This document shows positions 1 through 64,000 of a DNA stretch of 64,000 nt, in pieces. A model generated the notes under the pieces. The model worked only from the letters and a program-made list of their open reading frames with translations. It was not told where the DNA came from and searched no databases. The DNA lies in the NCBI RefSeq assembly GCF_003367905.1, contig NZ_CP029462.1:1612001-1676000 (forward strand), read 5' to 3'. A program made the translations under genes and the position numbers. The stretch is from Megasphaera stantonii. GTDB lineage: Bacteria; Bacillota; Negativicutes; Veillonellales; Megasphaeraceae. Each line of letters starts with the position of its first letter. Position 1 is the stretch's first letter.

Positions 1-608
1 ACCTCTTTTATGATATTGCCGAGCTCTTCCACTTCGTCCGACGTGTCTTCCAGCGTGCCCAGCACGTCTTTCCAGCGGATGATGTCGAGCAGGTCCATTT
101 CGCCGTTGAAGATGCGGGAAATTTCGCGGCGGTAAATGTTGTCGACTTCCGTTTCGATTTTGCTCAGGCGGTTGGCCCGTTCCATGAGCTCCGCTTCGTT
201 TTTGTCGATGTTTTTCAGGAGCGAGAAAATGTCTTTCAGCTCTTTTCCCATGAGCTCCAGCTGGTCGACGATGTCGACGGCGGCCGGCGTCATCGTTTCG
301 ATATGGTACAGGCTGATGCGCATGAGCGAGCCGTGGAGCAGATCGATGCAGTCTTCGAGCTGGCATGTGAGCTTGTAAAAGTCTTCGCGGTCGATGGGCG
401 TAATAAATACGCGGCATAACTTCATGATGACGTCTTCGTTGATTTTATCCGACGTGTGCTCCAGCTGGGCGATATCCTTCATGTACATGGAAATATTGGC
501 CGTGTTGGTCATGACGTCCTTGGCGATGAGGGTGCCGCGGTGGAAGTTTTCGGCGTTTTCAACCAAATAATCAAAAAACTCTTCATGCTTGTTGCTGATA
601 CTGAACAT
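1..608 (-). CDS. DUF47 (PhoU-like) family protein, C-terminus cut by window edge
   Basis: The reading frame starts at an ATG at 608 behind a GGAGGA ribosome site and stays open to the left edge, so about 202 N-terminal residues are present. The all-helical sequence starts MFSISNKHEEFFDYL and contains LEHTSDKINEDV and FITPIDREDFYKL, which match the DUF47/PhoU-like family (TIGR00153). Members usually act as accessory or regulatory partners of Pit-type inorganic phosphate transporters in the cytoplasm. A pit gene would be expected just beyond the left edge but cannot be seen. The full family length is about 205-220 residues, so only a few residues are missing. Confidence 0.85.
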   Translation of the reverse strand, partial: MFSISNKHEEFFDYLVENAENFHRGTLIAKDVMTNTANISMYMKDIAQLEHTSDKINEDVIMKLCRVFITPIDREDFYKLTCQLEDCIDLLHGSLMRISLYHIETMTPAAVDIVDQLELMGKELKDIFSLLKNIDKNEAELMERANRLSKIETEVDNIYRREISRIFNGEMDLLDIIRWKDVLGTLEDTSDEVEELGNIIKE

Positions 609-753
609 CTATGTGACTCCTCCTAAGTAATGATTGGTTCCAGTATATAATATATCGTTTGTCATTATGTAAAAGAAATGTAAAGAATTTGTAAAATTAT
701 TGGGGAAAATGGGAAAAAATCGGGACGATAAACGTTTTTTTTACCCTTGTATA

Positions 754-762
754 TGCTATAAT
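754..762 (+). promoter_or_regulatory. Extended -10 promoter of the dehydrogenase gene
   Basis: TGCTATAAT forms an extended -10 element 58 bases before the start codon at 820. The -35 region is a T-run without a good match to TTGACA. Confidence 0.5.
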
Positions 763-819
763 CTATACATACGAGTGAAGCAAATTTTACATACGCATGC
801 CTGAAGGAGGATATGTTTT

Positions 820-1773
820 ATGGTAAACACACGCAAGGTGGTCATCGTCGGAGCCGGCCACGTAGGCTCTCACGTCGCATTGGCCCTGATTCAGTCCGGC
901 GAAGCCGACGACATCGTCTTGATTGATATTTTGAAGGAAAAGGCCCAGGGACAGGCGATGGACCTGGACGACGGCGTCAGCGGCGCCTTGTGCGGCAACG
1001 ATGCCCAGATCCGCGCCGGCGGCTATGAAGAACTCAATGACGCCGACATCCTGGTCATGGCCTTTGGCCGCAGCCGCAAGCCCGGCGAAACGCGCCTCGA
1101 CATGTTCGACGATTCGATCCGCATGGCTCAGGAAGTCATTTCCCATCTGAAGCAGGTAGACTTCAAGGGCATCATGCTCAGCATATCCAACCCTGCCGAC
1201 ATCATCTGCGAATACATCCGCCGTCAAATGGGCTGGGAACGCAATCGCTGCTTCTGCACCGGCACGAGCCTCGAAACGTATCGCCTGCTTCGCGTCCTGT
1301 CCCATCGGACGGGATACGCCCGCCGCTCCATTCAGGGCATGTGCATGGGCGAACACGGCAACTCCAGCTTCATCGTCTGGTCCCAGGTCTATGTCGGCGG
1401 CAAGCCCTTCGCGGCCTTCATGGCGGAAAAGCCGGAGCTGGCGGCGCTCAGCCTGGACGACTTGCAGACGGAAGTCAAGCGGGCCGGCGACATTGAAATC
1501 GACGGCAAGGGCTGCACTGAATTCGGCATCGCCAACGCGGCGTGCATGATCATTTCGGCTATTTTCCATGACCAGAAGCTCGTATGGCCCTGCTCGACGG
1601 CCTTGTTCGGCGAATACGGCGAAGAAAACGTAGCGGCCGGCGTGCCCTGCGTCATCGGCAAGGACGGCATGGAAGGCGTCGTCGAAGTCGCCCTGACGGA
1701 AGAGGAACAGAAGAAGTTCCACGATTCGTGCGATATTCTCCGCAGCTTCCTGGACCGGGCCGAAGGATTATAA
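820..1773 (+). CDS. Lactate/malate dehydrogenase family protein
   Basis: A 317-residue NAD-dependent 2-hydroxyacid dehydrogenase of the LDH/MDH superfamily. The Rossmann motif GAGHVG is at residues 11-16, the substrate-loop arginine in KPGETR at 87-92, and the catalytic histidine in GEHGNSS at 179. The residue before KPG, which sets specificity in this family (Gln in lactate, Arg in malate dehydrogenases), is Arg86. The surrounding GETR is lactate-dehydrogenase-like. The substrate could therefore be pyruvate, oxaloacetate or another 2-oxoacid, and I do not assign a symbol. The start follows a clear GGAGG. A hairpin terminator separates it from the next gene, so it is probably transcribed alone. 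Confidence 0.85.
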   Translation: MVNTRKVVIVGAGHVGSHVALALIQSGEADDIVLIDILKEKAQGQAMDLDDGVSGALCGNDAQIRAGGYEELNDADILVMAFGRSRKPGETRLDMFDDSIRMAQEVISHLKQVDFKGIMLSISNPADIICEYIRRQMGWERNRCFCTGTSLETYRLLRVLSHRTGYARRSIQGMCMGEHGNSSFIVWSQVYVGGKPFAAFMAEKPELAALSLDDLQTEVKRAGDIEIDGKGCTEFGIANAACMIISAIFHDQKLVWPCSTALFGEYGEENVAAGVPCVIGKDGMEGVVEVALTEEEQKKFHDSCDILRSFLDRAEGL

Positions 1774-1788
1774 TTTTTATGCGTTATG

Positions 1789-1830
1789 GCAGGCTGTGAC
1801 GAAGGCTTTCGCCGCAGTCTGCTTTTGTAT
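1789..1830 (+). terminator. Intrinsic terminator after the dehydrogenase gene
   Basis: The arms GCAGGCTGTG and CGCAGTCTGC pair around a CGAA/TTCG-rich inner part, followed by TTTTGTATTT. Confidence 0.7.
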
Positions 1831-1860
1831 TTAACTACTGTGTTGAGGTGAAAAGAAGAC

Positions 1861-3201
1861 ATGAATTTCTTATTGACCAGACAGGCGTCTCATCCTGTAG
1901 ACCGGATGCTGCCGATGCCGAAATTGTTTGCCTATGGGCTGCAGCATGTCCTGGCCATGTATTCCGGAGCCGTCGCCGTGCCGATCATCGTGGCCCAGGC
2001 CCTGCATCTGACGCCGGAGCAGCTCATTCATTTGATTAACGCCGACTTGTTTACCTGCGGCATCGCGACGATTCTCCAGACCGTCGGCTTTTGGAAGGTC
2101 GGCTCCCGCATCCCCATGATACAAGGCGTCACCTTCGCGTCGGTCACGCCGATGATCATGATCGGGCAGGAGCACGGTATAACGGCCATATACGGGGCGA
2201 TTATCGCCGCCGGGTTGTTTACTTTCCTCATCGCGCCCTATTTCAGCCGCCTGATCAAGCTGTTTCCGCCCGTCGTCACGGGTACGATTATCATGATGAT
2301 TGGGATTACCCTCCTGCCCGTGGCCGTGCGCTGGGTCGGCGGCGGCAACCCGTCTTCGCCTGACTTTGCCAGCCCTATGAACCTGTTTCTGGCGGCCTTT
2401 ACCCTGGCTATCGTCGTGGCCATTTACCGCTGCGGCAAGGGCTTTGTCAGCAACGTATCTGTCCTCATCGGGCTCATCTGCGGCACCATCTTGTCCATGA
2501 TATTAGGCGTGGCTAACTTTGACGAAGTCGGGCGGGCCGATTGGATCGGCATCATCACGCCCTTTTCCTTTGGCCTTCCGACCTTTAACGTCGGCTCGAT
2601 CATTTCCATGATCATCGTCATGCTCGTCGTCATGGTAGAAACGACGGGCGACTGCATCGCTATCGGCGAAATCGTCAAGCGCCCCGTCGGCAGAGGCCGG
2701 CTGGCCCGCTGTCTCCGCGCCGACGGCTTGTCGACGCTGATCGGCGGCATCTTCAACAGCTTCCCCTATACGGCCTTCGCCCAGAACGTCGGCCTCATCG
2801 CCGTCACGCGCGTCAAGAGCCGCTTCGTCGTCGCCGCTTCGGGCGTCATCCTCATCCTGCTGGGGCTGTTCCCGAAAATGGCTGCCGTCGTAGCCTGCAT
2901 TCCCAACGCCGTTCTCGGCGGCGCAGGCATCGCCATGTTCGGCATGGTCATTGCCAGCGGCGTCCGGGCGTTGGCGAAAGTCAAATTTGACGGAAACTAT
3001 AACCTCATGCTCGTCGCCGTCAGCATCGGCATGAGCATGATTCCCCTGACGGTTCCGAATTTCTTCCAGCATTTCCCCGATGTCGTGAAGGTTATCTGCC
3101 AGAGCGGCATCACCTTGGGCAGCCTGACAGCCGTCGTGCTGAACATCTTGTTCAACGGGTTTAAGCCGGAAGAAGATAAGACCCAGGCTGACCAGGCATA
3201 A
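1861..3201 (+). CDS. NCS2-family nucleobase (xanthine/uracil) permease
   Basis: A 446-residue polytopic inner-membrane protein of the nucleobase:cation symporter-2 family, which takes up purines or uracil with protons or sodium. It shows repeated hydrophobic helices and the family signature FPYTAFAQNVGLIAVT at about residues 301-316. The early VPIIVAQAL stretch and the conserved acidic VETTGDC helix (about 259-265) support the call. The signature is closest to xanthine/uric acid permeases, but substrate cannot be settled by reading. The start lies behind GAGGTGAAAAG. The next gene follows after 28 bases and may be co-transcribed. No purine riboswitch is visible upstream. Confidence 0.9.
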   Translation: MNFLLTRQASHPVDRMLPMPKLFAYGLQHVLAMYSGAVAVPIIVAQALHLTPEQLIHLINADLFTCGIATILQTVGFWKVGSRIPMIQGVTFASVTPMIMIGQEHGITAIYGAIIAAGLFTFLIAPYFSRLIKLFPPVVTGTIIMMIGITLLPVAVRWVGGGNPSSPDFASPMNLFLAAFTLAIVVAIYRCGKGFVSNVSVLIGLICGTILSMILGVANFDEVGRADWIGIITPFSFGLPTFNVGSIISMIIVMLVVMVETTGDCIAIGEIVKRPVGRGRLARCLRADGLSTLIGGIFNSFPYTAFAQNVGLIAVTRVKSRFVVAASGVILILLGLFPKMAAVVACIPNAVLGGAGIAMFGMVIASGVRALAKVKFDGNYNLMLVAVSIGMSMIPLTVPNFFQHFPDVVKVICQSGITLGSLTAVVLNILFNGFKPEEDKTQADQA

Positions 3202-3229
3202 TATCGTAGTATTTGCAGAGGGAGCGTAC

Positions 3230-4552
3230 ATGAAGAGACATTTACTGACCCTGGCCTGTACATGGGCCGCAGCAGCCGGAATTGCCTTGGCTGCAGAACC
3301 GCCTGCGCCGGTCCTGTCGGTGCAGGCAGCGCAGATTCAGACGGCAGAGGACGAGAGCCGCCGGTCTGACGCGGACAGTGCGCCGCCTCGCAGCCGCGCG
3401 GAAGCGGGTGAGCCTGCTTCTGCCGATACATCTGCGCCTGCCCGTTCTTCCAAAGACAAAAAGCAGGATCGCAACGCCGGAACGAAAACCGGCGAAGACC
3501 GAAAAGACCAGGCCGGACAAGCGGCTCCGGCTCCGGTAGTGACGGTACAATCGAAAATGCCGCCGGATGTAACGGTAGAAATAAAAAAGGCCCCCGCGGA
3601 AACGACGCCGAAGCCCCGGAAACAGACGGAGCAAGGCCGAAAAATCGGCATCAACGCAGCCAGCCGTATGCTCATTTTGTATGAAAACGGCAAAAAAGTC
3701 CGCATGTATCACGTAGGCGTCGGCACGCCGTCTACGCCGACGCCGCCCGGCTTTTACAGCGTGCAGACGAAGGAAGTCGACCCGACGTGGATCGACCCCA
3801 GCGATACGACCGTACAGATTCCGGCGGGCCCCGAAAATCCCCTGGGCTATCGCTGGATCGGCTTTCACGGTACCTACGGCATTCATGGGACCAATAATCC
3901 TTCCTCCGTCGGCTATTACGTGTCCAACGGCTGCGTCCGCATGCATGAGAAAGACGTGGAAGAGCTGTATCCTCTCGTATCTATCGGCACGCCGGTCATG
4001 GTCTATTACGACCGCATCGTCATCGACAGCGCGGCGGATCATACCGTATCGTACTACATCTATCCCGACGGCTACGGCTGGCAGCCGCTGACCGTTCAGG
4101 ACGTGCGGCGGGCCTTAGCCGGCTACGGCGTGGAAAACTTTGTGACGGCCGAATCCATCGCCGCCAAAATCGCCGCGTCAGACGGGCAGCCGACGTATAT
4201 TGCCAAAGCGTACGACCTGTATGTAAACCGGAAGAAGCTGCCCCTGCGGGCCCTGAAAGCTCACGGCATCACCTATCTTCCGGCTGTCGCCGTCGCCACG
4301 GTGCTGCGCCTGGATCTGCACTGGGACAACAGCCGCCGGCTGCTGACCAGCCCCTACGGCTCGGCTCCGGGCGTCGTGAGAAATAACGTCGTATACGTAA
4401 ATGCCGCCTTTGCCGACAGGCTGTTTCATTTGTCCGGCACGCTGACGGGGGACTTGATTTACAACATGCAGTCCCAAGCGCCGCCTGCGCCTAAGGCGGC
4501 TGTAAGCGTGACCATATCGCCGACGGACGGCCCGTCGCTGAAGACGACGTGA
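3230..4552 (+). CDS. Exported L,D-transpeptidase (YkuD domain) with C-terminal copper-amine-oxidase-like stalk domain
   Basis: A 440-residue cell-wall enzyme. Residues 1-21 form a signal peptide ending in ALAAE. Residues 22-130 are a Pro/Ala/Lys-rich disordered linker. A YkuD domain follows at about 135-265, with the catalytic HGT and SNGCVRMHE motif. The C-terminal 330-425 region (VNRKKLPLRAL, YLPAVAVATVLRLDLHW) resembles the copper amine oxidase N-terminal-like stalk domain common in Firmicute envelope proteins. The enzyme should form 3-3 peptidoglycan cross-links or attach proteins to peptidoglycan outside the membrane. The active-site Cys and His are present. A strong terminator follows. 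Confidence 0.92.
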   Translation: MKRHLLTLACTWAAAAGIALAAEPPAPVLSVQAAQIQTAEDESRRSDADSAPPRSRAEAGEPASADTSAPARSSKDKKQDRNAGTKTGEDRKDQAGQAAPAPVVTVQSKMPPDVTVEIKKAPAETTPKPRKQTEQGRKIGINAASRMLILYENGKKVRMYHVGVGTPSTPTPPGFYSVQTKEVDPTWIDPSDTTVQIPAGPENPLGYRWIGFHGTYGIHGTNNPSSVGYYVSNGCVRMHEKDVEELYPLVSIGTPVMVYYDRIVIDSAADHTVSYYIYPDGYGWQPLTVQDVRRALAGYGVENFVTAESIAAKIAASDGQPTYIAKAYDLYVNRKKLPLRALKAHGITYLPAVAVATVLRLDLHWDNSRRLLTSPYGSAPGVVRNNVVYVNAAFADRLFHLSGTLTGDLIYNMQSQAPPAPKAAVSVTISPTDGPSLKTT

Positions 4553-4554
4553 TA

Positions 4555-4625
4555 AAAAACGGCTCCGCTGTAGGGAGAATCGCCTGTATTTAAGGCGATT
4601 TCCTACGGCGGGCCGTTTTCTTTTG
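4555..4625 (+). terminator. Long intrinsic terminator
   Basis: AAAACGGC pairs with GCCGTTTT and an inner AATCGCC pairs with GGCGATT, followed by TTTTCTTTTG. It ends the permease/transpeptidase transcript. Confidence 0.8.
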
Positions 4626-4646
4626 TTTCTATGGAGCGGTCTCGTG

Positions 4647-4675
4647 TTGACAAATAGAATATAGTGATTTATAAT
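4647..4675 (+). promoter_or_regulatory. Consensus sigma-70 promoter of the NifX-like/thioredoxin-like pair
   Basis: TTGACA (4647-4652) and TATAAT (4670-4675) are separated by exactly 17 bases, a perfect consensus promoter. Such strength suggests that control comes from the palindrome that directly abuts the -10. Confidence 0.85.
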
Positions 4676-4687
4676 TGACATATGTCA
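4676..4687. promoter_or_regulatory. Palindromic operator TGACATATGTCA (copy 1)
   Basis: A perfect 12-bp palindrome placed over the expected transcription start. The same 12 bases recur at 7470-7481 in the promoter of the DUF134-mrp operon. Its position fits repression. The most likely binder in the window is the DUF134 protein (inference). Confidence 0.7.
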
Positions 4688-4743
4688 AAAATAAAACGTC
4701 GCACAGGCTGGCATCAGCCGGTCATAGAAAGGGATGGACAAGT

Positions 4744-5139
4744 ATGAAAATTGCAGTTACATATGAACAGGGCCAGATTTTCCAGCATTTCGGCCACACG
4801 GAACAATTTAAGATTTACGAAGTAGAAGACGGCGCAGTCGTCAGTGCAGAAGTCGTCGACACGATGGGCAGCGGCCACGGCGCGCTGGCTGGATTTTTGC
4901 AGGCTCAGGGCGTCAATACGCTGATCTGCGGCGGCATCGGCGGCGGCGCGCAAATGGCCCTGGCCCAGGCCGGCATCGCCTTGTACGGCGGCGTGCAGGG
5001 GTCGGCAGACGAAGCCGTAGCAGCCCTGCTGGCAGGAACGCTTTCCTTTAATCCCGACGTGCACTGCGACCATCATGACCATGCACACGGCCACGGCGAT
5101 CATGCCTGCGGCGAACACGGCTGTGGCCATCACCACTAA
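4744..5139 (+). CDS. NifB/NifX-family metal-cluster-binding protein with His-rich tail
   Basis: A 131-residue protein of the dinitrogenase iron-molybdenum cofactor biosynthesis (NifX/NafY-type) fold. These small cytoplasmic proteins bind Fe-S or Mo-Fe clusters and also occur outside nitrogen fixers. The typical pattern is visible: MKIAVTYEQGQIFQHFGH at the start and the GVNTLICGGIGGGAQMAL loop in the middle. The last 25 residues are rich in His, Asp and Cys (HDHAHGHGDHACGEHGCGHHH region), suggesting metal binding. I chose the ATG at 4744 behind GGGATGGACA; an in-frame extension upstream crosses the promoter. A thioredoxin-like gene follows after 43 bases. The true substrate is unknown. Confidence 0.85.
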   Translation: MKIAVTYEQGQIFQHFGHTEQFKIYEVEDGAVVSAEVVDTMGSGHGALAGFLQAQGVNTLICGGIGGGAQMALAQAGIALYGGVQGSADEAVAALLAGTLSFNPDVHCDHHDHAHGHGDHACGEHGCGHHH

Positions 5140-5182
5140 TCACAAAGCAAGACCATATACGACAGCGAAAGAAGGGTTGAAG

Positions 5183-5461
5183 ATGAAAGAAATTACGGCA
5201 TTTTATTTAAACGGCTGCCCCTACTGCCGCAACGCGAAGGCGGCGCTGGCAGAATTAGTCAGTGAAAATCCGGCCTACGGCGAGGTGCCCGTCCATTGGT
5301 ATGAAGAATCGGAATCTCCCGACGTCGTCCAGGGACACTCCTACTATTACGTGCCGTCCATGTTCATCGGCACAGAAAAGCTCTATGAAGCCCAGCCGGG
5401 GCAGTCTTATGATGAAATTAAGAGCCATGTGAAGGCAGCCCTCGACGCTGCTATGGCTTAG
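5183..5461 (+). CDS. Small thioredoxin/glutaredoxin-like protein (CPYC)
   Basis: A 92-residue protein with the redox motif CPYC at residues 12-15 in the first beta-alpha unit and the cis-proline motif VPSMFIG at about 61-67, both typical of glutaredoxin-like folds. It probably reduces disulfides or handles a bound metal or cluster with the NifX-like protein encoded 43 bases upstream, since the two appear to share one promoter and one terminator. The start at 5183 follows GAAGGGTTGAAG. A longer in-frame opening overlaps the previous gene and lacks a ribosome site. Confidence 0.85.
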   Translation: MKEITAFYLNGCPYCRNAKAALAELVSENPAYGEVPVHWYEESESPDVVQGHSYYYVPSMFIGTEKLYEAQPGQSYDEIKSHVKAALDAAMA

Positions 5462-5468
5462 GTCACTA

Positions 5469-5511
5469 TACCTGCTGATTTTTCCCACAGAAATCGGCAG
5501 GTATTTTTTGC
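5469..5511 (+). terminator. Intrinsic terminator
   Basis: ACCTGCTGATTT pairs with AAATCGGCAGGT (one G-T pair), followed by ATTTTTTG. Confidence 0.8.
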
Positions 5512-5655
5512 GTACAGGGAAGCGGCGCGCTCCGGCGACAGGCCGGCATCAGACTGATTGAGGGAACCACAGGCCAGAGCCGGAAAATTCTTCAGTTCCT
5601 GGATTTTGACAACATAGAGGGGTATATCATGCGATAAAAGTGAACTAAAAAAGTA

Positions 5656-5684
5656 TTGATTTGATATGTAAAGTGTGCTATACT
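5656..5684 (+). promoter_or_regulatory. Promoter of the RseC-like gene
   Basis: TTGATT (5656-5661) and TATACT (5679-5684) with 17-base spacing, ending 53 bases before the start codon. Confidence 0.7.
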
Positions 5685-5737
5685 AAAGATACTCAATGGA
5701 TAATGATTATTTTTTAGATACATGAGGAGGGAGTCAT

Positions 5738-6157
5738 ATGCGAATTGGAGAAGGCACCATTACGGAAATCCTCGACGGCGGCCTGGCGAAAGTCCGCGTC
5801 AACCGCGATCATTTATACGTTGCCTGCAGCGCCTGCTTTGGCGCCGAGCACGTCTACGTGACGGCGAGAAACAGCCTCGGCGCTCAGGAAGGGCAGGACG
5901 TGCGGTATGAAGTGCAGGACGAGCACCTTATCATGGGGGCTTTTATCTGCTTTATCGTCCCCTTGTTCCTGGTTATACTAGGCGGCATCGGCGGTTACTC
6001 CTTCGGCGCGACGGTTTTGTCGGCCTTGATCGGCGCGGCAGCCGGATTGATAGTCAGCGCCGTATTGGTCAAGCTGTACGATTCGTCCCTGGGAAAGAAA
6101 ATTGATACGAAGGCTACGATTACGGAGATCATCGAAACAGAAGACGACGAGTCGTAA
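5738..6157 (+). CDS. RseC/SoxR-reducing-system-like membrane protein
   Basis: A 139-residue protein with an N-terminal soluble domain containing a CSACFG cysteine pair (about residues 29-32), two transmembrane helices at about 69-88 and 93-112, and a charged C-terminal tail. The layout matches the RseC/MucC family (positive regulator of sigma-E; part of the SoxR-reducing Rsx/Rnf-linked system). In Firmicutes the homologues often accompany Rnf complexes, but none is in this window. The first cysteines of the four-Cys family pattern are not all visible, so the redox role is uncertain. Start at 5738 behind GAGGAGGGAG. It has its own promoter and terminator. Confidence 0.75.
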   Translation: MRIGEGTITEILDGGLAKVRVNRDHLYVACSACFGAEHVYVTARNSLGAQEGQDVRYEVQDEHLIMGAFICFIVPLFLVILGGIGGYSFGATVLSALIGAAAGLIVSAVLVKLYDSSLGKKIDTKATITEIIETEDDES

Positions 6158-6160
6158 ATG

Positions 6161-6207
6161 CAAAAGGCTGGCCCGAAGACACAGGAGTTCTTCGGGCCAG
6201 CCTTTTG
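6161..6207. terminator. Strong bidirectional terminator between convergent genes
   Basis: CAAAAGGCTGGCCCGAAGA pairs with the reverse arm ending in CCAGCCTTTTG. It serves the rightward RseC-like gene and the leftward mrp gene. Confidence 0.85.
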
Positions 6208-6223
6208 TATTGTAGAGAGGTGA

Positions 6224-7060
6224 TTATTTGTTTAATACGCCTTCGAGGTATGTGGCCGTATCGGTCAAGCTGTCCGATACGTAGCTTTCGATATCGCCCT
6301 TGTCGCAGTGCATGGCGAATTCCGGGTCGATAGGCAGCTTAGCCGTATGGGGGATTTCGTATTTGGCCGCCGATTCTTCTACATGGCTCGGGCCGTAGAT
6401 TTCATGACGGGAATGACAGTCGGGACATTCGAAATAGCTCATGTTTTCGATGAGGCCGAGGACGGGGATATGCATGATTTCCGACATCTTCAGGGCCTTT
6501 TCGACGATCATGGAGACGAGCTCCTGCGGCGACGTGACGATGAGGATGCCGTCGACCGGCAGGGACTGGAATACCGTCAGGGGGACGTCGCCCGTTCCCG
6601 GCGGCATGTCGACGAACATGTAGTCGATATCGCCCCAGACGACGTCGGTCCAGAACTGTTTTACGGCGCCGGAAATGACCGGTCCGCGCCATACGACGGG
6701 AGCCGTCGTGTCTTCCAGGAGTACGTTCATGGACATGACTTTAATGCCCGATTTTGTTTCTACAGGGAAAATGCCGTTGGCGTCGCCTGTAGCCCGTTCT
6801 GTCAGGCCGAAGGCCTTCGGGATGGACGGGCCGGTGATGTCGGCGTCGAGGATTGCCGTCTTAAAGCCGCGGCGCTGCATTTGTACGGCCATGAGGGACG
6901 TGACGAGGGATTTACCTACGCCGCCTTTGCCGCTGACGACGGCGATGACGTGCTTTACGTGCGTTCCTTCATGGGGCTGAGCCTGGAGGCTCTGCGGCTG
7001 CGTGCGGCTGGAGCATTCGCTGCTGCAGCTGGAGCAGTCGTGATTGCAATTTTCACTCAT
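6224..7060 (-). CDS. mrp: Mrp/NBP35-family Fe-S carrier ATPase (ApbC-like)
   Basis: A 278-residue P-loop ATPase that binds and passes on [4Fe-4S] clusters. The deviant Walker A GKGGVGKS is at residues 44-51, MFVDMPPGTGD is the Walker B/switch region, and the cluster-binding pair is FECPDCHS in the C-terminal third. The N-terminus is itself Cys-rich (NCNHDCSSCSSECSS), which suggests an extra metal site. I chose the ATG at 7060 behind AGGAGAATGATAGT. It overlaps the end of the DUF134 gene by 8 bases, indicating translational coupling. A longer in-frame opening runs through the DUF134 gene and is not credible. Confidence 0.92.
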   Translation of the reverse strand: MSENCNHDCSSCSSECSSRTQPQSLQAQPHEGTHVKHVIAVVSGKGGVGKSLVTSLMAVQMQRRGFKTAILDADITGPSIPKAFGLTERATGDANGIFPVETKSGIKVMSMNVLLEDTTAPVVWRGPVISGAVKQFWTDVVWGDIDYMFVDMPPGTGDVPLTVFQSLPVDGILIVTSPQELVSMIVEKALKMSEIMHIPVLGLIENMSYFECPDCHSRHEIYGPSHVEESAAKYEIPHTAKLPIDPEFAMHCDKGDIESYVSDSLTDTATYLEGVLNK

Positions 7061-7421
7061 TACTATCATTCTCCTTTTTGGGGTTACATTTTCCGGCCTG
7101 ACAGCGCGTATGGCGGCAGGAGCCGGCATGTTCACAGAGTTGTATGTGGCCGCCTTCGATGAGAAGGCGCTTTCCATGGACGAGAGCGTCGGCAAGCTTT
7201 CGGCGGGCGCCGTCGTAAATCCCCGTGACGGTCGTGCGGGACACGTCCATCTGGGCGGCGCACTGCTCCTGCGTCAGCCCGAGCAAATCGATCAGGCGGA
7301 TGACTTCGTATTCATCAATGCGCATGATGATGACCTCTGCGTCGGCTGCGCAGCCGGACGGGGCGAACTCGCCGGCTTTAGGCAGAGAACAGACGCGGCG
7401 GCACCGCGGCGGTCTCGGCAT
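7053..7421 (-). CDS. DUF134 (UPF0251) predicted DNA-binding protein
   Basis: A 122-residue protein of the DUF134/UPF0251 family. The N-terminal MPRPPRCRRVC and the EVIIMRIDEYEVIRLIDLLGLTQEQ region are family hallmarks. A helix-turn-helix lies at about residues 49-70 (TQEQCAAQMDVSRTTVTGIY), and the C-terminus carries several cysteines (CEHAGSCRHTRCQAGKC) that could bind a metal or cluster. I infer a metal- or cluster-sensing repressor. Its promoter carries the palindrome also found before the NifX-like gene, so autoregulation and control of both operons are plausible. The start follows GGGAGG. Confidence 0.85.
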   Translation of the reverse strand: MPRPPRCRRVCSLPKAGEFAPSGCAADAEVIIMRIDEYEVIRLIDLLGLTQEQCAAQMDVSRTTVTGIYDGARRKLADALVHGKRLLIEGGHIQLCEHAGSCRHTRCQAGKCNPKKENDSNE

Positions 7422-7453
7422 GGAATTACCTCCCTTTTCAGTGATTCAGTATT

Positions 7454-7482
7454 ATTATAAAAGTATAGATGACATATGTCAA
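7454..7482 (-). promoter_or_regulatory. Consensus promoter of the DUF134-mrp operon with embedded palindrome
   Basis: Read leftward, TTGACA (7482-7477) and TATAAT (7459-7454) are exactly 17 bases apart. The 12-bp palindrome TGACATATGTCA at 7470-7481 covers most of the -35 and part of the spacer. It is identical to the one at 4676-4687. Confidence 0.85.
7470..7481. promoter_or_regulatory. Palindromic operator TGACATATGTCA (copy 2)
   Basis: Identical in all 12 bases to copy 1 at 4676-4687. Here it overlaps the -35 of the leftward promoter, a classic repressor position. Confidence 0.7.
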
Positions 7483-7489
7483 CAATGCC

Positions 7490-8941
7490 TCAGGCCTTAT
7501 TTCCATAGGTTTCTTCATACCGCTTGCGCTTGCGGACAAAGGTCGACGGCGTGATGCCCAGGGCCTTGGCGGCGGCGCGGACGTTGCCTTCCTGTTCGTA
7601 GGCCATCGTCAGGTAATGGTATTCCAGCTTTTCCAGCGTTTCGTTTAAGTCGGAAGGGAGTTCGTCCGGTACTTCGGCGGCCGTCTCCGGCGCGGCTTCT
7701 TCGGCTGCCTGTTCGGCTGGGACGACAGGGTTCGTCGGCCGGAGCAGGTGGAGGTCTTCCGGCTTGATTTCGTCGCCGGAGCTGATGATGACGGCCCGTT
7801 CGACGATGTTTTTCAGCTCGCGGATATTGCCGGGCCAGGGGTATTCGTTCAGGAGCTGAATGGAAATGTTGGAAAACCTCTTTTTAAAATTGTATTTTTG
7901 ATTGAGCTTGCCCAAAAACGACAGGGCCAGGGGGGTAATATCCTTTTTGCGGAACCGCAGGGGCGGGATGGAAATGGGAAAGACTGTGAGGCGATAGTAT
8001 AAATCCTCGCGGAATTGGTCGTTCTTCACCATGTCTTCCAAATTGCGGTTCGTCGCCGCGATGATGCGCACGTCGATTTTTATCGGCTTGGTGCCGCCGA
8101 CGCGCATGATTTCCTGCTCCTGAAGGGCTCGCAGCAGCTTGACCTGCATGTCTTTCGGCAGCTCGCCGATTTCGTCGAGAAAGAGGGTTCCCTTGTCGGC
8201 TAATTCGAACAGGCCGATTTTTCCGCCCCGGCTGGCTCCGGTAAAGGCGCCGCTTTCGTAGCCGAAGAGCTCGCTTTCGATGAGGCTGGGCGGGATGGCC
8301 CCGCAGTTTACCTGGATGAAGCTGTTTTTGGCCCGGCTGCTGTGCTGGTAGATATAGCGGGCCATGACTTCCTTGCCGACGCCTGTTTCGCCGAACAAGA
8401 TGACCGTCGTGTCCATGGGGGCGACGCGGTTGGCCAATACCATGGCTGCCAGGGCCGTTTCATCGCGGACGATGAGCTCCCGCTCCGTAAGGGGCGTCTG
8501 AATGTGTTCCAGCTCGAGGCGAAGGCGCTCGATGGCGTCGGTCTTTTCCTGTATCGATTCCTTGAGGTTGTATATTTCCGTCAGGTCGCGGACGTTGGTG
8601 ACGATCATGATGAGTTCGCCGTTTTTGTCGAAAATAGGCGAGCTGGTGACCAGGGCTTCCTTCCCCGATTTGAACCGCTGCTGCAAGGTGACGGGCCGCT
8701 TCGTGCGGGACACGATGAGAGAGCCCGACTCGGAGATGAGCTTCTGCTGCACCAAATCGGCCATATTCTTTCCTAAGATTTCGTCTTTTGTCAGGCCGGT
8801 AATTTCTTCGTACGAATGGTTGATGCGCAGGACGTTGCAGTTTTTATCGGTAATGAAAATACCGTCGAAGGAGTATTCGATAATCGCGTTCAGGTGTTCT
8901 GCCGCTTCGGCGACAGTGGAAAAAATTTCTTTCGTTCCCAT
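7490..8941 (-). CDS. Sigma-54-dependent transcriptional activator (PAS-AAA+-Fis)
   Basis: A 483-residue enhancer-binding protein. An N-terminal PAS domain (about residues 10-125) includes [22 protein letters not shown]. The central AAA+ domain (about 165-400) has Walker A GETGVGKE, the sigma-54 contact loop GAFTGA and Walker B LFLDEIGE. The C-terminal Fis-type helix-turn-helix is [22 protein letters not shown]. It should hydrolyse ATP to open RNA polymerase-sigma-54 promoters in response to a small ligand or redox state sensed by PAS. I chose the ATG at 8941 (AGAGGAGTCCT). It lies 40 bases after rpoN and is the last gene of the operon, so it is the natural candidate to drive the two -24/-12 promoters at 15.9 and 16.3 kb. 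Confidence 0.93.
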
Positions 8942-8981
8942 AGGACTCCTCTCTTCCAGCATGCTGTTTAGTGTAGGGCGG

Positions 8982-10250
8982 TCATGGCTGGATCTTTCGC
9001 GCGTAAGAATTGGGGATATGAAGCAGGCTGCGGTATTTTTGAACAACTCGCCGGGAAATTGCTGTATGGAATTGCGCCGACAGCATTTCTACCAGCTGGG
9101 CGTCGCTGTACGGGCGTTCCTTATCTTCTTCGCGGATCAGCTGGCAAAGGGCTTTCTTGACGGCGTCTTTGGAAAGGGACTGGCCGTCTTTCCGCAGGGG
9201 GCATTGGAATAAGGCCTTGAAGGGAAGGGTCCGGTACGGCGTCTGCACGTATTTGTCCTTGATGGCACGGCTGATCGTCGATATATGGAGTCCCGTTTTC
9301 TCCGCCATGTCCTTGAGCGTCATAGGCCGCAGGGCATGGTGAGTCTCCAGGTATTCGCGCTGCCATTCCCAAATCGCGCCGGTCAGCGCGGCGAGGGTCT
9401 GGCGCCGGCGTTCTATATTGTGGAGCAGCAGGGAGCAGCGGGCGTGCTTCTGCTGGAAATAGGTTTTGATATCCGGGTCGTCGGCCTGATGCATCATGGC
9501 GATATAGTAATCGCTCATGGAATAGGAGGCGAACCACGTGTCGTTCAGGATAATTTCATATTCCCCTTCGGTTGGCCGGATGACGACGTCGGGAACGACG
9601 TAGGCGTCTGCACTGTCAAAGAGGCCCTTCAGCGGGGCCGGGTCGAGGGCGCGGATGCGCCGGATAGTCGGCAGGACCTGCTGTTTCGGAAGGCCCAGGG
9701 CCCGGCAGACGGCGGCGATATGGTTTTTCCCGATATCTTCTAAGAACGAGTCGACGAGGGTTTCCGCTAAGGGCGTCAGCTCACCCTTTCGCCGCAGCTG
9801 CAATTTCAGGCACTCCTGCAGCGACGATGCGCCGATTCCCGGCGGATGCAGGCCCTGCAGGATGGCGACGGCCTGGGAAAACAGTCCGTCCGGTAGGGGA
9901 AAGCGCGATACATCTTGTTCCGTCACCGTCAAATAGCCTTGGTCGTCGACGCACTGGGCCAGATAATTCAGCAGAGCCCACTGGGGCTTGGTAAACTGGC
10001 TAGGATTGAGCTGCTCTATGAGGAAATTTTTGATCCTGTCCTTGTCCGGCGCGGCGACGAACTGGAGAAATTCTGCTGCGCCGCCGCGGGACGACGACGG
10101 ATGGTAATCGAGAAAGGGATTTTCTTCCGACTCCTTCTGCAGCAGGCTGCGCAGGTCTTCCGAGGACATGGACAGGATTTGCAGCGATTGGATCTGCATA
10201 GCCGACAGCTTTTGAATTTGTTCTTGCGTAAGGGTCATACGTGCGTCCAT
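8982..10250 (-). CDS. rpoN: RNA polymerase sigma-54 factor
   Basis: About 422 residues. Region I is the Gln/Leu-rich N-terminus (LTQEQIQKLSAMQIQSLQIL) that contacts activators. The core-binding domain follows, then a helix-turn-helix (MTLKDMAEKTGLHISTISRAI) and the RpoN box near the C-terminus, SRRVVQKYR, which recognises the -24 element. It directs polymerase to -24/-12 promoters, two of which are visible in this window. I prefer the start at 10250, with GAGG eight bases upstream; ATG at 10256 is an alternative. It follows the AMP-ligase gene by ten bases, so the sigma factor is made from the operon it is predicted to transcribe. Confidence 0.95.
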   Translation of the reverse strand: MDARMTLTQEQIQKLSAMQIQSLQILSMSSEDLRSLLQKESEENPFLDYHPSSSRGGAAEFLQFVAAPDKDRIKNFLIEQLNPSQFTKPQWALLNYLAQCVDDQGYLTVTEQDVSRFPLPDGLFSQAVAILQGLHPPGIGASSLQECLKLQLRRKGELTPLAETLVDSFLEDIGKNHIAAVCRALGLPKQQVLPTIRRIRALDPAPLKGLFDSADAYVVPDVVIRPTEGEYEIILNDTWFASYSMSDYYIAMMHQADDPDIKTYFQQKHARCSLLLHNIERRRQTLAALTGAIWEWQREYLETHHALRPMTLKDMAEKTGLHISTISRAIKDKYVQTPYRTLPFKALFQCPLRKDGQSLSKDAVKKALCQLIREEDKERPYSDAQLVEMLSAQFHTAISRRVVQKYRSLLHIPNSYARKIQP

Positions 10251-10260
10251 TGGCATATCC

Positions 10261-11667
10261 TCAGTCCTTTAGGCCGGGCAAGTCCGTATACTGCGTCTTG
10301 CCCGACGAGTTTTTGGGAATCGCGGCGACAGAGCGGATGGTAAAGCAGCTGGGATGAAGGCCCGCCTTGGCGACGAGGAAATCCTCCAAGTCGGAGCAGT
10401 CCGTTTCCGGAGCCGTCGTAAAGACGAGCAGGTCGTCGTCGCCGCCTGTGCAGGCGAAATCCCTGTCGGCGAAGGCGTTTTTGAACAGCTGCTCGACTTC
10501 GTCCATGTTGACCCGCTTGCCCATGATTTTGACAAACCGTTTTTTGCGGCCGGAAATATAGTAGAAGCCGTCTTCGTCGCAGTAGGCCAAGTCGCCCGTA
10601 AGCAGGCGGCCGTGCCGTTCGTCTCCTAATTGGAGGTCGTCGGCGCCATGGGCGTAGCCCAGGGATACGTTGGGGCCGTCGTAGCACAGCTCGCCGATTG
10701 CGTTGGGTTCGGTCAGCTCGGCGTGGTCGTCGTCCAAGATGCGGAAGGAGCCGCCGGGGATGGCGACGCCGATGCTGCCGATCTTGCGGAGGCAGTCTGC
10801 CGGCGGCAGGTAGGACATGCGGGCCGTCGCCTCGGTCTGGCCGTACATGACGACGAAGCGCTTTCCCGTGCCGGCAGCGTATTGGCCGAATTCCTTCTGT
10901 AATTTTTTCGACAATTTTCCGCCGGCCTGAATCATCAGCGTCAAGTCGGGAAGCTCCATTTTGGTGAATTTCAGACGGCGCAGGCATTCGTACGTAAAGG
11001 GAACGCCGGCGATGGACGTCACTCTTTTTTCCTTGCAGAACTGCCAAAAGGCCGCGTCGAAAACCGTCGCCGTCGTCAGGCATTCTGCCGCGCCGCAGAG
11101 GACGTGGCTGTTGATGACGGACAGCCCAAAGGTATAGTGCATGGGCAGGCTCGATACGGGCCTGTCGGCGGCGGTTAGTTCCAGATACTGGGCGATAGAG
11201 GCGGCGTTGGATTGGATGTTGTCGTAGCTCAGGCGGACGAGCTTCGGGCTTCCCGTACTGCCTGACGTCGTCAGCAGCAGGCCCAGGTCTTCGTATAAGG
11301 CCGGCGACGTATTATTATGGCGGTATACGTCGTAGTCATACAGCGAATAGAGGGGATTGCCGCCTTCTGTTCCGCAGGGGCAAAAGATGAATTCCGGGCG
11401 GTACGCGGCCAGGAGTCCCTGCTTCAGCTCGTCGTCCATGGCTTCGTCTATGAGCAGGGGAACGACGCGGCGTTGCAGGCAGCACAAGTAAGACAAGGCC
11501 GAACCGATGGTATTGCGGCATACGATGGCCGCCAGGGACCGGGACGGCATGATGCCTCCCAGCTCGTCGGCGTGGGCATACCAGGTTTCATATGTCGCCG
11601 CCTGTCCGCAATCGTCTTCAAAGAGCGTATGCGCCTTGAAGTTGGGATGTTTGTCAAAGAAATACAT
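10261..11667 (-). CDS. AMP-forming acyl-CoA/acyl-ACP ligase (ANL superfamily)
   Basis: A 468-residue adenylate-forming enzyme. The phosphate-binding loop LLTTSGSTGSPKLV is at about residues 131-144, VMYGQTEATARM is the A5 motif, GELCYDGPNVSLGY and LLTGDLAYCDEDGFYYISGRKKRFVK are A7-A8, and NSSGKTQY near the end contains the A10 lysine. It should activate a carboxylic acid with ATP and load it onto CoA or onto the acyl carrier protein encoded in the same operon. It starts behind GAGGAGG right after the luxC-like stop codon. The acid is unknown. Confidence 0.88.
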   Translation of the reverse strand: MYFFDKHPNFKAHTLFEDDCGQAATYETWYAHADELGGIMPSRSLAAIVCRNTIGSALSYLCCLQRRVVPLLIDEAMDDELKQGLLAAYRPEFIFCPCGTEGGNPLYSLYDYDVYRHNNTSPALYEDLGLLLTTSGSTGSPKLVRLSYDNIQSNAASIAQYLELTAADRPVSSLPMHYTFGLSVINSHVLCGAAECLTTATVFDAAFWQFCKEKRVTSIAGVPFTYECLRRLKFTKMELPDLTLMIQAGGKLSKKLQKEFGQYAAGTGKRFVVMYGQTEATARMSYLPPADCLRKIGSIGVAIPGGSFRILDDDHAELTEPNAIGELCYDGPNVSLGYAHGADDLQLGDERHGRLLTGDLAYCDEDGFYYISGRKKRFVKIMGKRVNMDEVEQLFKNAFADRDFACTGGDDDLLVFTTAPETDCSDLEDFLVAKAGLHPSCFTIRSVAAIPKNSSGKTQYTDLPGLKD

Positions 11668-11679
11668 AGGAAAGCCTCC

Positions 11680-12864
11680 TCACTCTATGACGCGGGACAG
11701 GGCTTCGAGCATGTTGTACCCGTCCCACAGGACGCTCATATCCAAGGCCTGGCCGACCGGTACGATGCGGTCGACGCCCATGGCGCCGGCTTCGACGAGG
11801 GCCTGTTTCAGCACTGCCGGATCGATGCCCAGGGTGGAGACGGTCTGGACCTTCTTGACGGCAAAGGGCAGGACTTCGTCGAGGGTTCGGATTGGGAATT
11901 GGAAGAACTGGCCGAAGGAGCCTGATAAGGCCGTAATGTCCGGCGGCAGGGACGACAGGGTGTATACGTACAGTCTGTTGGTCCGGAAGGCCGCCGACTG
12001 GAGGTGCGGCTGGGTCATGGCGAATTCCCAGGCGTCGGTGTATTTGCCGCTGGTCTTGATGGGCTGCAGGTCATAGGCTTTAGCTTCGGCAGCGACGGCG
12101 TCCCACCAGCGCCGCTGCGCCGCTTCAAAGGCCGAGCCCCTTTCGTCGAGCCAGAAGACGAAGCGCGGGCTGGAGCAGGCGTTCTGGTCGGCTTCGTACG
12201 TGTCGTTGTAGAAGCGGTGCGCCCAGGCGCGCAGCTCGTCGTCCGAACCGTTCTGAATACTGGAGCAGTCGAAGACGGCGAAGGAATATCTGTCGGCGAA
12301 GACCAATTCTACGCCTTGCGGCGGCAGGGGAAAGGTCCGTATTTCAGCGATAGACTTGTCGCCGCCCCAGACGATGCGGCCGTCGCACTGCTGAGAAAAA
12401 CGGCTTGTCAGCTCGTCGTCGCGGCCGTAGGTGACGATGGCGTTCTGCCTGCGCAAGGCGGCGAATTTGTCGTCCTGCCAAATCTTGTGAATTACATCGC
12501 ATATAGGGGCGACAGCCGGAGCCAGGCGCGGTGAGACGCGGACGATGTTGCCGTTTCCAGCCAGCAGGGAAATGCACAGGCTGTAGGCGAAGATGGTCGG
12601 CATGTTTGCCGGCGCGATGTGAAAGATGAGGCCCCGTCCAAGGCGGGCTTCCTGCTGGGAAAGATGCGGGCTCAGCTGCTTAAGGTGATTGGGCCGCAGC
12701 CAGAAGCCAAGAGTACTCCAGGCGGGTTCGGTCCGGGCTATGGGATGATGACGCAGCTCGTGCGACAGTACGGCAAGAAAATCCAGTACGACAGGGGCGA
12801 AGGGCTTCATCGGGAATGGTTTTTCCGGTATAGAGCCGGCTAAAAGCGTGTATTGATTATTCAT
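11680..12864 (-). CDS. LuxC-like acyl-CoA reductase
   Basis: A 394-residue protein of the LuxC acyl-CoA reductase family (PF05893), which reduces activated fatty acyl groups to aldehydes with NADPH via an acyl-cysteine. The family nucleophile context DQNACSSPRFVFW is present, as are the FHIAPANMPT and SLLAGNGNIVRVS nucleotide-binding segments. The start at 12864 overlaps the luxE-like stop by 8 bases; a longer opening has no ribosome site. No luciferase genes (luxAB) are present, so light production is not the role. Together with the LuxE-like protein it could release an aldehyde from a carrier-bound acyl chain (inference). Confidence 0.88.
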   Translation of the reverse strand: MNNQYTLLAGSIPEKPFPMKPFAPVVLDFLAVLSHELRHHPIARTEPAWSTLGFWLRPNHLKQLSPHLSQQEARLGRGLIFHIAPANMPTIFAYSLCISLLAGNGNIVRVSPRLAPAVAPICDVIHKIWQDDKFAALRRQNAIVTYGRDDELTSRFSQQCDGRIVWGGDKSIAEIRTFPLPPQGVELVFADRYSFAVFDCSSIQNGSDDELRAWAHRFYNDTYEADQNACSSPRFVFWLDERGSAFEAAQRRWWDAVAAEAKAYDLQPIKTSGKYTDAWEFAMTQPHLQSAAFRTNRLYVYTLSSLPPDITALSGSFGQFFQFPIRTLDEVLPFAVKKVQTVSTLGIDPAVLKQALVEAGAMGVDRIVPVGQALDMSVLWDGYNMLEALSRVIE

Positions 12865-13918
12865 GAGTATCGCTGCACCCCCTGATTTCAGCCTGCGGAA
12901 TGCGGCCGTCAATGCGGAAATACTTTCCCTTGCGGCCGCAGGGACAATCGTCAACGCCTAAGATGGCCCCCATGTCCTCCGTCAAAAGCGAATGGCCGGG
13001 ATAAGAGACGGCCATAGGAGAAAGAACCTGAAGGATTCCTGATTTTCCTATGGGACAGGGAGAGAAATCCTCCGGGTCTCTGACGATGACGTCGGAAAAA
13101 ATGCTGGCGTGGAGGTGGCCGGCTTCGCATTCCATGTATACGCAGCCCGTCTGCTCGGCCATGCCGTAGTAGTTATGGACACGGGAAATGCGGAACTGGT
13201 CGTACAGCCGCCGCTTATAAGCCTCGGCCGACACGGCCTGGGCTTCCATTTTTTTCCAGCCGCCGCCGTGGATGACGACGGCATTGGAAAAGTCGAAGGA
13301 AAGGCCTGCCTCGGCAATGGCCTGGCACAAATATTTCCAAATCATGAAGGTAAAGCCGAAAATGAGGACCGGCCCCGTGCGGGAGGCGAAGGCCTGCAAG
13401 GCTTCTTTATTTAAGGTCAAGTCGTCCATCAAGGCGTAATACTTTTTCTTAGCGAAAATAGAAAAGCCTAGGATAGCGGCTCCGCGGGCGTTGAACGCCG
13501 CCCGGTCAGTAAAGACGGACGGCGAATCGACGATGAGCATGGGCACGCGGCCTGCGCCGAGAAAATCCTTGACGATGGCGTATAAGGTGAGCTGCTGGTT
13601 TTGCGCCGTCGCCGCGTCCAGGACGATGCGGGAGCGAGCCTGGCCCGTCGTTCCCGACGACGTGATGATCTTGAAGATTTCTTCGTCAGGAATGCTCTGC
13701 AGTTTTAAGTATTTGAATAAGCGGATTGGCACCATGGGAATCTGCTCCAGCGCCGAAAACTGACTGCCGTACCCGAATACGTCGAGGGCTTGGCCGTAGG
13801 GCCGGCAATGACGGCGATGATTCTCTGTCAGCTCTTGAAAATAGGGCAGATACTGCTTTTCTTTTTCTTCCTGCGTCCAGGCGTAGGGCGCGTACGACAG
13901 CCATTGGCTATAGTCCAT
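12857..13918 (-). CDS. LuxE-like acyl-protein synthetase
   Basis: A 353-residue member of the LuxE/acyl-protein synthetase family (PF04443), a divergent branch of adenylate-forming enzymes. Motifs include FKIITSSGTTGQARSRI (phosphate loop, about 83-98), VIHGGGWKK, HNYYGMAEQTGCVYMEC, and a C-terminal CPCGRKGKYFRIDGRI. LuxE activates a fatty acid and hands it to LuxC for reduction. The two are adjacent and overlap here, as in lux-type fatty acid reductase complexes. A strong GGAGGTG precedes the start, which overlaps the end of the hydrolase gene by 11 bases. Confidence 0.87.
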   Translation of the reverse strand: MDYSQWLSYAPYAWTQEEKEKQYLPYFQELTENHRRHCRPYGQALDVFGYGSQFSALEQIPMVPIRLFKYLKLQSIPDEEIFKIITSSGTTGQARSRIVLDAATAQNQQLTLYAIVKDFLGAGRVPMLIVDSPSVFTDRAAFNARGAAILGFSIFAKKKYYALMDDLTLNKEALQAFASRTGPVLIFGFTFMIWKYLCQAIAEAGLSFDFSNAVVIHGGGWKKMEAQAVSAEAYKRRLYDQFRISRVHNYYGMAEQTGCVYMECEAGHLHASIFSDVIVRDPEDFSPCPIGKSGILQVLSPMAVSYPGHSLLTEDMGAILGVDDCPCGRKGKYFRIDGRIPQAEIRGCSDTHE

Positions 13919-14588
13919 ACTGTTTCTTCACCTCCTGGGTGAGCATGAAAGGAAGACCGTGGCCGGGATAGGTCCAAATGGGGGTCGGCAGGGAACGCAG
14001 TACGTCTTTGCCGACGGTCTGGTAGGCCTCGTCGTCGCCGCCGGGCAGGCGCGTAATGACTTCTTCGCCGGGAATGAAGTAATCGCCGGAAAACAAGAGA
14101 GCGTCGTCGGCGACGATGCAGATGCTGCCCGGCGTATGGCCTGGAGCGGCAATGCAGCGGAAGGAGTGTCCCTTCCAGACGAAATCGTAGACTGGGGCGT
14201 CGAAGACGATATCCGCTGCCTGACAGGTAAATTTCGGATACGAGACGTGCAGCTTGCCGCCGCTTTTAAAATACAGATACGATTCCATGATGCGCGTCAT
14301 GTTCATCTTCGTATTTTGGATGCCGTCGCTGCATTTTTTGCTGGCGACGACGGAGAGGGTCCAGCGGCTGCGCAGGTCGTTGAGACCGGCTATGTGGTCG
14401 CAGTGCTCGTGAGTGAGCAAAACGTATTCCGGGACGATATGGTGTTCCGCTGCATACGTGTTGATTAGGTCGGCATTGTTCGGGTCTATGAGCAACGCGC
14501 TGCTGCCGGACGTGAAGATATAGCAGTTGCTTTCCGTCAATGGATCGACCAGGCATGCCGGCTCAGGGAGTTTAAATGTCGACTCCAT
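13908..14588 (-). CDS. Metallo-beta-lactamase-fold hydrolase
   Basis: About 226 residues of an MBL-fold hydrolase. The metal site THEHCDH is at about residues 59-65, the second ligand lies in APGHTPGS, then SGDYFIPGE with the bridging Asp, and PGHG near the C-terminus. In this operon a thioesterase or glyoxalase-II-like role on carrier-bound acyl groups is plausible. I chose the ATG at 14588, which overlaps the acyl carrier protein stop by 17 bases. No ribosome site is evident, so translation is probably coupled. The annotated opening further upstream lies inside the carrier gene. Confidence 0.82.
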   Translation of the reverse strand: MESTFKLPEPACLVDPLTESNCYIFTSGSSALLIDPNNADLINTYAAEHHIVPEYVLLTHEHCDHIAGLNDLRSRWTLSVVASKKCSDGIQNTKMNMTRIMESYLYFKSGGKLHVSYPKFTCQAADIVFDAPVYDFVWKGHSFRCIAAPGHTPGSICIVADDALLFSGDYFIPGEEVITRLPGGDDEAYQTVGKDVLRSLPTPIWTYPGHGLPFMLTQEVKKQYGL

Positions 14589-14808
14589 ATTTGCGGAGGA
14601 TGTCCATGCCTTTTTCATAAGAGCTGAAAGCCAATACGTCCGGCGTATCAATGGAAATGTCGAAGGTATCTTCCATGTCTTCCATGAGCGTCATGTGGCC
14701 CATGGAGTCCCATAATTTGATGGAACGGTATTTTAAACCGGGGAGCTGGTCTTTCGTCAATTTGAAGTTGGTCATGAAGAGTTTGTCGTATTTTTCTAAG
14801 TTTGTCAT
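14572..14808 (-). CDS. Acyl carrier protein
   Basis: A 78-residue acyl carrier protein. The phosphopantetheine serine is Ser35 in WDSMGHMTLM, and the acidic helix LMEDMEDTFDI follows, as in typical carriers. It has AAAGGTG as ribosome site. It is not flanked by fatty-acid synthase genes, so it is a dedicated carrier for this operon. The ligase or LuxE-like protein could load it, and the MaoC domain, LuxC-like reductase or MBL hydrolase could act on the bound chain (inference). Confidence 0.9.
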   Translation of the reverse strand: MTNLEKYDKLFMTNFKLTKDQLPGLKYRSIKLWDSMGHMTLMEDMEDTFDISIDTPDVLAFSSYEKGMDILRKYGVDI

Positions 14809-14831
14809 AGTATCACCTTTTCTGTCGTTAG

Positions 14832-15536
14832 TTAAAGAGTACAGGAAAACAATGCCTCCGGCAGCAGATAGCAGTACATGCCTTCGGCGAGAATGGTTCC
14901 GTTTTGATTCGTACAGACGCCGCGCAATGTCGCTGCGTAGCCGCGGTCGTGCGGCCCTATTTCCAGCACTGCTGCCGTCGACGTCACGGTGTCGCCGACG
15001 TACGCCGGCTTTGGAAAGCGTGCGCTGCGTTCCATGAGGATGGCGCCGTCGCCGGGAAGCTGCGTTTCCATGAGGGCTGACAGCAGGCTTTCGACGAGCG
15101 AAGGCGGGACGACGGGCCGTTTAAATCCGCATTGGGCGGCAAAGGCCGCGTCGGCGTGGAGCTTACCGTAATTTCCCGTAAGGGCGGCAAAGCCTTGTAT
15201 ATCGGCTTCGGTTATCGTCTTTTGCGCCGACGCCGTATGACCGGCGCAAAGGTGTTTTTTCTCCGGCCGTTGGTCGTCGGACTCTGCTTTCAGCGCCGCC
15301 GCCAGCTGGGTAAACTGGGCCGGCGTGCAGAGCTGCTCGAAGCGTTTGGCCGCCAGTCCCTCCGGCGACGCGCAGGCCGTCATGCAGCCGCAGACGAGGA
15401 GGCAGATATCGCAGATGGCCGTATCTACCTGGTAGGTAAATTCATGCTGGGGAAATTGTTTCTTCAGCTTTTCCACTTCTTTGGTGCGGTCGTACCGGCT
15501 GTTGCAGCCGCCGCAGTATTTTATCCCTATCTTCAT
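14832..15536 (-). CDS. Fusion of a Cys-rich CGGC-type domain and a MaoC-like hydratase domain
   Basis: A 234-residue two-domain protein. Residues 1-65 form a small cysteine-rich domain (IKYCGGCNSRYDR, then CDICLLVCGCMTACAS), similar to short proteins that bind metals or clusters. Residues about 105-230 match the MaoC/(R)-specific enoyl-CoA hydratase hot-dog fold, with ITEADIQGFAALTGNYGKLHAD carrying the catalytic Asp and His of the hydratase motif. The linker is charged and short. It would hydrate an enoyl-CoA or enoyl-ACP, and the Cys-rich domain may couple this to cluster or redox state. The start follows TAGGAG, which overlaps the stop of the NifU-like gene. Confidence 0.78.
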   Translation of the reverse strand: MKIGIKYCGGCNSRYDRTKEVEKLKKQFPQHEFTYQVDTAICDICLLVCGCMTACASPEGLAAKRFEQLCTPAQFTQLAAALKAESDDQRPEKKHLCAGHTASAQKTITEADIQGFAALTGNYGKLHADAAFAAQCGFKRPVVPPSLVESLLSALMETQLPGDGAILMERSARFPKPAYVGDTVTSTAAVLEIGPHDRGYAATLRGVCTNQNGTILAEGMYCYLLPEALFSCTL

Positions 15537-15545
15537 GGGGAACTC

Positions 15546-15839
15546 CTACAAGTGCCCGTTCTGTAAGATGGCCTTGGCCTGGGCGATTAATTCGTCGCTG
15601 ACGCCGCTGACTAAGATGACGTCTTCGATTTCAGGGATGTGTTCTTTGACCGTTGCAGAGATTAGCTCTTCTGTTGTTAATTGGGCAGAGGGGCAGCCGC
15701 TGCATTTTCCCGTCAGGCGGATGCGAAGTACCTTGTCGGTATAATCGACGACGACGACGTTTCCTTGATGTGAAGCCAACGACGGGCGGACGTAGGTGTC
15801 CAATACGCCTTCGATTTCGGCGCGAGTAGCTGTAGACAT
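15546..15839 (-). CDS. NifU-like C-terminal-domain Fe-S scaffold protein
   Basis: A 97-residue stand-alone NifU C-terminal-type domain that assembles or carries an Fe-S cluster on CSGCPSA (the CxxC pair at about residues 48-51). It lacks the N-terminal IscU-like and central domains of full NifU. I chose the ATG at 15839; an in-frame GTG three codons upstream sits on the ribosome site. It is the first gene of the leftward operon and lies 32 bases downstream of the predicted start of transcription of the -24/-12 promoter at 15881-15898. Confidence 0.87.
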   Translation of the reverse strand: MSTATRAEIEGVLDTYVRPSLASHQGNVVVVDYTDKVLRIRLTGKCSGCPSAQLTTEELISATVKEHIPEIEDVILVSGVSDELIAQAKAILQNGHL

Positions 15840-15880
15840 GGGGGTCACTCCTTTTCCTTAACTATTATATGGTAATATAT

Positions 15881-15898
15881 AAGCAATAACTATGCCAA
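15881..15898 (-). promoter_or_regulatory. Sigma-54 (-24/-12) promoter of the leftward NifU/lux-like/rpoN operon
   Basis: Read leftward the sequence is TTGGCATAGTTATTGCTT: TGGCAT at -24, five bases, TTGCT at -12, giving the required GG-N10-GC spacing. Only the last -24 base differs from TGGCAC. Transcription should start near 15871. Confidence 0.8.
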
Positions 15899-16306
15899 AT
15901 GCTGTGGGGGAAGCTCTCTGCCGGCCTGCGCGCAGGATTATCCCAGCTGAAAATGGCAAAAAATCCAAGTGAAAATGAAAAATACAAGGCGGTGAAGCGG
16001 CGTGATGCACCGTTTTTTGTCAAACTGCCGGCAATTTCTCCTGTCGCATCTCCTGTTTTGAAACAAAATTGGTTTTGATATCTATTATTGTGCCAAAAAT
16101 GACGTATTCAGAACTATTGAACCATTATTGAAACAACAACGCGATTTCTCTTGTTGCAATTTTAGCACAAAAGACAATATTTGCCTATGGTAAGAACCAA
16201 AAATGAAGCAAAAAGAGGCATGAAGATTTTTATTTTTCCCCACAATCATGGATTCATTTCCTGTTTGCAGAAAAAATTTTCTGAATTTCAGCCTAATCGC
16301 ATCAAC
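15899..16306. promoter_or_regulatory. Shared upstream region between two divergent sigma-54 promoters, candidate activator sites
   Basis: This AT-rich 408-base interval has no gene. It holds TTGAAACAA at 16128-16136 facing TTGTTGCAA at 16151-16159, an inverted pair with one mismatch and 14 bases between. Related sequences are TTTTGAAACAAAATTGG near 16056-16072 and TTGAACCATT near 16118-16127. They lie 150-250 bases upstream of the rightward promoter, the usual place for enhancer sites of a sigma-54 activator. Binding is inferred. Confidence 0.5.
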
Positions 16307-16323
16307 TTGGCACGATTGTTGCT
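16307..16323 (+). promoter_or_regulatory. Sigma-54 (-24/-12) promoter of the 4-hydroxybutyryl-CoA dehydratase gene
   Basis: TTGGCACGATTGTTGCT is a near-perfect match to the consensus TGGCACG-N4-TTGCW, with GG-N10-GC spacing. Transcription should start near 16335, leaving an 88-base leader before the ATG at 16423. Confidence 0.88.
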
Positions 16324-16422
16324 AATTATATAAGCAAGACACTGCAATGAAACGAGACCTTTGTGTGTCCGTGCAGTCTTTACTATCTCCCTATGTATTT
16401 TCCCGGAAAGGATGATTTATTT

Positions 16423-17874
16423 ATGACGTTAATGACTGGCGAACAGTATATTGAAAGCATGAGAAAACTGAATTTGCAGGTATACATGTTTGGCAAAAAA
16501 GTAGAATGTCCTGTAGACGACCCGATTCTCCGTCCGTCTCTGAATTCTGTCCGCATGACTTATGACTTGGCTCAGATGCCGGAATACCAGGATTTGATGA
16601 CCGTTATGTCTCCGTATACAGGCGAACGGGTAAACCGCTTTACGCACATTCATCAGAGCACGACTGACTTGATGAACAAAGTAAAAATGCAGCGTCTCCT
16701 CGGCCAGAAAACGGCTTCCTGCTTCCAGCGCTGCGTAGGCATGGACGCTTTCAACGCCGTATTCTCCACGACGTATGATATCGACCAGAAATACGGCACT
16801 CACTATCATGACAACTTCATGACCTTCATGAAACGGGTGCAGACGCAGGACCTTACAGTTGACGGCGCCATGACCGACCCGAAGGGCGACCGCGGCTTGG
16901 CTCCCCACGCACAGGAAGATCCCGATTTGTACCTCCACGTCGTAGAACGCCGCCCCGACGGCGTCGTCGTCCGCGGCGCAAAAGCTCATCAGACGGGCTT
17001 CATCAACTCTCATGAAGTTATCGTCATGCCGACGATTGCTATGGGCGAAGACGACAAGGACTACGCTATTTCCTTCTCCTGCCCGACCGACGCCGAAGGC
17101 ATTTTCATGATCGTCGGCCGTCAGTCCTGCGATACACGTAAGCTCGAAGGCGCCGAAATGGATACGGGCAACCCCGAATTCGGCGGCACGGAAGCTCTCG
17201 TTATCTTCGACAACGTATTCATTCCGAACGAAAACATCTACCTCAACGGCGAATATGAATTTGCCGGCGTTCTCGTCGAACGCTTCGCCGGTTACCACCG
17301 TCAGTCTTACGGCGGCTGCAAGGTCGGCGTAGGCGACGTCCTCATCGGCGCCGCGGCGTTAGCTGCCGATTACAACGGCTGCCCGAAGGCATCTCATATC
17401 AAAGATAAGCTTATCGAAATGCAGCACCTCAACGAAACGTTGTATGCCTGCGGCATCGCCTGCTCCGCATTGGGCACGAAGACCGCTTCGGGCAACTACC
17501 TCATCGATCTCCTGCTGGCAAACGTCTGCAAACAGAACGTCACCCGTTTCCCCTATGAAATCGTCCGCCTTGCCGAAGATATTGCCGGCGGCCTCATGGT
17601 AACGGCTCCGTCCGAAAAAGACCTGCGCGATCCGAAGATCGGGCCGTACGTTGAAAAATATCTCCGCGGCGTAAGCTCCGTATCGACGGAAAACCGCTTG
17701 AAAGTACTGCGCCTCATCGAAAACCTCAGCCTTGGCACGGCAGCTGTCGGCTACCGTACAGAATCCATGCACGGTGCAGGCTCGCCGCAGGCACAGCGCA
17801 TTATGATTTCCCGTCAGGGCAACTTGCGCATGAAGAAACAGCTGGCTAAAGCTATTGCGCATATTGAAGACTAA
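16423..17874 (+). CDS. abfD: 4-hydroxybutyryl-CoA dehydratase / vinylacetyl-CoA isomerase
   Basis: A 483-residue flavin and [4Fe-4S] enzyme that dehydrates 4-hydroxybutyryl-CoA to crotonyl-CoA by a ketyl-radical route, feeding butyrate formation from 4-aminobutyrate, 4-hydroxybutyrate or succinate. The N-terminus MTLMTGEQYIESMRKL matches the clostridial enzyme. The four cluster ligands are recognisable: Cys100 and Cys104 in SCFQRCVG, and the His and Cys seven residues apart in AGYHRQSYGGCKVG. I chose the ATG at 16423 rather than an upstream in-frame opening because it matches the family N-terminus and follows GGAAAGGA. A sigma-54 promoter lies upstream. No 4-hydroxybutyrate CoA-transferase is in the window. 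Confidence 0.95.
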   Translation: MTLMTGEQYIESMRKLNLQVYMFGKKVECPVDDPILRPSLNSVRMTYDLAQMPEYQDLMTVMSPYTGERVNRFTHIHQSTTDLMNKVKMQRLLGQKTASCFQRCVGMDAFNAVFSTTYDIDQKYGTHYHDNFMTFMKRVQTQDLTVDGAMTDPKGDRGLAPHAQEDPDLYLHVVERRPDGVVVRGAKAHQTGFINSHEVIVMPTIAMGEDDKDYAISFSCPTDAEGIFMIVGRQSCDTRKLEGAEMDTGNPEFGGTEALVIFDNVFIPNENIYLNGEYEFAGVLVERFAGYHRQSYGGCKVGVGDVLIGAAALAADYNGCPKASHIKDKLIEMQHLNETLYACGIACSALGTKTASGNYLIDLLLANVCKQNVTRFPYEIVRLAEDIAGGLMVTAPSEKDLRDPKIGPYVEKYLRGVSSVSTENRLKVLRLIENLSLGTAAVGYRTESMHGAGSPQAQRIMISRQGNLRMKKQLAKAIAHIED

Positions 17875-17907
17875 TTTTGGTATCACTGCTTATGAATGAT
17901 GTATAAA

Positions 17908-17951
17908 GCATATCTGCCTTGAGGCCTGACTCCTTTCCTCAGGCGATATGC
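17908..17951 (+). other. Hairpin in the abfD-gldA spacer
   Basis: GCATATCTGCCTTGAGG pairs with CCTCAGGCGATATGC with one bulged base. No T-run follows, so it is more likely an mRNA 3' stabiliser or processing hairpin than a terminator. Confidence 0.5.
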
Positions 17952-17962
17952 AGTTGCAAGGC

Positions 17963-18019
17963 AAGATCTCCCTGCAGGCGGCGTGCGCCGGCACGTTTAC
18001 CTGACAGGGAGATTTTGCA
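17963..18019 (+). terminator. Terminator-like hairpin between abfD and the GldA-type gene
   Basis: AAGATCTCCCTG pairs with CAGGGAGATTTT, and an inner CGTGC pairs with GCACG. Only about 37 bases remain before the next start codon, too few for an independent promoter, so this may act as a partial terminator or attenuator setting gene dosage. Confidence 0.6.
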
Positions 18020-18055
18020 TTATAAGATCATGGGTAATGAGAAAGGTGGATTATC

Positions 18056-19144
18056 ATGGCAATTGGATTGAAAGCTCCTGGATACTACATCCAGGGCGAA
18101 GGCGAATTGGATAAGTTAGGCAAGTATGTAAAAAAATTAGGGACGACGTTTTTGGTGTTGCTGTCTCCCAACAATAAGAAGCGCATTGGCGACCGCATTG
18201 CGGCCTCACTGGAAAGCGCCGATAAAAAGGTCGTATTCAGTGAATTCGGCGGCAAGTGCACCAAGCAGGCCATTGAAGATGCGATGACGGTAGCCAAAGA
18301 CAACGGCTGCGACGTCATTGTCGGCGTCGGCGGCGGCACAGCTCTCGATACGTCGAAGGCCGTCGCTACGAATTTAGGCGGATTGCCGTCTGTCATTATT
18401 CCGACGATTGCGTCTAACGACGCGCCATGCAGCAGCGTAGCTGTCATTTATAACGATGAAGGCGTGGTCATCAAGGCCCTCATGATGCACCGCAACCCCG
18501 ACGTCGTCCTCGTCGATACGGGAATCATTGCCCAGGCTCCGAAGCATTACCTCGTTTCCGGCATGGGCGACGCCTTGTCGACGTATTTTGAAGCCCGTGC
18601 CTGCTACCGCAGCGGCGCAAAGACCATGTCCCGCGGCAAGTGCTCTATGACGGCGATGGCTTTGTCCGAATTGTGCTATAAGACGCTCCTCAAGGATTCT
18701 CTGAAAGCCTTGGAAGCTGTAGAACAGCACGTCGTCACGCCGGAACTGGAAGCCGTCGTCGAAGCCTGCGTATATTTGAGCGGCGTCGGTTTTGAAGACG
18801 GCGGCCTGGCTGCGGCGCATGCCGTCAACGACGGATTTGCCTATGTGCCTCAGGCGCACGGCATGTCTCACGGCGAAAAGGTAGCCTTCGGTTTGTTGGT
18901 ACAGCTGCAGCTGGAACAGGCTCCGCAGAAAGAATGGGATACGGTTCTGCAGTATATCAAGTCCGTTGGCTTGCCGTCGTGCTTAGCCGATATGGGCATT
19001 ACGGACGTAAAAGAAGAAGAACTTCGCCAGGTTGCCGCCGCAGCGACAGTTCCGACGCAGTTTACGAAAAACGTCCGCGCCGATATTACGGCTGACGAAG
19101 TGTACGCTGCCATTATGGCAGCCGACGCGGCTGGCCGCGCCTAA
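18056..19144 (+). CDS. Glycerol dehydrogenase-type (GldA family) NAD-dependent alcohol dehydrogenase
   Basis: A 362-residue iron/zinc-type alcohol dehydrogenase that reads as a GldA-type glycerol dehydrogenase rather than a classical 4-hydroxybutyrate dehydrogenase. The nucleotide site is GVGGGTALDTSKAVA (about 84-98), then PTIASNDAPCSS. The metal ligands are the Asp in SGMGDALSTYFEA and the His residues in AAAHAVNDG and MSHGEKVAFG. GldA enzymes oxidise glycerol to dihydroxyacetone. Next to abfD, reduction of succinic semialdehyde or of an aldehyde from the lux-like pathway is a context-based alternative. GAAAGGTGG precedes the start. Confidence 0.85.
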   Translation: MAIGLKAPGYYIQGEGELDKLGKYVKKLGTTFLVLLSPNNKKRIGDRIAASLESADKKVVFSEFGGKCTKQAIEDAMTVAKDNGCDVIVGVGGGTALDTSKAVATNLGGLPSVIIPTIASNDAPCSSVAVIYNDEGVVIKALMMHRNPDVVLVDTGIIAQAPKHYLVSGMGDALSTYFEARACYRSGAKTMSRGKCSMTAMALSELCYKTLLKDSLKALEAVEQHVVTPELEAVVEACVYLSGVGFEDGGLAAAHAVNDGFAYVPQAHGMSHGEKVAFGLLVQLQLEQAPQKEWDTVLQYIKSVGLPSCLADMGITDVKEEELRQVAAAATVPTQFTKNVRADITADEVYAAIMAADAAGRA

Positions 19145-19192
19145 GGTTATGGTTGCTCGAATACCGGCAGCTGATAACCCCGTAATATAATG

Positions 19193-19244
19193 AAAAAGAT
19201 GTCGCTTGAAGAAAGATCGGTTTCTTCGGCGACATCTTTTTTAT
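19193..19244 (+). terminator. Intrinsic terminator after the GldA-type gene
   Basis: AAAAGATGTCGC pairs with GCGACATCTTTT, an inner GAAGAAA pairs with TTTCTTC, and a T-run follows. Confidence 0.88.
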
Positions 19245-19361
19245 GGGTTGTTTAGGCTATGTTTAAGATGAAGGCTCTTGAAAGGGACTGGCTGTATGAC
19301 TGATGAATCCTCCATGCGAAATTTGCAAGGAAGTCCTAAGGCAAAGGTTTCTTGCGTATGA

Positions 19362-19367
19362 TATACT
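19362..19367 (+). promoter_or_regulatory. -10 element of the toxin mRNA (RNA I)
   Basis: TATACT in the context GTATGATATACTAA; the -35 is weak. The same TATGATATACTAA block occurs in reverse at the antisense RNA promoter (19623-19628). Transcription should start near 19374, at a 5' stem formed by CGTTGC and GCAACG that could hide the toxin ribosome site. Confidence 0.6.
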
Positions 19368-19415
19368 AAGAGCGTTGCTTACCCAAACCGCAACGGGGAG
19401 GGGGTGGCAGATACA

Positions 19416-19502
19416 ATGCAGGAGTTTGTTTCATTCATTCTTTCTATTATGGCAAGTGTAGTAGCGAATTACATTTGCAGATGGCTGAATAGAAAGATGT
19501 GA
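19416..19502 (+). CDS. Fst/Ldr-like small hydrophobic toxin of a type I toxin-antitoxin locus
   Basis: A 28-residue peptide with a short start (MQEF), one transmembrane helix of about 17 residues (VSFILSIMASVVANYIC) and a basic tail RWLNRKM. This is the layout of Fst-type membrane toxins, whose excess depolarises the membrane. A purine-rich GGGGAGGGGG is about 10 bases upstream of the ATG. The gene lies inside a full par-like arrangement: its own promoter, a convergent antisense promoter, a direct repeat (19426-19442 and 19599-19615) and a shared terminator. The family is inferred from layout; sequence identity to known Fst proteins is low. Confidence 0.75.
   Translation: MQEFVSFILSIMASVVANYICRWLNRKM
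19426..19442 (+). repeat. Direct repeat copy A (in toxin reading frame)
   Basis: TTGTTTCATTCATTCTT, identical to copy B at 19599-19615. Because the toxin and antisense RNAs are read in opposite directions, the two repeats make the RNAs complementary in trans, as the DR elements of par loci do. Confidence 0.85.
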
Positions 19503-19541
19503 GCAACCAGCCTTGCCGAAGCGCCGGTATAAATAGCGTTA

Positions 19542-19575
19542 GAACCCCCTCATAGTGGCCGCTGTGAGGGGGTTC
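19542..19575. terminator. Bidirectional terminator shared by toxin mRNA and antisense RNA
   Basis: GAACCCCCTCA (19542-19552) pairs perfectly with TGAGGGGGTTC (19565-19575) around a 12-base loop. It is symmetric and can end transcripts from both sides. Confidence 0.8.
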
Positions 19576-19616
19576 GTCCGGTGCATCTACAATGCTCCTT
19601 GTTTCATTCATTCTTC
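19543..19616 (-). ncRNA. Predicted antisense antitoxin RNA (RNA II)
   Basis: It would start near 19616 from the leftward promoter at 19623-19650, include the complement of repeat copy B at once, and end in the shared terminator, giving about 70 nucleotides. It pairs with the toxin mRNA through the repeat and the terminator stem. Confidence 0.65.
19599..19615 (+). repeat. Direct repeat copy B (5' end of antisense RNA)
   Basis: TTGTTTCATTCATTCTT, 17 of 17 identical to copy A at 19426-19442. Confidence 0.85.
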
Positions 19617-19622
19617 ATGGTT

Positions 19623-19650
19623 AGTATATCATATCCTGAAGAATTTACAA
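19623..19650 (-). promoter_or_regulatory. Promoter of the antisense antitoxin RNA
   Basis: Read leftward, TTGTAA (19650-19645) and TATACT (19628-19623) are 16 bases apart. It is a better -35/-10 pair than the toxin promoter, as expected for an antitoxin in excess. Confidence 0.65.
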
Positions 19651-19663
19651 GGTGAAAATCGCT

Positions 19664-20185
19664 TTAAAGGATATCAATTTGGCACATTTTCATGGCCTCC
19701 AAGGCCCGCGCGTGGCTTTCCGGCGTGACGCCGGCGCAGCATGAAGCGTCGACGCAGATTTCTTTTTCCGGATAGAAGGCTTTCAGCAGCATGGCGTTGG
19801 AAATGACGCAGATATCCGTACATACGCCCATGAGGACGATGCGGTCGTATTCCGCCGTTTCAGCAATCAAATCGGTGCTGCCGAAGGTAGGCTTTTCCAA
19901 GATAGTGGCAAATAAGGTATACGGCAGGAGCTGACGGCATATATTCCAGCCCTTTGTATCCTTGATACAGTGCGGGACCGGAAGTTTCTGCCCTTCCTGC
20001 GTGTCTAAGTAATTTTCTCCGTGCGTATCCTGCGTGAAGATCAAGTCGGTGCTGACGGACGTGTCCTTTTTGCTGGCGACGATTTTAGCTTCGATGCGCG
20101 GTACGACGGCCTGGGCTTCCTTGGTCCCCAGGGCGCCGTCGATGAAGTCGTTCTGCATGTCGATGATGACGTAAGCCTGATTCAT
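19664..20185 (-). CDS. Isochorismatase-family cysteine hydrolase
   Basis: A 173-residue hydrolase with the isochorismatase/nicotinamidase fold. The catalytic Asp lies in YVIIDMQNDFIDGALG (residues 5-20) and the nucleophile Cys in VLMGVCTDICVISNAMLLK. The family includes nicotinamidase and related amidases; FTQDTH and the position of the second cysteine fit a nicotinamidase-like enzyme, but the substrate is not settled. It lies 17 bases after the ThiE/TenI-like gene and is probably co-transcribed with it. AAGAAGGGAT precedes the start. Confidence 0.85.
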   Translation of the reverse strand: MNQAYVIIDMQNDFIDGALGTKEAQAVVPRIEAKIVASKKDTSVSTDLIFTQDTHGENYLDTQEGQKLPVPHCIKDTKGWNICRQLLPYTLFATILEKPTFGSTDLIAETAEYDRIVLMGVCTDICVISNAMLLKAFYPEKEICVDASCCAGVTPESHARALEAMKMCQIDIL

Positions 20186-20202
20186 ACAGTATCCCTTCTT
20201 CC

Positions 20203-20799
20203 TTAATGCTGCTGCTTGAGTTCGCGGACATAGGCCGGCACGTCATGGCAGACCATGAGCCCTGACATGAGGGCGACGCCGGCAACGGGCGTAGTGCCGA
20301 GCTCTTTGACCGTTTGAAGATTGATGCCCCCTAAGGCGTAGACGGGAATCGACACGGCGTCGCAGATGGCCTGGACGGTCTGCGTGCCGATTGGCGGCAT
20401 CGTTTTTTTGCAGTCTGTCGGAAATACGTGGCTGGCCATGATGTACGTTGCGCCCAGCTTTTCGGCGCGCGCTGCTTCCTCCGGCGTATGGACGGAAACG
20501 CCCAGGGTCGTCATATAATAGAGAAGGGACGAATGGGTTTCCAAATACTCCAGCGAACACTGGAAACGGGGAACGTGCAGGCGGATGGCCGCTTTGCCGA
20601 AGTGGTGGAGAATGCACGTCTTGTCGTGCATGTTGCACAGGCGCAGCGCTTTTTTTGCGTATTCGACGTATTCATCTTCTGACAGCGTTTTTTCGCGAAG
20701 AACAATGGTATCGACGTCGGACGCGGCGATTTGTTCAAGCTGGTCCCAATAATTCGTCGTGGCAAGTTCGCGATTTGTTATTGCAACTACTTTTAACAC
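20203..20799 (-). CDS. ThiE/TenI-like thiamine phosphate synthase family protein
   Basis: A 198-residue TIM-barrel protein. VVAITNREL, the IVLREKTLSEDEY segment (RE-K pattern of thiamine phosphate synthase) and PVYALGGIN followed by GVALMSGLM are family marks. The segment ASHVFPTDCKKTMPPIG is closer to TenI (thiazole tautomerase) variants than to full ThiE. It would join the thiazole and pyrimidine phosphates or aromatise the thiazole. It is separated from thiH by a terminator and has its own promoter region, although both are thiamine genes on the same strand. Confidence 0.85.
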   Translation of the reverse strand: MLKVVAITNRELATTNYWDQLEQIAASDVDTIVLREKTLSEDEYVEYAKKALRLCNMHDKTCILHHFGKAAIRLHVPRFQCSLEYLETHSSLLYYMTTLGVSVHTPEEAARAEKLGATYIMASHVFPTDCKKTMPPIGTQTVQAICDAVSIPVYALGGINLQTVKELGTTPVAGVALMSGLMVCHDVPAYVRELKQQH

Positions 20800-21060
20800 A
20801 ATAATATCACCCGATCGTTGTATAGTATAATGACATAAAATTATAATGTATATATACTATTACTATATATTAATCTCATAGCTCCGTCAATGTTTATACG
20901 GTAGGAATATAGGTCATTCTAAAAATAAATGATGTAAGGGCATACACTGTATAAATTTTTACAAAAATAAGTATTTTCTGGAGATTTATCTAACAAAATA
21001 AATGCCGCGAAGATATAGAAATAATGATAAATAATCATAGCAAAGACAGCAGGGGGAGAT
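20800..21060. promoter_or_regulatory. AT-rich intergenic region upstream of the ThiE/TenI-like gene
   Basis: It holds no gene. A leftward TATACT about 25 bases upstream of the ThiE-like start (reverse of AGTATA near 20825) is a candidate -10. The conserved parts of a TPP riboswitch (CUGAGA and the ACCUGAUCUGG region) are not visible. Confidence 0.4.
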
Positions 21061-21106
21061 AACAAAAACAGCTTGGCAGTGGATTAGTCTGCAAGCTGTT
21101 TTTGCC
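21061..21106 (-). terminator. Terminator of the thiS-thiG-thiH operon
   Basis: CAAAAACAGCTTG pairs perfectly with CAAGCTGTTTTTG; read leftward a T-run follows. It lies just past the thiH stop codon. Confidence 0.8.
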
Positions 21107-21139
21107 GTTTCTATAGTTAGGTTATAAAAAGGAGATAGC

Positions 21140-22303
21140 TTATACATAGATGTAGTCGCTGGTCACAGGCTGCAGGCCCATGTGCTTGATGGCGGCGTAC
21201 ATTTCGTCGAAAGAGCGGCTGTCGGTGATTTCAAACTGTTCGTCGCCCATTTCGGAGCCGTCGTCTTCCAAGTGGCCGCCGATGCCGACGCAGACGCTGG
21301 CCGATACCTTCGTAGCGGCGATTTTCATGATGGCGTTGCGGTACCGGGCGCTTTCTCGGCTCGATACGACGATGCCCGCATAGGGGAGAAACAGGCGGTA
21401 GGCGCAGATGATCTGCGTGAGCTTCCGTTCGTCTACGTCTTTCGGATTGATTTTATCGTTGTTGATAATCGGGCACAGCCGCGGACAGGACAAGGAAATT
21501 TCAGCGTGAGGATATTTGCGCTGCATGAGGTAGGCGTGCATGCCCGTGGCGACGGCGTCTTTCTGATAGTCGTCGAGGCCGAGAAGGGCAGCGAAGCCGA
21601 CGCCGCGCATGCCGCCTAAAATTGCCCGTTCCTGAGAATAGAAGCGGTACGGGAAGATGCGCTTATTTCCAGCCAGGTGCAGCGTTTCGTATTTCGTCGA
21701 GTTGTACGTTTCCTGGAATACCGTAACGTAGTCGGCGCCGCATTCGTGGAGGTATTTGTAATCGTCGGAGTTGACCGGGTAGATTTCCATGCCGATGACC
21801 CGGAAATACTGGCGGGCGATCTTGACGGCGTTTCCGATGTACTGAATGTCCGACATCTTCGGGCTTTCGCCGGTCAGCATGAGGACTTCTTCGATGCCGG
21901 CGTTGGCGATGTTCTGGCATTCGCGGTGGAGCTCTTCGTCGTTCAGGCGGGCCCGCTTGATTTTATTGTGGGAGTTGAAGCCGCAGTAGATGCAGTAGTT
22001 GTCGCAGTAGTTGGCAAAATAAATCGGCGTGAGGATGGAAATGTTGGAACCGAAATGGCGGCGCGTCACGATGTGGGCCTTCTGGGCCATTTGTTCCAAA
22101 TACGGAGCGGCGGCCGTCGACAAGAGGGCCATGAAGTCCCGCGGTTCCAGGTGCTGCTTATTCAGGGCCCGTTCGACGTCTTGGGACGTATAGTCTTCGT
22201 CATGGAAGGCGTCGTGGTATTTCGTCACTTCGTCGAGCATGTTCGAATCAAGGACTTCCATGCCCGGAAGATAGGTCATGTGGTCAATGCGTTGTTCTGT
22301 CAT
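21140..22303 (-). CDS. thiH: 2-iminoacetate synthase ThiH (radical SAM)
   Basis: A 387-residue radical SAM lyase that cleaves tyrosine to p-cresol and 2-iminoacetate for the thiazole ring of thiamine. The cluster motif CxxxCxxC is CDNYCIYC at about residues 102-109, followed by GFNSHNKIKR. GIEEVLMLTGESP and the C-terminal ISLSCPRLCPI stretch are characteristic. It follows thiG by 12 bases in a thiS-thiG-thiH order. The tyrosine-dependent ThiH route is the usual one in anaerobes, where the oxygen-dependent ThiO is absent. Confidence 0.96.
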   Translation of the reverse strand: MTEQRIDHMTYLPGMEVLDSNMLDEVTKYHDAFHDEDYTSQDVERALNKQHLEPRDFMALLSTAAAPYLEQMAQKAHIVTRRHFGSNISILTPIYFANYCDNYCIYCGFNSHNKIKRARLNDEELHRECQNIANAGIEEVLMLTGESPKMSDIQYIGNAVKIARQYFRVIGMEIYPVNSDDYKYLHECGADYVTVFQETYNSTKYETLHLAGNKRIFPYRFYSQERAILGGMRGVGFAALLGLDDYQKDAVATGMHAYLMQRKYPHAEISLSCPRLCPIINNDKINPKDVDERKLTQIICAYRLFLPYAGIVVSSRESARYRNAIMKIAATKVSASVCVGIGGHLEDDGSEMGDEQFEITDSRSFDEMYAAIKHMGLQPVTSDYIYV

Positions 22304-22315
22304 CGTCGTACCTCC

Positions 22316-23086
22316 TTAGTCGCCCAAGAATCCTGTCAGCGGGTCTGACGCCGATGCCGTTTCGCTGACGCGGCCGATGCCGGCCAGATAGGCCTGACGG
22401 CCTGCTTCAATCGCCTTGCGGAAGGCGCTGGCCATGAGGGGCAGGTCTCCTGCCGTCGCCAGGCCCGTGTTGGCCATGATAGCGGCGGCGCCCATTTCCA
22501 TGGCTTCGCAGGCCTGGGACGGGCGGCCGATGCCGGCGTCTACGATGATGGGCAAGTCGATTTCGTCGATGAGGATTTGGATGAAATCCTTCGTGGACAG
22601 GCCCTTGTTGGAGCCGATCGGCGACGCTAAGGGCATGACGGCGGCTGCGCCGGCCGATACGAGGTCGCGGGCCGTGTACAGGTCGGGGTACATGTAGGGC
22701 AATACGACGAAGCCTTCCTTGGCCAGGATTTCCGTCGCCTTTACCGTTTCGACATTGTCGGGAAGCAAGTATTTAGAATCGCGCATGATTTCGATTTTGA
22801 TAAAGTCGCCGCAGCCGATTTCGCGGGACAGACGGGCGATGCGGACGGCTTCGTCGGCGTTGCGGGCGCCCGACGTGTTGGGAAGAAGGGTTACGCCCTT
22901 GGGAATGAAGTCGAGGATATTATCTTTCTGCCCGGCTTCGACGCGGCGCAGGGCCATCGTGACGATCTGCGCGCCGGCCTGTTCGACGGCAGCCTGAATC
23001 AGGTTGACGGAATACTTGCCCGAACCGAGAATGAAGCGGGATGTAAATTCATGACCGCCGAGAATCAACGTGTCTTTTTGTTCCAT
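22316..23086 (-). CDS. thiG: Thiazole synthase
   Basis: A 256-residue TIM-barrel enzyme that builds thiazole phosphate from deoxyxylulose phosphate, 2-iminoacetate and ThiS thiocarboxylate. [28 protein letters not shown] (with the context of the Schiff-base lysine further on in KIEIM), [13 protein letters not shown] and [19 protein letters not shown] are family hallmarks. I chose the ATG at 23086 behind AGGAGTTGTTTCTC; a longer in-frame opening continues upstream without a ribosome site. Confidence 0.96.
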
Positions 23087-23151
23087 GAGAAACAACTCCT
23101 TTGTATTTGCTGCTGTATGAGATAATGGTACTTCTGTGCGGGGAATGCCTA

Positions 23152-23346
23152 TCAGCCTCCTCCGACGAACTGGACGATTTCCATCGTGTCGCCGTCGCAT
23201 AAGGTGACGGTGCGATAGGTTCCGCGCTTTACGATAGCGCCGTTCAGCTCGACGGCGATGCGTTCCGGCCGCAGCTCTTCCTGGTCCAAATAGGCCTGCA
23301 AATTCATGCCCGCAGCCTGGACTTCTTTTCCATTAATTCGTACCAT
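23152..23346 (-). CDS. thiS: Sulfur carrier protein ThiS
   Basis: A 64-residue ubiquitin-like protein ending in the required Gly-Gly (VQFVGGG). It is adenylated and thiocarboxylated at the C-terminus and supplies sulfur to Thi[10 protein letters not shown] begins the first strand. I chose the ATG at 23346 behind GAAAGGAG. No thiF is seen nearby, so activation must use an enzyme encoded elsewhere. Confidence 0.93.
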
Positions 23347-23361
23347 CGGCGTTCTCCTTTC

Positions 23362-23422
23362 ATAAAAAATAAGCCGCACGAAGAGAATTACACCCGCGGT
23401 GGTGTACCCCTTCGTGCGGCTT
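23362..23422 (-). promoter_or_regulatory. Structured leader / terminator-type hairpin upstream of thiS
   Basis: Read leftward, GCCGCACGAAG pairs with CTTCGTGCGGC. Inside lies a second stem TACACC/GGTGTA with an ACCGCG loop, and the asymmetric internal loop GGGG versus ATTCTC separates the stems. TTATTTTTT follows. It lies between the promoter and the thiS ribosome site, so it can act as an attenuator. It does not match the TPP riboswitch. A thiS-associated RNA motif has been described in Firmicutes from comparative genomics; whether this is that motif I cannot tell. Confidence 0.6.
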
Positions 23423-23444
23423 TGTCAGTCACACTCTACATATT

Positions 23445-23472
23445 ATTATAGCGAATAGATGCTTCTTGTCAA
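23445..23472 (-). promoter_or_regulatory. Promoter of the thiS-thiG-thiH operon
   Basis: Read leftward, TTGACA (23472-23467) and TATAAT (23450-23445) are 16 bases apart. Transcription should start near 23438, just before the structured leader. Confidence 0.75.
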
Positions 23473-23701
23473 GATATTCGTGAATTTTAGTACATATGAC
23501 AGCGCAAACTAATTGTGGGAAAATTTATTATATAAGAGTAAATGACGTATAATGTAACGGCAATACCCGTACCGGCATATGGCTGCATGGCGTTTATAAC
23601 GCAACGATAGCAGCCATATCAACTAGTTAAAGGAACTATTGAAAATGTCCTTTCAAAAAATACCTACAACTACTTTACACTATTAGCCGAGAGAGTTCTG
23701 C
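23473..23701. other. Intergenic region without a gene
   Basis: No credible reading frame. An interrupted inverted repeat occurs around 23570-23615, where CATATGGCTG faces CAGCCATATC. It marks the boundary between the host-like thiamine genes and the compositionally different alanine dehydrogenase/GltS pair. Confidence 0.4.
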
Positions 23702-23729
23702 TTGACATGTCTGAAAACTGTATTATAAT
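23702..23729 (+). promoter_or_regulatory. Promoter of the alanine dehydrogenase-like gene
   Basis: TTGACA (23702-23707) and TATAAT (23724-23729) with 16-base spacing. A hairpin (CTCGATTT/AAATCGAG, 23787-23808) lies in the 150-base leader before the start at 23882. Confidence 0.7.
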
Positions 23730-23881
23730 ACAATTATTGGTCTTTTTTTATTGGCGTTTTTGTGCATACAGACCTTGAAACCATCTCGATTTTTGAAGAA
23801 ATCGAGATAAATTTATTTATAAAATTGCAAAATCAACGGCTGGAGTTTGATCCATGCCATACAAAACGGAGGGATTTTAAG

Positions 23882-25045
23882 ATGAAATTCGGACTGTTAA
23901 AGGATATCAAAACCGGCGAATACCGCACCATTGTTACACCTGCGGAAGTCGACGCCATTGTGGGCGACGGCCACGAGGTCTACGTCCAGCGCGGCGCCGG
24001 TATCGGCGCGGGCTTTTCGGACGAGCAGTATGAGAAAGAGGGCGCTAAACTGGTGGACACCATGGAGGAAATCTATGGGACATGTGACTTTGTTACCAAG
24101 GTCAAGGAACTGGAGCCCTGTGAGTTTCCCCTGCTGCGGGAGAATCAGATCATCCTGACCTGCATTCATCCTGCCGCTCATCCCCAAGAGGTGCAGGCTC
24201 TTCTGGACAGCAAGTGCATCTCTTTCAGCGCTGAGGACAGCCATCGGTATGGCTCCCCTAACTGTGAGGCAGCTGGCAAAATGGGGGCCTTGATGGGTCT
24301 TGATTCCCTGTTGTCTATCCACGGGGGCAAGGGAAAATTTGTCAATGGCCTGGGCGGCGCGCCTGGCGTCAAAGCTCTGGTACTGGGCGGCGGTACCGTG
24401 GGCCGGGCTTGTGTATCTGTCCTCCACGCCTTGGGGGCCTGGGTGACCGTGATGGACATAAATATCGGCACTTTGCGGGATATTTCCCAGCAGTTCAACG
24501 AGGAAATCAATACCCAGATTTCCAACCGGTACAACCTGAAAAAGCTTCTGCCGGAAATCGACGTAGTATATAACTGCGTGCGCTGGCCCAAGAACGCCAC
24601 GGAGTACATGATCGACCGGGAAATGGTCCGCTCCATGGAGAAGGGCTCCGTCATCGTAGATATCAGCAACGACGTAGGCGCTATTGAGACGTTCCACGAA
24701 ACCACTCACGACGATCCCCGCTATATCGAGGAGGGCGTGGTTCACTATTGCGTCAGCAACATCCCCGGCGCCATTGCCCAGTCGACCTCCATCGCCTATG
24801 CTGCCTCAGTGCTTCCCCACTTCCGTTCCATTTTGAACAACGGGGTAGCAGAGGCCTGCGCCCGGGACGGATTCCTTCGGCGCAGCTTGACTACCTATCA
24901 GGGATACCTCACCCATGAGGAAACCAGCGCTATCCAAAACCGGCCCTGGGTTCGCCCTGAAGATATTCTGGGGATAGCGGATCGGGAACTGGATCCCGCT
25001 CCCCGCACTACGAATACCCGTTCGGAAAACTTCATTCAGCTCTAA
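23882..25045 (+). CDS. Alanine dehydrogenase / PNT-family amino-acid dehydrogenase
   Basis: A 387-residue NAD-dependent dehydrogenase of the alanine dehydrogenase/transhydrogenase-alpha/N5-(carboxyethyl)ornithine synthase group. The start FGLLKDIKTGEYRTIVTPAEV and GGAPGVKALVLGGGTVGRACVSVLHALGAWVTVMDIN (Rossmann fold) support it. Its exact substrate is uncertain because QVRxA-type catalytic contexts of classical Ald are altered. Start at 23882 behind GGAGGG; an in-frame upstream extension of 40 residues runs through the leader hairpin. Codon choice (GAG, CTG, GTG) differs sharply from flanking genes, suggesting transfer from a clostridial donor. With GltS next door, a role in amino-acid fermentation is likely. 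Confidence 0.82.
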   Translation: MKFGLLKDIKTGEYRTIVTPAEVDAIVGDGHEVYVQRGAGIGAGFSDEQYEKEGAKLVDTMEEIYGTCDFVTKVKELEPCEFPLLRENQIILTCIHPAAHPQEVQALLDSKCISFSAEDSHRYGSPNCEAAGKMGALMGLDSLLSIHGGKGKFVNGLGGAPGVKALVLGGGTVGRACVSVLHALGAWVTVMDINIGTLRDISQQFNEEINTQISNRYNLKKLLPEIDVVYNCVRWPKNATEYMIDREMVRSMEKGSVIVDISNDVGAIETFHETTHDDPRYIEEGVVHYCVSNIPGAIAQSTSIAYAASVLPHFRSILNNGVAEACARDGFLRRSLTTYQGYLTHEETSAIQNRPWVRPEDILGIADRELDPAPRTTNTRSENFIQL

Positions 25046-25085
25046 GCATACTCGCAGCCCTCTGTGTGGAGAGCTTGGCGAGTTT

Positions 25086-25136
25086 GGGAAAGTCCTGCTG
25101 AGGAGAACCACCCCGGCGGGACTTTCCCTTTATTTT
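25086..25136 (+). terminator. Terminator-like hairpin between the dehydrogenase and gltS
   Basis: GGGAAAGTCCTGC pairs with GCGGGACTTTCCC (one mismatch-free G-T), followed by TTTATTTTATTT. It ends 20 bases before the GltS start, so read-through must supply gltS. Confidence 0.75.
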
Positions 25137-25155
25137 ATTTCATGGGAGGAATTTT

Positions 25156-26523
25156 ATGAGCGTCAACGACTTTTTACTGGACTTTGCCTTTGCCTCGCTG
25201 TTTATTGTGATTGGACAGTTAATCCGGGCCAAGGTGCCTCTGGTTCAGAAATTTTTTGTGCCGGCCAGCATGATTGCCGGTTTTATCGCTTTGGTCCTGG
25301 GGAATCAGGGGTTGAACGTGCTGCCCTTCTCCAACTCCATTGGCAGTTATCCCGGCGTGCTGATCATCCTGATTTTTGCGGCCGTGGGCATGGGGGGCTT
25401 CTCCTTCTCCAAGACCAAATTTAAGTCCGAGGTGGAGCGGGTTGGCTCCTATTTCTCCTACAAAGTGCTGGCTCAGGCCATCCAGTTCGCCTTTGCGCCT
25501 TTGTTTGGGGTGCTGGTGATTTCCGAGTTGTTCCCGGAGATCAACTACGGCTTTGGATTTCTGCTGGCTTCCGGATTCTCCGGCGGCCACGGCACCGCCG
25601 CTGCAGTGGGATCTGCCATGGCGGAGCTGGGCTTTACTGACGCCACCGACATTGGGATGACCTGCGCCACGGTGGGCATCCTGTCCGGCATCTTCGGAGG
25701 GCTGTTCTTTATCAAGATCGGAACCAAGCGAGGCTGGACCAAGTATATTGAGAGCTTCCAGTACATCTCCGGAGACTTGAAGACCGGCCTGATCAAGGAT
25801 GAGAAGAATCGGGGCTCTATGGGTAAGGAGACCGTCGCCTCCGTAGTGCTGGATCCCCTGGCCTGGCATTTGGCCCTGCTTTTGATAGCTTCCGGCGCGG
25901 GCTTCTTGGCCAACGGGTGGATCAAGGACGCTATAGGATTGGACCTGCCCAGCTATCTGCTGGCCTTCCTCATTGGCATGGCTATGTTCCTGTGTTTCCA
26001 AAAAACTGGAGTAGGGCATTATATGGACAATACGGTCATCAGCCGCATCTCCGGCACAGCCACGGACTATCTGGTGTTTTTCGGTATCGCCTCTATTAAG
26101 ATCTCCGTTATTGTAGAGTACGCTATACCGCTGCTGTTGCTGCTGCTGTTCGGCATGGTGCTGGTAGTGCTCACGCTGATGTACTTTGGCGCTGCCATGA
26201 ATAAAGGCAGCTGGTTTGAGCGCTCCCTCTTTGTGTGGGGCTATTCCACTGGTGTGTTTGCCATCGGCTTTATCCTGCTGCGCATCGTGGACCCGGAAAA
26301 CAAGTCCAAGACCCTAAACGATACTGCCTTGGCCGGGCCGCTGACCACTCCCTTTGAAATGTTTGCCTGGTCCATGGCCCCCAGTATGCTTCTCTGCGGC
26401 CAGCACTGGCAGTTTATTATCCTCTATATTGTGATCTTTGCGGCTTGTATCCTTCTCAACCGCGTCTTTAAGTGGTGGTGGCTCAAGATGCCTCTGAACC
26501 GCCCTGCGGAGCAAGAGTTCTGA
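25156..26523 (+). CDS. Sodium/glutamate symporter (GltS family)
   Basis: A 455-residue membrane protein with about 12 hydrophobic helices in two halves. The GltS-type loop signature appears in both: GFSGGHGTAAAVGSAM (about 140-155) and the later FVWGYSTGVFAIGFILLR. It should import glutamate or a related acid with Na+. It is preceded by GGGAGGAATTTT. It shares the divergent codon style of the preceding dehydrogenase, and both appear to have arrived together. Confidence 0.88.
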   Translation: MSVNDFLLDFAFASLFIVIGQLIRAKVPLVQKFFVPASMIAGFIALVLGNQGLNVLPFSNSIGSYPGVLIILIFAAVGMGGFSFSKTKFKSEVERVGSYFSYKVLAQAIQFAFAPLFGVLVISELFPEINYGFGFLLASGFSGGHGTAAAVGSAMAELGFTDATDIGMTCATVGILSGIFGGLFFIKIGTKRGWTKYIESFQYISGDLKTGLIKDEKNRGSMGKETVASVVLDPLAWHLALLLIASGAGFLANGWIKDAIGLDLPSYLLAFLIGMAMFLCFQKTGVGHYMDNTVISRISGTATDYLVFFGIASIKISVIVEYAIPLLLLLLFGMVLVVLTLMYFGAAMNKGSWFERSLFVWGYSTGVFAIGFILLRIVDPENKSKTLNDTALAGPLTTPFEMFAWSMAPSMLLCGQHWQFIILYIVIFAACILLNRVFKWWWLKMPLNRPAEQEF

Positions 26524-26924
26524 TAATATGAACCGGATTTTCATCAAAAAAGAGGTTTGCCCGTGCAGTAATGAATGAACTGCGTTAATGCGCTATTCCT
26601 GTTAAATCCCGCGCAGCAGCGTATGCATTGTATTTAAAATCAATATAAATCGCAGCAACATGAGGGCTGCCGCACGTTAACAGTGCGGCAGCCCTATTAA
26701 TATTTTAATTCTGATATGAAAGTAATGCATCGACAGCAGCTTGTATTTGACAGGATCCAATGTAAAGATATGTAGGTTGCAAATTCTCCCAGTCACATGC
26801 AGCGCTTTGATATGACTGCGCCATATCCGGATAAACCGAATGATGAAGTTATCATCTAGGTGCAATGCTTACAAGAAAAAATGACACAACGGTTTTTGGT
26901 ATACTAGCGGTTACCAAACAACTT
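26524..26924. other. Intergenic region after gltS
   Basis: No gene seen. It contains the gltS terminator at 26664-26704 and AT-rich sequence leading into the decayed insertion sequence. Confidence 0.5.
26664..26704. terminator. Terminator after gltS
   Basis: GGGCTGCCGCAC pairs perfectly with GTGCGGCAGCCC around a 7-base loop, followed by TATTAATATTTT. Confidence 0.85.
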
Positions 26925-27350
26925 GTATATCGGAGGAACCCTGTGTGCTGCTATCCTCATCTTGTACTATATGAACGGGAAAAGATACTCTTTTTTCGGG
27001 CAAAATCCTATTCTAGGGCTCAAATTGCTGCCAAACTTGGCCGGCCTCCTTCGCCCATTACTCCGGAAATTACGCAGAAATACGGTACAGGGCATGTAAC
27101 TGCTGGTAACCGCTCTACGCGCCGCCGTATCTCCTGCAGGCCGTAGAAGCGGTTAGAAGATACAGCATGATACGAGGCCGTAAAGGCTTTCCTTCTTCCC
27201 CCAGTATGGGTTTCCGACAGAAATTGCTGGCTGTTTGCGCTTGGAATATCGCAATCCTAATGTATCAGATTATGTACGCCGGGGCAGCAATGAAAATACA
27301 AAGAAATGCTGCAGGAGTACTTCCCGAAAGGGATGGACATCACACCTGTT
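26925..27350 (+). pseudogene. Decayed IS30-family transposase
   Basis: The first part reads HLVLYEREKILFFRAKSYSRAQIAAKLGRPPS, the IS30 N-terminal helix-turn-helix (normally ...REKILxxxxxGxSxxxIAxxLGRSPSTISRE). The segment from about 27277 reads RRGSNENT and, after a -1 shift near 27300, KEMLQEYFPKGMDI, the IS30 C-terminal catalytic-Glu region (RGSNENTNGLIRxYFPKGTD). The central DDE part is mostly missing. The remnant is therefore internally deleted and frameshifted. No terminal inverted repeats could be identified. Confidence 0.75.
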
Positions 27351-27412
27351 TCAGAAACCTAATACTATATCTATAAATTTATCATAAGGTACATTCCAGG
27401 TACATTTTGCAT

Positions 27413-27447
27413 ACAAAAAAACGGGTTTCCAATTTCGGGAACCCGCA
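27413..27447 (-). terminator. Orphan terminator left of the island (probable original tRNA-Thr terminator)
   Basis: Read leftward, CGGGTT pairs with AACCCG around a short stem-loop, followed by eight T. It stands just after the 40-bp partial tRNA copy in the tRNA reading direction, as if it once ended the tRNA-Thr transcript before the island inserted. Confidence 0.7.
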
Positions 27448-27454
27448 TGTTTTC

Positions 27455-27494
27455 TGGAGCCACTAATAGGATTCGAACCTACGACCCTCTCATT
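27455..27494 (-). repeat. Attachment site attL: 40-bp copy of the tRNA-Thr 3' end
   Basis: Forty bases identical to 45712-45751, starting exactly at the CCA end and covering acceptor, T-arm and part of the anticodon stem. It lacks the 5' half and is not a working tRNA. It marks the left end of the island. Confidence 0.9.
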
Positions 27495-27555
27495 CTGAAT
27501 TAATTATTCATATATAGAAATAAATATTCCGCGATTCAATCTACGAGGAACTACA

Positions 27556-27617
27556 TATACACATACACACGTGTATGTGTATACAAATAAAATGGCTTAA
27601 TTAAGCCATTTTATTTG
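27556..27617. repeat. Two adjacent perfect palindromes near attL
   Basis: At 27556-27568 and 27571-27583 are 13-base arms (TATACACATACAC and complement) with two bases between. At 27584-27617 is a 34-base perfect palindrome with 17-base arms (CAAATAAAATGGCTTAA and complement). The second can act as a bidirectional terminator. The first has too small a loop for that and may be a protein-binding or extrusion site. Confidence 0.75.
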
Positions 27618-28056
27618 TTAAATATAGTACTTGTAAAAATAAAGACAAGGTCGTGGTAATAAAAAGCCATTTTGGTTTTATATACAAAAATCTATTGACG
27701 AGCGAGTAAAACGAGTGTATAATTATAATTAACCAGATAGGCACCTAACGGGTTCGTTTGCTTTTCCCTAAACCGAGAAGGGCCGGCGGAGAATCACCGG
27801 TACCGCTCAGTAAAAGCCTGGCAAAAAATAAGTCCAGCAGCTCGCCAAATTTGCCGGCTTGTCTGTGTACGCCCTGCTGGTGGATCTCGAGAAACTCACA
27901 ATCGATGTACGCCGGTGAGTTGCAATATGTATTGTTCATCTTTATTTGCACTCATATTGAAATCACAATCTGTACAAAAATAATGAAGCCTGATAAAAAT
28001 AAGTTCAGCAGGAGTATCTCCTGAAATCTATGAAAAATGGTGCCAAAATAAAAATG
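27618..28056. other. Left end of the island without a convincing gene
   Basis: AT-rich with short broken frames. A stretch at 27822-27920 reads VQQLAKFAGLSVYALLVDLEKLTIDVRR in one frame after a stop codon, which could be the remnant of a small DNA-binding protein; I cannot name a family. Confidence 0.35.
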
Positions 28057-28092
28057 GGGCAAGCTTTCGGGCTTGCTCTCTTTTATTTTATG
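28056..28092 (+). terminator. Terminator before the phosphoesterase gene
   Basis: GCAAGC pairs with GCTTGC around TTTCGG, followed by TCTCTTTTATTTT. Confidence 0.65.
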
Positions 28093-28109
28093 GCTGAGGA
28101 GATGATTCA

Positions 28110-28808
28110 ATGATTTATATTACCGGTGACATTCACGCCAATCCGAAAAGATTGGGGATGAATGCATTGGCTCAGCGCGGGATTCATATGAATCCGGAGG
28201 ATTATATCATCATTTGCGGTGATTTCGGAATCCCCTGGGTCGGTGAATCGGATGAAACAGATCATAAGTGGCTGGAATGGCTGGCCCAGCTGTCGTATAC
28301 GGTCCTGTTCGTTGATGGGAACCATGAAAACTTTGACCAGCTCTGCCGCTATCCGGTGAAAAATTGGTCCGGCGGCCGGGTCCATGAACTTCGGCCCAAT
28401 CTCTACCATTTGCTGCGCGGCGAAGTCTTTACCATCGAAGGCCAGACCTTTTTCACCTTCGGCGGCGCCAAGTCGACAGACAAGGCCCTCCGCTGGCCTA
28501 GCGTCTCCTGGTGGCCCCAGGAAGAGGCATCGGCAGACAACTTCGACAAGGCCGCCAAGAACCTGACGGCCCATGATTTCACCGTCGATTACGTCATCAC
28601 TCATACGGCGCCGGCCCGCTTTGTCGACCAGGTGCCCAATATGAGCCAATGGATTGAAGGCTGCAAGACGTCCCAGCTCCTGAGCGGCCTGGAAGAACTG
28701 ATGACCTATAAGAAATGGTACTTCGGCCATTTCCATGTCGATTACATCAGGGACGACTCCGTGGCCGCATGGATATATCAGGACATCGTGCCAATTGAGA
28801 AAAAGTGA
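28110..28808 (+). CDS. Calcineurin-like metallophosphoesterase
   Basis: A 232-residue phosphoesterase with the complete metal-site motif series: DIHAN at residues 7-11 (GDxH), CGDFG (GDxx), GNHEN (GNHE), ITHTAP and a final GHFHVD. It probably cleaves a phosphodiester or phosphomonoester in the cytoplasm. It is a cargo gene of the tRNA-Thr island with its own terminator. GAGGAG precedes the start. Phosphoesterases of this type often accompany mobile or defence loci, but no direct link to the BREX genes is visible, and orientation is opposite. Confidence 0.88.
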   Translation: MIYITGDIHANPKRLGMNALAQRGIHMNPEDYIIICGDFGIPWVGESDETDHKWLEWLAQLSYTVLFVDGNHENFDQLCRYPVKNWSGGRVHELRPNLYHLLRGEVFTIEGQTFFTFGGAKSTDKALRWPSVSWWPQEEASADNFDKAAKNLTAHDFTVDYVITHTAPARFVDQVPNMSQWIEGCKTSQLLSGLEELMTYKKWYFGHFHVDYIRDDSVAAWIYQDIVPIEKK

Positions 28809-28834
28809 TTTCGCCACAATATAATTTACGAATC

Positions 28835-28868
28835 ATGACTTGTCGTCTGTGCGGCAAGTCATTTTTTA
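28835..28868 (+). terminator. Terminator after the phosphoesterase gene
   Basis: ATGACTTG pairs with CAAGTCAT, followed by TTTTTTATTG. Confidence 0.8.
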
Positions 28869-28914
28869 TTGTCAAAAGAGTCCTAACGAAGAAAAAAAGC
28901 CTTAACTTCTGGGG

Positions 28915-29029
28915 TTGCTTTTGGCGCAAGAGCGTAACATGGGGCCAGGACTCCGGCAAGGGTAAAGTGTACAGCGCGCTGCCCTTGCCTGCGTCCCAGC
29001 CCCATGTTTTCGGTTGCGCGTAAAAGCAA
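28915..29029. repeat. 115-nt long imperfect inverted repeat upstream of the TnpB-like gene
   Basis: Five matched blocks line up in order: TTGCTTTT/AAAAGCAA, GCGCAA/TTGCGC, AACATGGGGC/GCCCCATGTT, GGAC/GTCC and GGCAAGGG/CCCTTGCC, 36 base pairs in all, around a 19-base loop. Small symmetric internal loops separate the blocks. There is no T-run after it. It ends 47 bases before the TnpB start and could be a non-coding RNA, a leader structure or a transposon end. Confidence 0.85.
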
Positions 29030-29076
29030 GAACCAAATGGTTCTGGAAAAGATTTCACCCAAAGGAGCGGATGACT

Positions 29077-30180
29077 ATGAAGACCAATGAACATGCCCAG
29101 TATACTCACCTGACTGTGGAATTAGTCCCTACGGCAGAAGACGCCGCCATGTTGCAGAAAACATGGGATGCTCATAAAAGAGCTTGCAACAGATTTTCAC
29201 AAAAATTTTACAACGAATCGCTAAAAGGAAAGAATAAATACAAAACCTGGAAAACAGCATATGCTTCAGCTTCTTGGCTAGCCAAAGGAAAAAAAGGAGG
29301 GCTCCATGCGGTCTATGGTCATAGTATTGTCGATATCATAAAGAAAGCCTATAAACGTAACGAACAAAAAGGAAAATTGGAGCTGATTTTGTTTGGGGAC
29401 TACGGCGAAAAGAATACCAAAAGTTCCGCAATTCATTTCTGCTGGGAATCTGCTTTTCAAGTCGACTTTACAACGAAGAAATGTCGGCTGGACCTGGCAG
29501 ATGGCCGCCGAACTATAGCTTTTTCGATTCCCTCAAAACTGCCTGAACCACCCACGTCTTGGAAAATCATCAGGGCTTATTTGAAGCTTGTCTACGGGTC
29601 CTGGTACTTGACTTTGACATTCCCCAATCCAACAGCTGAAATGAAAGCCGAACAGGATACTAACGTCGTCGGCGTCGACCGCGGAGAACTCAATATTGCC
29701 ACGACTTTCTCGCCGGCTAAAGGAGCTCACTCGTATAAATCAATAGATTACCCTCGCCCTTGTAAAGGCAGTACAAACGACAATTACCACAAGAGTCTTT
29801 TTGCGAGAGATGTCCATGTCGCCAGTGAAGTCGTAGAGAATGAACCTCCCTATACGATATTCATCTTGGAAGATTTGTACTTCGAAAAGCCGATAGAAGG
29901 CTGGTCCTATCGTCATTTTGAAGATGTGTTGATTTACCTCGCAGCCCTGCGGCATCAAGGCGTTTTCTACTGTGCCCCATACAATACCAGCATAACCTGC
30001 CCCGTATGCGGTCATGTAGAAAAAGCTAACCGTTTGCATGATGAAAATCGCTTCATCTGCCAGAACTGCGGCTACGGAGCTGATGAAATCGTCGATGATG
30101 ACGAAAATGCGGCCCGGAATATTTACAACCGAGGGAAAGAAGCACTCGAAAAGGAATTGAGTAACAAAGTAGGAGCGTGA
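29077..30180 (+). CDS. TnpB-like RuvC nuclease (IS200/IS605 OrfB type), no TnpA partner
   Basis: About 367 residues. The RuvC parts are all readable: VVGVDRGELNIAT (RuvC-I Asp), IFILEDLYFEKP (RuvC-II Glu), a four-Cys zinc ribbon CPVCGH...FICQNCGYGADE, and DDDENAARNI (RuvC-III Asp). The catalytic residues look intact. The segment between RuvC-I and RuvC-II is only about 55 residues, shorter than the usual helical insertion. TnpB proteins are RNA-guided DNA endonucleases tied to IS605-type transposons, but no Y1 transposase is nearby. I chose the ATG at 29077, 9 bases after AGGAG; 29071 is possible. It sits behind the 115-nt inverted repeat and is followed at once by a small gene. Confidence 0.85.
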   Translation: MKTNEHAQYTHLTVELVPTAEDAAMLQKTWDAHKRACNRFSQKFYNESLKGKNKYKTWKTAYASASWLAKGKKGGLHAVYGHSIVDIIKKAYKRNEQKGKLELILFGDYGEKNTKSSAIHFCWESAFQVDFTTKKCRLDLADGRRTIAFSIPSKLPEPPTSWKIIRAYLKLVYGSWYLTLTFPNPTAEMKAEQDTNVVGVDRGELNIATTFSPAKGAHSYKSIDYPRPCKGSTNDNYHKSLFARDVHVASEVVENEPPYTIFILEDLYFEKPIEGWSYRHFEDVLIYLAALRHQGVFYCAPYNTSITCPVCGHVEKANRLHDENRFICQNCGYGADEIVDDDENAARNIYNRGKEALEKELSNKVGA

Positions 30181-30185
30181 AAGAA

Positions 30186-30395
30186 ATGACAAAGAACACA
30201 ATAGTGGATTGTACCAATGAAAGCAGAATCATCAAAGATAATCAATTGCTTCAGCTCGTGCAGAAACATCAACACTGTTGTCGCTGGACCTATGGAAAAC
30301 CGGTTGCCGTTTTCCAATCCGATGGCTATCCTTGTGTACGATACGAAAACGGTGACTGGTGGCACTACGACTTGGATTCCGGGACGTGGTGGTAA
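30186..30395 (+). CDS. Small protein of unknown function following the TnpB-like gene
   Basis: A 69-residue frame starting 6 bases after the TnpB-like stop, with AGGAG inside the end of that gene, so translation is probably coupled. The N-terminal half is polar; the C-terminal half is aromatic (VRYENGDWWHYDLDSGTWW). I do not recognise a family. A hairpin terminator follows directly, so it closes the same transcript. It could be a partner or inhibitor of the nuclease, but nothing in the sequence shows this. Confidence 0.6.
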   Translation: MTKNTIVDCTNESRIIKDNQLLQLVQKHQHCCRWTYGKPVAVFQSDGYPCVRYENGDWWHYDLDSGTWW

Positions 30396-30402
30396 AGCTG
30401 GC

Positions 30403-30447
30403 AAAAAGGCATGTTGTCTTTTGAGATAAGAGACAACATGCCTTTCT
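30403..30447. terminator. Bidirectional terminator between the TnpB unit and BREX
   Basis: AAAGGCATGTTGTCT pairs perfectly with AGACAACATGCCTTT around an 11-base loop. Confidence 0.88.
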
Positions 30448-30545
30448 ATTTGGCGATTTAAGGCCGAGTTATTTTCCTCTTCATATGATTTGTCATGTGG
30501 AAAATGAAAGTCCCTTAAAATGGCAATATCCGCAGATTTTCGCAC

Positions 30546-32660
30546 TTATTCTACACCCAGTGCCTTGAATACAGCGTCTTCCGGGCTGTTATAGAACAGG
30601 AGCTGGAAACTGCCTATGAGTTCTGGTGGTACTGTGCCCAGGTCAGCGGCGGAGGTGATGGGAAGTAGGATTTTTTTGGCGCCTGAGTCGAGGCATACTT
30701 GCAGGGTATTGGCGAGTTCATCGACTTTCATCAAGGTGCCGCTGATGGTGATTTCGCCGAGGGCGACGAGGGAACTTTGAACGGGTTTGTTCAGGGCGAT
30801 AGAACAGATAGCGATGAGTGTCGGTAGGGCCAGGTGATGGGTCATGCCGATGCCCTGTAGGTCCTGGTAGTTGATGATGTAGTCTTTGGCGGTCGTCGAG
30901 ATGGTGCCGCTGATACGCCTGCCATTGGCTTTTAGGTAGTTATAGGCAGTATTGACGGCTTCTTTGCATTCTCTGTCGCTGCCGATGCCGGTGCGTTCAA
31001 ATTTCCCGCTGCCCGGCAGCATCTGGCTTTCCAAGCGGAATACGCCAATCATGTTGTTTTTCCCATGGGAAACGGTATAGACCTGCCCGGGATTACAGAG
31101 GCCTTCAGGAATGAGTTTGCCGCCGCCTTGTTCCGGCACGGAGACATAGTGTTCTTCAAAGGTTTCGTTGTCGATGTAGGAAAAATTCACGTCGTAGAAT
31201 TCCATGCCGCCTAGCTTTTTGAGCTGTTCTTTGACGCGGCGGCGCATCTCCAGCGCCATTTGCAATACTTCTTCTACTTCGTCTTTGCTAAAACGGCCAT
31301 CAGGGTACAGCAACTTGATGTATCCGCCGACCATCTTGCGGACCGCAATAGTATCGCGCTGGTTCAGATTTTTCCCCAGCCGGAAATAGGCATCCAGGGC
31401 GTCACCATACTGCTCTTTTCGCAGTTCCCGCATGAATCCAGCCAGATAATCAGAAATGAATCCGTAATCGTCGGTGAAATGTTCAGGCCGGAATTTAGGG
31501 ATTTCCCAACCGGGGTTGTAGCCATGGATACGGTCGAGGAAAGCCGTGTCCATTCCCATTTCTGGCGGGAACGGGTCGAACAGACTCGACGTTTTCAGCA
31601 GGACATCGACAGACTGGTTGATATTGCCGACAAAGACCATCGATGCCGAAGCCGCTTTTTCTTCCTTGCCCCGGGCAAAGGATCCCGATGCCATATAGTC
31701 TTTCATGATCTGGATACCATCCTTGTCCTTGAATTTGATGCCGGCTACTTCATCAAAGGCAACACAGTCCCACAGGCCGACCAGTCCAATCTGATGGCTG
31801 GCCATGTTGTAAAAGAGGTTGGCTACCGTCGTCTGGCCGCCAGAAACGAGGATACTGTTCGGTGAAATTTCCTTGTATATATGTGATTTCCCTGTACTGC
31901 GCGGTCCCAGCTCACAGAGATTGAAATTATTTTCCACAAGCGGAATCATACGTGTAAGGAGCAGCCACTTTTCACGATATGACAGAGAGTCCGGCTCCAT
32001 ACCGGTCGAGCGCAGCATGACATCCATCCATTCTTCTTTAGTAAAAGCCTGACGGCCGCGCTTTAATTCATCCATGTCAACATGGGGCATCTGGATGGGC
32101 GTCAGATTGCGGATACTAATAGGATAGATGTTCTTCTGTCTCCGGTTATTTGACTGAGGGCTGTTTTCATTGGGCAGAATGATATCCAGGTTCTCCGTTC
32201 CTTCTGCGTCATAATTCAGCTGTACGATGCACCATATACCGCCGCACAAAAGGCGGTCGTATTTTTCCGGGTATTCATCAGCAATGGGGATTCCGGTCAG
32301 GCCCAGATTGGAAAATGAGGCTTCATAATAATCCTGCTTGATATTCAAGCTGACCGTAATCATATCGATGACGGTGTGGCTGCCGTGCTGACGTAGGACC
32401 GAGAGTACTTTCTGCGCTTCATCGGGACGCACAAAATTGGCAGATAAAATCTTTTTTACGTTTTCCACTCCCGCTTTGACGATTTCTTCATCGTCAGAGC
32501 TGCAATACTGACCTAATAGAAATTCCAAGACGTACACAGGGACATTGGCCCCTTCTTTGATTTTCTTCGTCAAATCCTTGCGGACGATTTTTCCTGGGAA
32601 ATGAGTCTTCAATTTCTGGCGGATTTCTTCCCGGTTGGTGGTTCCACCTGCTGTCTCCAT
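30546..32660 (-). CDS. brxL: BREX type 1 AAA+/Lon-like protein BrxL
   Basis: A 704-residue protein. The N-terminal region is BrxL-specific (VLEFLLGQYCSSDDEEI). The AAA+ domain has Walker A GPRSTGKSH at about residues 244-252 and Walker B in DCVAFDEVAG. The C-terminal domain resembles the Lon protease fold (ISGTLMKVDELANTLQVCLDSGAKKILLP), but the usual catalytic Ser in GPSAG and Lys in GGLKEK are not visible at the matching places. BrxL is a DNA-binding motor needed for phage restriction in several type 1 BREX systems. It is the last gene of the BREX operon, 24 bases after pglZ. Confidence 0.94.
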   Translation of the reverse strand: METAGGTTNREEIRQKLKTHFPGKIVRKDLTKKIKEGANVPVYVLEFLLGQYCSSDDEEIVKAGVENVKKILSANFVRPDEAQKVLSVLRQHGSHTVIDMITVSLNIKQDYYEASFSNLGLTGIPIADEYPEKYDRLLCGGIWCIVQLNYDAEGTENLDIILPNENSPQSNNRRQKNIYPISIRNLTPIQMPHVDMDELKRGRQAFTKEEWMDVMLRSTGMEPDSLSYREKWLLLTRMIPLVENNFNLCELGPRSTGKSHIYKEISPNSILVSGGQTTVANLFYNMASHQIGLVGLWDCVAFDEVAGIKFKDKDGIQIMKDYMASGSFARGKEEKAASASMVFVGNINQSVDVLLKTSSLFDPFPPEMGMDTAFLDRIHGYNPGWEIPKFRPEHFTDDYGFISDYLAGFMRELRKEQYGDALDAYFRLGKNLNQRDTIAVRKMVGGYIKLLYPDGRFSKDEVEEVLQMALEMRRRVKEQLKKLGGMEFYDVNFSYIDNETFEEHYVSVPEQGGGKLIPEGLCNPGQVYTVSHGKNNMIGVFRLESQMLPGSGKFERTGIGSDRECKEAVNTAYNYLKANGRRISGTISTTAKDYIINYQDLQGIGMTHHLALPTLIAICSIALNKPVQSSLVALGEITISGTLMKVDELANTLQVCLDSGAKKILLPITSAADLGTVPPELIGSFQLLFYNSPEDAVFKALGVE

Positions 32661-32684
32661 ATCAATCCTTCCTCTCTGTGTTCA

Positions 32685-35210
32685 TCACAAATCAAAGCCG
32701 AAGTCCCCTGCAAAGGGAAGATCCATGATGAACGGATGGCGGAATACGACTATGCCTGTTTCCACATTTTTGATGACCAGGAAATATGACTGGTTAATAT
32801 CATAGTCCTGATTTTTGAACGTAAAACGGAGCCGGAATGTCCGCTTTGCCGGGTCTTCTTCCCGGCTATCGGCTACATAGGTGATTTCATTAGAAATAGG
32901 CTGGCCTTCAGCATCCATAAAGCCTATTAAATACGTGGCTTCCTTGACAGCATCTCCGATAGGTTCCGACTGGATAAAATCTAATGTCGTAATGAGGTTC
33001 GTAATCTTACTGATGGTGTTAATGAAACGGACTTGTACCGTCCGCATATCAGCCTTGCCCCGTTCCATATGGACCTCAATGACCGGGACCAGCATTTCCT
33101 GCGGCGAAGAACCACCGTGTACATAATTCTGACCGCCGCTGCCCCGCGTTTTGAAGACGCTTGTCCCAATGGGGAAAGAAACCATGCGGCTGTCCTCGTT
33201 CCCCAGCAGATAGCCGAGATTCAGGTTCTGTACACCATCTTCTTGAATTCCTTCCTGCGAGATGATGTAACGCCGTTTCACAATATCATGATGATGAACG
33301 TTGCCGATTTTATCCGATTCCTGCACCTTATTGCGCTTATAAATGAACCCATGGTCTGCCGTCACGATGAAATGATGTGTATTAGCCCCGTTATGGACTT
33401 TCTCGATGAAATCCAGGATTTCTTTCACGGCTTCTTCACAGGCCTGGAACACTTCATCCTCGGCATGTTCGCCGCGGACATCTATCTGGTCATGATATAC
33501 GTAAATGACTTGCTGGCCCGTGAAAATATCCCGCATATCCCGTGTTTTCATGTGTTTCAGATCATCAAAGGATACACAGCGGGCCAGCGGCTGCCGGGCC
33601 TGTAATGCTTTTTCCCGGCTCTGGATGTCGATACAGTATGCCCCGTCGACGAGTTCTTTCCCTTCCGGGGACAATTCCAGCTTCTGATGGGGCAGGAGAG
33701 CCGACATGCCTAGCCGTGTATATGATGGTAAGGTGCTGAGCATAGCCTCAATTTTCACTTCGCTGCGGGGATTATCGGCCAGGCGGTCAAAGAGTTCCCG
33801 CCCTGTCTCATAACGCATCGCATCGGAAATAATGACTACGACCCGGTCTTTGCTGTTAGCTACATAATGGTCATAGAAATCACGTTGCAGGGGAATCACC
33901 GACAAAACCTTATCTTCCATGATTCCCGCATTCCATTCCGGCAATAATTTGCCCAAGTATTCATTAGTGTATATATTTTCAATCAATATACGCAACGGTT
34001 CATAGGCACTGGCATCAGCAAGTTTATCTAAGTGATAATAAAAATGGCGATAATCTGTATCAATCTGGTACAAATGATTTTTATAGTCTTTGATAATATT
34101 CTGGAAACCATCAGGATATGACTGTCTTGTCAACATTTCCAATCTGATGGCACAGATAAACATGTCATATATATGTTCCCGCTGTTGGCCGAAATGTGTC
34201 TTTTTGCGAAATTCGCAGAGTGCCGGAATACGATAATCACCCAAATGCGCATCCACGTCTTCAGCTTCCAGCCGACCGGCGATCCACTGGATCAGCAGCG
34301 TATCGACATCAGCAAAGCAGCCGCAGGCAATTAAGCTTTCCAGAGGGTACGTTTTCAGTGAATCTGCGACATGGAGCTGTTGGCTGGCAAAGAGCGATAA
34401 CCTATCAAAAACAGCCTGATAAACGACGCTGTTCATCATGCTGTCCAGGAAAGCAATGGCATTGCCGGTCTTGCGCATTTTGAAAGGTTCCCAACTATTG
34501 GGTACGGTTTCCATGATTTCATGAGCGGCACAGGTCACAAACAGAGCCAGTACCAGCTTGGCTATGCTCGGATTTTCCCAGGCCAGGCCAAAATGGCGGG
34601 CGCACAAATCCCAAAAAGAATCCATCAAATCATACCGGGCTAATTCGTTAAAAATTCGATGGTTTTCCTGGCTTTCTTCATCAAGGACGATGCGCAGTGC
34701 TTCTTCGAGTGAACACGTCCGGGCGCCTGCCAGGGCACATATCATACCCAGGCGAATCGTCGTTCCATCGTACTGGCTGATACCTAGATCATAAAACTTC
34801 TTCGTCCGCTCCTTGTTGGCAAAAAAGCGAATATGCGCCTCCAGGACCGGCTTCCATTCTTCACCGATGCCGAGGTCGACAGCGAGCAAAGAAGCCCGGT
34901 CTGCGTAAAATCGCCGCGAATAAAGCAGGATATCTTCCAAATGATTCTCATGGACGTCGGGCTTGGAGAATGGGGCATAAATAAGGTAATTCGTGGTTCG
35001 GTCTTCGCGTTCGAGGAAGAGTTTGGTAGCAAACTGATTATCCGGCATAAGATGCAGGATTTTTGCATTATCCAGTTGCAATGAATCTACATCTTCGGCA
35101 AATTCAGCCCGATCATCATACCAAAAGACCAGTTTCCGGTTTTCGTCTCCACTTGTACGAAACTCTTCATTAAGTCTGTCTTCTATTTGCTTGAGATTTA
35201 ATTCTGCCAT
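32685..35210 (-). CDS. pglZ: BREX phosphatase-like protein PglZ (BrxZ)
   Basis: An 841-residue PglZ-domain protein of the alkaline phosphatase superfamily. The metal-site segments VVVIISDAMRYETGRELFDRL and HFIVTADHGFIYKRN are present in the order expected. Start at 35210 behind GAGGG; a TTG six codons upstream is unlikely. PglZ is required for BREX methylation and defence and interacts with the other BREX proteins. It follows pglX, but a 236-base spacer with a tandem repeat intervenes, unusual in an otherwise tight operon. Confidence 0.94.
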   Translation of the reverse strand: MAELNLKQIEDRLNEEFRTSGDENRKLVFWYDDRAEFAEDVDSLQLDNAKILHLMPDNQFATKLFLEREDRTTNYLIYAPFSKPDVHENHLEDILLYSRRFYADRASLLAVDLGIGEEWKPVLEAHIRFFANKERTKKFYDLGISQYDGTTIRLGMICALAGARTCSLEEALRIVLDEESQENHRIFNELARYDLMDSFWDLCARHFGLAWENPSIAKLVLALFVTCAAHEIMETVPNSWEPFKMRKTGNAIAFLDSMMNSVVYQAVFDRLSLFASQQLHVADSLKTYPLESLIACGCFADVDTLLIQWIAGRLEAEDVDAHLGDYRIPALCEFRKKTHFGQQREHIYDMFICAIRLEMLTRQSYPDGFQNIIKDYKNHLYQIDTDYRHFYYHLDKLADASAYEPLRILIENIYTNEYLGKLLPEWNAGIMEDKVLSVIPLQRDFYDHYVANSKDRVVVIISDAMRYETGRELFDRLADNPRSEVKIEAMLSTLPSYTRLGMSALLPHQKLELSPEGKELVDGAYCIDIQSREKALQARQPLARCVSFDDLKHMKTRDMRDIFTGQQVIYVYHDQIDVRGEHAEDEVFQACEEAVKEILDFIEKVHNGANTHHFIVTADHGFIYKRNKVQESDKIGNVHHHDIVKRRYIISQEGIQEDGVQNLNLGYLLGNEDSRMVSFPIGTSVFKTRGSGGQNYVHGGSSPQEMLVPVIEVHMERGKADMRTVQVRFINTISKITNLITTLDFIQSEPIGDAVKEATYLIGFMDAEGQPISNEITYVADSREEDPAKRTFRLRFTFKNQDYDINQSYFLVIKNVETGIVVFRHPFIMDLPFAGDFGFDL

Positions 35211-35228
35211 AATTCCCTCGTTCCTCAA

Positions 35229-35436
35229 AAGATAATTAAAAGATAATCAAAAGATAGTGCCATGCTTTTAAGCCGCTTGGTTATCAGCTTTTTTCGCAGT
35301 TTCTTGCGTATAATTTTCGAATTTCGAAAGATATTCAAAAGATAATCAAAAGATAGCCAATACCTTTTGAACCGCTTAGTTATCCGCTTTTTTTGCGTTC
35401 TCTCGCGTATAATTTTCGAACTTCGAAAGATAATCA
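35229..35436 (-). repeat. Two-copy tandem repeat (about 99 bp) between pglX and pglZ
   Basis: Two similar copies of about 99 bases with a partial third. Each contains AGATAATCAAAAGATAG, a CCGCTT-GTTATC-GCTTTTTT block and TATAATTTTCGAA-TTCGAAAGATA. A frame on the minus strand stays open through both copies with a 33-residue Lys/Arg-rich repeat, but it starts at TTG and has no ribosome site. Role unknown; the TTCGAA-TTCGAA steps could bind a protein. Confidence 0.75.
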
Positions 35437-35446
35437 AAAGATAGCG

Positions 35447-38400
35447 CTATTGTTCATGGGGCCATTCCGTGAGGTATTCGTGCCAGAGGGAGTCTTTGGA
35501 CATGATGGCTTTGGAGTCGGCTAATACTTCGTAGAATTGGCCGTCCCGGCCGGTCTGGGCTTTGCGGTAGTTGATTTTCACGCCATCGTCCAGGTCGAGG
35601 TGAATCTGGTCCAGGGCCAGGTGGCCCAGCTTGGCATCGTAGTCCTGACATTCCTTGATCTGTTTTTTCATCTTCTCCAGCCGCTTTTCCGCTACCGATA
35701 CTTCATGGGCCGAATGGCTGTGATCGATAACATCCTGCATGCGGTTGACTTCATTGCTGTAAATCCGTTCCATGCGGTGGAGATAATCGGCACGAACGCG
35801 CCCTATGGTGTTTTCATCGTAGCGATGGAGATAGACGAGAGCTTTAAAGCCATTTTCTTTACCACTGTCAAAGAGCCAGTAAATCGGCCGTTTCTGATAG
35901 GTCTTGCAGTGATCCTTATAGAAATTCTTGAGGAAATAGTTGCGGAGCTTTTCTCTGGAAGTGGTGCCCCTGGTCCCCAGAGCATCGGTGAGAAATGCCA
36001 AGTTGGCTTCAAAGTTTTCCCGGCCAAAGGCCTTTTTCAGCCAGGCGCAGATGAAGGACGACAGGTCGTCGTCAAAATACTCTTCGTCGGTAATGGGCAC
36101 GATGTTGTCGTTGTCAGGAATAAAGGTCTGGTATTTACCGGCATCCCATTCACCGCCAGCATAGGCCAGACCCGGCGTGTCCAGAGAATAGCGGCCGAAG
36201 AGACAGCCTACGGCATAGGACAAGAGGGACTTCATGACGTCTTCCTTCGTCAGGACATACGGGCTCACTTTACTTTTAGTTTTCCCTTTTTCATCTGTTT
36301 CCTTTTTATACATACTTTGCGGAATGTCTTTCTTAGAATCAAAGATTCGATGAACCGTAATATCATAATCAGCAACTTCTGGGTTCAATTCACTCTGTAG
36401 ACCATAGATGTCGATGAAAATGCGGTTCAGTTCTTCTTCGTTGTCTTGGAGAATGTCGAAACGGTCCTCGCAAATGGCCTTGAACTGTTCATACCGTTCG
36501 GCCAGCGTCGGCTGTTTTGCTGTAATCAAGCCGGCCATATCCAAAGCAGATGGAGCCAATAGCGGATGAGTCTGGAAATCCCATGACGTTTCAAAGGAAT
36601 CCCAATCTGTTTGAGATATCTCTATATTTTGTTGAACTAAATTAGTAGTCTTTGTAGACTCAAAATTATATTTAAGTATAGGAATTTTAGGAATCTGTCC
36701 TGTGCTATAATGCAACCCTTGGCAAATTAAATTAGCAAATATCTGAAAAACCTTAGAATTCATATAGCCCAAGAAATACCATAACTGATTATTCGGAAAA
36801 TACATTGGTCCAGCATCAGCATAAATATATCCACTACTAACATACCTCGCACTGAAAAGATTAGTTGATACATCACTCCAAGTTATGCCTTCATGAAAAT
36901 ATGTATCAGTATTTTTAACTACGAATTCTGGCGACTTTAGATAAGGATATTTTGACATTACAGTTTTTTTAATTTCAGCTCCATCATTTTGGTAGTTGAC
37001 AATATATTCTTTATTAGGATACCAACGTTTAAAACTCCCTCCTTTAATATATGGATACCACTTTACATATTTATCAAACGTGTATTGACAAGATGTTCTA
37101 GAAAAACCTATATTATCAAATACAACTTCACTCCAAAAACGTAAAAATCTATTATTATCTGATGTACCTAATCCTTGGCGTGCTGTACCAAATGAAGATA
37201 AAAAAAATCCATTATTCAATATCTTTAATTGTTGATTGCTAAGCCAATAAGCTATGATAGTGCCAGGAATTTTGACAAAGCGTTTCATTTTAGCAATATA
37301 GCAATTATTTCTAGAAAGGAACATTTTTGCTTTGCTATTCTCGCTCTTACCCTCAATAAGCTGACAATAAGTTCCCTCATAATCTACAATATTTCCATTG
37401 AAAAGAATAAAACTGGTAGTCTGTACAACTTCCCCACCGATTTCATCAAAAGCACGTGGCCCTAAATGGGCCATATTGACAATGGTCTTCTGTAGCACTT
37501 TTTCCCGCAGCTTTTCATAGCTGGAAAGGAACATCCAGGCGTGCTGGGTAATCATGGCCTGATAACCATTTGGCTTAATCATAGCCCCACATTGTTCAAT
37601 GAAGACGGCAAAGAGGTCGCTCTTGCTATCAGGATAATTATCCTTGACATACTTCGACAACTTAGCATCCATACCGCCACTGCCCATATAGGGGGGATTG
37701 GTCACGACGACATCATATTTTCTGGATAACAGCTTGGCCTGACTGATGAGTTTGGGCATTTTGTCAGCCATTTCATCAGCCCAGGCGGCAAAGAGGATGT
37801 TTTCCGAACCCTTCTGCCGGATTTCTTCCAGATAGTCCTGGAGATTATCATAATCTGTCGGTTCTACCTTGAGGATGGAGCCATATTCTTTGGCATCATG
37901 GAATAGGTCAATCAATTCATCAGCCTGTGCGATATAAGTTTGGTCTAGTGTCAATTGGCCAAAATCACTGCCGGAAAAAGCTTTCCACGTAGATAAGCCA
38001 TTGCTTTCTTCGATGGCATAGACATGGGGCTGGATGCCCCGGCTCAGGAAACGTCGGTCATACTGGCGGGCTTTCATCATGACGGCAAAATAAGCCAGCT
38101 GGGCAGCCCGTTCATCAATATCGAGGCCATAAAGATTATGTTCGACAATACTGATAGCGGCATCACGGTCACGATAGCCCCGGCTCCGATAGATTTGCAT
38201 GAGCACATCAAACATATAGACCAGGATATGGCCACTGCCACAGCAAGGATCGAGGCAGGTCAGGTCTTCCGGATTGAGCTTACTGTGTTCGGCATATATT
38301 TGATTCAGCTGTTCCTGGACGGATTCTTCTTGTTCGGCTTCGTCAAGATAATATTTCCATTTCCCTTTGAGAACTTCATCGGGATGGCCTTCTATCCACA

Positions 38401-39226
38401 ACCGTCCCAGGGAATTTTCTACCATGTAGCGGACGATCCAGTCCGGCGTAAACAGCTGGGTAGCAGCCGGGATATCTTCTTTCTTTATTTTTTCACTGCT
38501 CTTACGGGCAAAGACTTTGTCCTTCGGTTCTGTATTGTAATACTGATAGAGCCAGCCGATAATCTGCACCTGGTCCCGGAAATCGTCTTCGGGGATATCA
38601 TGGACGAGATGCAAGACGACGCCGTCCCGGTCAGAAATGGAGAGGGTAAGCAGAAGTTCCGTATAGTCGGCGATTTTTTCAAATAACATAGGCAAGGGTT
38701 CATTTAGGGCATTACATTCCTTGAGAAACAGCATACGGAACAGGTCGTCAGTCTGATTATTCATTTTCCAATCTACGATTTGCCGTGATTCATCTTCACT
38801 AAACGTCAAGTCCGAATCGAACGGCGACGTTACCAGATCCGGTTCGATTTTTTCCGGGATCTTCGAAGACAAGACACGGGCAGACAAGTAGTTATTGACT
38901 TCCATGAACCGGATGGCAATGAGACGATTGAACCAGGTATAGGCAGTTTCTTCCATGATATGAGAAAAAGCTTCCGGATAGGTACTTTCTTTCGCTTTTT
39001 CCTGAATGACGGCCACGAGATTTTTCCGCTGAGTGATAGCATCCCCAGTAATCGCTGAAGGTTCTTTTAAGCCGATATCGAAGAATTGGGCATCCTTCGT
39101 CGACTGAGGCAACGGGGCCTGTATCCCTTTATCGGTGATGCCCAGGAGCCGTGCTCTATATATGCTGTCGGCAATAAGTTTGTTTCTCGCCCAGATGGCA
39201 AATTTTTTTATGGCCGTTTTATCCAT
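35447..39226 (-). CDS. pglX: BREX adenine-specific DNA methyltransferase PglX (BrxX)
   Basis: A 1259-residue N6-adenine methyltransferase that marks host DNA at a BREX motif and directs defence. The SAM site is LDPCCGSGHILVYMFDVL (about residues 325-342), followed by NLYGLDIDERAAQLA, and the catalytic motif is VVVTNPPYMGSGG at about 513-525. The middle to C-terminal target-recognition region, encoded by about 36,600-37,440, is markedly more AT-rich than both flanks, as if it had been swapped. The recognition sequence cannot be read. Full length for the family, no frameshift. Confidence 0.96.
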   Translation of the reverse strand: MDKTAIKKFAIWARNKLIADSIYRARLLGITDKGIQAPLPQSTKDAQFFDIGLKEPSAITGDAITQRKNLVAVIQEKAKESTYPEAFSHIMEETAYTWFNRLIAIRFMEVNNYLSARVLSSKIPEKIEPDLVTSPFDSDLTFSEDESRQIVDWKMNNQTDDLFRMLFLKECNALNEPLPMLFEKIADYTELLLTLSISDRDGVVLHLVHDIPEDDFRDQVQIIGWLYQYYNTEPKDKVFARKSSEKIKKEDIPAATQLFTPDWIVRYMVENSLGRLWIEGHPDEVLKGKWKYYLDEAEQEESVQEQLNQIYAEHSKLNPEDLTCLDPCCGSGHILVYMFDVLMQIYRSRGYRDRDAAISIVEHNLYGLDIDERAAQLAYFAVMMKARQYDRRFLSRGIQPHVYAIEESNGLSTWKAFSGSDFGQLTLDQTYIAQADELIDLFHDAKEYGSILKVEPTDYDNLQDYLEEIRQKGSENILFAAWADEMADKMPKLISQAKLLSRKYDVVVTNPPYMGSGGMDAKLSKYVKDNYPDSKSDLFAVFIEQCGAMIKPNGYQAMITQHAWMFLSSYEKLREKVLQKTIVNMAHLGPRAFDEIGGEVVQTTSFILFNGNIVDYEGTYCQLIEGKSENSKAKMFLSRNNCYIAKMKRFVKIPGTIIAYWLSNQQLKILNNGFFLSSFGTARQGLGTSDNNRFLRFWSEVVFDNIGFSRTSCQYTFDKYVKWYPYIKGGSFKRWYPNKEYIVNYQNDGAEIKKTVMSKYPYLKSPEFVVKNTDTYFHEGITWSDVSTNLFSARYVSSGYIYADAGPMYFPNNQLWYFLGYMNSKVFQIFANLICQGLHYSTGQIPKIPILKYNFESTKTTNLVQQNIEISQTDWDSFETSWDFQTHPLLAPSALDMAGLITAKQPTLAERYEQFKAICEDRFDILQDNEEELNRIFIDIYGLQSELNPEVADYDITVHRIFDSKKDIPQSMYKKETDEKGKTKSKVSPYVLTKEDVMKSLLSYAVGCLFGRYSLDTPGLAYAGGEWDAGKYQTFIPDNDNIVPITDEEYFDDDLSSFICAWLKKAFGRENFEANLAFLTDALGTRGTTSREKLRNYFLKNFYKDHCKTYQKRPIYWLFDSGKENGFKALVYLHRYDENTIGRVRADYLHRMERIYSNEVNRMQDVIDHSHSAHEVSVAEKRLEKMKKQIKECQDYDAKLGHLALDQIHLDLDDGVKINYRKAQTGRDGQFYEVLADSKAIMSKDSLWHEYLTEWPHEQ

Positions 39227-39246
39227 GATATCTCTGTCCTTCCTGA

Positions 39247-42200
39247 TTAAAATTCAACGTTAACGATAGTGTCTTTATCCAGTTCGCTCAGCAATTTCTT
39301 CCGCAAGGCTTCGACATAGGCATCGACATCCTGGGGCGATTCCAGACGCCACGAAGCCGTCCCGGTCATGGCTTTGATGGTCACGTTCTTTGTCTTTCTG
39401 ATAAGCGGCGTAACTTTAGGTGTGTTTTCTTTCGTTCCGGACTGACCCGGAGCATTCTTTCTGTCCCTTTCGGCCTGTTCCTGTACCAGTTTATTATCCT
39501 TTTCGGTCATTTCATCAAGCAGGCGGATTTTCAATGCATCGGCCTGGTAAGCAAAGCTGCGCAATGTCGATACGTTATTGCACCGTTCCACTCTTCGCAG
39601 CAGATCATCGAACTGGTAGGTATAGGAATCTTTCTTTTCTTCCTGATAGGATTTTTCCCGCAGTACATCCATGACGCGTTGACGAGAACTATAGATAGAA
39701 TCGCGGACTGGTTTTTCCTGTTCATCCAAGACCGCACTATAAAGCGTCCCAAATGTATTCAGCAGTTCCGGCAGACGGGGAATATCCTGATACGGTTCTT
39801 TTTTGTATAGAATCTGCTTGATTTCTTTTACCGTGTCTTCCAATTCACGGTTGACGATATAGTTTTTGCTGTCATCATAAATCTTCATCGAGTTCAGGGC
39901 GTTATCGAAAATCTGCTTTTGTTCACCCTGGAAAAATCCCTGGATCGGTTCATAATCTTCGGCAAAATCGAGCAAATCGTCTTTTGCATCAACGATTCCT
40001 TTATAAAATTCTTTCGTAGACCGTGTTGCCAGGATGTCCTGCAATAGCTGGATTCCCTGTCTGATTACGTCTTTTCCCGGATAGGCATCATTATTTTCAT
40101 AATATACCTGTACTTTTTCTAATTGGGACAGCAATTTCTGGAATCCATTGCGGGTATGCTGCATCAGTTCGTCTTCATCGTCTGTTGCCGGAGTGATTTG
40201 CAGCAGTGCCCGCATGATGTCTTTACACGTATTTTTATCCTTGCTGGAGATGCGAATTTTCTGTTCCATCATCAATTTTTCTACGAATTGTTTTTTCGTG
40301 ATATAGCTGATGATTTCATCTTTCGTTTTATTCATCAGGCTGACCGGAGCCCCATTGACAGTAAAAGCAATATCCCCCTGACGGAACAGCTGGGCTACGA
40401 GGTATTCTACATCGTCTTCGACAAATCCATAAGGAGCTTTCATGAAACGGTCTTTGACAGATTTGAGGGAGGTTTTCAGGTGCGCCTGAGAATTCATCTG
40501 GATATAGGCCCGTACGTCATCCAGAGCCAGTTGGTTGGCCTGGCGCGTCTGTCCTAGATTGAGCGCAGTCTGTCCGTTTTGGTCAAACAATTTGCGTATG
40601 CTGCTTTCATCAAAAGGTGTATCAATGTAATATAATTTATTGTATACTTTATCGACAAGGTGATGCAATGCGTCCTGAATGCGGACATTGACATCTTTGG
40701 CCTTGATATCCGCTGGGCTACCGTTAATGTAGATGGTGGCGTTCTTCAGATTTTCCATCAGGAATAAGCGGGCATTGTCATAGCGTTCCCGCATTTCCAG
40801 CCGTTTTCCTTCCTTGATGCTTTCGTACTGCACCATCGAGGCCGTCGTATTGCGACGCAGGAATTTTTCGATTTTCAAGTACGTCTGGATTTCATCCATA
40901 AAGGCCCGGTCATTGGGCAGGGCTATCAGGACATCTGGCTGTGCGATAGATAAAGAAGCCAGCATAGCGTCATCGGTAATGTCCGAAGCCGGCGTCAGGA
41001 TATGGATACCGATATCGTTGCCTTTTGTTACTTTATAGGGGTATTCATCGACGGTCTGATTGAAGCTGAATGTATAGCGTCCGTTAAATTTAGGATAACG
41101 GTATTTTTTGTCCGTGAAGATATCCTCAAAGACCATTTCCGAGATTTTGTGGATGACATTGGCATTGTCGACATCTTCGCTTTCGATTTCCCGGTTAATT
41201 TCCTGTTCTTCGTTGGTCAAGAATACATAGGATTCACCATTTTTCTGTACCAACATCTGGCGGATCAGGACTTTCAGAGCCTCTTCGACGTTTCCCTTCA
41301 GGGTAATCCGGTCTTCCTCAAGATTATCCATCATGAGGGTCGTAATATTGTCGATATTCGGCGTCATATCCTGTACGTATTTGATGAGGAACAGTGTTTT
41401 CAGTACGTTAATGGCAAAGACATCGCCGGTCTTGTGATCCGGGTTGATATAGTCATTTTCGTAAGCTTTAATGATGACGCTGCGATGGCTGTGGTCAAGG
41501 AAATTTTCCATCGGCGTGTAGAAGGCATAGAAAGGGATAATCGTGCCCTGCTGTTCATGCATATAGGCTACCGCCGATTCTTTGAACATGGCCAGCATGG
41601 AACGTTCCCCTTCGGACAGATGCTTGCCGGAAGCGCCGTGGGTGCGGATGGCGGTCAGGACGGAACCGAGCAGATTGAACTGATACGGGATGAACGGATA
41701 AACAGCGGCAAAATCGTCTTTTTCTGTGTACAATTTGCGTTCTACCGAGTCGGTGAATACAATCTTGTTCTTGATGGTCGTTTCTTCCTGGCCGTACAGG
41801 AGACGCAATGTCTGGGCGGCAGTATCATTTTTTTCGAGGATACGTTTTTTGATGACCGCATCGACATTAGCGGAAGACAGGGACAGGCGGGTATCAAAGC
41901 GGCCCTGGATTTTGGAGAGATCATTGCCTTTGACTTTGACAATAGAATCGATGTCCTGCTGGGAAGTGACGATGACCCAGACTTTGCCATTGCAGGCGCT
42001 GCCCAGATCTTCGGTCACGGTCTGCAAGTTGAGCATGAGATTGCGGTCGTCACCGATATACTGGCCGACTTCATCGACGAGGAACACGACATGATGGTTA
42101 TGGCCTTTTTCGTCGATATACTTTTTGACGCGGCCGGCAAATTCTTCGATGGAGATGCGATAGGGCTGGATGGCTTTCTCACACCAGTTCCGTGCCGATT

Positions 42201-42864
42201 CTTCCGACATGACCCCCATATCAACCAGGACATCGACAATATCGTCCTGAACGAAGTCGAATTCATGTCGCGCATCTTCCCACGCTTCGCCACTGGCAGC
42301 GGCAAATTTCTGTTTGAATTCGTCGTAGCGGCCTTTTTCCGTCAGATTGCGTTCCAAGTCGGCTACATAGGGAATCGTGCCACAGAATCCCTGCATTTCG
42401 TTGAAGACTTTGAGGAATACATTGACGATGGCGTCCTTGTCCTTTTTACCATTGGAGTCGCTCTTGGAGTCGATATTAAAGAGGACGACATCTGTCGGCG
42501 TTTCGGCGGCCAGTTTCATATCGGCCAGCACCATCGGATCTTCGATTTTATGATCATCGATAAAGTAGTCAATGGCTCTTTTACCACCGACTTTGGTATT
42601 ATCCAGCAGATAAGAAAAGATTTTTAACAGGTGCGATTTACCACTGCCAAAGAAGCCGGAAATCCAGACGCCCATCTTCGGCGTCGTCCCGTTGATTCCT
42701 TTCTTGTAGGCAGCAAAAAAATCGGCAAAGTGTTTTTGCAGTTCCTTCGTCACGACGTATTCTTCCAGCTCCTGCCGGATATTTTCATTTTCAATGTCGC
42801 CGACCTTGATGACACCTTGCAGGTCACGGTCGATGGGTTTGGCAAACATATCTTTAATTTCCAT
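39247..42864 (-). CDS. brxC: BREX P-loop ATPase BrxC
   Basis: A 1205-residue ATPase. The N-terminus MEIKDMFAKPIDRDLQGVIK is typical of BrxC, Walker A is GFFGSGKSH at about residues 69-77, and Walker B is VVFLVDEVGQYIGDD at about 259-273. The large helical C-terminal half is family-typical. BrxC is an Orc/Cdc6-like ATPase proposed to assemble the BREX complex on DNA. It follows brxB by 13 bases and precedes pglX by 20, consistent with one transcript. Confidence 0.95.
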   Translation of the reverse strand: MEIKDMFAKPIDRDLQGVIKVGDIENENIRQELEEYVVTKELQKHFADFFAAYKKGINGTTPKMGVWISGFFGSGKSHLLKIFSYLLDNTKVGGKRAIDYFIDDHKIEDPMVLADMKLAAETPTDVVLFNIDSKSDSNGKKDKDAIVNVFLKVFNEMQGFCGTIPYVADLERNLTEKGRYDEFKQKFAAASGEAWEDARHEFDFVQDDIVDVLVDMGVMSEESARNWCEKAIQPYRISIEEFAGRVKKYIDEKGHNHHVVFLVDEVGQYIGDDRNLMLNLQTVTEDLGSACNGKVWVIVTSQQDIDSIVKVKGNDLSKIQGRFDTRLSLSSANVDAVIKKRILEKNDTAAQTLRLLYGQEETTIKNKIVFTDSVERKLYTEKDDFAAVYPFIPYQFNLLGSVLTAIRTHGASGKHLSEGERSMLAMFKESAVAYMHEQQGTIIPFYAFYTPMENFLDHSHRSVIIKAYENDYINPDHKTGDVFAINVLKTLFLIKYVQDMTPNIDNITTLMMDNLEEDRITLKGNVEEALKVLIRQMLVQKNGESYVFLTNEEQEINREIESEDVDNANVIHKISEMVFEDIFTDKKYRYPKFNGRYTFSFNQTVDEYPYKVTKGNDIGIHILTPASDITDDAMLASLSIAQPDVLIALPNDRAFMDEIQTYLKIEKFLRRNTTASMVQYESIKEGKRLEMRERYDNARLFLMENLKNATIYINGSPADIKAKDVNVRIQDALHHLVDKVYNKLYYIDTPFDESSIRKLFDQNGQTALNLGQTRQANQLALDDVRAYIQMNSQAHLKTSLKSVKDRFMKAPYGFVEDDVEYLVAQLFRQGDIAFTVNGAPVSLMNKTKDEIISYITKKQFVEKLMMEQKIRISSKDKNTCKDIMRALLQITPATDDEDELMQHTRNGFQKLLSQLEKVQVYYENNDAYPGKDVIRQGIQLLQDILATRSTKEFYKGIVDAKDDLLDFAEDYEPIQGFFQGEQKQIFDNALNSMKIYDDSKNYIVNRELEDTVKEIKQILYKKEPYQDIPRLPELLNTFGTLYSAVLDEQEKPVRDSIYSSRQRVMDVLREKSYQEEKKDSYTYQFDDLLRRVERCNNVSTLRSFAYQADALKIRLLDEMTEKDNKLVQEQAERDRKNAPGQSGTKENTPKVTPLIRKTKNVTIKAMTGTASWRLESPQDVDAYVEALRKKLLSELDKDTIVNVEF

Positions 42865-42877
42865 GATTCATCCCTCT

Positions 42878-43507
42878 TTAGCGGGCTATGCGGAATGCCC
42901 GGTAATAGCTATCTTCCACAAATTCATTAAAAACCACCAGCTCTTGTTCCGTATAGGTTCCCGGATAAAACAGGATGACCGGCGTGGCGGCAAATTTTTG
43001 CGGCAAATTGTAAAGCACTTTATTGAACACTTCCGGCGCTTCCAAAATAGGGTAGCATTTGCCAATTCCCGTAATCAGGACAACGGCGTTTTCCGGCGTA
43101 TGTTCTTCCATATAGTGGACCAGGTAGTTATCTTTGTCGGTAATCCGCAGCATCCGCTGTATAGCCGTTACGACACGCTGGATACCGCCTCGGCTTTCCA
43201 ACTTCTTGGTCTTTTCAATAAAGCCTTTTTCCGTCAATCGGTCGATGATGATATCGTATAAATCATATATAATTAATTCGTAATCATCAAAACCTTTGCG
43301 ATTATGTTTCTTCAGCCATTCAATATGACTGCGGACTTCCAGTTCTTGTTCCGGCGGATAGTCGAATACCCAGTAGTTGACCTCATTGGCTTTGCCGGTA
43401 GACTGTCGGAAGGAAGGCACCTTGATTTTTTCGTCCATCTCGGCAAACCGTTCGGAAAGGCTGCGGCGATTTTTATAATATTCACGCGATACTGTCTGTG
43501 CTGCCAT
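42878..43507 (-). CDS. brxB: BREX protein BrxB (DUF1788)
   Basis: A 209-residue DUF1788 protein: FDYPPEQELEVRSHIEWLKKH, IIYDLYDIIIDRLTEKGF and VVLITGIGKCYPILEAPEVFNKVL followed by PVILFYPGTY are characteristic. It is an essential small BREX protein of unclear biochemical role. I chose the ATG at 43507; its GGGAG lies in the last codons of brxA. Confidence 0.94.
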   Translation of the reverse strand: MAAQTVSREYYKNRRSLSERFAEMDEKIKVPSFRQSTGKANEVNYWVFDYPPEQELEVRSHIEWLKKHNRKGFDDYELIIYDLYDIIIDRLTEKGFIEKTKKLESRGGIQRVVTAIQRMLRITDKDNYLVHYMEEHTPENAVVLITGIGKCYPILEAPEVFNKVLYNLPQKFAATPVILFYPGTYTEQELVVFNEFVEDSYYRAFRIAR

Positions 43508-43512
43508 GCTGA

Positions 43513-44112
43513 TCAAACTCCCGTCAATGCTTTGATAATCGGTTCCAGGTGCTGCTGGACCAGCCAAGTTTCAAAAGCCGGATCCAGGATGGGTTTGAAT
43601 AATTTCCGCGTCTTCTGGCCCCGGTCAGAAAGGCCAGCTCCCAAAATATAGCTTTTATAGGTTCGCCCCAGGCGTTGCAACGTCTGATCCGTCCAGGTTG
43701 CGGCTTTGCTGTCCTGTAGCTGTTTGTCGCGGAAAAAGATACGTATATCCTTATCACTCAGCTCATTGGTCCCAATAAGAATTTTTTCTTTGAATACTTC
43801 ATACATAAAATCAAAAAAGAGGCTTTCATGCATCATGATAGCCGTCAGGTTGATCAATTTCTGTGTTGCTAGATCCGACTGCTGGAATAACGGATAAATA
43901 CTGGCATCCAGTTCCTGAATCCGTGCTGTCACTGTCTGATATATCATCGTGGCCCGGGCCGGCGTTGAAGCATTAAAAACATTCTGTTCAAGACAAGCCG
44001 TCTTGATTTCATCCAAACTCAGCCCCTTAGAAATCATAGCGATTTCTTTACGGAACTCAGGAAACCAGAAAGCAAATTTAACAGCCCCGGCACTATACGG
44101 TTTACGATTCAT
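43513..44112 (-). CDS. brxA: BREX protein BrxA (DUF1819)
   Basis: A 199-residue DUF1819 protein: PYSAGAVKFAFWFPEFRKEIAM at the start and KSYILGAGLSDRGQ with the PILDPAF tail are typical. BrxA homologues have a fold related to RNA-binding antitermination factors and bind DNA. First gene of the BREX operon, with GAGGTG as ribosome site and a promoter just upstream. No BrxR-type WYL regulator is found beside it; the nearest upstream gene is a serine recombinase. Confidence 0.94.
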   Translation of the reverse strand: MNRKPYSAGAVKFAFWFPEFRKEIAMISKGLSLDEIKTACLEQNVFNASTPARATMIYQTVTARIQELDASIYPLFQQSDLATQKLINLTAIMMHESLFFDFMYEVFKEKILIGTNELSDKDIRIFFRDKQLQDSKAATWTDQTLQRLGRTYKSYILGAGLSDRGQKTRKLFKPILDPAFETWLVQQHLEPIIKALTGV

Positions 44113-44168
44113 GACTTCACCTCTATATCTCTGGTATATGACCGATTGGGAAAATTCATACTAAAATA

Positions 44169-44197
44169 AGTATAGCATGAATGATATGTCGCTACAA
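44169..44197 (-). promoter_or_regulatory. Promoter of the BREX operon
   Basis: Read leftward, TTGTAG (44197-44192) and TATACT (44174-44169) are 17 bases apart, 56 bases before the brxA start. Confidence 0.75.
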
Positions 44198-44212
44198 TTA
44201 AGGTATATAAAG

Positions 44213-44827
44213 CTATATTTTCAATCCATACCTGTCCAATACACGGTTAAGCGTAGGACGGCTGATGCCAAGTTCCTTGGCCATTTTTACTTTGGTGATC
44301 TTGCGGACCTTGTAATCATCAAACAGCTTGCGGAGCTTATCTTCATCGATTTTTAAAGGGGGCTTCCCTTTGTATTTACCGGCCTTCTTTGCAATGGCAA
44401 TGCCTTCCGCCTGCCGTTTCCGGATGGTGAGGCGTTCTTGTTCGGCCATCGCCGACAGCACTTCAATCAGGATATTGTTTACCACATCGATGACCCACTC
44501 CTGATTTTGCGGAACGTTAATATTGGTTGTCGGCAAGTCCAGGATACGGACCCGGATATGATGCTCCTTGTAATAGCGTAATTCCTCCTTAATCGCCTCT
44601 TTATTGCGTCCTAACCGGTCCAATGACATAACTACCAGTGTGTCACCGGGGCGGAGCATATGCGTCTTCATAGCCTGATATTCAGGCCGGTCCATGTTCT
44701 TACCTGACTGCTGTTCCGTGATGATGTCATGGTCGTTGGCACCATCTTTTTTGAATGCCTCTATTTGCCGTGCAAGGTTCTGCGACTTGGAAGATACCCT
44801 TGCATAATAGTATGTCCTTTTATCCAT
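44213..44827 (-). CDS. Small serine recombinase (resolvase/invertase family)
   Basis: A 204-residue resolvase-type recombinase. The catalytic domain begins RTYYYARVSSKSQNLARQIEAF with the active Ser at about residue 10, and MSLDRLGRNKEAIKEEL is the conserved DRLGR motif. The C-terminal helix-turn-helix is KVRKITKVKMAKELGISRPTLNRVL. It inverts or resolves DNA at short palindromic sites. It is the only recombinase gene in the island. Resolvases of this size rarely integrate at tRNA genes, so it may be cargo (resolution or inversion) rather than the integrase. Two TTTACA-type inverted repeats lie just upstream. Confidence 0.9.
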   Translation of the reverse strand: MDKRTYYYARVSSKSQNLARQIEAFKKDGANDHDIITEQQSGKNMDRPEYQAMKTHMLRPGDTLVVMSLDRLGRNKEAIKEELRYYKEHHIRVRILDLPTTNINVPQNQEWVIDVVNNILIEVLSAMAEQERLTIRKRQAEGIAIAKKAGKYKGKPPLKIDEDKLRKLFDDYKVRKITKVKMAKELGISRPTLNRVLDRYGLKI

Positions 44828-44867
44828 GATTTTACTCCATTTAGTAAAAATGAAATACGATAATTTA

Positions 44868-44943
44868 ATTTACATATTGTAAATATATATTTGATTCTAA
44901 TTTTACTATAATGAGAGCTGTTTTACAATGAAATGAATGTAAA
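44868..44943. repeat. Two related inverted repeats upstream of the recombinase
   Basis: ATTTACA-TAT-TGTAAAT at 44868-44884 is perfect. TTTTACA and TGTAAAA at about 44920-44943 are spaced by 10 bases. Both share the TTTACA/TGTAAA half-site and may be recombinase (res-like) or operator sites. Confidence 0.6.
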
Positions 44944-45110
44944 ATTAAGGTACACTCTAAGTTTCCTTTTGTTGATAACATATCAAGATTCAATTGACTA
45001 AGAAATCATTTTTTTAGTCTGACTTATTCTTTTTTTCTGCTTCTTGTGGGATAATTAAAGTAAAAGATGTACTGACGGCCGGGGAGATATTAACAACGTG
45101 TGATGACACT

Positions 45111-45371
45111 ATGAAGAAATCAATGCGATGCGAAGATAAATTCGAAAATAACAATGAGTTAATTCCGCCCGGCTGGGAGTACGAAAAAAGCGTCCGGGAT
45201 TACAACTCAGATATTTTGAGCCATGAACAACAAGGGATACAACGAGGAATGAAGACGTTGGGAAGGTTGATTCAACTACTGCTCAAAGAGAATAGGAAAG
45301 ATGACATTGAGCAGGTGGTAAAAGACGAGGAATATCGAGATGCACTGTTAAAAACGTATCATCTGCTGTAA
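45111..45371 (+). CDS. Short hypothetical protein resembling the C-terminal tail of Rpn/PD-(D/E)XK transposases
   Basis: An 86-residue frame. The part from HEQQGIQRGMKTLGRLIQLLLKENRKDDIEQVVKDEEYRDALLKTYHLL has the pattern of the C-terminal tails of Rpn family nuclease/transposases common in Negativicutes (…LxRLIxxLLxxxRxxDIxxxxxDxxYRxxLxxxYxL). The nuclease domain is missing, so this is probably a remnant or a shortened derivative. The ribosome site is distant (GGGGAG about 25 bases upstream), and expression is doubtful. Confidence 0.45.
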   Translation: MKKSMRCEDKFENNNELIPPGWEYEKSVRDYNSDILSHEQQGIQRGMKTLGRLIQLLLKENRKDDIEQVVKDEEYRDALLKTYHLL

Positions 45372-45672
45372 ATCATACGATCCTGATTAATGGAATAACG
45401 ATAGTTTCGCTGTATTACCTATTTCCCCATAAGCATCTTTCTTGTAGCTGTATAATGGCAGATGATTGATTAGCAGGCGATAACGTTTGCAAGCGGGAAT
45501 ATAGCCGTTGGTAGCAGATTTTTGTACTGGCTGTTACAAAAAACTGCATATTCAGCAACCAGTTTACTTCATCTCCATATTTGATTTATTCGAGATATAG
45601 CAAGGTATAAAAATGCATATCAATGCATAAAACTGATAAATAAGCCCCCCATAAAAAGCCCCCATAAATATA
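45372..45672. other. Right end of the island without a gene
   Basis: AT-rich, no convincing frame of useful length. A short poly-C repeat (AAGCCCCCCATAAAAAGCCCCCATAAA) stands just before the tRNA terminator. Confidence 0.4.
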
Positions 45673-45673
45673 A

Positions 45674-45707
45674 AGAAGCGGTTCCTGGATTCCCAGAAAC
45701 CGCTTTA
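45674..45707 (-). terminator. Terminator of tRNA-Thr (island-borne)
   Basis: Read leftward, AAGCGGTTTCTGG pairs with CCAGGAACCGCTT, then TCTTTATATTT. It differs in sequence from the orphan terminator at 27413-27447, as expected if the island brought its own. Confidence 0.75.
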
Positions 45708-45711
45708 AATT

Positions 45712-45787
45712 TGGAGCCACTAATAGGATTCGAACCTACGACCCTCTCATTACGAATGAGATGCTCTGCCAGCTGAGCTATAGTGGC
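45712..45787 (-). tRNA. tRNA-Thr(CGT)
   Basis: A 76-nucleotide tRNA on the minus strand with CCA encoded. The acceptor stem is GCCACTA/TAGTGGC; the D-arm AGCTCAGCTGGCAGAGC, the anticodon arm TCTCA-TTCGTAA-TGAGA with anticodon CGT, and the T-arm GGTTCGAATCC are all standard. It reads codon ACG. Its last 40 bases are duplicated at 27455-27494, marking it as the integration site of the island. Confidence 0.97.
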
Positions 45788-45799
45788 GAGTACTCTGTT

Positions 45800-45828
45800 A
45801 TTATATGCGGAGATGGATGTTTTGTCAA
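45800..45828 (-). promoter_or_regulatory. Promoter of tRNA-Thr
   Basis: Read leftward, TTGACA (45828-45823) and TATAAT (45805-45800) are exactly 17 bases apart, ending 12 bases before the tRNA. Confidence 0.9.
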
Positions 45829-45932
45829 TACTTTTTGGAGAAATAATTTAAATTTTTGTGAAGGGCTGTCGGCGCGTGTGGCAAGAGGGCAAAAAAAAGA
45901 AATGGCCGAAACCATTTCTTCTTCTGATGGAG

Positions 45933-46667
45933 TTATTCTTTTGGGTAGACGGCAAAGACCCGCGCTGGGAAGCCGACGCCGTTTTTTACCTTGGGGAAGG
46001 TGACGAAGATGACGGCTCCTGTCGGCGGAAGGGCGTCGAGGTTGGTCATGAGTTCGACTTGCAGCCGATCCGTTTCTAAGATATAGACTTCGCCGGCAAA
46101 GTTGACATTGGCTCCGGGGGCGTCTGTGTCGGCTGTTTCGTGTCCGATCGCGCCGATGCGGCGTTCTTCGACGAGCCAATGCAGCGCGTCCAGCTTCCAG
46201 CCGGGATAATGGGGCTGGTTGTTTTCATCGTAATTGTTCATGTCTGCCCGCTTGGACCAGTCGGACCGGAAGGCGACAAAGGCGCCTTCAGGAATGGGGC
46301 CGTGCTCCTGTTCCCATTCCTGAAGGTCGGCAATGGTCAGTTCGTAGTCGGCATTTGCCGCGCAGGCTGCCGATTTATCGACGACGACGAGGGGATATAC
46401 CATTTCCTTCAGCGTCATTTGGTCCAGCGTGCGCGCTCCTTGGACGAAGTGACCCGGGGCGTCGACGTGGGTGCCGAATTGGCCGGCAGGAATGACGTAT
46501 TTGTCGGAGTGGAAAATGCAGTCAGGACTAAAATCGTAAATGACTTCGGTGGTTAAATCGCCGAAGCCGTACCAATGGGGCGTCGCAGGACTTAGTTCAT
46601 GCGTTAAATCTACCCAGCAATAAGCCGGAGATTTTAATTCGTTGACAAATTCCCATAATTTCATCAT
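45933..46667 (-). CDS. Cyclase-family (kynurenine formamidase-like) metal hydrolase
   Basis: A 244-residue protein of the cyclase/arylformamidase family (PF04199). The metal-binding motif HxGTHxDxPxH is seen as GQFGTHVDAPGHF at about residues 64-76, and WVDLTHELSP near the start is typical. IGHETADTDAP carries further conserved His and Asp. Members hydrolyse amides or act in polyketide and tryptophan metabolism; no kynurenine genes are here. GGGAGGG precedes the start. It is divergent from the aldolase gene. Confidence 0.87.
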   Translation of the reverse strand: MMKLWEFVNELKSPAYCWVDLTHELSPATPHWYGFGDLTTEVIYDFSPDCIFHSDKYVIPAGQFGTHVDAPGHFVQGARTLDQMTLKEMVYPLVVVDKSAACAANADYELTIADLQEWEQEHGPIPEGAFVAFRSDWSKRADMNNYDENNQPHYPGWKLDALHWLVEERRIGAIGHETADTDAPGANVNFAGEVYILETDRLQVELMTNLDALPPTGAVIFVTFPKVKNGVGFPARVFAVYPKE

Positions 46668-46892
46668 ATGAAGCCCTCCCTTCGCAATAGGCGATGTGCT
46701 GCGTTTCAGTATATATACAGGATTCTATGCAGATGAAAGGATTCCTTCTGATAAACGAGAAATTTATATGAATTGACGAGATAAATGCAACGTGTGAAAA
46801 GCATAAGCATAGTTATTCGAAAATAATAAAAGGACGCCGAGTGTCTTGCGCAATGGGTTCGAATTTTATATTATAAGAATTAAAGATACCAA

Positions 46893-46906
46893 CGCTGATA
46901 TCAGCG
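46893..46906. promoter_or_regulatory. 14-bp palindrome before the HpcH/HpaI aldolase gene
   Basis: CGCTGATATCAGCG is a perfect palindrome between a likely -10 (TATTATAA near 46868) and the ribosome site; a candidate operator. Confidence 0.5.
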
Positions 46907-46928
46907 CAGCATCGGGGAGGGATTAGAG

Positions 46929-47711
46929 ATGAAAAATCGATTTTTAGACAAATTCTGCAGCGGTGAGCCTTCTGTCGGGACGTTTTTTGAAATGGGCGGG
47001 CCGGCTGTCGGGGAAATGATCGCCTTGACGGATTTGGATTATTTTGTGATTGACGGCGAGCACGGGCCCTATGACGTGCTTCAGGCTGCCGATATCATCC
47101 GGGCGGCCGAAGGCGCCGGCACGGCGGCTCCCTTTGTGCGGGTGAAAGACAGCCAGCGCAATTCCATTCTGCGCATGCTCGACGTCGGCGCGAAGGGCTT
47201 GATTATCCCGCAGGTGCAGAGCGTCGACGAGGTGCGGCGCATCGTCGAATACGGAAAATATTATCCCGTCGGCAGCCGGGGATTCGCGCCGACGCGCAAT
47301 TCGCTGTACGGCTGCTCGGACGACGCAAAAGGGAGCGTGCAGGAGTATTTCGACCGATGCAATGCGTCGCAGCTGCTGATTCCGCAGTGCGAGACGATGG
47401 GCTGCTTGGCGGCTATTGAAGAGATTGCTGCCGTAGACGGCGTCGACGGGATCTTTGTCGGGCCCTATGATTTGTCCGTCGCCATGGGCGCGCCGGCGCA
47501 GTTTGACCGGCCGGAATTTGCCGCCGCCTTGACGCGGGTGCTGGAAGCGGTACAGCGTGCCGGTAAGTTCTGCATTATCTACGCCGATACGGAAGACGCG
47601 GCGGTGAAACGTTTTTCCGAGGGATTTGACAGCGTGGCCTTGTCCATGGACTGCATCTTGTACCAGCGGGCAATCAACGGGGCCGTCGCCGCGATCAAAG
47701 GGGCCTTATAG
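46929..47711 (+). CDS. HpcH/HpaI-family class II aldolase
   Basis: A 260-residue metal-dependent aldolase of the HpcH/HpaI (2-keto-3-deoxy acid aldolase) family. DYFVIDGEHGPYDV contains the catalytic His, GAKGLIIPQVQSVDEVRRIV and YYPVGSRGFAPTRNSLYG are hallmark segments, and GVDGIFVGPYDLSVAMG carries the second metal ligand. It cleaves 4-hydroxy-2-oxo acids to pyruvate and an aldehyde; the natural substrate is unknown. GGGGAGGG precedes the start. A terminator follows, so it is a single-gene unit. Confidence 0.9.
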   Translation: MKNRFLDKFCSGEPSVGTFFEMGGPAVGEMIALTDLDYFVIDGEHGPYDVLQAADIIRAAEGAGTAAPFVRVKDSQRNSILRMLDVGAKGLIIPQVQSVDEVRRIVEYGKYYPVGSRGFAPTRNSLYGCSDDAKGSVQEYFDRCNASQLLIPQCETMGCLAAIEEIAAVDGVDGIFVGPYDLSVAMGAPAQFDRPEFAAALTRVLEAVQRAGKFCIIYADTEDAAVKRFSEGFDSVALSMDCILYQRAINGAVAAIKGAL

Positions 47712-47774
47712 CGGTTGCCTTGCAGTGCGCCTCCTGATATAATAGAAATGGTTTTACGCAGGTTACGAACCGAT

Positions 47775-47826
47775 GAAGGATAACGACTGCGGCATGGATG
47801 TCATGCCCTTCGTTATCCTTTTTTAG
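47775..47826 (+). terminator. Terminator after the aldolase gene
   Basis: AAGGATAACGA pairs with TCGTTATCCTT, and an inner GGCATG pairs with CATGCC. A T-run follows. Confidence 0.85.
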
Positions 47827-47844
47827 TATGGGAGGGAGATACGA

Positions 47845-48693
47845 ATGAAAAAAGAGATTCGCCGCTATGCATGGAAGGATGGAAAAACGCTGACGATAGG
47901 GGAAAAGACGCTGATTATGGGCATACTGAACTATACGCCCGACTCGTTTTCCGACGGCGGCAAATGGAATCGCATAGACGATGCCCTGCGTCATATGGAG
48001 GAGATGGTCGCCGACGGGGCGGACATCATTGATATCGGCGCAGAATCTACACGCCCGGGCCATCAGGCGATTACGGCGGAGGAGGAAATCGAGCGGCTTC
48101 GCGGCATCTTGCCGAAGCTGGCCGCCGCTTGCCCCGTGCCTATTTCCGTCGATACGTACAAAGCGGAAACGGCGGCCTATGCCGTGGACATGGGCGCCCA
48201 TATCATCAACGATATCTGGGGGCTCCAGTATGAGGCAGAGCCGGGACAGATGGCAGCCGTCGCTGCGGCAAAGGACGTGCCGGTCGTGGCGATGCACAAT
48301 CAAAACGGCACGGAGTATACAGATATAATCGGCGATATGAAGGCCTTTTTTGCCTGTACGGCCGAGCTGGCCGCCGAAGCGGGACTTGCGCAGAGCAAGC
48401 TCATCTTCGACCCGGGCATCGGCTTTGGCAAGACCTTTGCCCAAAACATATACGTCATGAAGCATTTGCGCGAACTGACGGCCCTGCCGTATCCGATGCT
48501 CCTCGGCACCAGCCGCAAGCGGTTCATCGGCGAAGTCCTCGACTTGCCGGCAGAAGAGCGGATGGAAGGGACGGGCGCGGCCTGCGTCGTCGGCGTGTTG
48601 GCGGGCTGCGCGATCATGCGGGTCCACGACGTCAAGCCGATTGCCCGCATGTGCCGCATGGCCGACGCGCTGTGCGAAGATGACTCGAGGTAA
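47845..48693 (+). CDS. folP: Dihydropteroate synthase
   Basis: A 282-residue folate enzyme that joins p-aminobenzoate to the pterin pyrophosphate and is the target of sulfonamides. MGILNYTPDSFSDGG (about 26-40), DIIDIGAESTRPG (about 60-72), INDIWGLQ, DPGIGFGKT and LLGTSRKRFIG are all standard motifs. Other folate genes are not next to it; hexokinase follows after about 127 bases with its own promoter. GGGAGGGAGAT precedes the start. Confidence 0.96.
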   Translation: MKKEIRRYAWKDGKTLTIGEKTLIMGILNYTPDSFSDGGKWNRIDDALRHMEEMVADGADIIDIGAESTRPGHQAITAEEEIERLRGILPKLAAACPVPISVDTYKAETAAYAVDMGAHIINDIWGLQYEAEPGQMAAVAAAKDVPVVAMHNQNGTEYTDIIGDMKAFFACTAELAAEAGLAQSKLIFDPGIGFGKTFAQNIYVMKHLRELTALPYPMLLGTSRKRFIGEVLDLPAEERMEGTGAACVVGVLAGCAIMRVHDVKPIARMCRMADALCEDDSR

Positions 48694-48820
48694 TCTGACC
48701 GCAGGGTATAGGTATGCGGAAATTTTTCTGAATTCATGCAAAATACGGGGCTGGTTATGGATATATATGGTACAATAAGAGTGTACAACGCGGATTTGCA
48801 TGAACGAGGAGGAATACCGT

Positions 48821-50092
48821 ATGAGTCGTGAAGTGACCGATTGGATGAATATAGCCCAGTGCTTTTATTGGAGCAACGAGCGGCTGCTGCAGTTTTCCCA
48901 GCAGTTTTCCGCTGAAATAGAGCGCGTCCTGGCTGGACAGCCTTCATCGCTTCAAGCTGTTAAGTCGTATTTGGCCCTGCCGACGGGCAGGGAGCAGGGG
49001 ACCTACCTGGCCCTCGACTTCGGCGGCACAAATGTGCGCGTTTCTCGGATTCGCCTGCTGGGGCACCATTGCTTTATCGTGGAGAAAAAGGTTTCCCGCC
49101 CGCTGAAAAAGGACGGCGAATACAACTATATGACGGCTCAGACGACAGCGGACGAATTGTTCGATTTCATTGCCGATCTTGTCGGCGAAGCAGCCGGCGG
49201 CAATAAGCCCTTCTATTTAGGTCATACCTTTTCCTTCGGCGTGGCGCAGCACGACGTCGGCGACGCCCGGTTTTTGCAGTGGTCGAAGGAAATTACCGTC
49301 GCCGGAGCCGAAGGCCGCATGGTCAACGACATGCTTCGCCAGGCCTTGGTGCGAAAGGGCCTGGACGACATCATTCCCGTAGCGCTGCTCAACGATACGA
49401 CGGCCTTGCTGCTGGCGGCGGGATATCAGCACGGCCAGTCCCAGGTCGGCATCATCTGCGGGACGGGGTTTAATATGTGCTATTACGAGCCGCGCTGGGA
49501 TATGATCGTGAGCCTGGAAGCCGGCGGATACGACGGCATGGCCCGGACGAACTGGGATATTGCCGTAGACGAAGCGTCGCAGCAGCCGGGATACCATCAG
49601 CTGGAAAAGATGGTCAGCGGCGCCTATCTGAGCGAAATATACCGCCGCGTCGCCATGGAGTATTTGGAGGCCGAATCCATGCCGCCCTTTACGACGGAGG
49701 CGATGAATCATATCGTGGCGAACGACAGCCTGGCCGAAGGGCGGCTGCTCATGGGGCGCGTGTGGAAGCGGATCGTCGCCCTGCAGGACGTCAAGCCCCT
49801 GCGCAGCATCGGTGCGGCGGTCTTCGTGCGTTCGGCCCAGCTGACAGGGGCGTCCTGCTTCGGCGTGCTCCGCCATTTGTATCCCGACGGCGCGATTCCC
49901 GCCCAGACCATCGCCGTAGAAGGCAGCGTCCTAGAGCATGTGCGGGGCAGCTTATTCATGCTGGAAGACGCCCTGCACATCTGCCAGGCCGGCTTTGCCC
50001 GAGGGAAAAAGATCGAGGCGTCGCCCGTTTTGGTTAAGGACGGTCCTTCTGTCGGTGCGGCCATCGCCGCGGCTATGGCTGCCCATCATTAG
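48821..50092 (+). CDS. Eukaryote-type hexokinase
   Basis: A 423-residue hexokinase of the PF00349/PF03727 type normally found in eukaryotes and a few anaerobic bacteria. The first phosphate loop is YLALDFGGTNVRVSRIRL (about 64-81), the substrate strand SFGVAQHDVGDARFLQWSKE, the catalytic Asp lies in ALLNDTTALLLAAG, and the second phosphate loop is GIICGTGFNMCYYEP. It phosphorylates glucose or a related hexose with ATP. I chose the ATG at 48821 behind GAGGAGG. Its last 20 bases overlap the convergent bioB gene. Confidence 0.88.
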   Translation: MSREVTDWMNIAQCFYWSNERLLQFSQQFSAEIERVLAGQPSSLQAVKSYLALPTGREQGTYLALDFGGTNVRVSRIRLLGHHCFIVEKKVSRPLKKDGEYNYMTAQTTADELFDFIADLVGEAAGGNKPFYLGHTFSFGVAQHDVGDARFLQWSKEITVAGAEGRMVNDMLRQALVRKGLDDIIPVALLNDTTALLLAAGYQHGQSQVGIICGTGFNMCYYEPRWDMIVSLEAGGYDGMARTNWDIAVDEASQQPGYHQLEKMVSGAYLSEIYRRVAMEYLEAESMPPFTTEAMNHIVANDSLAEGRLLMGRVWKRIVALQDVKPLRSIGAAVFVRSAQLTGASCFGVLRHLYPDGAIPAQTIAVEGSVLEHVRGSLFMLEDALHICQAGFARGKKIEASPVLVKDGPSVGAAIAAAMAAHH

Positions 50093-51074
50093 CCGGGCAG
50101 GCCGGCTTCCGGCCTAAATCGCGGAGCATTTCCATATCGGCAGACTGGTCGTTTCCCTTCGTCGTCAAGTAGCCGCCGATCATGAGGCCGTTGAGTCCCC
50201 CTGTCAGGGCGAAGGGCTGGAGGGAGCGCAGGTTTACTTCCCTGCCGCCGGCAGTGCGGATCAGGGCCTGCGGCAGGATGAAGCGGAATACGGCGAAGGC
50301 CCGCAGTATTTCAAGGGGCGGAAGCTGCGGCGCATGGGCCAGCGGCGTTCCCTGAATGGGCGTGAGGATGTTCAGGGGAATGGAGCGGATGCCGAGCCGT
50401 TTCAGCGTAAAGGCCACTTCTACGCGCTGCCGCGGCGATTCGCCCAATCCCAATATGCCGCCGGAGCAGACGGAGACCCCTGCGTCCTGGACGGCGCGGA
50501 TCAGGCGGATTTTGTCGTCTATCCCATGGGTCGAACAAATATGAGAAAAATATGACGGAGCCGTTTCGATATTGGCGTGGTAATGAGATACGCCGGCGCG
50601 TTTGAGCTCTCTGGCCTGGGAGGCCGTAATCAGGCCGAGGGAACAGCAGGCCTGCAGCCCTGCGTCCCGGATAGAGGAAATCGCGCGCAGGATTTCGGCG
50701 AATTCGGCTCCTTCCCGGACGGAGCGCCCGCTGGTCACGATGGAAAAGCGGGACGCTCCCTTTTCTTTGGCCTTTTTGGCGGCGTCCAGTATCGCGGCCT
50801 TGTCCAGCAGCGGATAGGACTGGATATTCGTTTGGTAATGAGACGATTGGGCGCAAAACCGGCAGTCTTCGGGACAGCTGCCGGAACGGCTGTTAAGGAT
50901 GGCGCAGCAGCTTACGGCGTCGCCGCAGAAATGCTGGCGGATCTTGTCGGCCAGGGCCAGCAGCAGGGGCGTGTCGGTGTCGGGCAAGGTGATGAGCCGT
51001 TCTCCTTCTTCCGGCGTAATTTCCCCTCCGGACAATACCTTTTCAGCGTATGAGCAAAGCTCGGCAATTTTCAT
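50073..51074 (-). CDS. bioB: Biotin synthase (radical SAM)
   Basis: A 333-residue radical SAM enzyme that inserts sulfur into dethiobiotin. The SAM cluster motif CxxxCxxC is SCPEDCRFCAQSSHY at about residues 66-80. The second-cluster residues lie in CCSLG, and NILTPIQGTPL, RTAGGREVNL and GLNGLMIGGYLTT are family marks. GGAGG precedes the ATG. A BirA-like operator overlaps its -35. It overlaps the hexokinase end by 20 bases (tail to tail). No other bio genes are in the window. Confidence 0.96.
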   Translation of the reverse strand: MKIAELCSYAEKVLSGGEITPEEGERLITLPDTDTPLLLALADKIRQHFCGDAVSCCAILNSRSGSCPEDCRFCAQSSHYQTNIQSYPLLDKAAILDAAKKAKEKGASRFSIVTSGRSVREGAEFAEILRAISSIRDAGLQACCSLGLITASQARELKRAGVSHYHANIETAPSYFSHICSTHGIDDKIRLIRAVQDAGVSVCSGGILGLGESPRQRVEVAFTLKRLGIRSIPLNILTPIQGTPLAHAPQLPPLEILRAFAVFRFILPQALIRTAGGREVNLRSLQPFALTGGLNGLMIGGYLTTKGNDQSADMEMLRDLGRKPACPANDGQP

Positions 51075-51101
51075 GATGAACCTCCTTGAACGTTTTTTGT
51101 A

Positions 51102-51157
51102 AGTATACTAAACTGCCGGCAATAAATCAACCGTTATGGATAATTCAAAGGTTAACA
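51102..51157 (-). promoter_or_regulatory. bioB promoter with BirA-like biotin operator
   Basis: Read leftward, the -35 TTGATT (51130-51125) and -10 TATACT (51107-51102) are 17 apart. Upstream and overlapping lies TTGTTAACC, 17 bases, GGTTGATTT: a good left half and a partial right half (GGTT) of the Gram-positive BirA operator TTGTTAACC…GGTTAACAA. BirA would repress bioB when biotin is plentiful. Confidence 0.65.
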
Positions 51158-51284
51158 ATAAGAGGGATACATACTTTTTGTCGCTGTAAACTTGTACAGA
51201 TATTTTGTTTGTCAGCTCTTTTCACTAGGCCAGTTTTTCGCTACAATATAACTAATCATGACAAATCATAGTTAGGTGCATCGT

Positions 51285-52679
51285 ATGCTGCAAATCGACA
51301 GAACTCTTAAAATACCATATTATGTACAAATCTATAGATATTACCGCCGCGAGGTGGAAGCACAGCGCATGATTGCCGGCATGAAGCTGCCCTCTGTCCG
51401 CGAGCTGGCCCAGACGGTGAACGTCAGCAAGATGACCGTGGAAAAGGCCTATTATCAGCTGGCGAGCGAAGGATATATTTTGCGCAGGAATAAGGCGCGG
51501 TATGAAGTGGCCTTCGTCGGCCAATGCCGGGAAGCCGCCGGAGGGCCGGGCGATGAAGCGGCGCCGGCCGCGTCGCGCCGTTCCTACTTATATGACTTCG
51601 GAAGCGGCGACATGGATATGGAGCGCTTTCCCCTGGAAATTTGGCGAAAATATATGAATAAGGTACTGTCGGAGCCGGCATACCTGACGGCCTGCAATGA
51701 CGAGCAGGGAGTGCCGGATCTGCGGGATGCCCTGAGCCGCTACGTCTATGAGACGCGCGGCGTCTATGCGCCGCCGGAGCGCATTGTCGTAGGAGCTGGC
51801 ACGGCGGCCCTGCTGGGCGTGCTGACGTCGCTGCTGCGGGAGGCGCACTCCGATATTGCCGTAGAAAATCCCGGCTTCCGCCTGGGACGGGAGCTGTTCC
51901 GCAACATGGGATACGGTATTGTTCCCGTAGCGATACGGCAGGGGATTCTCGACATGGATGCCTTGGAACGCAGCGGGGCGTCGCTGGTGTACGTCAGCCC
52001 GTCGCACCAATTTCCTACGGGGACGGTCATGCCCATCGGCATGCGCCGGCAGCTGCTCCGCTGGGCCGAGGAGCGCGAAGGCGTCATCATTGAGGACGAC
52101 TATGACAGCGAGCTCCGCTATTACGGCCGCCCCATTCCGGCCTTGCAGGGGCTGGATACGTCGGGCCGGGTCATTTACATGGGAGCCTTATCCAAGGTGC
52201 TTCCTTTTTTTGTCCGCCTGAGTTATATGGTGCTGCCGCCGAAGCTGATGGAGCTGTACAATGAGAGGCGGAGTCTGTTCCGGCAGGGAGCCTCCGTACC
52301 GGAGCAGTGCGTGCTGGCCGCGTATATCCAAAGCGGCGAGCTGGCCCGGCAGGTGCGCCGCCTGCGCAAGGATTACCAGGAGAAAGGCGCGCTCATGGAG
52401 CGCCTATTGCTGGAGGCCTTCGGGAAGGATATTTCCGTGAGCCGCGTCGTGTCCGGCGTGTATTGCCACATCGCCCTGCAGAGCCCCTATGACGAAAGCG
52501 AGCTGCGCCGCCGGGCAGAAGAGCGGGGATGCCGCGTGCTGGCGATGCAGTCTTTTTACGAGCGGCCGGAGCAGGCGGACACGAAGGAATTTCTCTTGTC
52601 GTTTTCAAAGATACCCAGTCAGGACCTGAAACAGGCCGTTGCGGCCCTGCATCGGGCCTGGACGGAAAAGGAAGGATAG
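51285..52679 (+). CDS. MocR-type regulator (GntR helix-turn-helix fused to aminotransferase-like domain)
   Basis: A 464-residue protein. Residues 10-75 are a GntR-type winged helix (LPSVRELAQTVNVSKMTVEKAYYQLASEGYI). Residues 110-464 are a class I aminotransferase-like domain with VVGAGTAALLGVLTSLL, NPGFRLGRELF, EDDYDSELRYYG and the PLP lysine in YMGALSKVLPFFVRLSY. MocR regulators bind PLP and control genes of PLP, GABA or amino-acid metabolism. Start at 51285 with a weak AGGTG; GTG at 51276 is possible. It is divergent from bioB and precedes the YhaO-like gene by 4 bases; the target is unknown. Confidence 0.88.
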   Translation: MLQIDRTLKIPYYVQIYRYYRREVEAQRMIAGMKLPSVRELAQTVNVSKMTVEKAYYQLASEGYILRRNKARYEVAFVGQCREAAGGPGDEAAPAASRRSYLYDFGSGDMDMERFPLEIWRKYMNKVLSEPAYLTACNDEQGVPDLRDALSRYVYETRGVYAPPERIVVGAGTAALLGVLTSLLREAHSDIAVENPGFRLGRELFRNMGYGIVPVAIRQGILDMDALERSGASLVYVSPSHQFPTGTVMPIGMRRQLLRWAEEREGVIIEDDYDSELRYYGRPIPALQGLDTSGRVIYMGALSKVLPFFVRLSYMVLPPKLMELYNERRSLFRQGASVPEQCVLAAYIQSGELARQVRRLRKDYQEKGALMERLLLEAFGKDISVSRVVSGVYCHIALQSPYDESELRRRAEERGCRVLAMQSFYERPEQADTKEFLLSFSKIPSQDLKQAVAALHRAWTEKEG

Positions 52680-52683
52680 CGTC

Positions 52684-53946
52684 ATGGCAAAAAGTTTACG
52701 ATTTATTCATTGCGGCGATTTACATTTGGGCAGTCCCTTTCACGACGTCGCCGCTGTCGGCAGCCGGTGGGAGCGCATCGTAGGCAAAGCGCCGATGCGG
52801 GCGTTTCAGAAAATCGTGCAGCTGGCCATTGATAAAAAAGCGCACGCCGTGCTGATCAGCGGCGACGTATATACGAGCGCGACGCACAATTTGACGGCCC
52901 AGCTGGACTACGTGCGGCTGCTGCACAAGCTGGCGCAGAACAATATACAGGTCTTCGCCGTCTTGGGCAATCACGATCCCCTGGAGGCCTGGAAGGCCCG
53001 GATTCCCTTTCCGCCGAACGTGCACATTTTCAGCGCCGAGAAAATAGAGCGCATGCCCTTGGTCGTCGACGGCGAGGAAGTGGCGGCCGTGTACGGCCAG
53101 AGCTACGCCAAGGCGGAACAGCGGGACAATCTGGCCTGGAACTTTGCCCGTGAATCTGGGGACCGCTACGCCATCGGCCTGCTCCATACGCAGATCGGCG
53201 GGCCGTCTCCCTATGCGCCGTGCTCTTTGACGGATTTGAAAGAGAGCGGCATGGACTATTGGGCCTTGGGCCATGTCCACGCCCATCAGATATTGAGCGA
53301 AAAGCCCTATATCGTGTACGCTGGAAGCCCGCAGGGCTTAGACTGCACGGAGACCGGCGCCCACGGCTGTTATTACGTAGAGGTCGGCCCCTACGGGACG
53401 ACGAAGGTCGAGTTTTTAGATACGAGCATCGTCCGCTGGGAAAGCACGGACATCAGCATCGAGTCGATTGAGTCGGTATCGGGCCTGCGCGAGGCCGTGC
53501 GGTTCGCCAAGGAAAAAATCCGCCGCGACATCGGCAAGCCGACGTTCCTGACAGTCAACTTCACTGGCGCCGGCAGCATGTACCAGGTCATCAACAATCC
53601 CGAAGCGACGCAGTACTGGATCGACAGCTGGCGCGAAGAGGAGCAGGGGAAATACGCCTTCGTCATGGTGGAACGGCTGCGCAATATGGCCCGGCCGAAG
53701 ATCAACCTGACAGAACGGAGCAAGCTGCCCGATACGGTAGGCGATTATTTGAATGTTGCCGACAAGCTGGCCGCCCTGCCGCCGGAAGAGATGGTCCAGG
53801 CCCTGCGGGAGATCCTGCGGGAACGGCCCGAATTCGACCGCCTCGGGGCGTACGGCAAGGCGATTTCTGACGACAGGCTGCTGGAAGCCTTTGAAAAAGC
53901 CAAATGGCTGGGAATGCAGAAATTGCTGGAAGATGGAAGAGGATAG
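52684..53946 (+). CDS. YhaO/SbcD-like metallophosphoesterase nuclease subunit
   Basis: A 420-residue Mre11/SbcD-type phosphoesterase. Motifs are FIHCGDLHLGSPF (about 7-19), LISGDVYTS, VLGNHDPLEAW, LHTQIGG and ALGHVHAHQIL, a complete two-metal site. The C-terminal 150 residues match the YhaO-type capping domain. It works with the ATPase encoded 5 bases downstream, by analogy with SbcC-SbcD, in DNA end processing. Start at 52684, 4 bases after the MocR-type gene; the AAGGA ribosome site is in that gene. Confidence 0.9.
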   Translation: MAKSLRFIHCGDLHLGSPFHDVAAVGSRWERIVGKAPMRAFQKIVQLAIDKKAHAVLISGDVYTSATHNLTAQLDYVRLLHKLAQNNIQVFAVLGNHDPLEAWKARIPFPPNVHIFSAEKIERMPLVVDGEEVAAVYGQSYAKAEQRDNLAWNFARESGDRYAIGLLHTQIGGPSPYAPCSLTDLKESGMDYWALGHVHAHQILSEKPYIVYAGSPQGLDCTETGAHGCYYVEVGPYGTTKVEFLDTSIVRWESTDISIESIESVSGLREAVRFAKEKIRRDIGKPTFLTVNFTGAGSMYQVINNPEATQYWIDSWREEEQGKYAFVMVERLRNMARPKINLTERSKLPDTVGDYLNVADKLAALPPEEMVQALREILRERPEFDRLGAYGKAISDDRLLEAFEKAKWLGMQKLLEDGRG

Positions 53947-53951
53947 GACTT

Positions 53952-56936
53952 ATGAAGATTATACAGATGAATTTAGACGATTTCGGCATTTACCATAATG
54001 TCGAATGGAACCCACCGGAAACGGGGCTCATCGTCATGCACGGCCATAACGAAAGCGGCAAGACGACGCTGATGAAATACGTGCGCTCCATGTTTTTCGG
54101 CTACCTGCGCGGCGATTGGAAGGGCTTTTTCGGCCATATGGATATTCGCCGCGACGACGGGCGCGAATACCGCATCTATCGGAAGGAAAAAGAATCGTAT
54201 ATGACGGACGGCCAGCTGACGCTACACGACGAGCCGGCCGACTTGTGGTGGCACGGCCTGGACCGGCAGACCTACGATAAAATTTTCGCCATGGGCCTGG
54301 AAGATTTGCAGGGCTTTAAGATCTTGTCCAACGAAACGGTGCGCAGCCAGTTTTTCAGCGTCGAAGGCGGCGTGCGCATGGGCGCGACGCGGCGGGACAT
54401 CATCCGCCAGATGGGCGATCTCCTCGTCGCTTCGCCTCAGGGGAAGAAGCCGATCAATGTCCTGCTGGCGGAGCAGCGCGAATTTGACAACCGCATCCGG
54501 GCTCTGTCCTACGACGAAGACGAGTTCGCCCAGCTTCAGGGAAAGGAGCAGGCGACCCACGAGACGGAAAACCGCATACGGCTGAGCATCGAAGAAACGA
54601 AGCAGCAAATCGAGCGCATCTCCATGCCTATCGCTGCCTGGGACGTATACAAGCGGGGACAGGACGCGCTCAAGCGCATGCAGGATCTGGCCGACGTCTC
54701 CCAGTTTCCGGCCGACGGCGCGCAGAAATGGACGGAGCTGGAAACGAAGATTGGGGAAATCGACGAGCAGATTCGCAAGCTGGAAGCCCTGTCGGCTAAA
54801 GGGCCGGCCTTCCGCGAGGAATGGAACATCTGGCTGCTGTGCGGCCCTCACCTCGACGACCTGTATCTGCACGTCGGCGAGTGGAAGCAGGGACTGGAAG
54901 AAGTCGCCGCCCATGCCGATATGGAAATAGACTGGCAGTTTGAGCAAAATCAGTGCGCAGAATCGCTGAAGCAATGGACTGGCGATACGATTCCCTCTTC
55001 CGTCGATTGGACCGGCGGACAGGCTGCGGCGGCCGGACTGGCCCGCTGCGAGCAGGAGCTGGAAAAATGGCAGGCCGCCAAGCCGAAGAACGTCGCCGCA
55101 GACAAGCCGGAGGAACCTGCCGAAGGGGAGCCGTCCAAGGAGGAATGGCAGGCTGTAGGCAAGGCCGTTTCTTCCATTCAGGAATGCCTGATGGAGCGGA
55201 AGAAGCTGCGCGAACAGCTGCAGTGGCTGAAATCGGACGGAAGCGGCGTATCTCACGGGCCGGCCGTACTGGCGGCCCTGTGCTTGGCTGCTGCGGCCGG
55301 CCTGGCGGTGATGGTCTTCGTATACGGCATGGACCAGTTGTTCGGCTACGGCGCCGGCCTTTTCCTGGCCCTGGCCGTCGCGGCCTTTGCCAAGCAAAAA
55401 TCGCTGGCCGGCAGGGGCCCCCGGCGGATCGAGGAATTGGAAAAGAGCCTGGCCGCCGTGCAGGAGCGGATGGAAGCCCTGGCGGCGGAGGCCAACGCGG
55501 GCCTGGCGGCGAGCGACGACGACGATGTCTGGTCGCGTAAGCTCGATGAAATCAGGATGCAGTACATGGACTGGAAGACCCAGGAGTCGAAGACAGTTTG
55601 GGAAAAAGAACAGAAGGTCATGTACGACGCTATTTATGACGAGTGGAATAAAAAGGGCGCTGCCTGGCAGGGCAAGCTCGAAGCCAGCCGGAAGGCCTGG
55701 GAATCGTGGCGCAGCGGCAGCGGATTTGCTTCTCTGGAAGTCGGCCAGCTGGCCCAGGCTAAGGAAGTCTGGGACAAGTGGCACGCCGCCGTGTCGGCCT
55801 CCGAAAGCTGGCGTGTCCGCAAGGAAGACCTCTTGCGGCGCATGGGCCAGTGGCGCGACAGCGCAGAACAGCTGTTTCGGGAATTAGGCGTCGCCGGCGA
55901 AGGCACGCCGGAACAGACTGAGGCCGTATATAAGCAGTGGCAGACGATCCGCGTGCAGGCCGAAGTCGCCCGCGAACAGGACAAGCAGCAGCAGGAGCGG
56001 CAGGCCCAAATCGTCCAGCTGCAGAAGGACAAGGAAATCCGGCAAAACCAGCAGCAGGACTTATTGGCCCTGACCGGCGCCCAGACGACGGGGGAATTCC
56101 GCAGCAAGGTCCTGAAATTCCGCCAGTTCCAGCAGTATAAGGAAGTATACGAGCAGTCCGAAGCCCATATCCGGCTCATCGCCAAGACGCCGAAGCAGCT
56201 GGCAGAGCTGCGGCACGAGCTGAAAGTCCATACGCTGAAAAACTGGACGGACGAACGGGCATATTACGAAAAGAAAATCGCCGACGCGGAAAAGAAATTA
56301 GCCGAAGTCGCCGAAAAACGGGGCAGCATCATAGAACGGCTCAGCCAGATGGCCAGAAGCGACGCCTACGGCCAACTTCTGCAGGAAAAACAAAACCGCA
56401 AGGCCGAGCTGGACGGCAAGGTGAACGAGTGGCTGACTTATCTCTTCGCCCAGTATATGCTCGGCGAGGCCCAGTCGTATTACGAACGGGTGCGCCAACC
56501 CTTAGTTATCCGCCAGGCCGGAGATTACCTCCACCTCATGACCCAGGGCCGCTACACCCTCCAGGCCAGCTTTGACGGCCGCCAGCTCTACGCCGTCGAC
56601 GGCACGCAGCGGCGTATCCCGGAAAAGCAATGGAGCAGCGGCCTGGGCGACCAGATTTATCTGGCCATACGCATCAGCCTGGCCATGGCCTTTTCCAAGC
56701 AAATCGAGGCGATGCCTCTGATTTTGGACGACATCCTCGTCCGCTTCGACGAACAGCGGCAGAAGGAAGCCATTCACTTCCTGGCCGACTTAGGCAAGAA
56801 AGAACAGATTTTCTTATTTACCTGTTCCCAGACGACGAGAAATCTCGCCGGCGAGGTACAGAAGGAATTAGCCGGAGAAACCGATACGATTCATTTATTT
56901 GAAATCGAACAGGGAACGATTCGGCAAAGCGTATAA
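53952..56936 (+). CDS. YhaN/SbcC-like membrane-linked AAA ATPase
   Basis: A 994-residue SMC/Rad50-like ATPase. It has an N-terminal P-loop HGHNESGKTTLMK (about 27-39) and a C-terminal signature and Walker B (WSSGLGDQIYLAIRISLAMA, PLILDDILVRFD), with long coiled coils between. Two transmembrane helices interrupt the coils at about residues 436-480 (LAALCLAAAAGLAVMVFVYG and the following hydrophobic stretch), which is the YhaN layout and not SbcC. It should form a complex with the preceding nuclease at the membrane. The start overlaps nothing and follows GAGGATAGGACTT. Confidence 0.9.
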   Translation: MKIIQMNLDDFGIYHNVEWNPPETGLIVMHGHNESGKTTLMKYVRSMFFGYLRGDWKGFFGHMDIRRDDGREYRIYRKEKESYMTDGQLTLHDEPADLWWHGLDRQTYDKIFAMGLEDLQGFKILSNETVRSQFFSVEGGVRMGATRRDIIRQMGDLLVASPQGKKPINVLLAEQREFDNRIRALSYDEDEFAQLQGKEQATHETENRIRLSIEETKQQIERISMPIAAWDVYKRGQDALKRMQDLADVSQFPADGAQKWTELETKIGEIDEQIRKLEALSAKGPAFREEWNIWLLCGPHLDDLYLHVGEWKQGLEEVAAHADMEIDWQFEQNQCAESLKQWTGDTIPSSVDWTGGQAAAAGLARCEQELEKWQAAKPKNVAADKPEEPAEGEPSKEEWQAVGKAVSSIQECLMERKKLREQLQWLKSDGSGVSHGPAVLAALCLAAAAGLAVMVFVYGMDQLFGYGAGLFLALAVAAFAKQKSLAGRGPRRIEELEKSLAAVQERMEALAAEANAGLAASDDDDVWSRKLDEIRMQYMDWKTQESKTVWEKEQKVMYDAIYDEWNKKGAAWQGKLEASRKAWESWRSGSGFASLEVGQLAQAKEVWDKWHAAVSASESWRVRKEDLLRRMGQWRDSAEQLFRELGVAGEGTPEQTEAVYKQWQTIRVQAEVAREQDKQQQERQAQIVQLQKDKEIRQNQQQDLLALTGAQTTGEFRSKVLKFRQFQQYKEVYEQSEAHIRLIAKTPKQLAELRHELKVHTLKNWTDERAYYEKKIADAEKKLAEVAEKRGSIIERLSQMARSDAYGQLLQEKQNRKAELDGKVNEWLTYLFAQYMLGEAQSYYERVRQPLVIRQAGDYLHLMTQGRYTLQASFDGRQLYAVDGTQRRIPEKQWSSGLGDQIYLAIRISLAMAFSKQIEAMPLILDDILVRFDEQRQKEAIHFLADLGKKEQIFLFTCSQTTRNLAGEVQKELAGETDTIHLFEIEQGTIRQSV

Positions 56937-56968
56937 CCCGCGAGATTGGAAAGGCAGGTGCAGAAGCT

Positions 56969-58387
56969 ATGACAGCTGCTCGGCCGGTGCTGCCGCCGGC
57001 TATGATGCTGGCGGCGATGGACGCCGTAAGCGACGGCATCGTTATCGTAGACAAGGATTCCCGTATTATTTACATAAACGACGCGTATACGCGCATCCTG
57101 CGGGTAGAGCGGCAAAAGGTGCTGCACAAGCAGATCAGCGTCATCGAGCCGGGCGCCGTCATCCTGGACGCCTTGCGCGACAAGCAGCCCCGCTCGCGTC
57201 TTCCCGTAGAAGTCAAAACGAGGGGCAAGCAAATTCTGGTTAATATTACGCCGATTTTTGACGGCGGCGAAGTCATCGGGGCCGTGTCGGTCTTTGAAGA
57301 CATTACGGAGCTGTCCCTCAGCCATCAGGAGCTGGAACGGGCTCAGCGGCTGAGCCGGTCGATCTTCAAGGCCGCTGCTGACGGCTGCCATACGCTGCCG
57401 CCGGAATTTGCCCATATCGTCGGGGACAGCGCCAAGTTCCTGCGCTGCCTGCGGCTGGCGGAGCTCGTGGCGCCGACCGACGCGACTGTCCTGGTAGAAG
57501 GGGAAAGCGGCGCAGGCAAGGAAGTCGTCGTTGACGGGATTCTGCGCCTCAGCGGCAAGCGGCGGCGTCCCTTCGTCAACATAAACTGCTCGGCCATTCC
57601 GGAAAGCCTCATGGAAAGCGAGCTCTTCGGTTATACGGCCGGCTCGTTTACCGGCGCGGCCAAGGGCGGCAAGGCCGGGAAGTTTGAGCTGGCCGACGGC
57701 GGCACCATCTTCCTTGATGAAATCGGCGAAATGCCGCTGTTCATGCAGGCCAAATTGCTGCGGGCCCTGCAGTCGGGGGAAATACAGAAAATCGGCTCCG
57801 ACACGATGCAGAAGGTCGACGTCCGGGTGATTGCGGCGACGAACCGCAACCTGAAGCAGATGGTGCGGGATGGGAAGTTCCGGGAAGACTTGTACTTCCG
57901 CCTCAATACCTTTACGATCGTCATTCCGCCTCTGCGGGAGCGGGGCGAAGACGTACTGCTCCTGGCAGAGCATTTCCTGGGAAAATTTTCCAAGAAGTAT
58001 GGAAAAACAGGCCGCCTTTCGTCGGCGGTGCAGCGGTTTTTCCTGTCCTATGCCTGGCCGGGAAACGTGCGGCAGCTCGAAAGCTGCATGGAGTACGCCG
58101 TCATCGTATGCGGCGACGGCGAAATCCGGATGGAGCACCTGCCGGAAGAGCTGCAGGGCCTTTCGGATAATGGGGAAAGAACGGATGCGGCAGAAGCTTC
58201 CGCCGCAGGCGCGCCTCACGGCTTAAAGGCCGATATACAAGCTATGGAGCGGGACTACATCCTCCGCGTGCTGAAGGAGACCGGCGGCAACAAGACCAAG
58301 GCTATGGAAGTCCTGGGAATCAGCCGCCGCACCTTTTACAAGAAATGGAAGCTCTACGGACTAGATAAAGAACCGTCTATAAAGTAA
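56969..58387 (+). CDS. Sigma-54-dependent activator (PAS-AAA+-Fis) with GSFTGA loop
   Basis: A 472-residue enhancer-binding protein. The PAS domain lies at about 10-115 (MDAVSDGIVIVDKDSRIIYIND). The AAA+ domain (about 140-375) has Walker A GESGAGKE, loop GSFTGA instead of GAFTGA, and Walker B IFLDEIGE. The Fis-type helix-turn-helix is NKTKAMEVLGISRRTFYKKW. It probably controls the AtuA-like/CoA-transferase/transporter genes that follow, as local activators of this type usually do. A -24/-12-like site is seen before those genes, but it is imperfect. Confidence 0.93.
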   Translation: MTAARPVLPPAMMLAAMDAVSDGIVIVDKDSRIIYINDAYTRILRVERQKVLHKQISVIEPGAVILDALRDKQPRSRLPVEVKTRGKQILVNITPIFDGGEVIGAVSVFEDITELSLSHQELERAQRLSRSIFKAAADGCHTLPPEFAHIVGDSAKFLRCLRLAELVAPTDATVLVEGESGAGKEVVVDGILRLSGKRRRPFVNINCSAIPESLMESELFGYTAGSFTGAAKGGKAGKFELADGGTIFLDEIGEMPLFMQAKLLRALQSGEIQKIGSDTMQKVDVRVIAATNRNLKQMVRDGKFREDLYFRLNTFTIVIPPLRERGEDVLLLAEHFLGKFSKKYGKTGRLSSAVQRFFLSYAWPGNVRQLESCMEYAVIVCGDGEIRMEHLPEELQGLSDNGERTDAAEASAAGAPHGLKADIQAMERDYILRVLKETGGNKTKAMEVLGISRRTFYKKWKLYGLDKEPSIK

Positions 58388-58461
58388 ACACTATATACAT
58401 GGTAAACACGGAAAATCCTCCCAAGTATACAGTTTATACTCGTATCGCGGGAGGATTTTTT
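58384..58461 (+). terminator. Terminator with repeats after the sigma-54 activator
   Basis: AATCCTCCC (58414-58422) pairs with GGGAGGATT (58449-58457), followed by TTTTTGTG. The 26-base loop contains AGTATA-CAGTT-TATACT, itself an inverted repeat. Just upstream, GTAAACAC occurs twice, 17 bases apart (58384-58391 and 58401-58409). These could be activator sites as well. Confidence 0.7.
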
Positions 58462-58563
58462 GTGTAGAAATAAAATGCCACTCTTATAAAGTGGCGATCA
58501 GGCCGGAGTATATGCGAAAAGTGGAGAACCCTTGTAACGTTGCATAGCGAATATAGTACATAT

Positions 58564-58580
58564 TGGCATATAAATTTCAT
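58564..58580 (+). promoter_or_regulatory. Imperfect sigma-54-like promoter before the AtuA-like operon
   Basis: TGGCAT-ATAAA-TTTCAT has the -24 GG and correct spacing but TC instead of GC at -12. It lies 79 bases before the start codon. A weak candidate. Confidence 0.35.
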
Positions 58581-58658
58581 ATACATAGGCGAAGCTATTA
58601 TTGGATAGCATTACGTCGCGACAATACATGTAGTTTAAGACAGAAAGAAGGTACATCT

Positions 58659-60017
58659 ATGAAGACAATACGCATCGGCGGCGGCCAGGGCTTTTGGGGA
58701 GACCTGATTGACGCGCCGATTATCATGGCGAAGGAAGACAACGTAGATTATATTTGCTGCGATTATCTGGCGGAATTGACCCTGTCCATCATGCGGCGGC
58801 AGCAGGAAAAACGGCCCGAAGCCGGCTACGCCCGCGATTTCATCACGTCGCTGAAGGGCATGCTGCCCTACCTGGCAGAAAAGAAGACGAAGGTTATTAC
58901 CAACGCCGGCGGCATGAACGTAAAGGCCTGCGTGGAAAAGGTAAAGGAAGTCGTCAAAGCCGGCGGCTACAACCTGAAGGTCGGTTACGTCCTCGGCGAC
59001 GACGTGCGGGAAAAGATTCCCCAGCTTCGCGAGCAGGGCGTCCAGATGCAGCACATGGATACGGGCGAAGATATCGACGGCATCCTGCCGAAGATGGTCA
59101 ACGCCAACGTCTATTACGGCGTAGAGCCTATCGTCAAATGCCTGGAAGACGGCGCGGACATCATCATCCTGGGCCGCTCGACCGATACGGCTATGTTTGA
59201 AGCGCCCCTCCTGTACGAATTCGGCTGGAAGCTCGACGACTGGGACGCCAAGGCCACGGGCATTCTGGCCGGCCACCTCTGCGAATGCGGCGCCCAGGCT
59301 ACAGGCGGAAACTACGACTACGACTGGGAACACGTCCCACGTCCGGAGCTTTTAGGCTATCCCATCGTCGAAGTCAGCGAAAAGGGCAGCCTCGTTCTGA
59401 CGAAGACGAAGAACACCGGCGGCCTTGTAACGGTCCAGTCCGTCAAGGAACAGCTCATGTACGAAATCCACGACCCGTCGCAATACATTACGCCCGACGT
59501 CGTCGCCGATTTCAGCAAGATTACGCTGGAAGAAATCGAACGGGACCACGTCGCCGTCCGCGGCGTAACGGGCAAGCCTGCTCCCGACACTTTGAAGCTC
59601 TGCGTCGGATACCTCGAAGGCTACCGCAATATTGCCTACCTGCCCTACAGCTGGCCGAGAGCGCTGGATAAAGCCAAGATGGCCGCTAATATTCTGGACA
59701 AGCGCATGGCCATGAAGGGACTGAAAGCCATCCGCACCCATATCAGCTATTTAGGCGTCAACGCCCTCCACGGCCCGCTGGCTCCGGAGCTCGACGCCGA
59801 TTTGAACGAAGTCGTCCTCCGCTACGCCATCATGACGGAAACGAAGGAAGAAGGCCTGAAACTGACGCCGGAAGTCGCCGCCGTCAGCAACCTGAACGGC
59901 CCGGCCCAAGGCTGCTTCTTCGGCGGCCGTACCCGTCCCAGCGAAGTATTCGCCCTGTGGCCGACGCTCATTCCCAGAGACGCCATTACGATGGAAACGC
60001 ACGTAGAGGAGGTTTAA
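58659..60017 (+). CDS. DUF1446 / AtuA-family protein (acyclic terpene utilisation-like)
   Basis: A 452-residue DUF1446 protein, the family of AtuA from acyclic terpene utilisation. It starts MKTIRIGGGQGFWGD and contains NAGGMNVKACVEKVKEV, ILGRSTDTAMF and GATGGNYDYDWE-type segments (here CGAQATGGNYDYDW). The enzymatic activity of the family is not established; it is found in clusters for branched or terpenoid acyl-CoA breakdown. I chose the ATG at 58659 behind GAAAGAAGG. First gene of a four-gene set with a CoA transferase and a CitMHS transporter. Confidence 0.88.
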   Translation: MKTIRIGGGQGFWGDLIDAPIIMAKEDNVDYICCDYLAELTLSIMRRQQEKRPEAGYARDFITSLKGMLPYLAEKKTKVITNAGGMNVKACVEKVKEVVKAGGYNLKVGYVLGDDVREKIPQLREQGVQMQHMDTGEDIDGILPKMVNANVYYGVEPIVKCLEDGADIIILGRSTDTAMFEAPLLYEFGWKLDDWDAKATGILAGHLCECGAQATGGNYDYDWEHVPRPELLGYPIVEVSEKGSLVLTKTKNTGGLVTVQSVKEQLMYEIHDPSQYITPDVVADFSKITLEEIERDHVAVRGVTGKPAPDTLKLCVGYLEGYRNIAYLPYSWPRALDKAKMAANILDKRMAMKGLKAIRTHISYLGVNALHGPLAPELDADLNEVVLRYAIMTETKEEGLKLTPEVAAVSNLNGPAQGCFFGGRTRPSEVFALWPTLIPRDAITMETHVEEV

Positions 60018-60021
60018 CGTC

Positions 60022-60342
60022 ATGAAAGTTCAGTTGAAAGATATAGCTCACGGCCGCTGCGGCGATAAGAGCGATACGTCCAATATCTGTATTTACGCCC
60101 GCAAGCCTCAGTATTATAAGGCCATGGAACGGCAGCTGACGGCGGAAGCCGTGCGCCGCCACTTTGAAGGACTCGTCTTCGGCGACGTCGTACGCTACGA
60201 CTTGCCCCAGCTGGACGGCTTCAACTTCGTCATGCACCATGCCTTGGACGGCGGCGCGACGCGCTCCCTGCGCCTCGACACGCTGGGCAAATGCATGGAA
60301 GCGGCGCTGCTGCGCATGTACATTGAAGTCGACGACGAATAA
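60022..60342 (+). CDS. AtuA C-terminal-like small protein
   Basis: A 106-residue protein matching the C-terminal domain often fused to DUF1446 proteins (LKDIAHGRCGDKSDTSNICIYARKPQYY … FNFVMHHALDGGATRSLRLDTLGKCM). It follows the main gene by 4 bases, so the two together equal the fused long form seen in other bacteria. It probably forms a complex with the DUF1446 protein. Confidence 0.85.
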   Translation: MKVQLKDIAHGRCGDKSDTSNICIYARKPQYYKAMERQLTAEAVRRHFEGLVFGDVVRYDLPQLDGFNFVMHHALDGGATRSLRLDTLGKCMEAALLRMYIEVDDE

Positions 60343-60358
60343 ACAGGAGGTGTCCACT

Positions 60359-61537
60359 ATGGCAAAACCGTTGGAAGGAATTCGCGTATTGGATTTGACC
60401 CGTGTACTTTCCGGACCGTACTGCACGATGCTGTTAGCCGATATGGGTGCAGAAGTTATCAAAATAGAAACGCCGGAACATGGCGACGACAGCCGCGCCT
60501 ATCCTCCGTTTGATAAAAACATAAGCGCCTATTACGCGAACCTCAATCGCAATAAGAAAAGCGTTGCACTGAACTTGCGCGATGAAAAGGCGAAGGATGT
60601 ACTGCGGGAACTGATTAAAAAGTCCGATGTATTCGTAGAAAATTTTAAACCCGGCACGATTGCCAAAATGGGTTTTTCATACGAAGAAGTTAAGAAGATG
60701 AATCCTAATATCGTCTTCGCTTCTATTTCCGGATTTGGACAGACCGGCCCCTATCGCCTGCTGCCGGGGTACGACATCATTGCCCAGGCTATGAGCGGCA
60801 TGATGAGCGTTACCGGCTGGCCCGATTCGCCGCCGACGCGTACGGGTACGGCGATTGGCGACGTGTTGGGCGGATTAAATTGCTGCATTGGCATTTTGGC
60901 AGCTTTGCAGGGCCGCAACAGCCAAGGTCACGGCGAATATGTCGACGTTGGCTTGGTAGACTGCTCTGTAAGCGCGATGGAAACCATTACGGAAATTTAC
61001 ATGGTAGAAGGACGAATCCCGCAGCGTTCCGGGAACCGTTATGAATTTATTTATCCTTACGATTCCTTTGAAGGCTCTGACAAATGGGTCGTCATCGGCG
61101 TAGGAAACGATGCGATTTGGGAACGGTTCTGCAAAGCGACGGGCCATGAGGACTGGCTGGCAGACCCTCGGTTTGCCCTCAATAAAGACAGAGCCAATCA
61201 AAAAGACCTTCTTCACAATATGGTGACGAGCTGGACAAAACAGCATACGGCAAAGGAAATTATTGAACTTCTGCGGGCTCACAGCATTCCCTGCGCTCCT
61301 ATTCACGACGTTTCGGATGTCGTTGCAGACGAACATATTGCCAAGGCGCGCAAGATGATTTGCGAAATAGAACATCCTATTGAAGGTACGATGAAAGTAA
61401 CGGGCAATCCTATCAAAATGACGGAAGCCGACGAGTACAGTTACGCAAAAGCGCCTACCTTGGGCCGGGACACGCAGTCCGTTTTGCGCGACGTATTGAA
61501 TATGAAAGAAGATGACATTGCCTATTTTGTCAAATAA
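60359..61537 (+). CDS. CaiB/BaiF-family (class III) CoA transferase
   Basis: A 392-residue class III CoA transferase. PLEGIRVLDLTRVLSGPYCTMLLADMGAEVIKIE is the family N-terminus, VENFKPGTIAKMGF and SISGFGQTGPY are hallmark blocks, and the catalytic Asp is in VDVGLVDCSVSAM. It transfers CoA between acids, for example succinyl-CoA, acetyl-CoA or a product CoA, to the operon's substrate. GGAGGTG precedes the start at 60359. It would activate the acid imported by the downstream transporter. Confidence 0.93.
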   Translation: MAKPLEGIRVLDLTRVLSGPYCTMLLADMGAEVIKIETPEHGDDSRAYPPFDKNISAYYANLNRNKKSVALNLRDEKAKDVLRELIKKSDVFVENFKPGTIAKMGFSYEEVKKMNPNIVFASISGFGQTGPYRLLPGYDIIAQAMSGMMSVTGWPDSPPTRTGTAIGDVLGGLNCCIGILAALQGRNSQGHGEYVDVGLVDCSVSAMETITEIYMVEGRIPQRSGNRYEFIYPYDSFEGSDKWVVIGVGNDAIWERFCKATGHEDWLADPRFALNKDRANQKDLLHNMVTSWTKQHTAKEIIELLRAHSIPCAPIHDVSDVVADEHIAKARKMICEIEHPIEGTMKVTGNPIKMTEADEYSYAKAPTLGRDTQSVLRDVLNMKEDDIAYFVK

Positions 61538-61571
61538 TCATACGTACTTTCCGTAAGAAAGGAGAGCTATT

Positions 61572-62867
61572 ATGCTGGCTATTGTTGGTTTTGCGACGAT
61601 CCTGGTGCTGCTGGCCGCCATTATGGCGAAAAAGCTGTCTACTATGTCGGCATTAATCGCGATTCCCATTATTGCCTGCCTGGCTATCGGCGAGGGCGGT
61701 TCCTTGAGCAAGTATATGCTGGACGGGATTAAAATCGTAGCTCCTACAGGCGCGATGTTCATATTTGCCGTATTGTTCTTTACAATCATGGGCGACGCCG
61801 GAGTTTTTGAACGAATTGTCAATAAAATCATGAGCATCGTAGGCACGGACCCGGTAAAAATTTGTGTCGGCACCTTTGTTATCACGCTGTTAGTCCATTT
61901 GGACGGCTCCGGCGCGGCGACGTTTTTAATTGTCATTCCGGCTATTCTGCCTGTTTTTGAAAAACTCCAGATGGATAAACGGGTGCTGGCGACGATTGTA
62001 GCTCTAGGAGCAGGGACTATGAACATTGTTCCTTGGGGCGGGCCTACGCTTCGCGCGGCTGCGTCGTTGGAAATGCCTGTGACGGAGTTGTTTTCCCCCA
62101 TGGTAATTCCTATAGCAGCCGGCATGGCGGCTGGCGCGGCTATTGCGGTCATGTTTGGAGTAAAAGAACGGAGGCGGCTGGGAGCTTCGCTGCAGCATTT
62201 GGATCTCAGCGTGAGCCAGGTGTCGGAAGAAGAGCTGGCCCTGCGGCGGCCTAAGTGCTTCTGGTTTAACATTGCGCTGATCATCGTGACGGTAGTAACT
62301 CTGGTGAAAGGAACGCTGCCTCCGGTAGGATGCTTCATGATCGCGCTAGTCGTCGCTTTGATTGTCAATTATCCCAATCTGCAGCTGCAGAGCAAGCTCA
62401 TTGACATGCATGCAAAATCGGCCCTTATGATGGCAAGCGTCTTATTTGCCGCCGGTATTTTCACCGGCATCATGAAGGGCACGGGTATGCTTCACGCGAT
62501 GGCCGAAGGGCTGGCGGCGATTCTGCCGCCGTCCTTGGCAGCGCATTTCGCCGTCGTCATAGGCGTTATTTCGATGCCGGCAAGCCTGCTGTTCGACCCG
62601 GACAGCTTTTACTTCGCCGTCTTGCCCGTATTAGCTACAGCTGCCGAAACGGTCGGGTTATCCGGCGTAGATTTAGGCCGAGCCGCTATTTGCGGACAAA
62701 TGACGCTGGGCTTTCCCTTGTCGCCGCTGACGCCGGCAACCTTCTTGCTCATCGGCCTGACAGGTATTGATTTGGGAGATCACCAAAAGCATACCTTTAT
62801 TTGGGCCTGGCTGGTATCCTTAATTATCTTGTTTGTATCCATTCTCACTGGTGTTATTCCTTTGTGA
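61572..62867 (+). CDS. CitMHS-family citrate/organic acid transporter
   Basis: A 431-residue membrane protein with about 11-12 helices of the CitMHS (citrate-Mg/Ca:H+) family. LLVHLDGSGAATFLIVIPAILP (about 115-136) and NIVPWGGPTLRAA (about 150-162) match the two conserved loop regions, and SPLTPATFLLIGLTGIDLGDHQK is the C-terminal signature. It should import a tricarboxylate or similar acid with a proton or metal. AAGAAAGGAGAG precedes the start. It ends the AtuA-like/CoA-transferase set. Confidence 0.88.
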   Translation: MLAIVGFATILVLLAAIMAKKLSTMSALIAIPIIACLAIGEGGSLSKYMLDGIKIVAPTGAMFIFAVLFFTIMGDAGVFERIVNKIMSIVGTDPVKICVGTFVITLLVHLDGSGAATFLIVIPAILPVFEKLQMDKRVLATIVALGAGTMNIVPWGGPTLRAAASLEMPVTELFSPMVIPIAAGMAAGAAIAVMFGVKERRRLGASLQHLDLSVSQVSEEELALRRPKCFWFNIALIIVTVVTLVKGTLPPVGCFMIALVVALIVNYPNLQLQSKLIDMHAKSALMMASVLFAAGIFTGIMKGTGMLHAMAEGLAAILPPSLAAHFAVVIGVISMPASLLFDPDSFYFAVLPVLATAAETVGLSGVDLGRAAICGQMTLGFPLSPLTPATFLLIGLTGIDLGDHQKHTFIWAWLVSLIILFVSILTGVIPL

Positions 62868-62880
62868 TTGGAACAATATG

Positions 62881-62952
62881 ACTACCTTGTTTTCCGGTAT
62901 ACACGCGACTTAGCCGTTTCCTGTATTGGCCGGAAAACAAGGTAGTTTTTTT
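62881..62952 (+). terminator. Strong terminator after the transporter gene
   Basis: ACTACCTTGTTTTCCGG pairs with CCGGAAAACAAGGTAGT, then TTTTTTTCTTG. The loop is 38 bases. Confidence 0.88.
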
Positions 62953-62962
62953 CTTGCTAAAT

Positions 62963-63026
62963 TTGACAGACCCGCCTTCTTATGGTATGATAAACAAAGT
63001 TAGGCGACATGAGGCCTAGCTTTTTT
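62963..63026 (+). promoter_or_regulatory. Promoter immediately followed by a terminator hairpin
   Basis: TTGACA (62963-62968) and TATGAT (62986-62991) are 17 bases apart. Transcription would start near 62998, exactly at AAGTTAGGC, which pairs with GCCTAGCTT (63014-63022) and runs into TTTTTT. The predicted product is about 30 nucleotides. Confidence 0.55.
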
Positions 63027-63045
63027 AAGTTGCAGTAAAATTTTC

Positions 63046-63074
63046 TTGACTTAGCCTGACAGGTGTGGTATCTT
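63046..63074 (+). promoter_or_regulatory. Promoter of rpmG
   Basis: TTGACT (63046-63051) and TATCTT (63069-63074), 17 bases apart. The 5' leader (63083-63128) forms a stem AGTCT/AGACT with an inner GCGCA/TGCGC, followed by ATTTTT, a possible attenuator. Confidence 0.6.
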
Positions 63075-63145
63075 ATAAAGGCAGTCTTGCGCAGGCACTG
63101 GGTTTGCGCGTAGTATCAGACTATTTTTAAGAGAGGTGTAAGGGA

Positions 63146-63295
63146 ATGCGTACAGCGATTACATTGGCATGCACAGAATGCAAACAGCGTAACTACCGGA
63201 CAAACAAAAACAAGAAAAACAATCCGGACCGTTTGGAATTGAAAAAATATTGCCCGTTCTGCAAAAAACAAACCGTACATAAAGAAACGAAATAA
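63146..63295 (+). CDS. rpmG: 50S ribosomal protein L33 (zinc-binding form)
   Basis: A 49-residue ribosomal protein of the large subunit E-site region. [19 protein letters not shown] and [15 protein letters not shown] carry two CxxC pairs, so this is the zinc-binding (C+) form. It is too short for a long-frame search but has a clear GTGTAAGGGA ribosome site and sits in the standard rpmG-secE-nusG order. Confidence 0.97.
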
Positions 63296-63344
63296 TTTTG
63301 ATGGAATAAGATGTGCTTAATCTTATTTGGGTGTGAGAGGTTAT

Positions 63345-63572
63345 ATGGCACTTTCAAAAAAAGCAGCACAAAAGAATAAGAAGAATCCGGGCAAGTCATT
63401 TTTTCAAGGCGTTAAGGTGGAACTGAAAAAGGTCATCTGGCCGACGAGAAGAGAGCTGATAAACTACACGGTCATGGTCATCGTCGCGACGATCGTCGTC
63501 ATGGCGATTATCGGCGTGGCCGACGGCGTTTTTGGTCAGTTGTTTAATTTGCTTCGAGCCGTTGTCGGATAG
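63345..63572 (+). CDS. secE: Preprotein translocase subunit SecE
   Basis: A 75-residue SecE with the bacterial single-helix form: a basic N-terminus (KKAAQKNKKNPG), the amphipathic GVKVELKKVIWPTRRELINYT and one transmembrane helix VMVIVATIVVMAIIGVADG. It clamps SecY in the protein-conducting channel. I chose the ATG at 63345 behind GAGAGG. It lies between rpmG and nusG as usual. Confidence 0.95.
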   Translation: MALSKKAAQKNKKNPGKSFFQGVKVELKKVIWPTRRELINYTVMVIVATIVVMAIIGVADGVFGQLFNLLRAVVG

Positions 63573-63588
63573 GGAGGCCTGCGCTTAA

Positions 63589-64000
63589 ATGGAATCTGAA
63601 AAAAAATGGTATGTCATCCATACGTATTCCGGTTATGAAAATAAAGTAATGGCTACGTTGGAACGGAAAGTTAAATCCATGGGATTGGAAAATGTCATTA
63701 ACCGCATCCTCGTCCCGATGGAGGAAGAAATCGACGTCGGCAAAGACGGGAAAAAGCGCGCCGTGAAACGCAAGGTTTTCCCCGGCTATGTCCTCGTCGA
63801 AATGGAAGTCAACGACCGTTCCTGGTATGTCGTCCGCAACACCCCGGGCGTAACGGGGTTTGTAGGCTCGGCGACGAAGCCTATTCCCTTGGAACCGGAG
63901 GAAGTTAAGAGTATTCTGAAATCGCAGAATCTTGACACGGAACCGAAACCGCATATTTCCGTTGAAGTAGGCGAACAGGTCCGCATCACATCCGGTCCTT
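63589..64000 (+). CDS. nusG: Transcription termination/antitermination factor NusG, cut by window edge
   Basis: The first 137 residues or so of NusG are present. WYVIHTYSGYENKVMATLERKV and RKVFPGYVLVEMEVNDRSWYVVRNTPGVTGFVG form the NGN domain that binds RNA polymerase. The KOW domain (VGEQVRITSGP) is entered before the sequence ends. It links transcription with ribosomes and Rho. GGGAGG precedes the start. Ribosomal protein genes rplK-rplA are expected next. Confidence 0.96.
   Translation, partial: MESEKKWYVIHTYSGYENKVMATLERKVKSMGLENVINRILVPMEEEIDVGKDGKKRAVKRKVFPGYVLVEMEVNDRSWYVVRNTPGVTGFVGSATKPIPLEPEEVKSILKSQNLDTEPKPHISVEVGEQVRITSGP

Follow-up and report, generated by a model that had tools for sequence, protein, structure and literature searches.

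How a fermentation operon comes to encode a sigma factor and an activator of its own, and which promoters those two proteins serve, is the question raised by a divergent gene cluster in Megasphaera stantonii. The window considered here, in which all coordinates count from the first base unless stated otherwise, is a 64,000-nucleotide stretch (bases 1612001-1676000) of the 2.65 Mb single-contig genome, which is G000 in our comparisons. Its leftward operon, on the minus strand, runs from a gene for a NifU-like-domain protein (15546..15848; PF01106 and synteny) through a fusion of a Cys-rich N-terminal stretch with a MaoC-like domain (14832..15536; PF01575), a small ACP-like ORF (14572..14808), a metallo-beta-lactamase-fold hydrolase (13908..14651; PF00753), a LuxE-like acyl-protein synthetase (12857..13918; PF04443), a LuxC-like acyl reductase (11680..12954; PF05893) and an AMP-forming acyl ligase (10261..11667; PF00501) to rpoN (8982..10256) and a PAS-AAA+-Fis sigma-54 activator with a GAFTGA motif (7490..8941). 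Facing away from it on the plus strand is abfD (16423..17874), followed by an iron-type alcohol dehydrogenase (18056..19144; above the cut-off of NF006941, a glycerol dehydrogenase subfamily model) that is a candidate member of the abfD transcript. A preliminary description of the locus, in which the ACP-like ORF was absent, had the leftward operon terminate in rpoN and a PAS-AAA+-Fis activator, a reading with which the domain models agree.

The operon RpoN matches PF00309, PF04963 and PF04552 (the AID, CBD and DBD with its RpoN box) and scores 313 bits against TIGR02395, for which the cut-off is 277. The activator (we take the ATG at 8941 as its start; its longest frame would begin at 9046) combines the sigma-54 interaction domain carrying GAFTGA with a Fis-type HTH (PF00158 and PF02954) and qualifies as an enhancer-binding protein; GAFTGA is present in all 10 activators that we read, this one included. 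At 418.7 bits against a cut-off of 795 for the PrdR model NF041552, it is related to PrdR without being a member of that family. By its sequence the abfD product is 4-hydroxybutyryl-CoA dehydratase, a close relative of the solved enzyme 1u8v, its best PDB match (E 4e-242, 807 bits).

The remaining identities are broader. The LuxE-like protein passes the Pfam LuxE model but reaches 78.4 bits against the bioluminescence LuxE model NF052244, where the cut-off is 550, and the small ORF at 14572-14808 looks like an acyl carrier protein only in a loose sense, with scores below the cut-offs of both models that it matches (14.4 bits against 20.8 for PF00550; 18.3 against 32 for PF14573). Its identity is 79-91% across 8 family relatives and 51-64% across clostridial loci, and the hydrolase, whose called start is uncertain, overlaps this ORF. 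In genomes without the cluster, the Cys-rich N-terminal part of the MaoC fusion stands separate from MaoC. Between abfD and the dehydrogenase, one relative (G007, locus L024) has genes for a CoA-transferase-family protein, a 482-residue protein with a permease match below cut-off and a 204-residue protein; a second (G002, L025) has frames of equal lengths in that place, and in another locus (L165) a CoA-transferase-family gene comes after abfD. These neighbors would fit the uptake and activation of 4-hydroxybutyrate.

Both putative sigma-54 promoters of the preliminary description are found exactly where it placed them: TTGGCATAGTTATTGCTT at 15898-15881 on the minus strand, before the leftward operon, and TTGGCACGATTGTTGCT at 16307-16323 on the plus strand, before abfD, 408 bases apart and each with the GG-N10-GC arrangement of a sigma-54-dependent promoter. 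In the whole genome the pattern TTGGCAYN5TTGCW has 4 exact matches, of which 2 are this pair; one of the others lies within an open frame (L070 15570) and one at 142521. Since matches with up to one mismatch (51 genome-wide, 15 of them a single repeated sequence) barely exceed the 39 of a reversed-pattern control, only the exact matches carry weight. A further -24/-12 candidate between the two, TGGCACAATAATAGA at 16095-16081 on the minus strand, was not counted; it is without the GC and overlaps a weak activator site.

The strongest evidence for both promoters is their conservation, which the preliminary description had proposed as a check. The cluster is present, with abfD opposite, in 9 of 17 genomes of the family (in G006 on three separate contigs). 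All nine have an exact abfD-side promoter, and the nifU-side promoter has an exact GG-N10-GC in five, the other four differing by one -12 base (TTTC in three and TTAC in one, instead of TTGC). Beyond the family, a species-genome scan in which 80 LuxE loci were kept of at least 542 confirmed relatives, with neighboring genes listed from matches at E<=1e-8 covering more than 40% of the query, gave 10 loci that also have abfD, 3 of them in Megasphaera. In five of the remaining 7, these five being clostridial, sigma-54 sites flank the gap; GG-N10-GC is kept at all 10 of these sites, 8 of which are exact, the other 2 having one mismatch outside GG and GC. In the control, 1.08 Mb from 63 lux loci that lack abfD, 45 sites came within one mismatch, among them 2 exact ones. 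L169, one of the five clostridial clusters, has its abfD 5.5 kb away from the divergent pair, with a separate one-mismatch site for that gene. The clostridial locus L170 has no site, and most of its upstream region is missing, since abfD begins at base 171 of the contig. In Lacrimispora amygdalina (L209) there is no exact promoter and no site in the gaps, the two one-mismatch matches lying inside luxE and the ligase, and the genome gave no match to RpoN or to the activator. An activator orthologue is otherwise found throughout, in 9 of 9 module-bearing genomes of the family (8 at E<=1e-100, plus G016) and in 9 of 10 genomes bearing clostridial lux loci (7 of these 10 with abfD in the locus), L209 being the exception.

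If the -24/-12 matches were coincidental, one would expect them to behave like the two-mismatch matches, which in the window are no commoner than chance (55 observed, 65 expected). Instead the abfD-side site is exact in every cluster-bearing genome of the family, recurs in clostridia and, with its partner, makes up half of the exact matches in the genome, so that coincidence is very improbable as an account of these sites; for the promoter pair, we reject a chance match on its conservation in the family and in clostridia. None of four abfD copies that lie apart from the module (86-89% identical) has a -24/-12 site within one mismatch in intergenic sequence; their one match, L065 6213, was judged by eye to lie within coding sequence. 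A locus without the cluster (L064) has one site resembling the activator sites described below, 96 bases before abfD, and no -24/-12 element, and another (L067), with a 55% abfD copy, has two one-mismatch sites, each more than 2 kb away.

The space between the promoters may hold the sites through which one activator serves both. Related TTGAAACAA and TTGTTGCAA sites had been reported there, and they are present (at 16058-16066 and 16128-16136, and at 16151-16159, respectively), but the TTGAAACAA motifs are half-sites of a longer palindrome, TGTTNCA-N4-TGNAACA, which supersedes TTGAAACAA as a stand-alone site. We propose two upstream activator sites (UAS) in the window, TGAACCATTATTGAAACA at 16118..16135 and TGTTGCAATTTTAGCACA at 16152..16169, each with 2 mismatches to the palindrome, and a weaker candidate third, TGTGCCAAAAATGACGTA, at 16089..16106 (genome position 1628089), with 3 mismatches to the version of the pattern used for genome searches. 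Both proposed copies lie between the two promoters, as would be expected of a shared activator. Within 2 mismatches the palindrome occurs in all 14 gap regions (nine family, five clostridial), and the 28 sites comprise 4 that are perfect, 12 with one mismatch and 12 with two, against shuffle means of 0.0, 0.07 and 0.73 (total about 0.8), a contrast that is partly circular because the pattern was derived from the nine family regions; the fair part of the test is the five clostridial regions, which contribute 8 of the 28. With up to 3 mismatches allowed, a version of the palindrome gave 209 matches in the whole genome to 175 for the reversed control, a search too unspecific to be informative. 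Further copies of the palindrome are scattered over whole loci, some within genes.

The idea of a shared divergent sigma-54 switch that encodes its own sigma factor and activator is thus borne out by conservation and synteny, but the preliminary description missed that this rpoN is an extra copy. The genome has two rpoN genes, the one in the operon and a resident one, and the operon RpoN appears to be of a distinct, module type, being 43-62% identical to the other operon RpoNs and 28% identical to the resident RpoN. A module-type RpoN is present in eight of the 9 cluster-bearing family genomes, the exception being G005, and also in one of the other 8, G013 (78% complete), where RpoN and activator lie at a contig edge. 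Of the rest of those 8, five (G004, G008, G009, G010 and G011) have a single RpoN of the resident type, G015 has two of which neither is of the module type, and no RpoN was found in G003 (88% complete). In G012 (83% complete) the module-type RpoN is the only one found.

Seven operon RpoNs form one group in a first tree (support 100/100) and in a larger one (100/99), where an 11-row group (100/100) unites them with four clostridial RpoNs whose genomes carry a lux locus. This group stands apart from 12 resident RpoNs and from the 28 nearest RpoNs of a 398-genome phylum sample, for which loci were obtained for 30 matches from 247 matching genomes; those 28 rows and a few more clostridial ones are what represents other lineages in the tree, and the clostridial RpoNs were drawn from genomes picked for a lux locus, a sampling that favors the observed grouping. 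Both trees leave out the operon RpoNs of G006 (split) and G013 (partial), the fragmented G416 and the weak or broken L263 and L265-L267, and the larger tree also leaves out G005_hk, G008_hk, G009_hk, G015_a and G016_b. Three of the four grouped clostridial RpoNs come from genomes with abfD in the lux locus and one (L218) from a genome without it. In G415 (L174) rpoN lies downstream within the cluster itself; in the other three genomes no cluster gene was seen around rpoN, which in one case is on a 5.7 kb contig.

If the two sigma factors divide the promoters between them, the -12 element is where a difference appears. We compared the module abfD sites with sites selected for lying behind another activator gene, using a pattern in which the G position at -12 was left open. 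All nine picked sites have T there (TTTC; three of them with one mismatch elsewhere), and all nine module abfD sites have G (TTGC), a difference with a Fisher p of 4e-5 for sites that are not independent by descent and whose type is confounded with the type of activator. Three of the TTTC sites are in G000, among them TTGGCATATAAATTTC at 58563..58578 on the plus strand, which has another activator gene ahead of it and an AtuA-family gene behind it, and one each is in G004, G011, G012, G013, G014 and G015; the two site types occur together in G000, G012 and G014. In L304 the next frame, as called, begins early enough to take in the site, though it probably starts further on; in L029 the site was placed from the activator match only. 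Sites in open frames, with or without the G, were set aside (for example L071 6159, L055 2282, and L059 2273 and 3374), and in L050, L054 and L057 no site was found behind an activator.

The RpoN helix near the -12 DNA also distinguishes the two types. Before x-Ser-Arg, His-x-Ser-Thr is present in every operon row (7 of 7) and every clostridial row (9 of 9), and in the resident rows the first place is Ser (15 of 15) and the third is usually Ala (11 of 15). Residues E378 and R383 of this helix have been reported to crosslink to promoter DNA (PMC5505868), and by our own fitting of that numbering they would fall at this motif. Since the arginine does not vary between the types, and the operon RpoNs, too, have another residue in place of the glutamate, the argument from these residues is suggestive only.

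Does the operon sigma-54 matter to the promoters at all? The resident sigma-54 and the local activator could read both, which would leave the operon rpoN a redundant passenger in an ordinary regulon. G005, which matches Megasphaera hutchinsoni, gives this reading its best footing: the operon rpoN is missing there and the genome's single RpoN occupies a long branch (1.18), yet both TTGC promoters persist with GG-N10-GC, so a resident-type RpoN is probably able to serve both promoters there, and RpoN paralogues can overlap in function, as a study of such paralogues indicates (PMC7970052). A mere passenger is nevertheless at odds with the retention of rpoN in eight of the nine module genomes, with SRR and KYR of the RpoN box invariant in the 7 aligned operon RpoNs, and with a -12 base that is unlike between the two site sets; we consider an ordinary regulon unlikely.

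A second rival holds that the choice of TTTC or TTGC reflects activator type or promoter strength and not sigma-54 identity. The TTTC sites are associated with other activators, and in G002, G006 and G007 the nifU-side promoter is TTTC even though the module activator and a module-type operon RpoN are present. On the other hand, TTTC holds at every picked site across more than one pair of activator and target, with three in G000 alone, the resident RpoNs differ from the operon and clostridial ones beside DNA-contacting residues, and the four exact matches around other activators in clostridial loci, counted irrespective of whether they are intergenic, are TTGC. We hold this explanation to be doubtful but well within contention.

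The account that we favor, and think probable, is a two-way sigma-54 switch with its own activator, on a module that came in from elsewhere and carried along a sigma-54 of distinct -12 dialect. The PAS activator would sense a metabolite, perhaps succinic semialdehyde or 4-hydroxybutyrate, bind the two or three central palindromes and open both promoters. Rightward this would yield 4-hydroxybutyryl-CoA dehydratase, and leftward a NifU-like/ACP/LuxE/LuxC/AMP-ligase pathway that may activate and reduce an acid, together with the second sigma-54 and the activator; since the leftward transcript would yield more of both regulators, the switch should be self-reinforcing through positive feedback. The second sigma-54, which groups with RpoNs of clostridia that carry a like module, most likely arrived with it and may read the standard TTGC at -12, and the resident Megasphaera sigma-54 appears to use TTTC. 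If so, the resident factor could start the cascade wherever the nifU-side promoter is TTTC. A further step, possible rather than probable in our estimation, is that the module spread between lineages with a sigma-54 of its own because the resident one had drifted to TTTC, so that two dialects coexist, and that in G002, G006 and G007 they form a relay in which the resident dialect would switch on the operon, which would make the second sigma-54, which would in turn serve abfD.

If the favored account is right, Megasphaera has two natural sigma-54 factors whose promoter choices are separable, with one -12 base as the likely discriminator, an arrangement that would open sigma-54 promoter specificity to simple swaps. 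It would also illustrate how a gene cluster can supply the transcription factor that it needs when the resident factor of its new host has ceased to suit it, and would provide a regulatory handle on 4-hydroxybutyrate use in Megasphaera.

That 4-hydroxybutyrate dehydration and a lux-like pathway are controlled jointly, of which the preliminary description knew no account, had already been predicted: Table 1 of Nie et al. 2019 (PMC6615313) lists the enhancer-binding protein XanR as predicted to control abfD-nifU-hyp-ach-golB and acp-caiC-luxEC in Clostridium. The likeness is close, a sigma-54 activator over the same gene types, and the window has, at the level of sequence, the sigma-54 sites before abfD and before the acp/lux-like genes that mark that regulon. 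However, the targets given for XanR in that table include no rpoN, whereas the window operon has one; the motifs of the groups that include XanR are called "distinct", and the window site is of the TGT-N12-ACA kind; and the text on XanR makes no mention of a second sigma-54 or a -12 difference. What appears to be new is the sigma factor within the operon, not the joint control: no report of a second rpoN within such a metabolic operon in Megasphaera was found in the literature searched.

Paired sigma-54 factors have a precedent in Cereibacter (Rhodobacter) sphaeroides, where, according to two papers on its RpoN1, RpoN2 and RpoN3 (PMC11999139, PMC7277832), each of those studied has a particular activator as partner, the gene for RpoN2 is part of the fla1 locus, probably horizontally acquired, and position -11 is reportedly recognized differently by RpoN1 and RpoN2. 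Several RpoNs are common to both systems, and a pairing with activators and a promoter choice that differs near -12 would be too, but the C. sphaeroides factors serve flagellar and nif genes in a proteobacterium and the copies are described there as thought to come from duplication, whereas in the window the extra RpoN belongs to a fermentation operon and clusters with RpoNs of another lineage. As for the signal, GabR of Bacillus thuringiensis, like the window activator a PAS-AAA+-HTH sigma-54 activator but with other target genes, is reported to activate the gab cluster in response to GABA or succinic semialdehyde (PMC4279683), an analogy that suggests what the window's PAS domain might sense. 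A 2025 survey (PMC12316311), in the portion bearing on these genes, finds COG2368, which includes 4-hydroxybutyryl-CoA dehydratase, to be sigma-54-regulated mainly in Clostridia and puts organisms with more than one rpoN at about 5%.

Scans of the window for other signals were of little yield, with 14 sigma-70 promoter-like sequences, with 7.6 expected, and 15 terminator-like ones, with 15.0 expected; one perfect sigma-70-like promoter lies just after the activator gene, at 7482-7454 on the minus strand.

Separate from the abfD-lux module, the window carries what is apparently a small, complete sigma-54 unit (56969-60017), in which a PAS sigma-54 activator is followed by a sigma-54 site with a TTTC-type -12 element (58563-58578) and then by an AtuA-family gene. 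Six genomes of the family (loci L071 and L304-L308) encode an AbfD paralogue, sharing 37-39% identity with AbfD, that is preceded by a TTTC-type site and the gene for a sigma-54 activator; in the window's own genome this arrangement lies at L071 position 7021, corresponding to genome position 615004 or thereabouts. The genome-wide search for the sigma-54 pattern also returned 15 copies of TTGGTATTTTCGTTGCT across the genome (e.g., at 579700, 772386, and 2088608), which probably sit within a multicopy mobile element.

At 3 loci (L063, L065, and L066), abfD adjoins MaoC and the lux module is missing, with genes for a nifU-like protein, a Cys-rich protein, and a dehydrogenase likewise near abfD in L065 and L066. 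Scanning these 3 loci for sigma-54 sites revealed no intergenic one. MaoC and the Cys-rich stretch are 2 separate proteins there, whereas in the window they form a single fusion.

Megasphaera hutchinsoni (G005, locus L027) lacks rpoN in the interval between the AMP ligase and activator genes, and its sole remaining RpoN sits on a very long branch of the RpoN tree. In the Lachnospiraceae genome G417, the module-type rpoN (L303, 9763-10858) contains an internal stop and, judged from its sequence, looks broken; this genome also encodes a second RpoN belonging to a different group. Two sister-genus genomes, G015 and G016 (loci L076 and L087), have an additional RpoN type, distinct from the others in the same tree.
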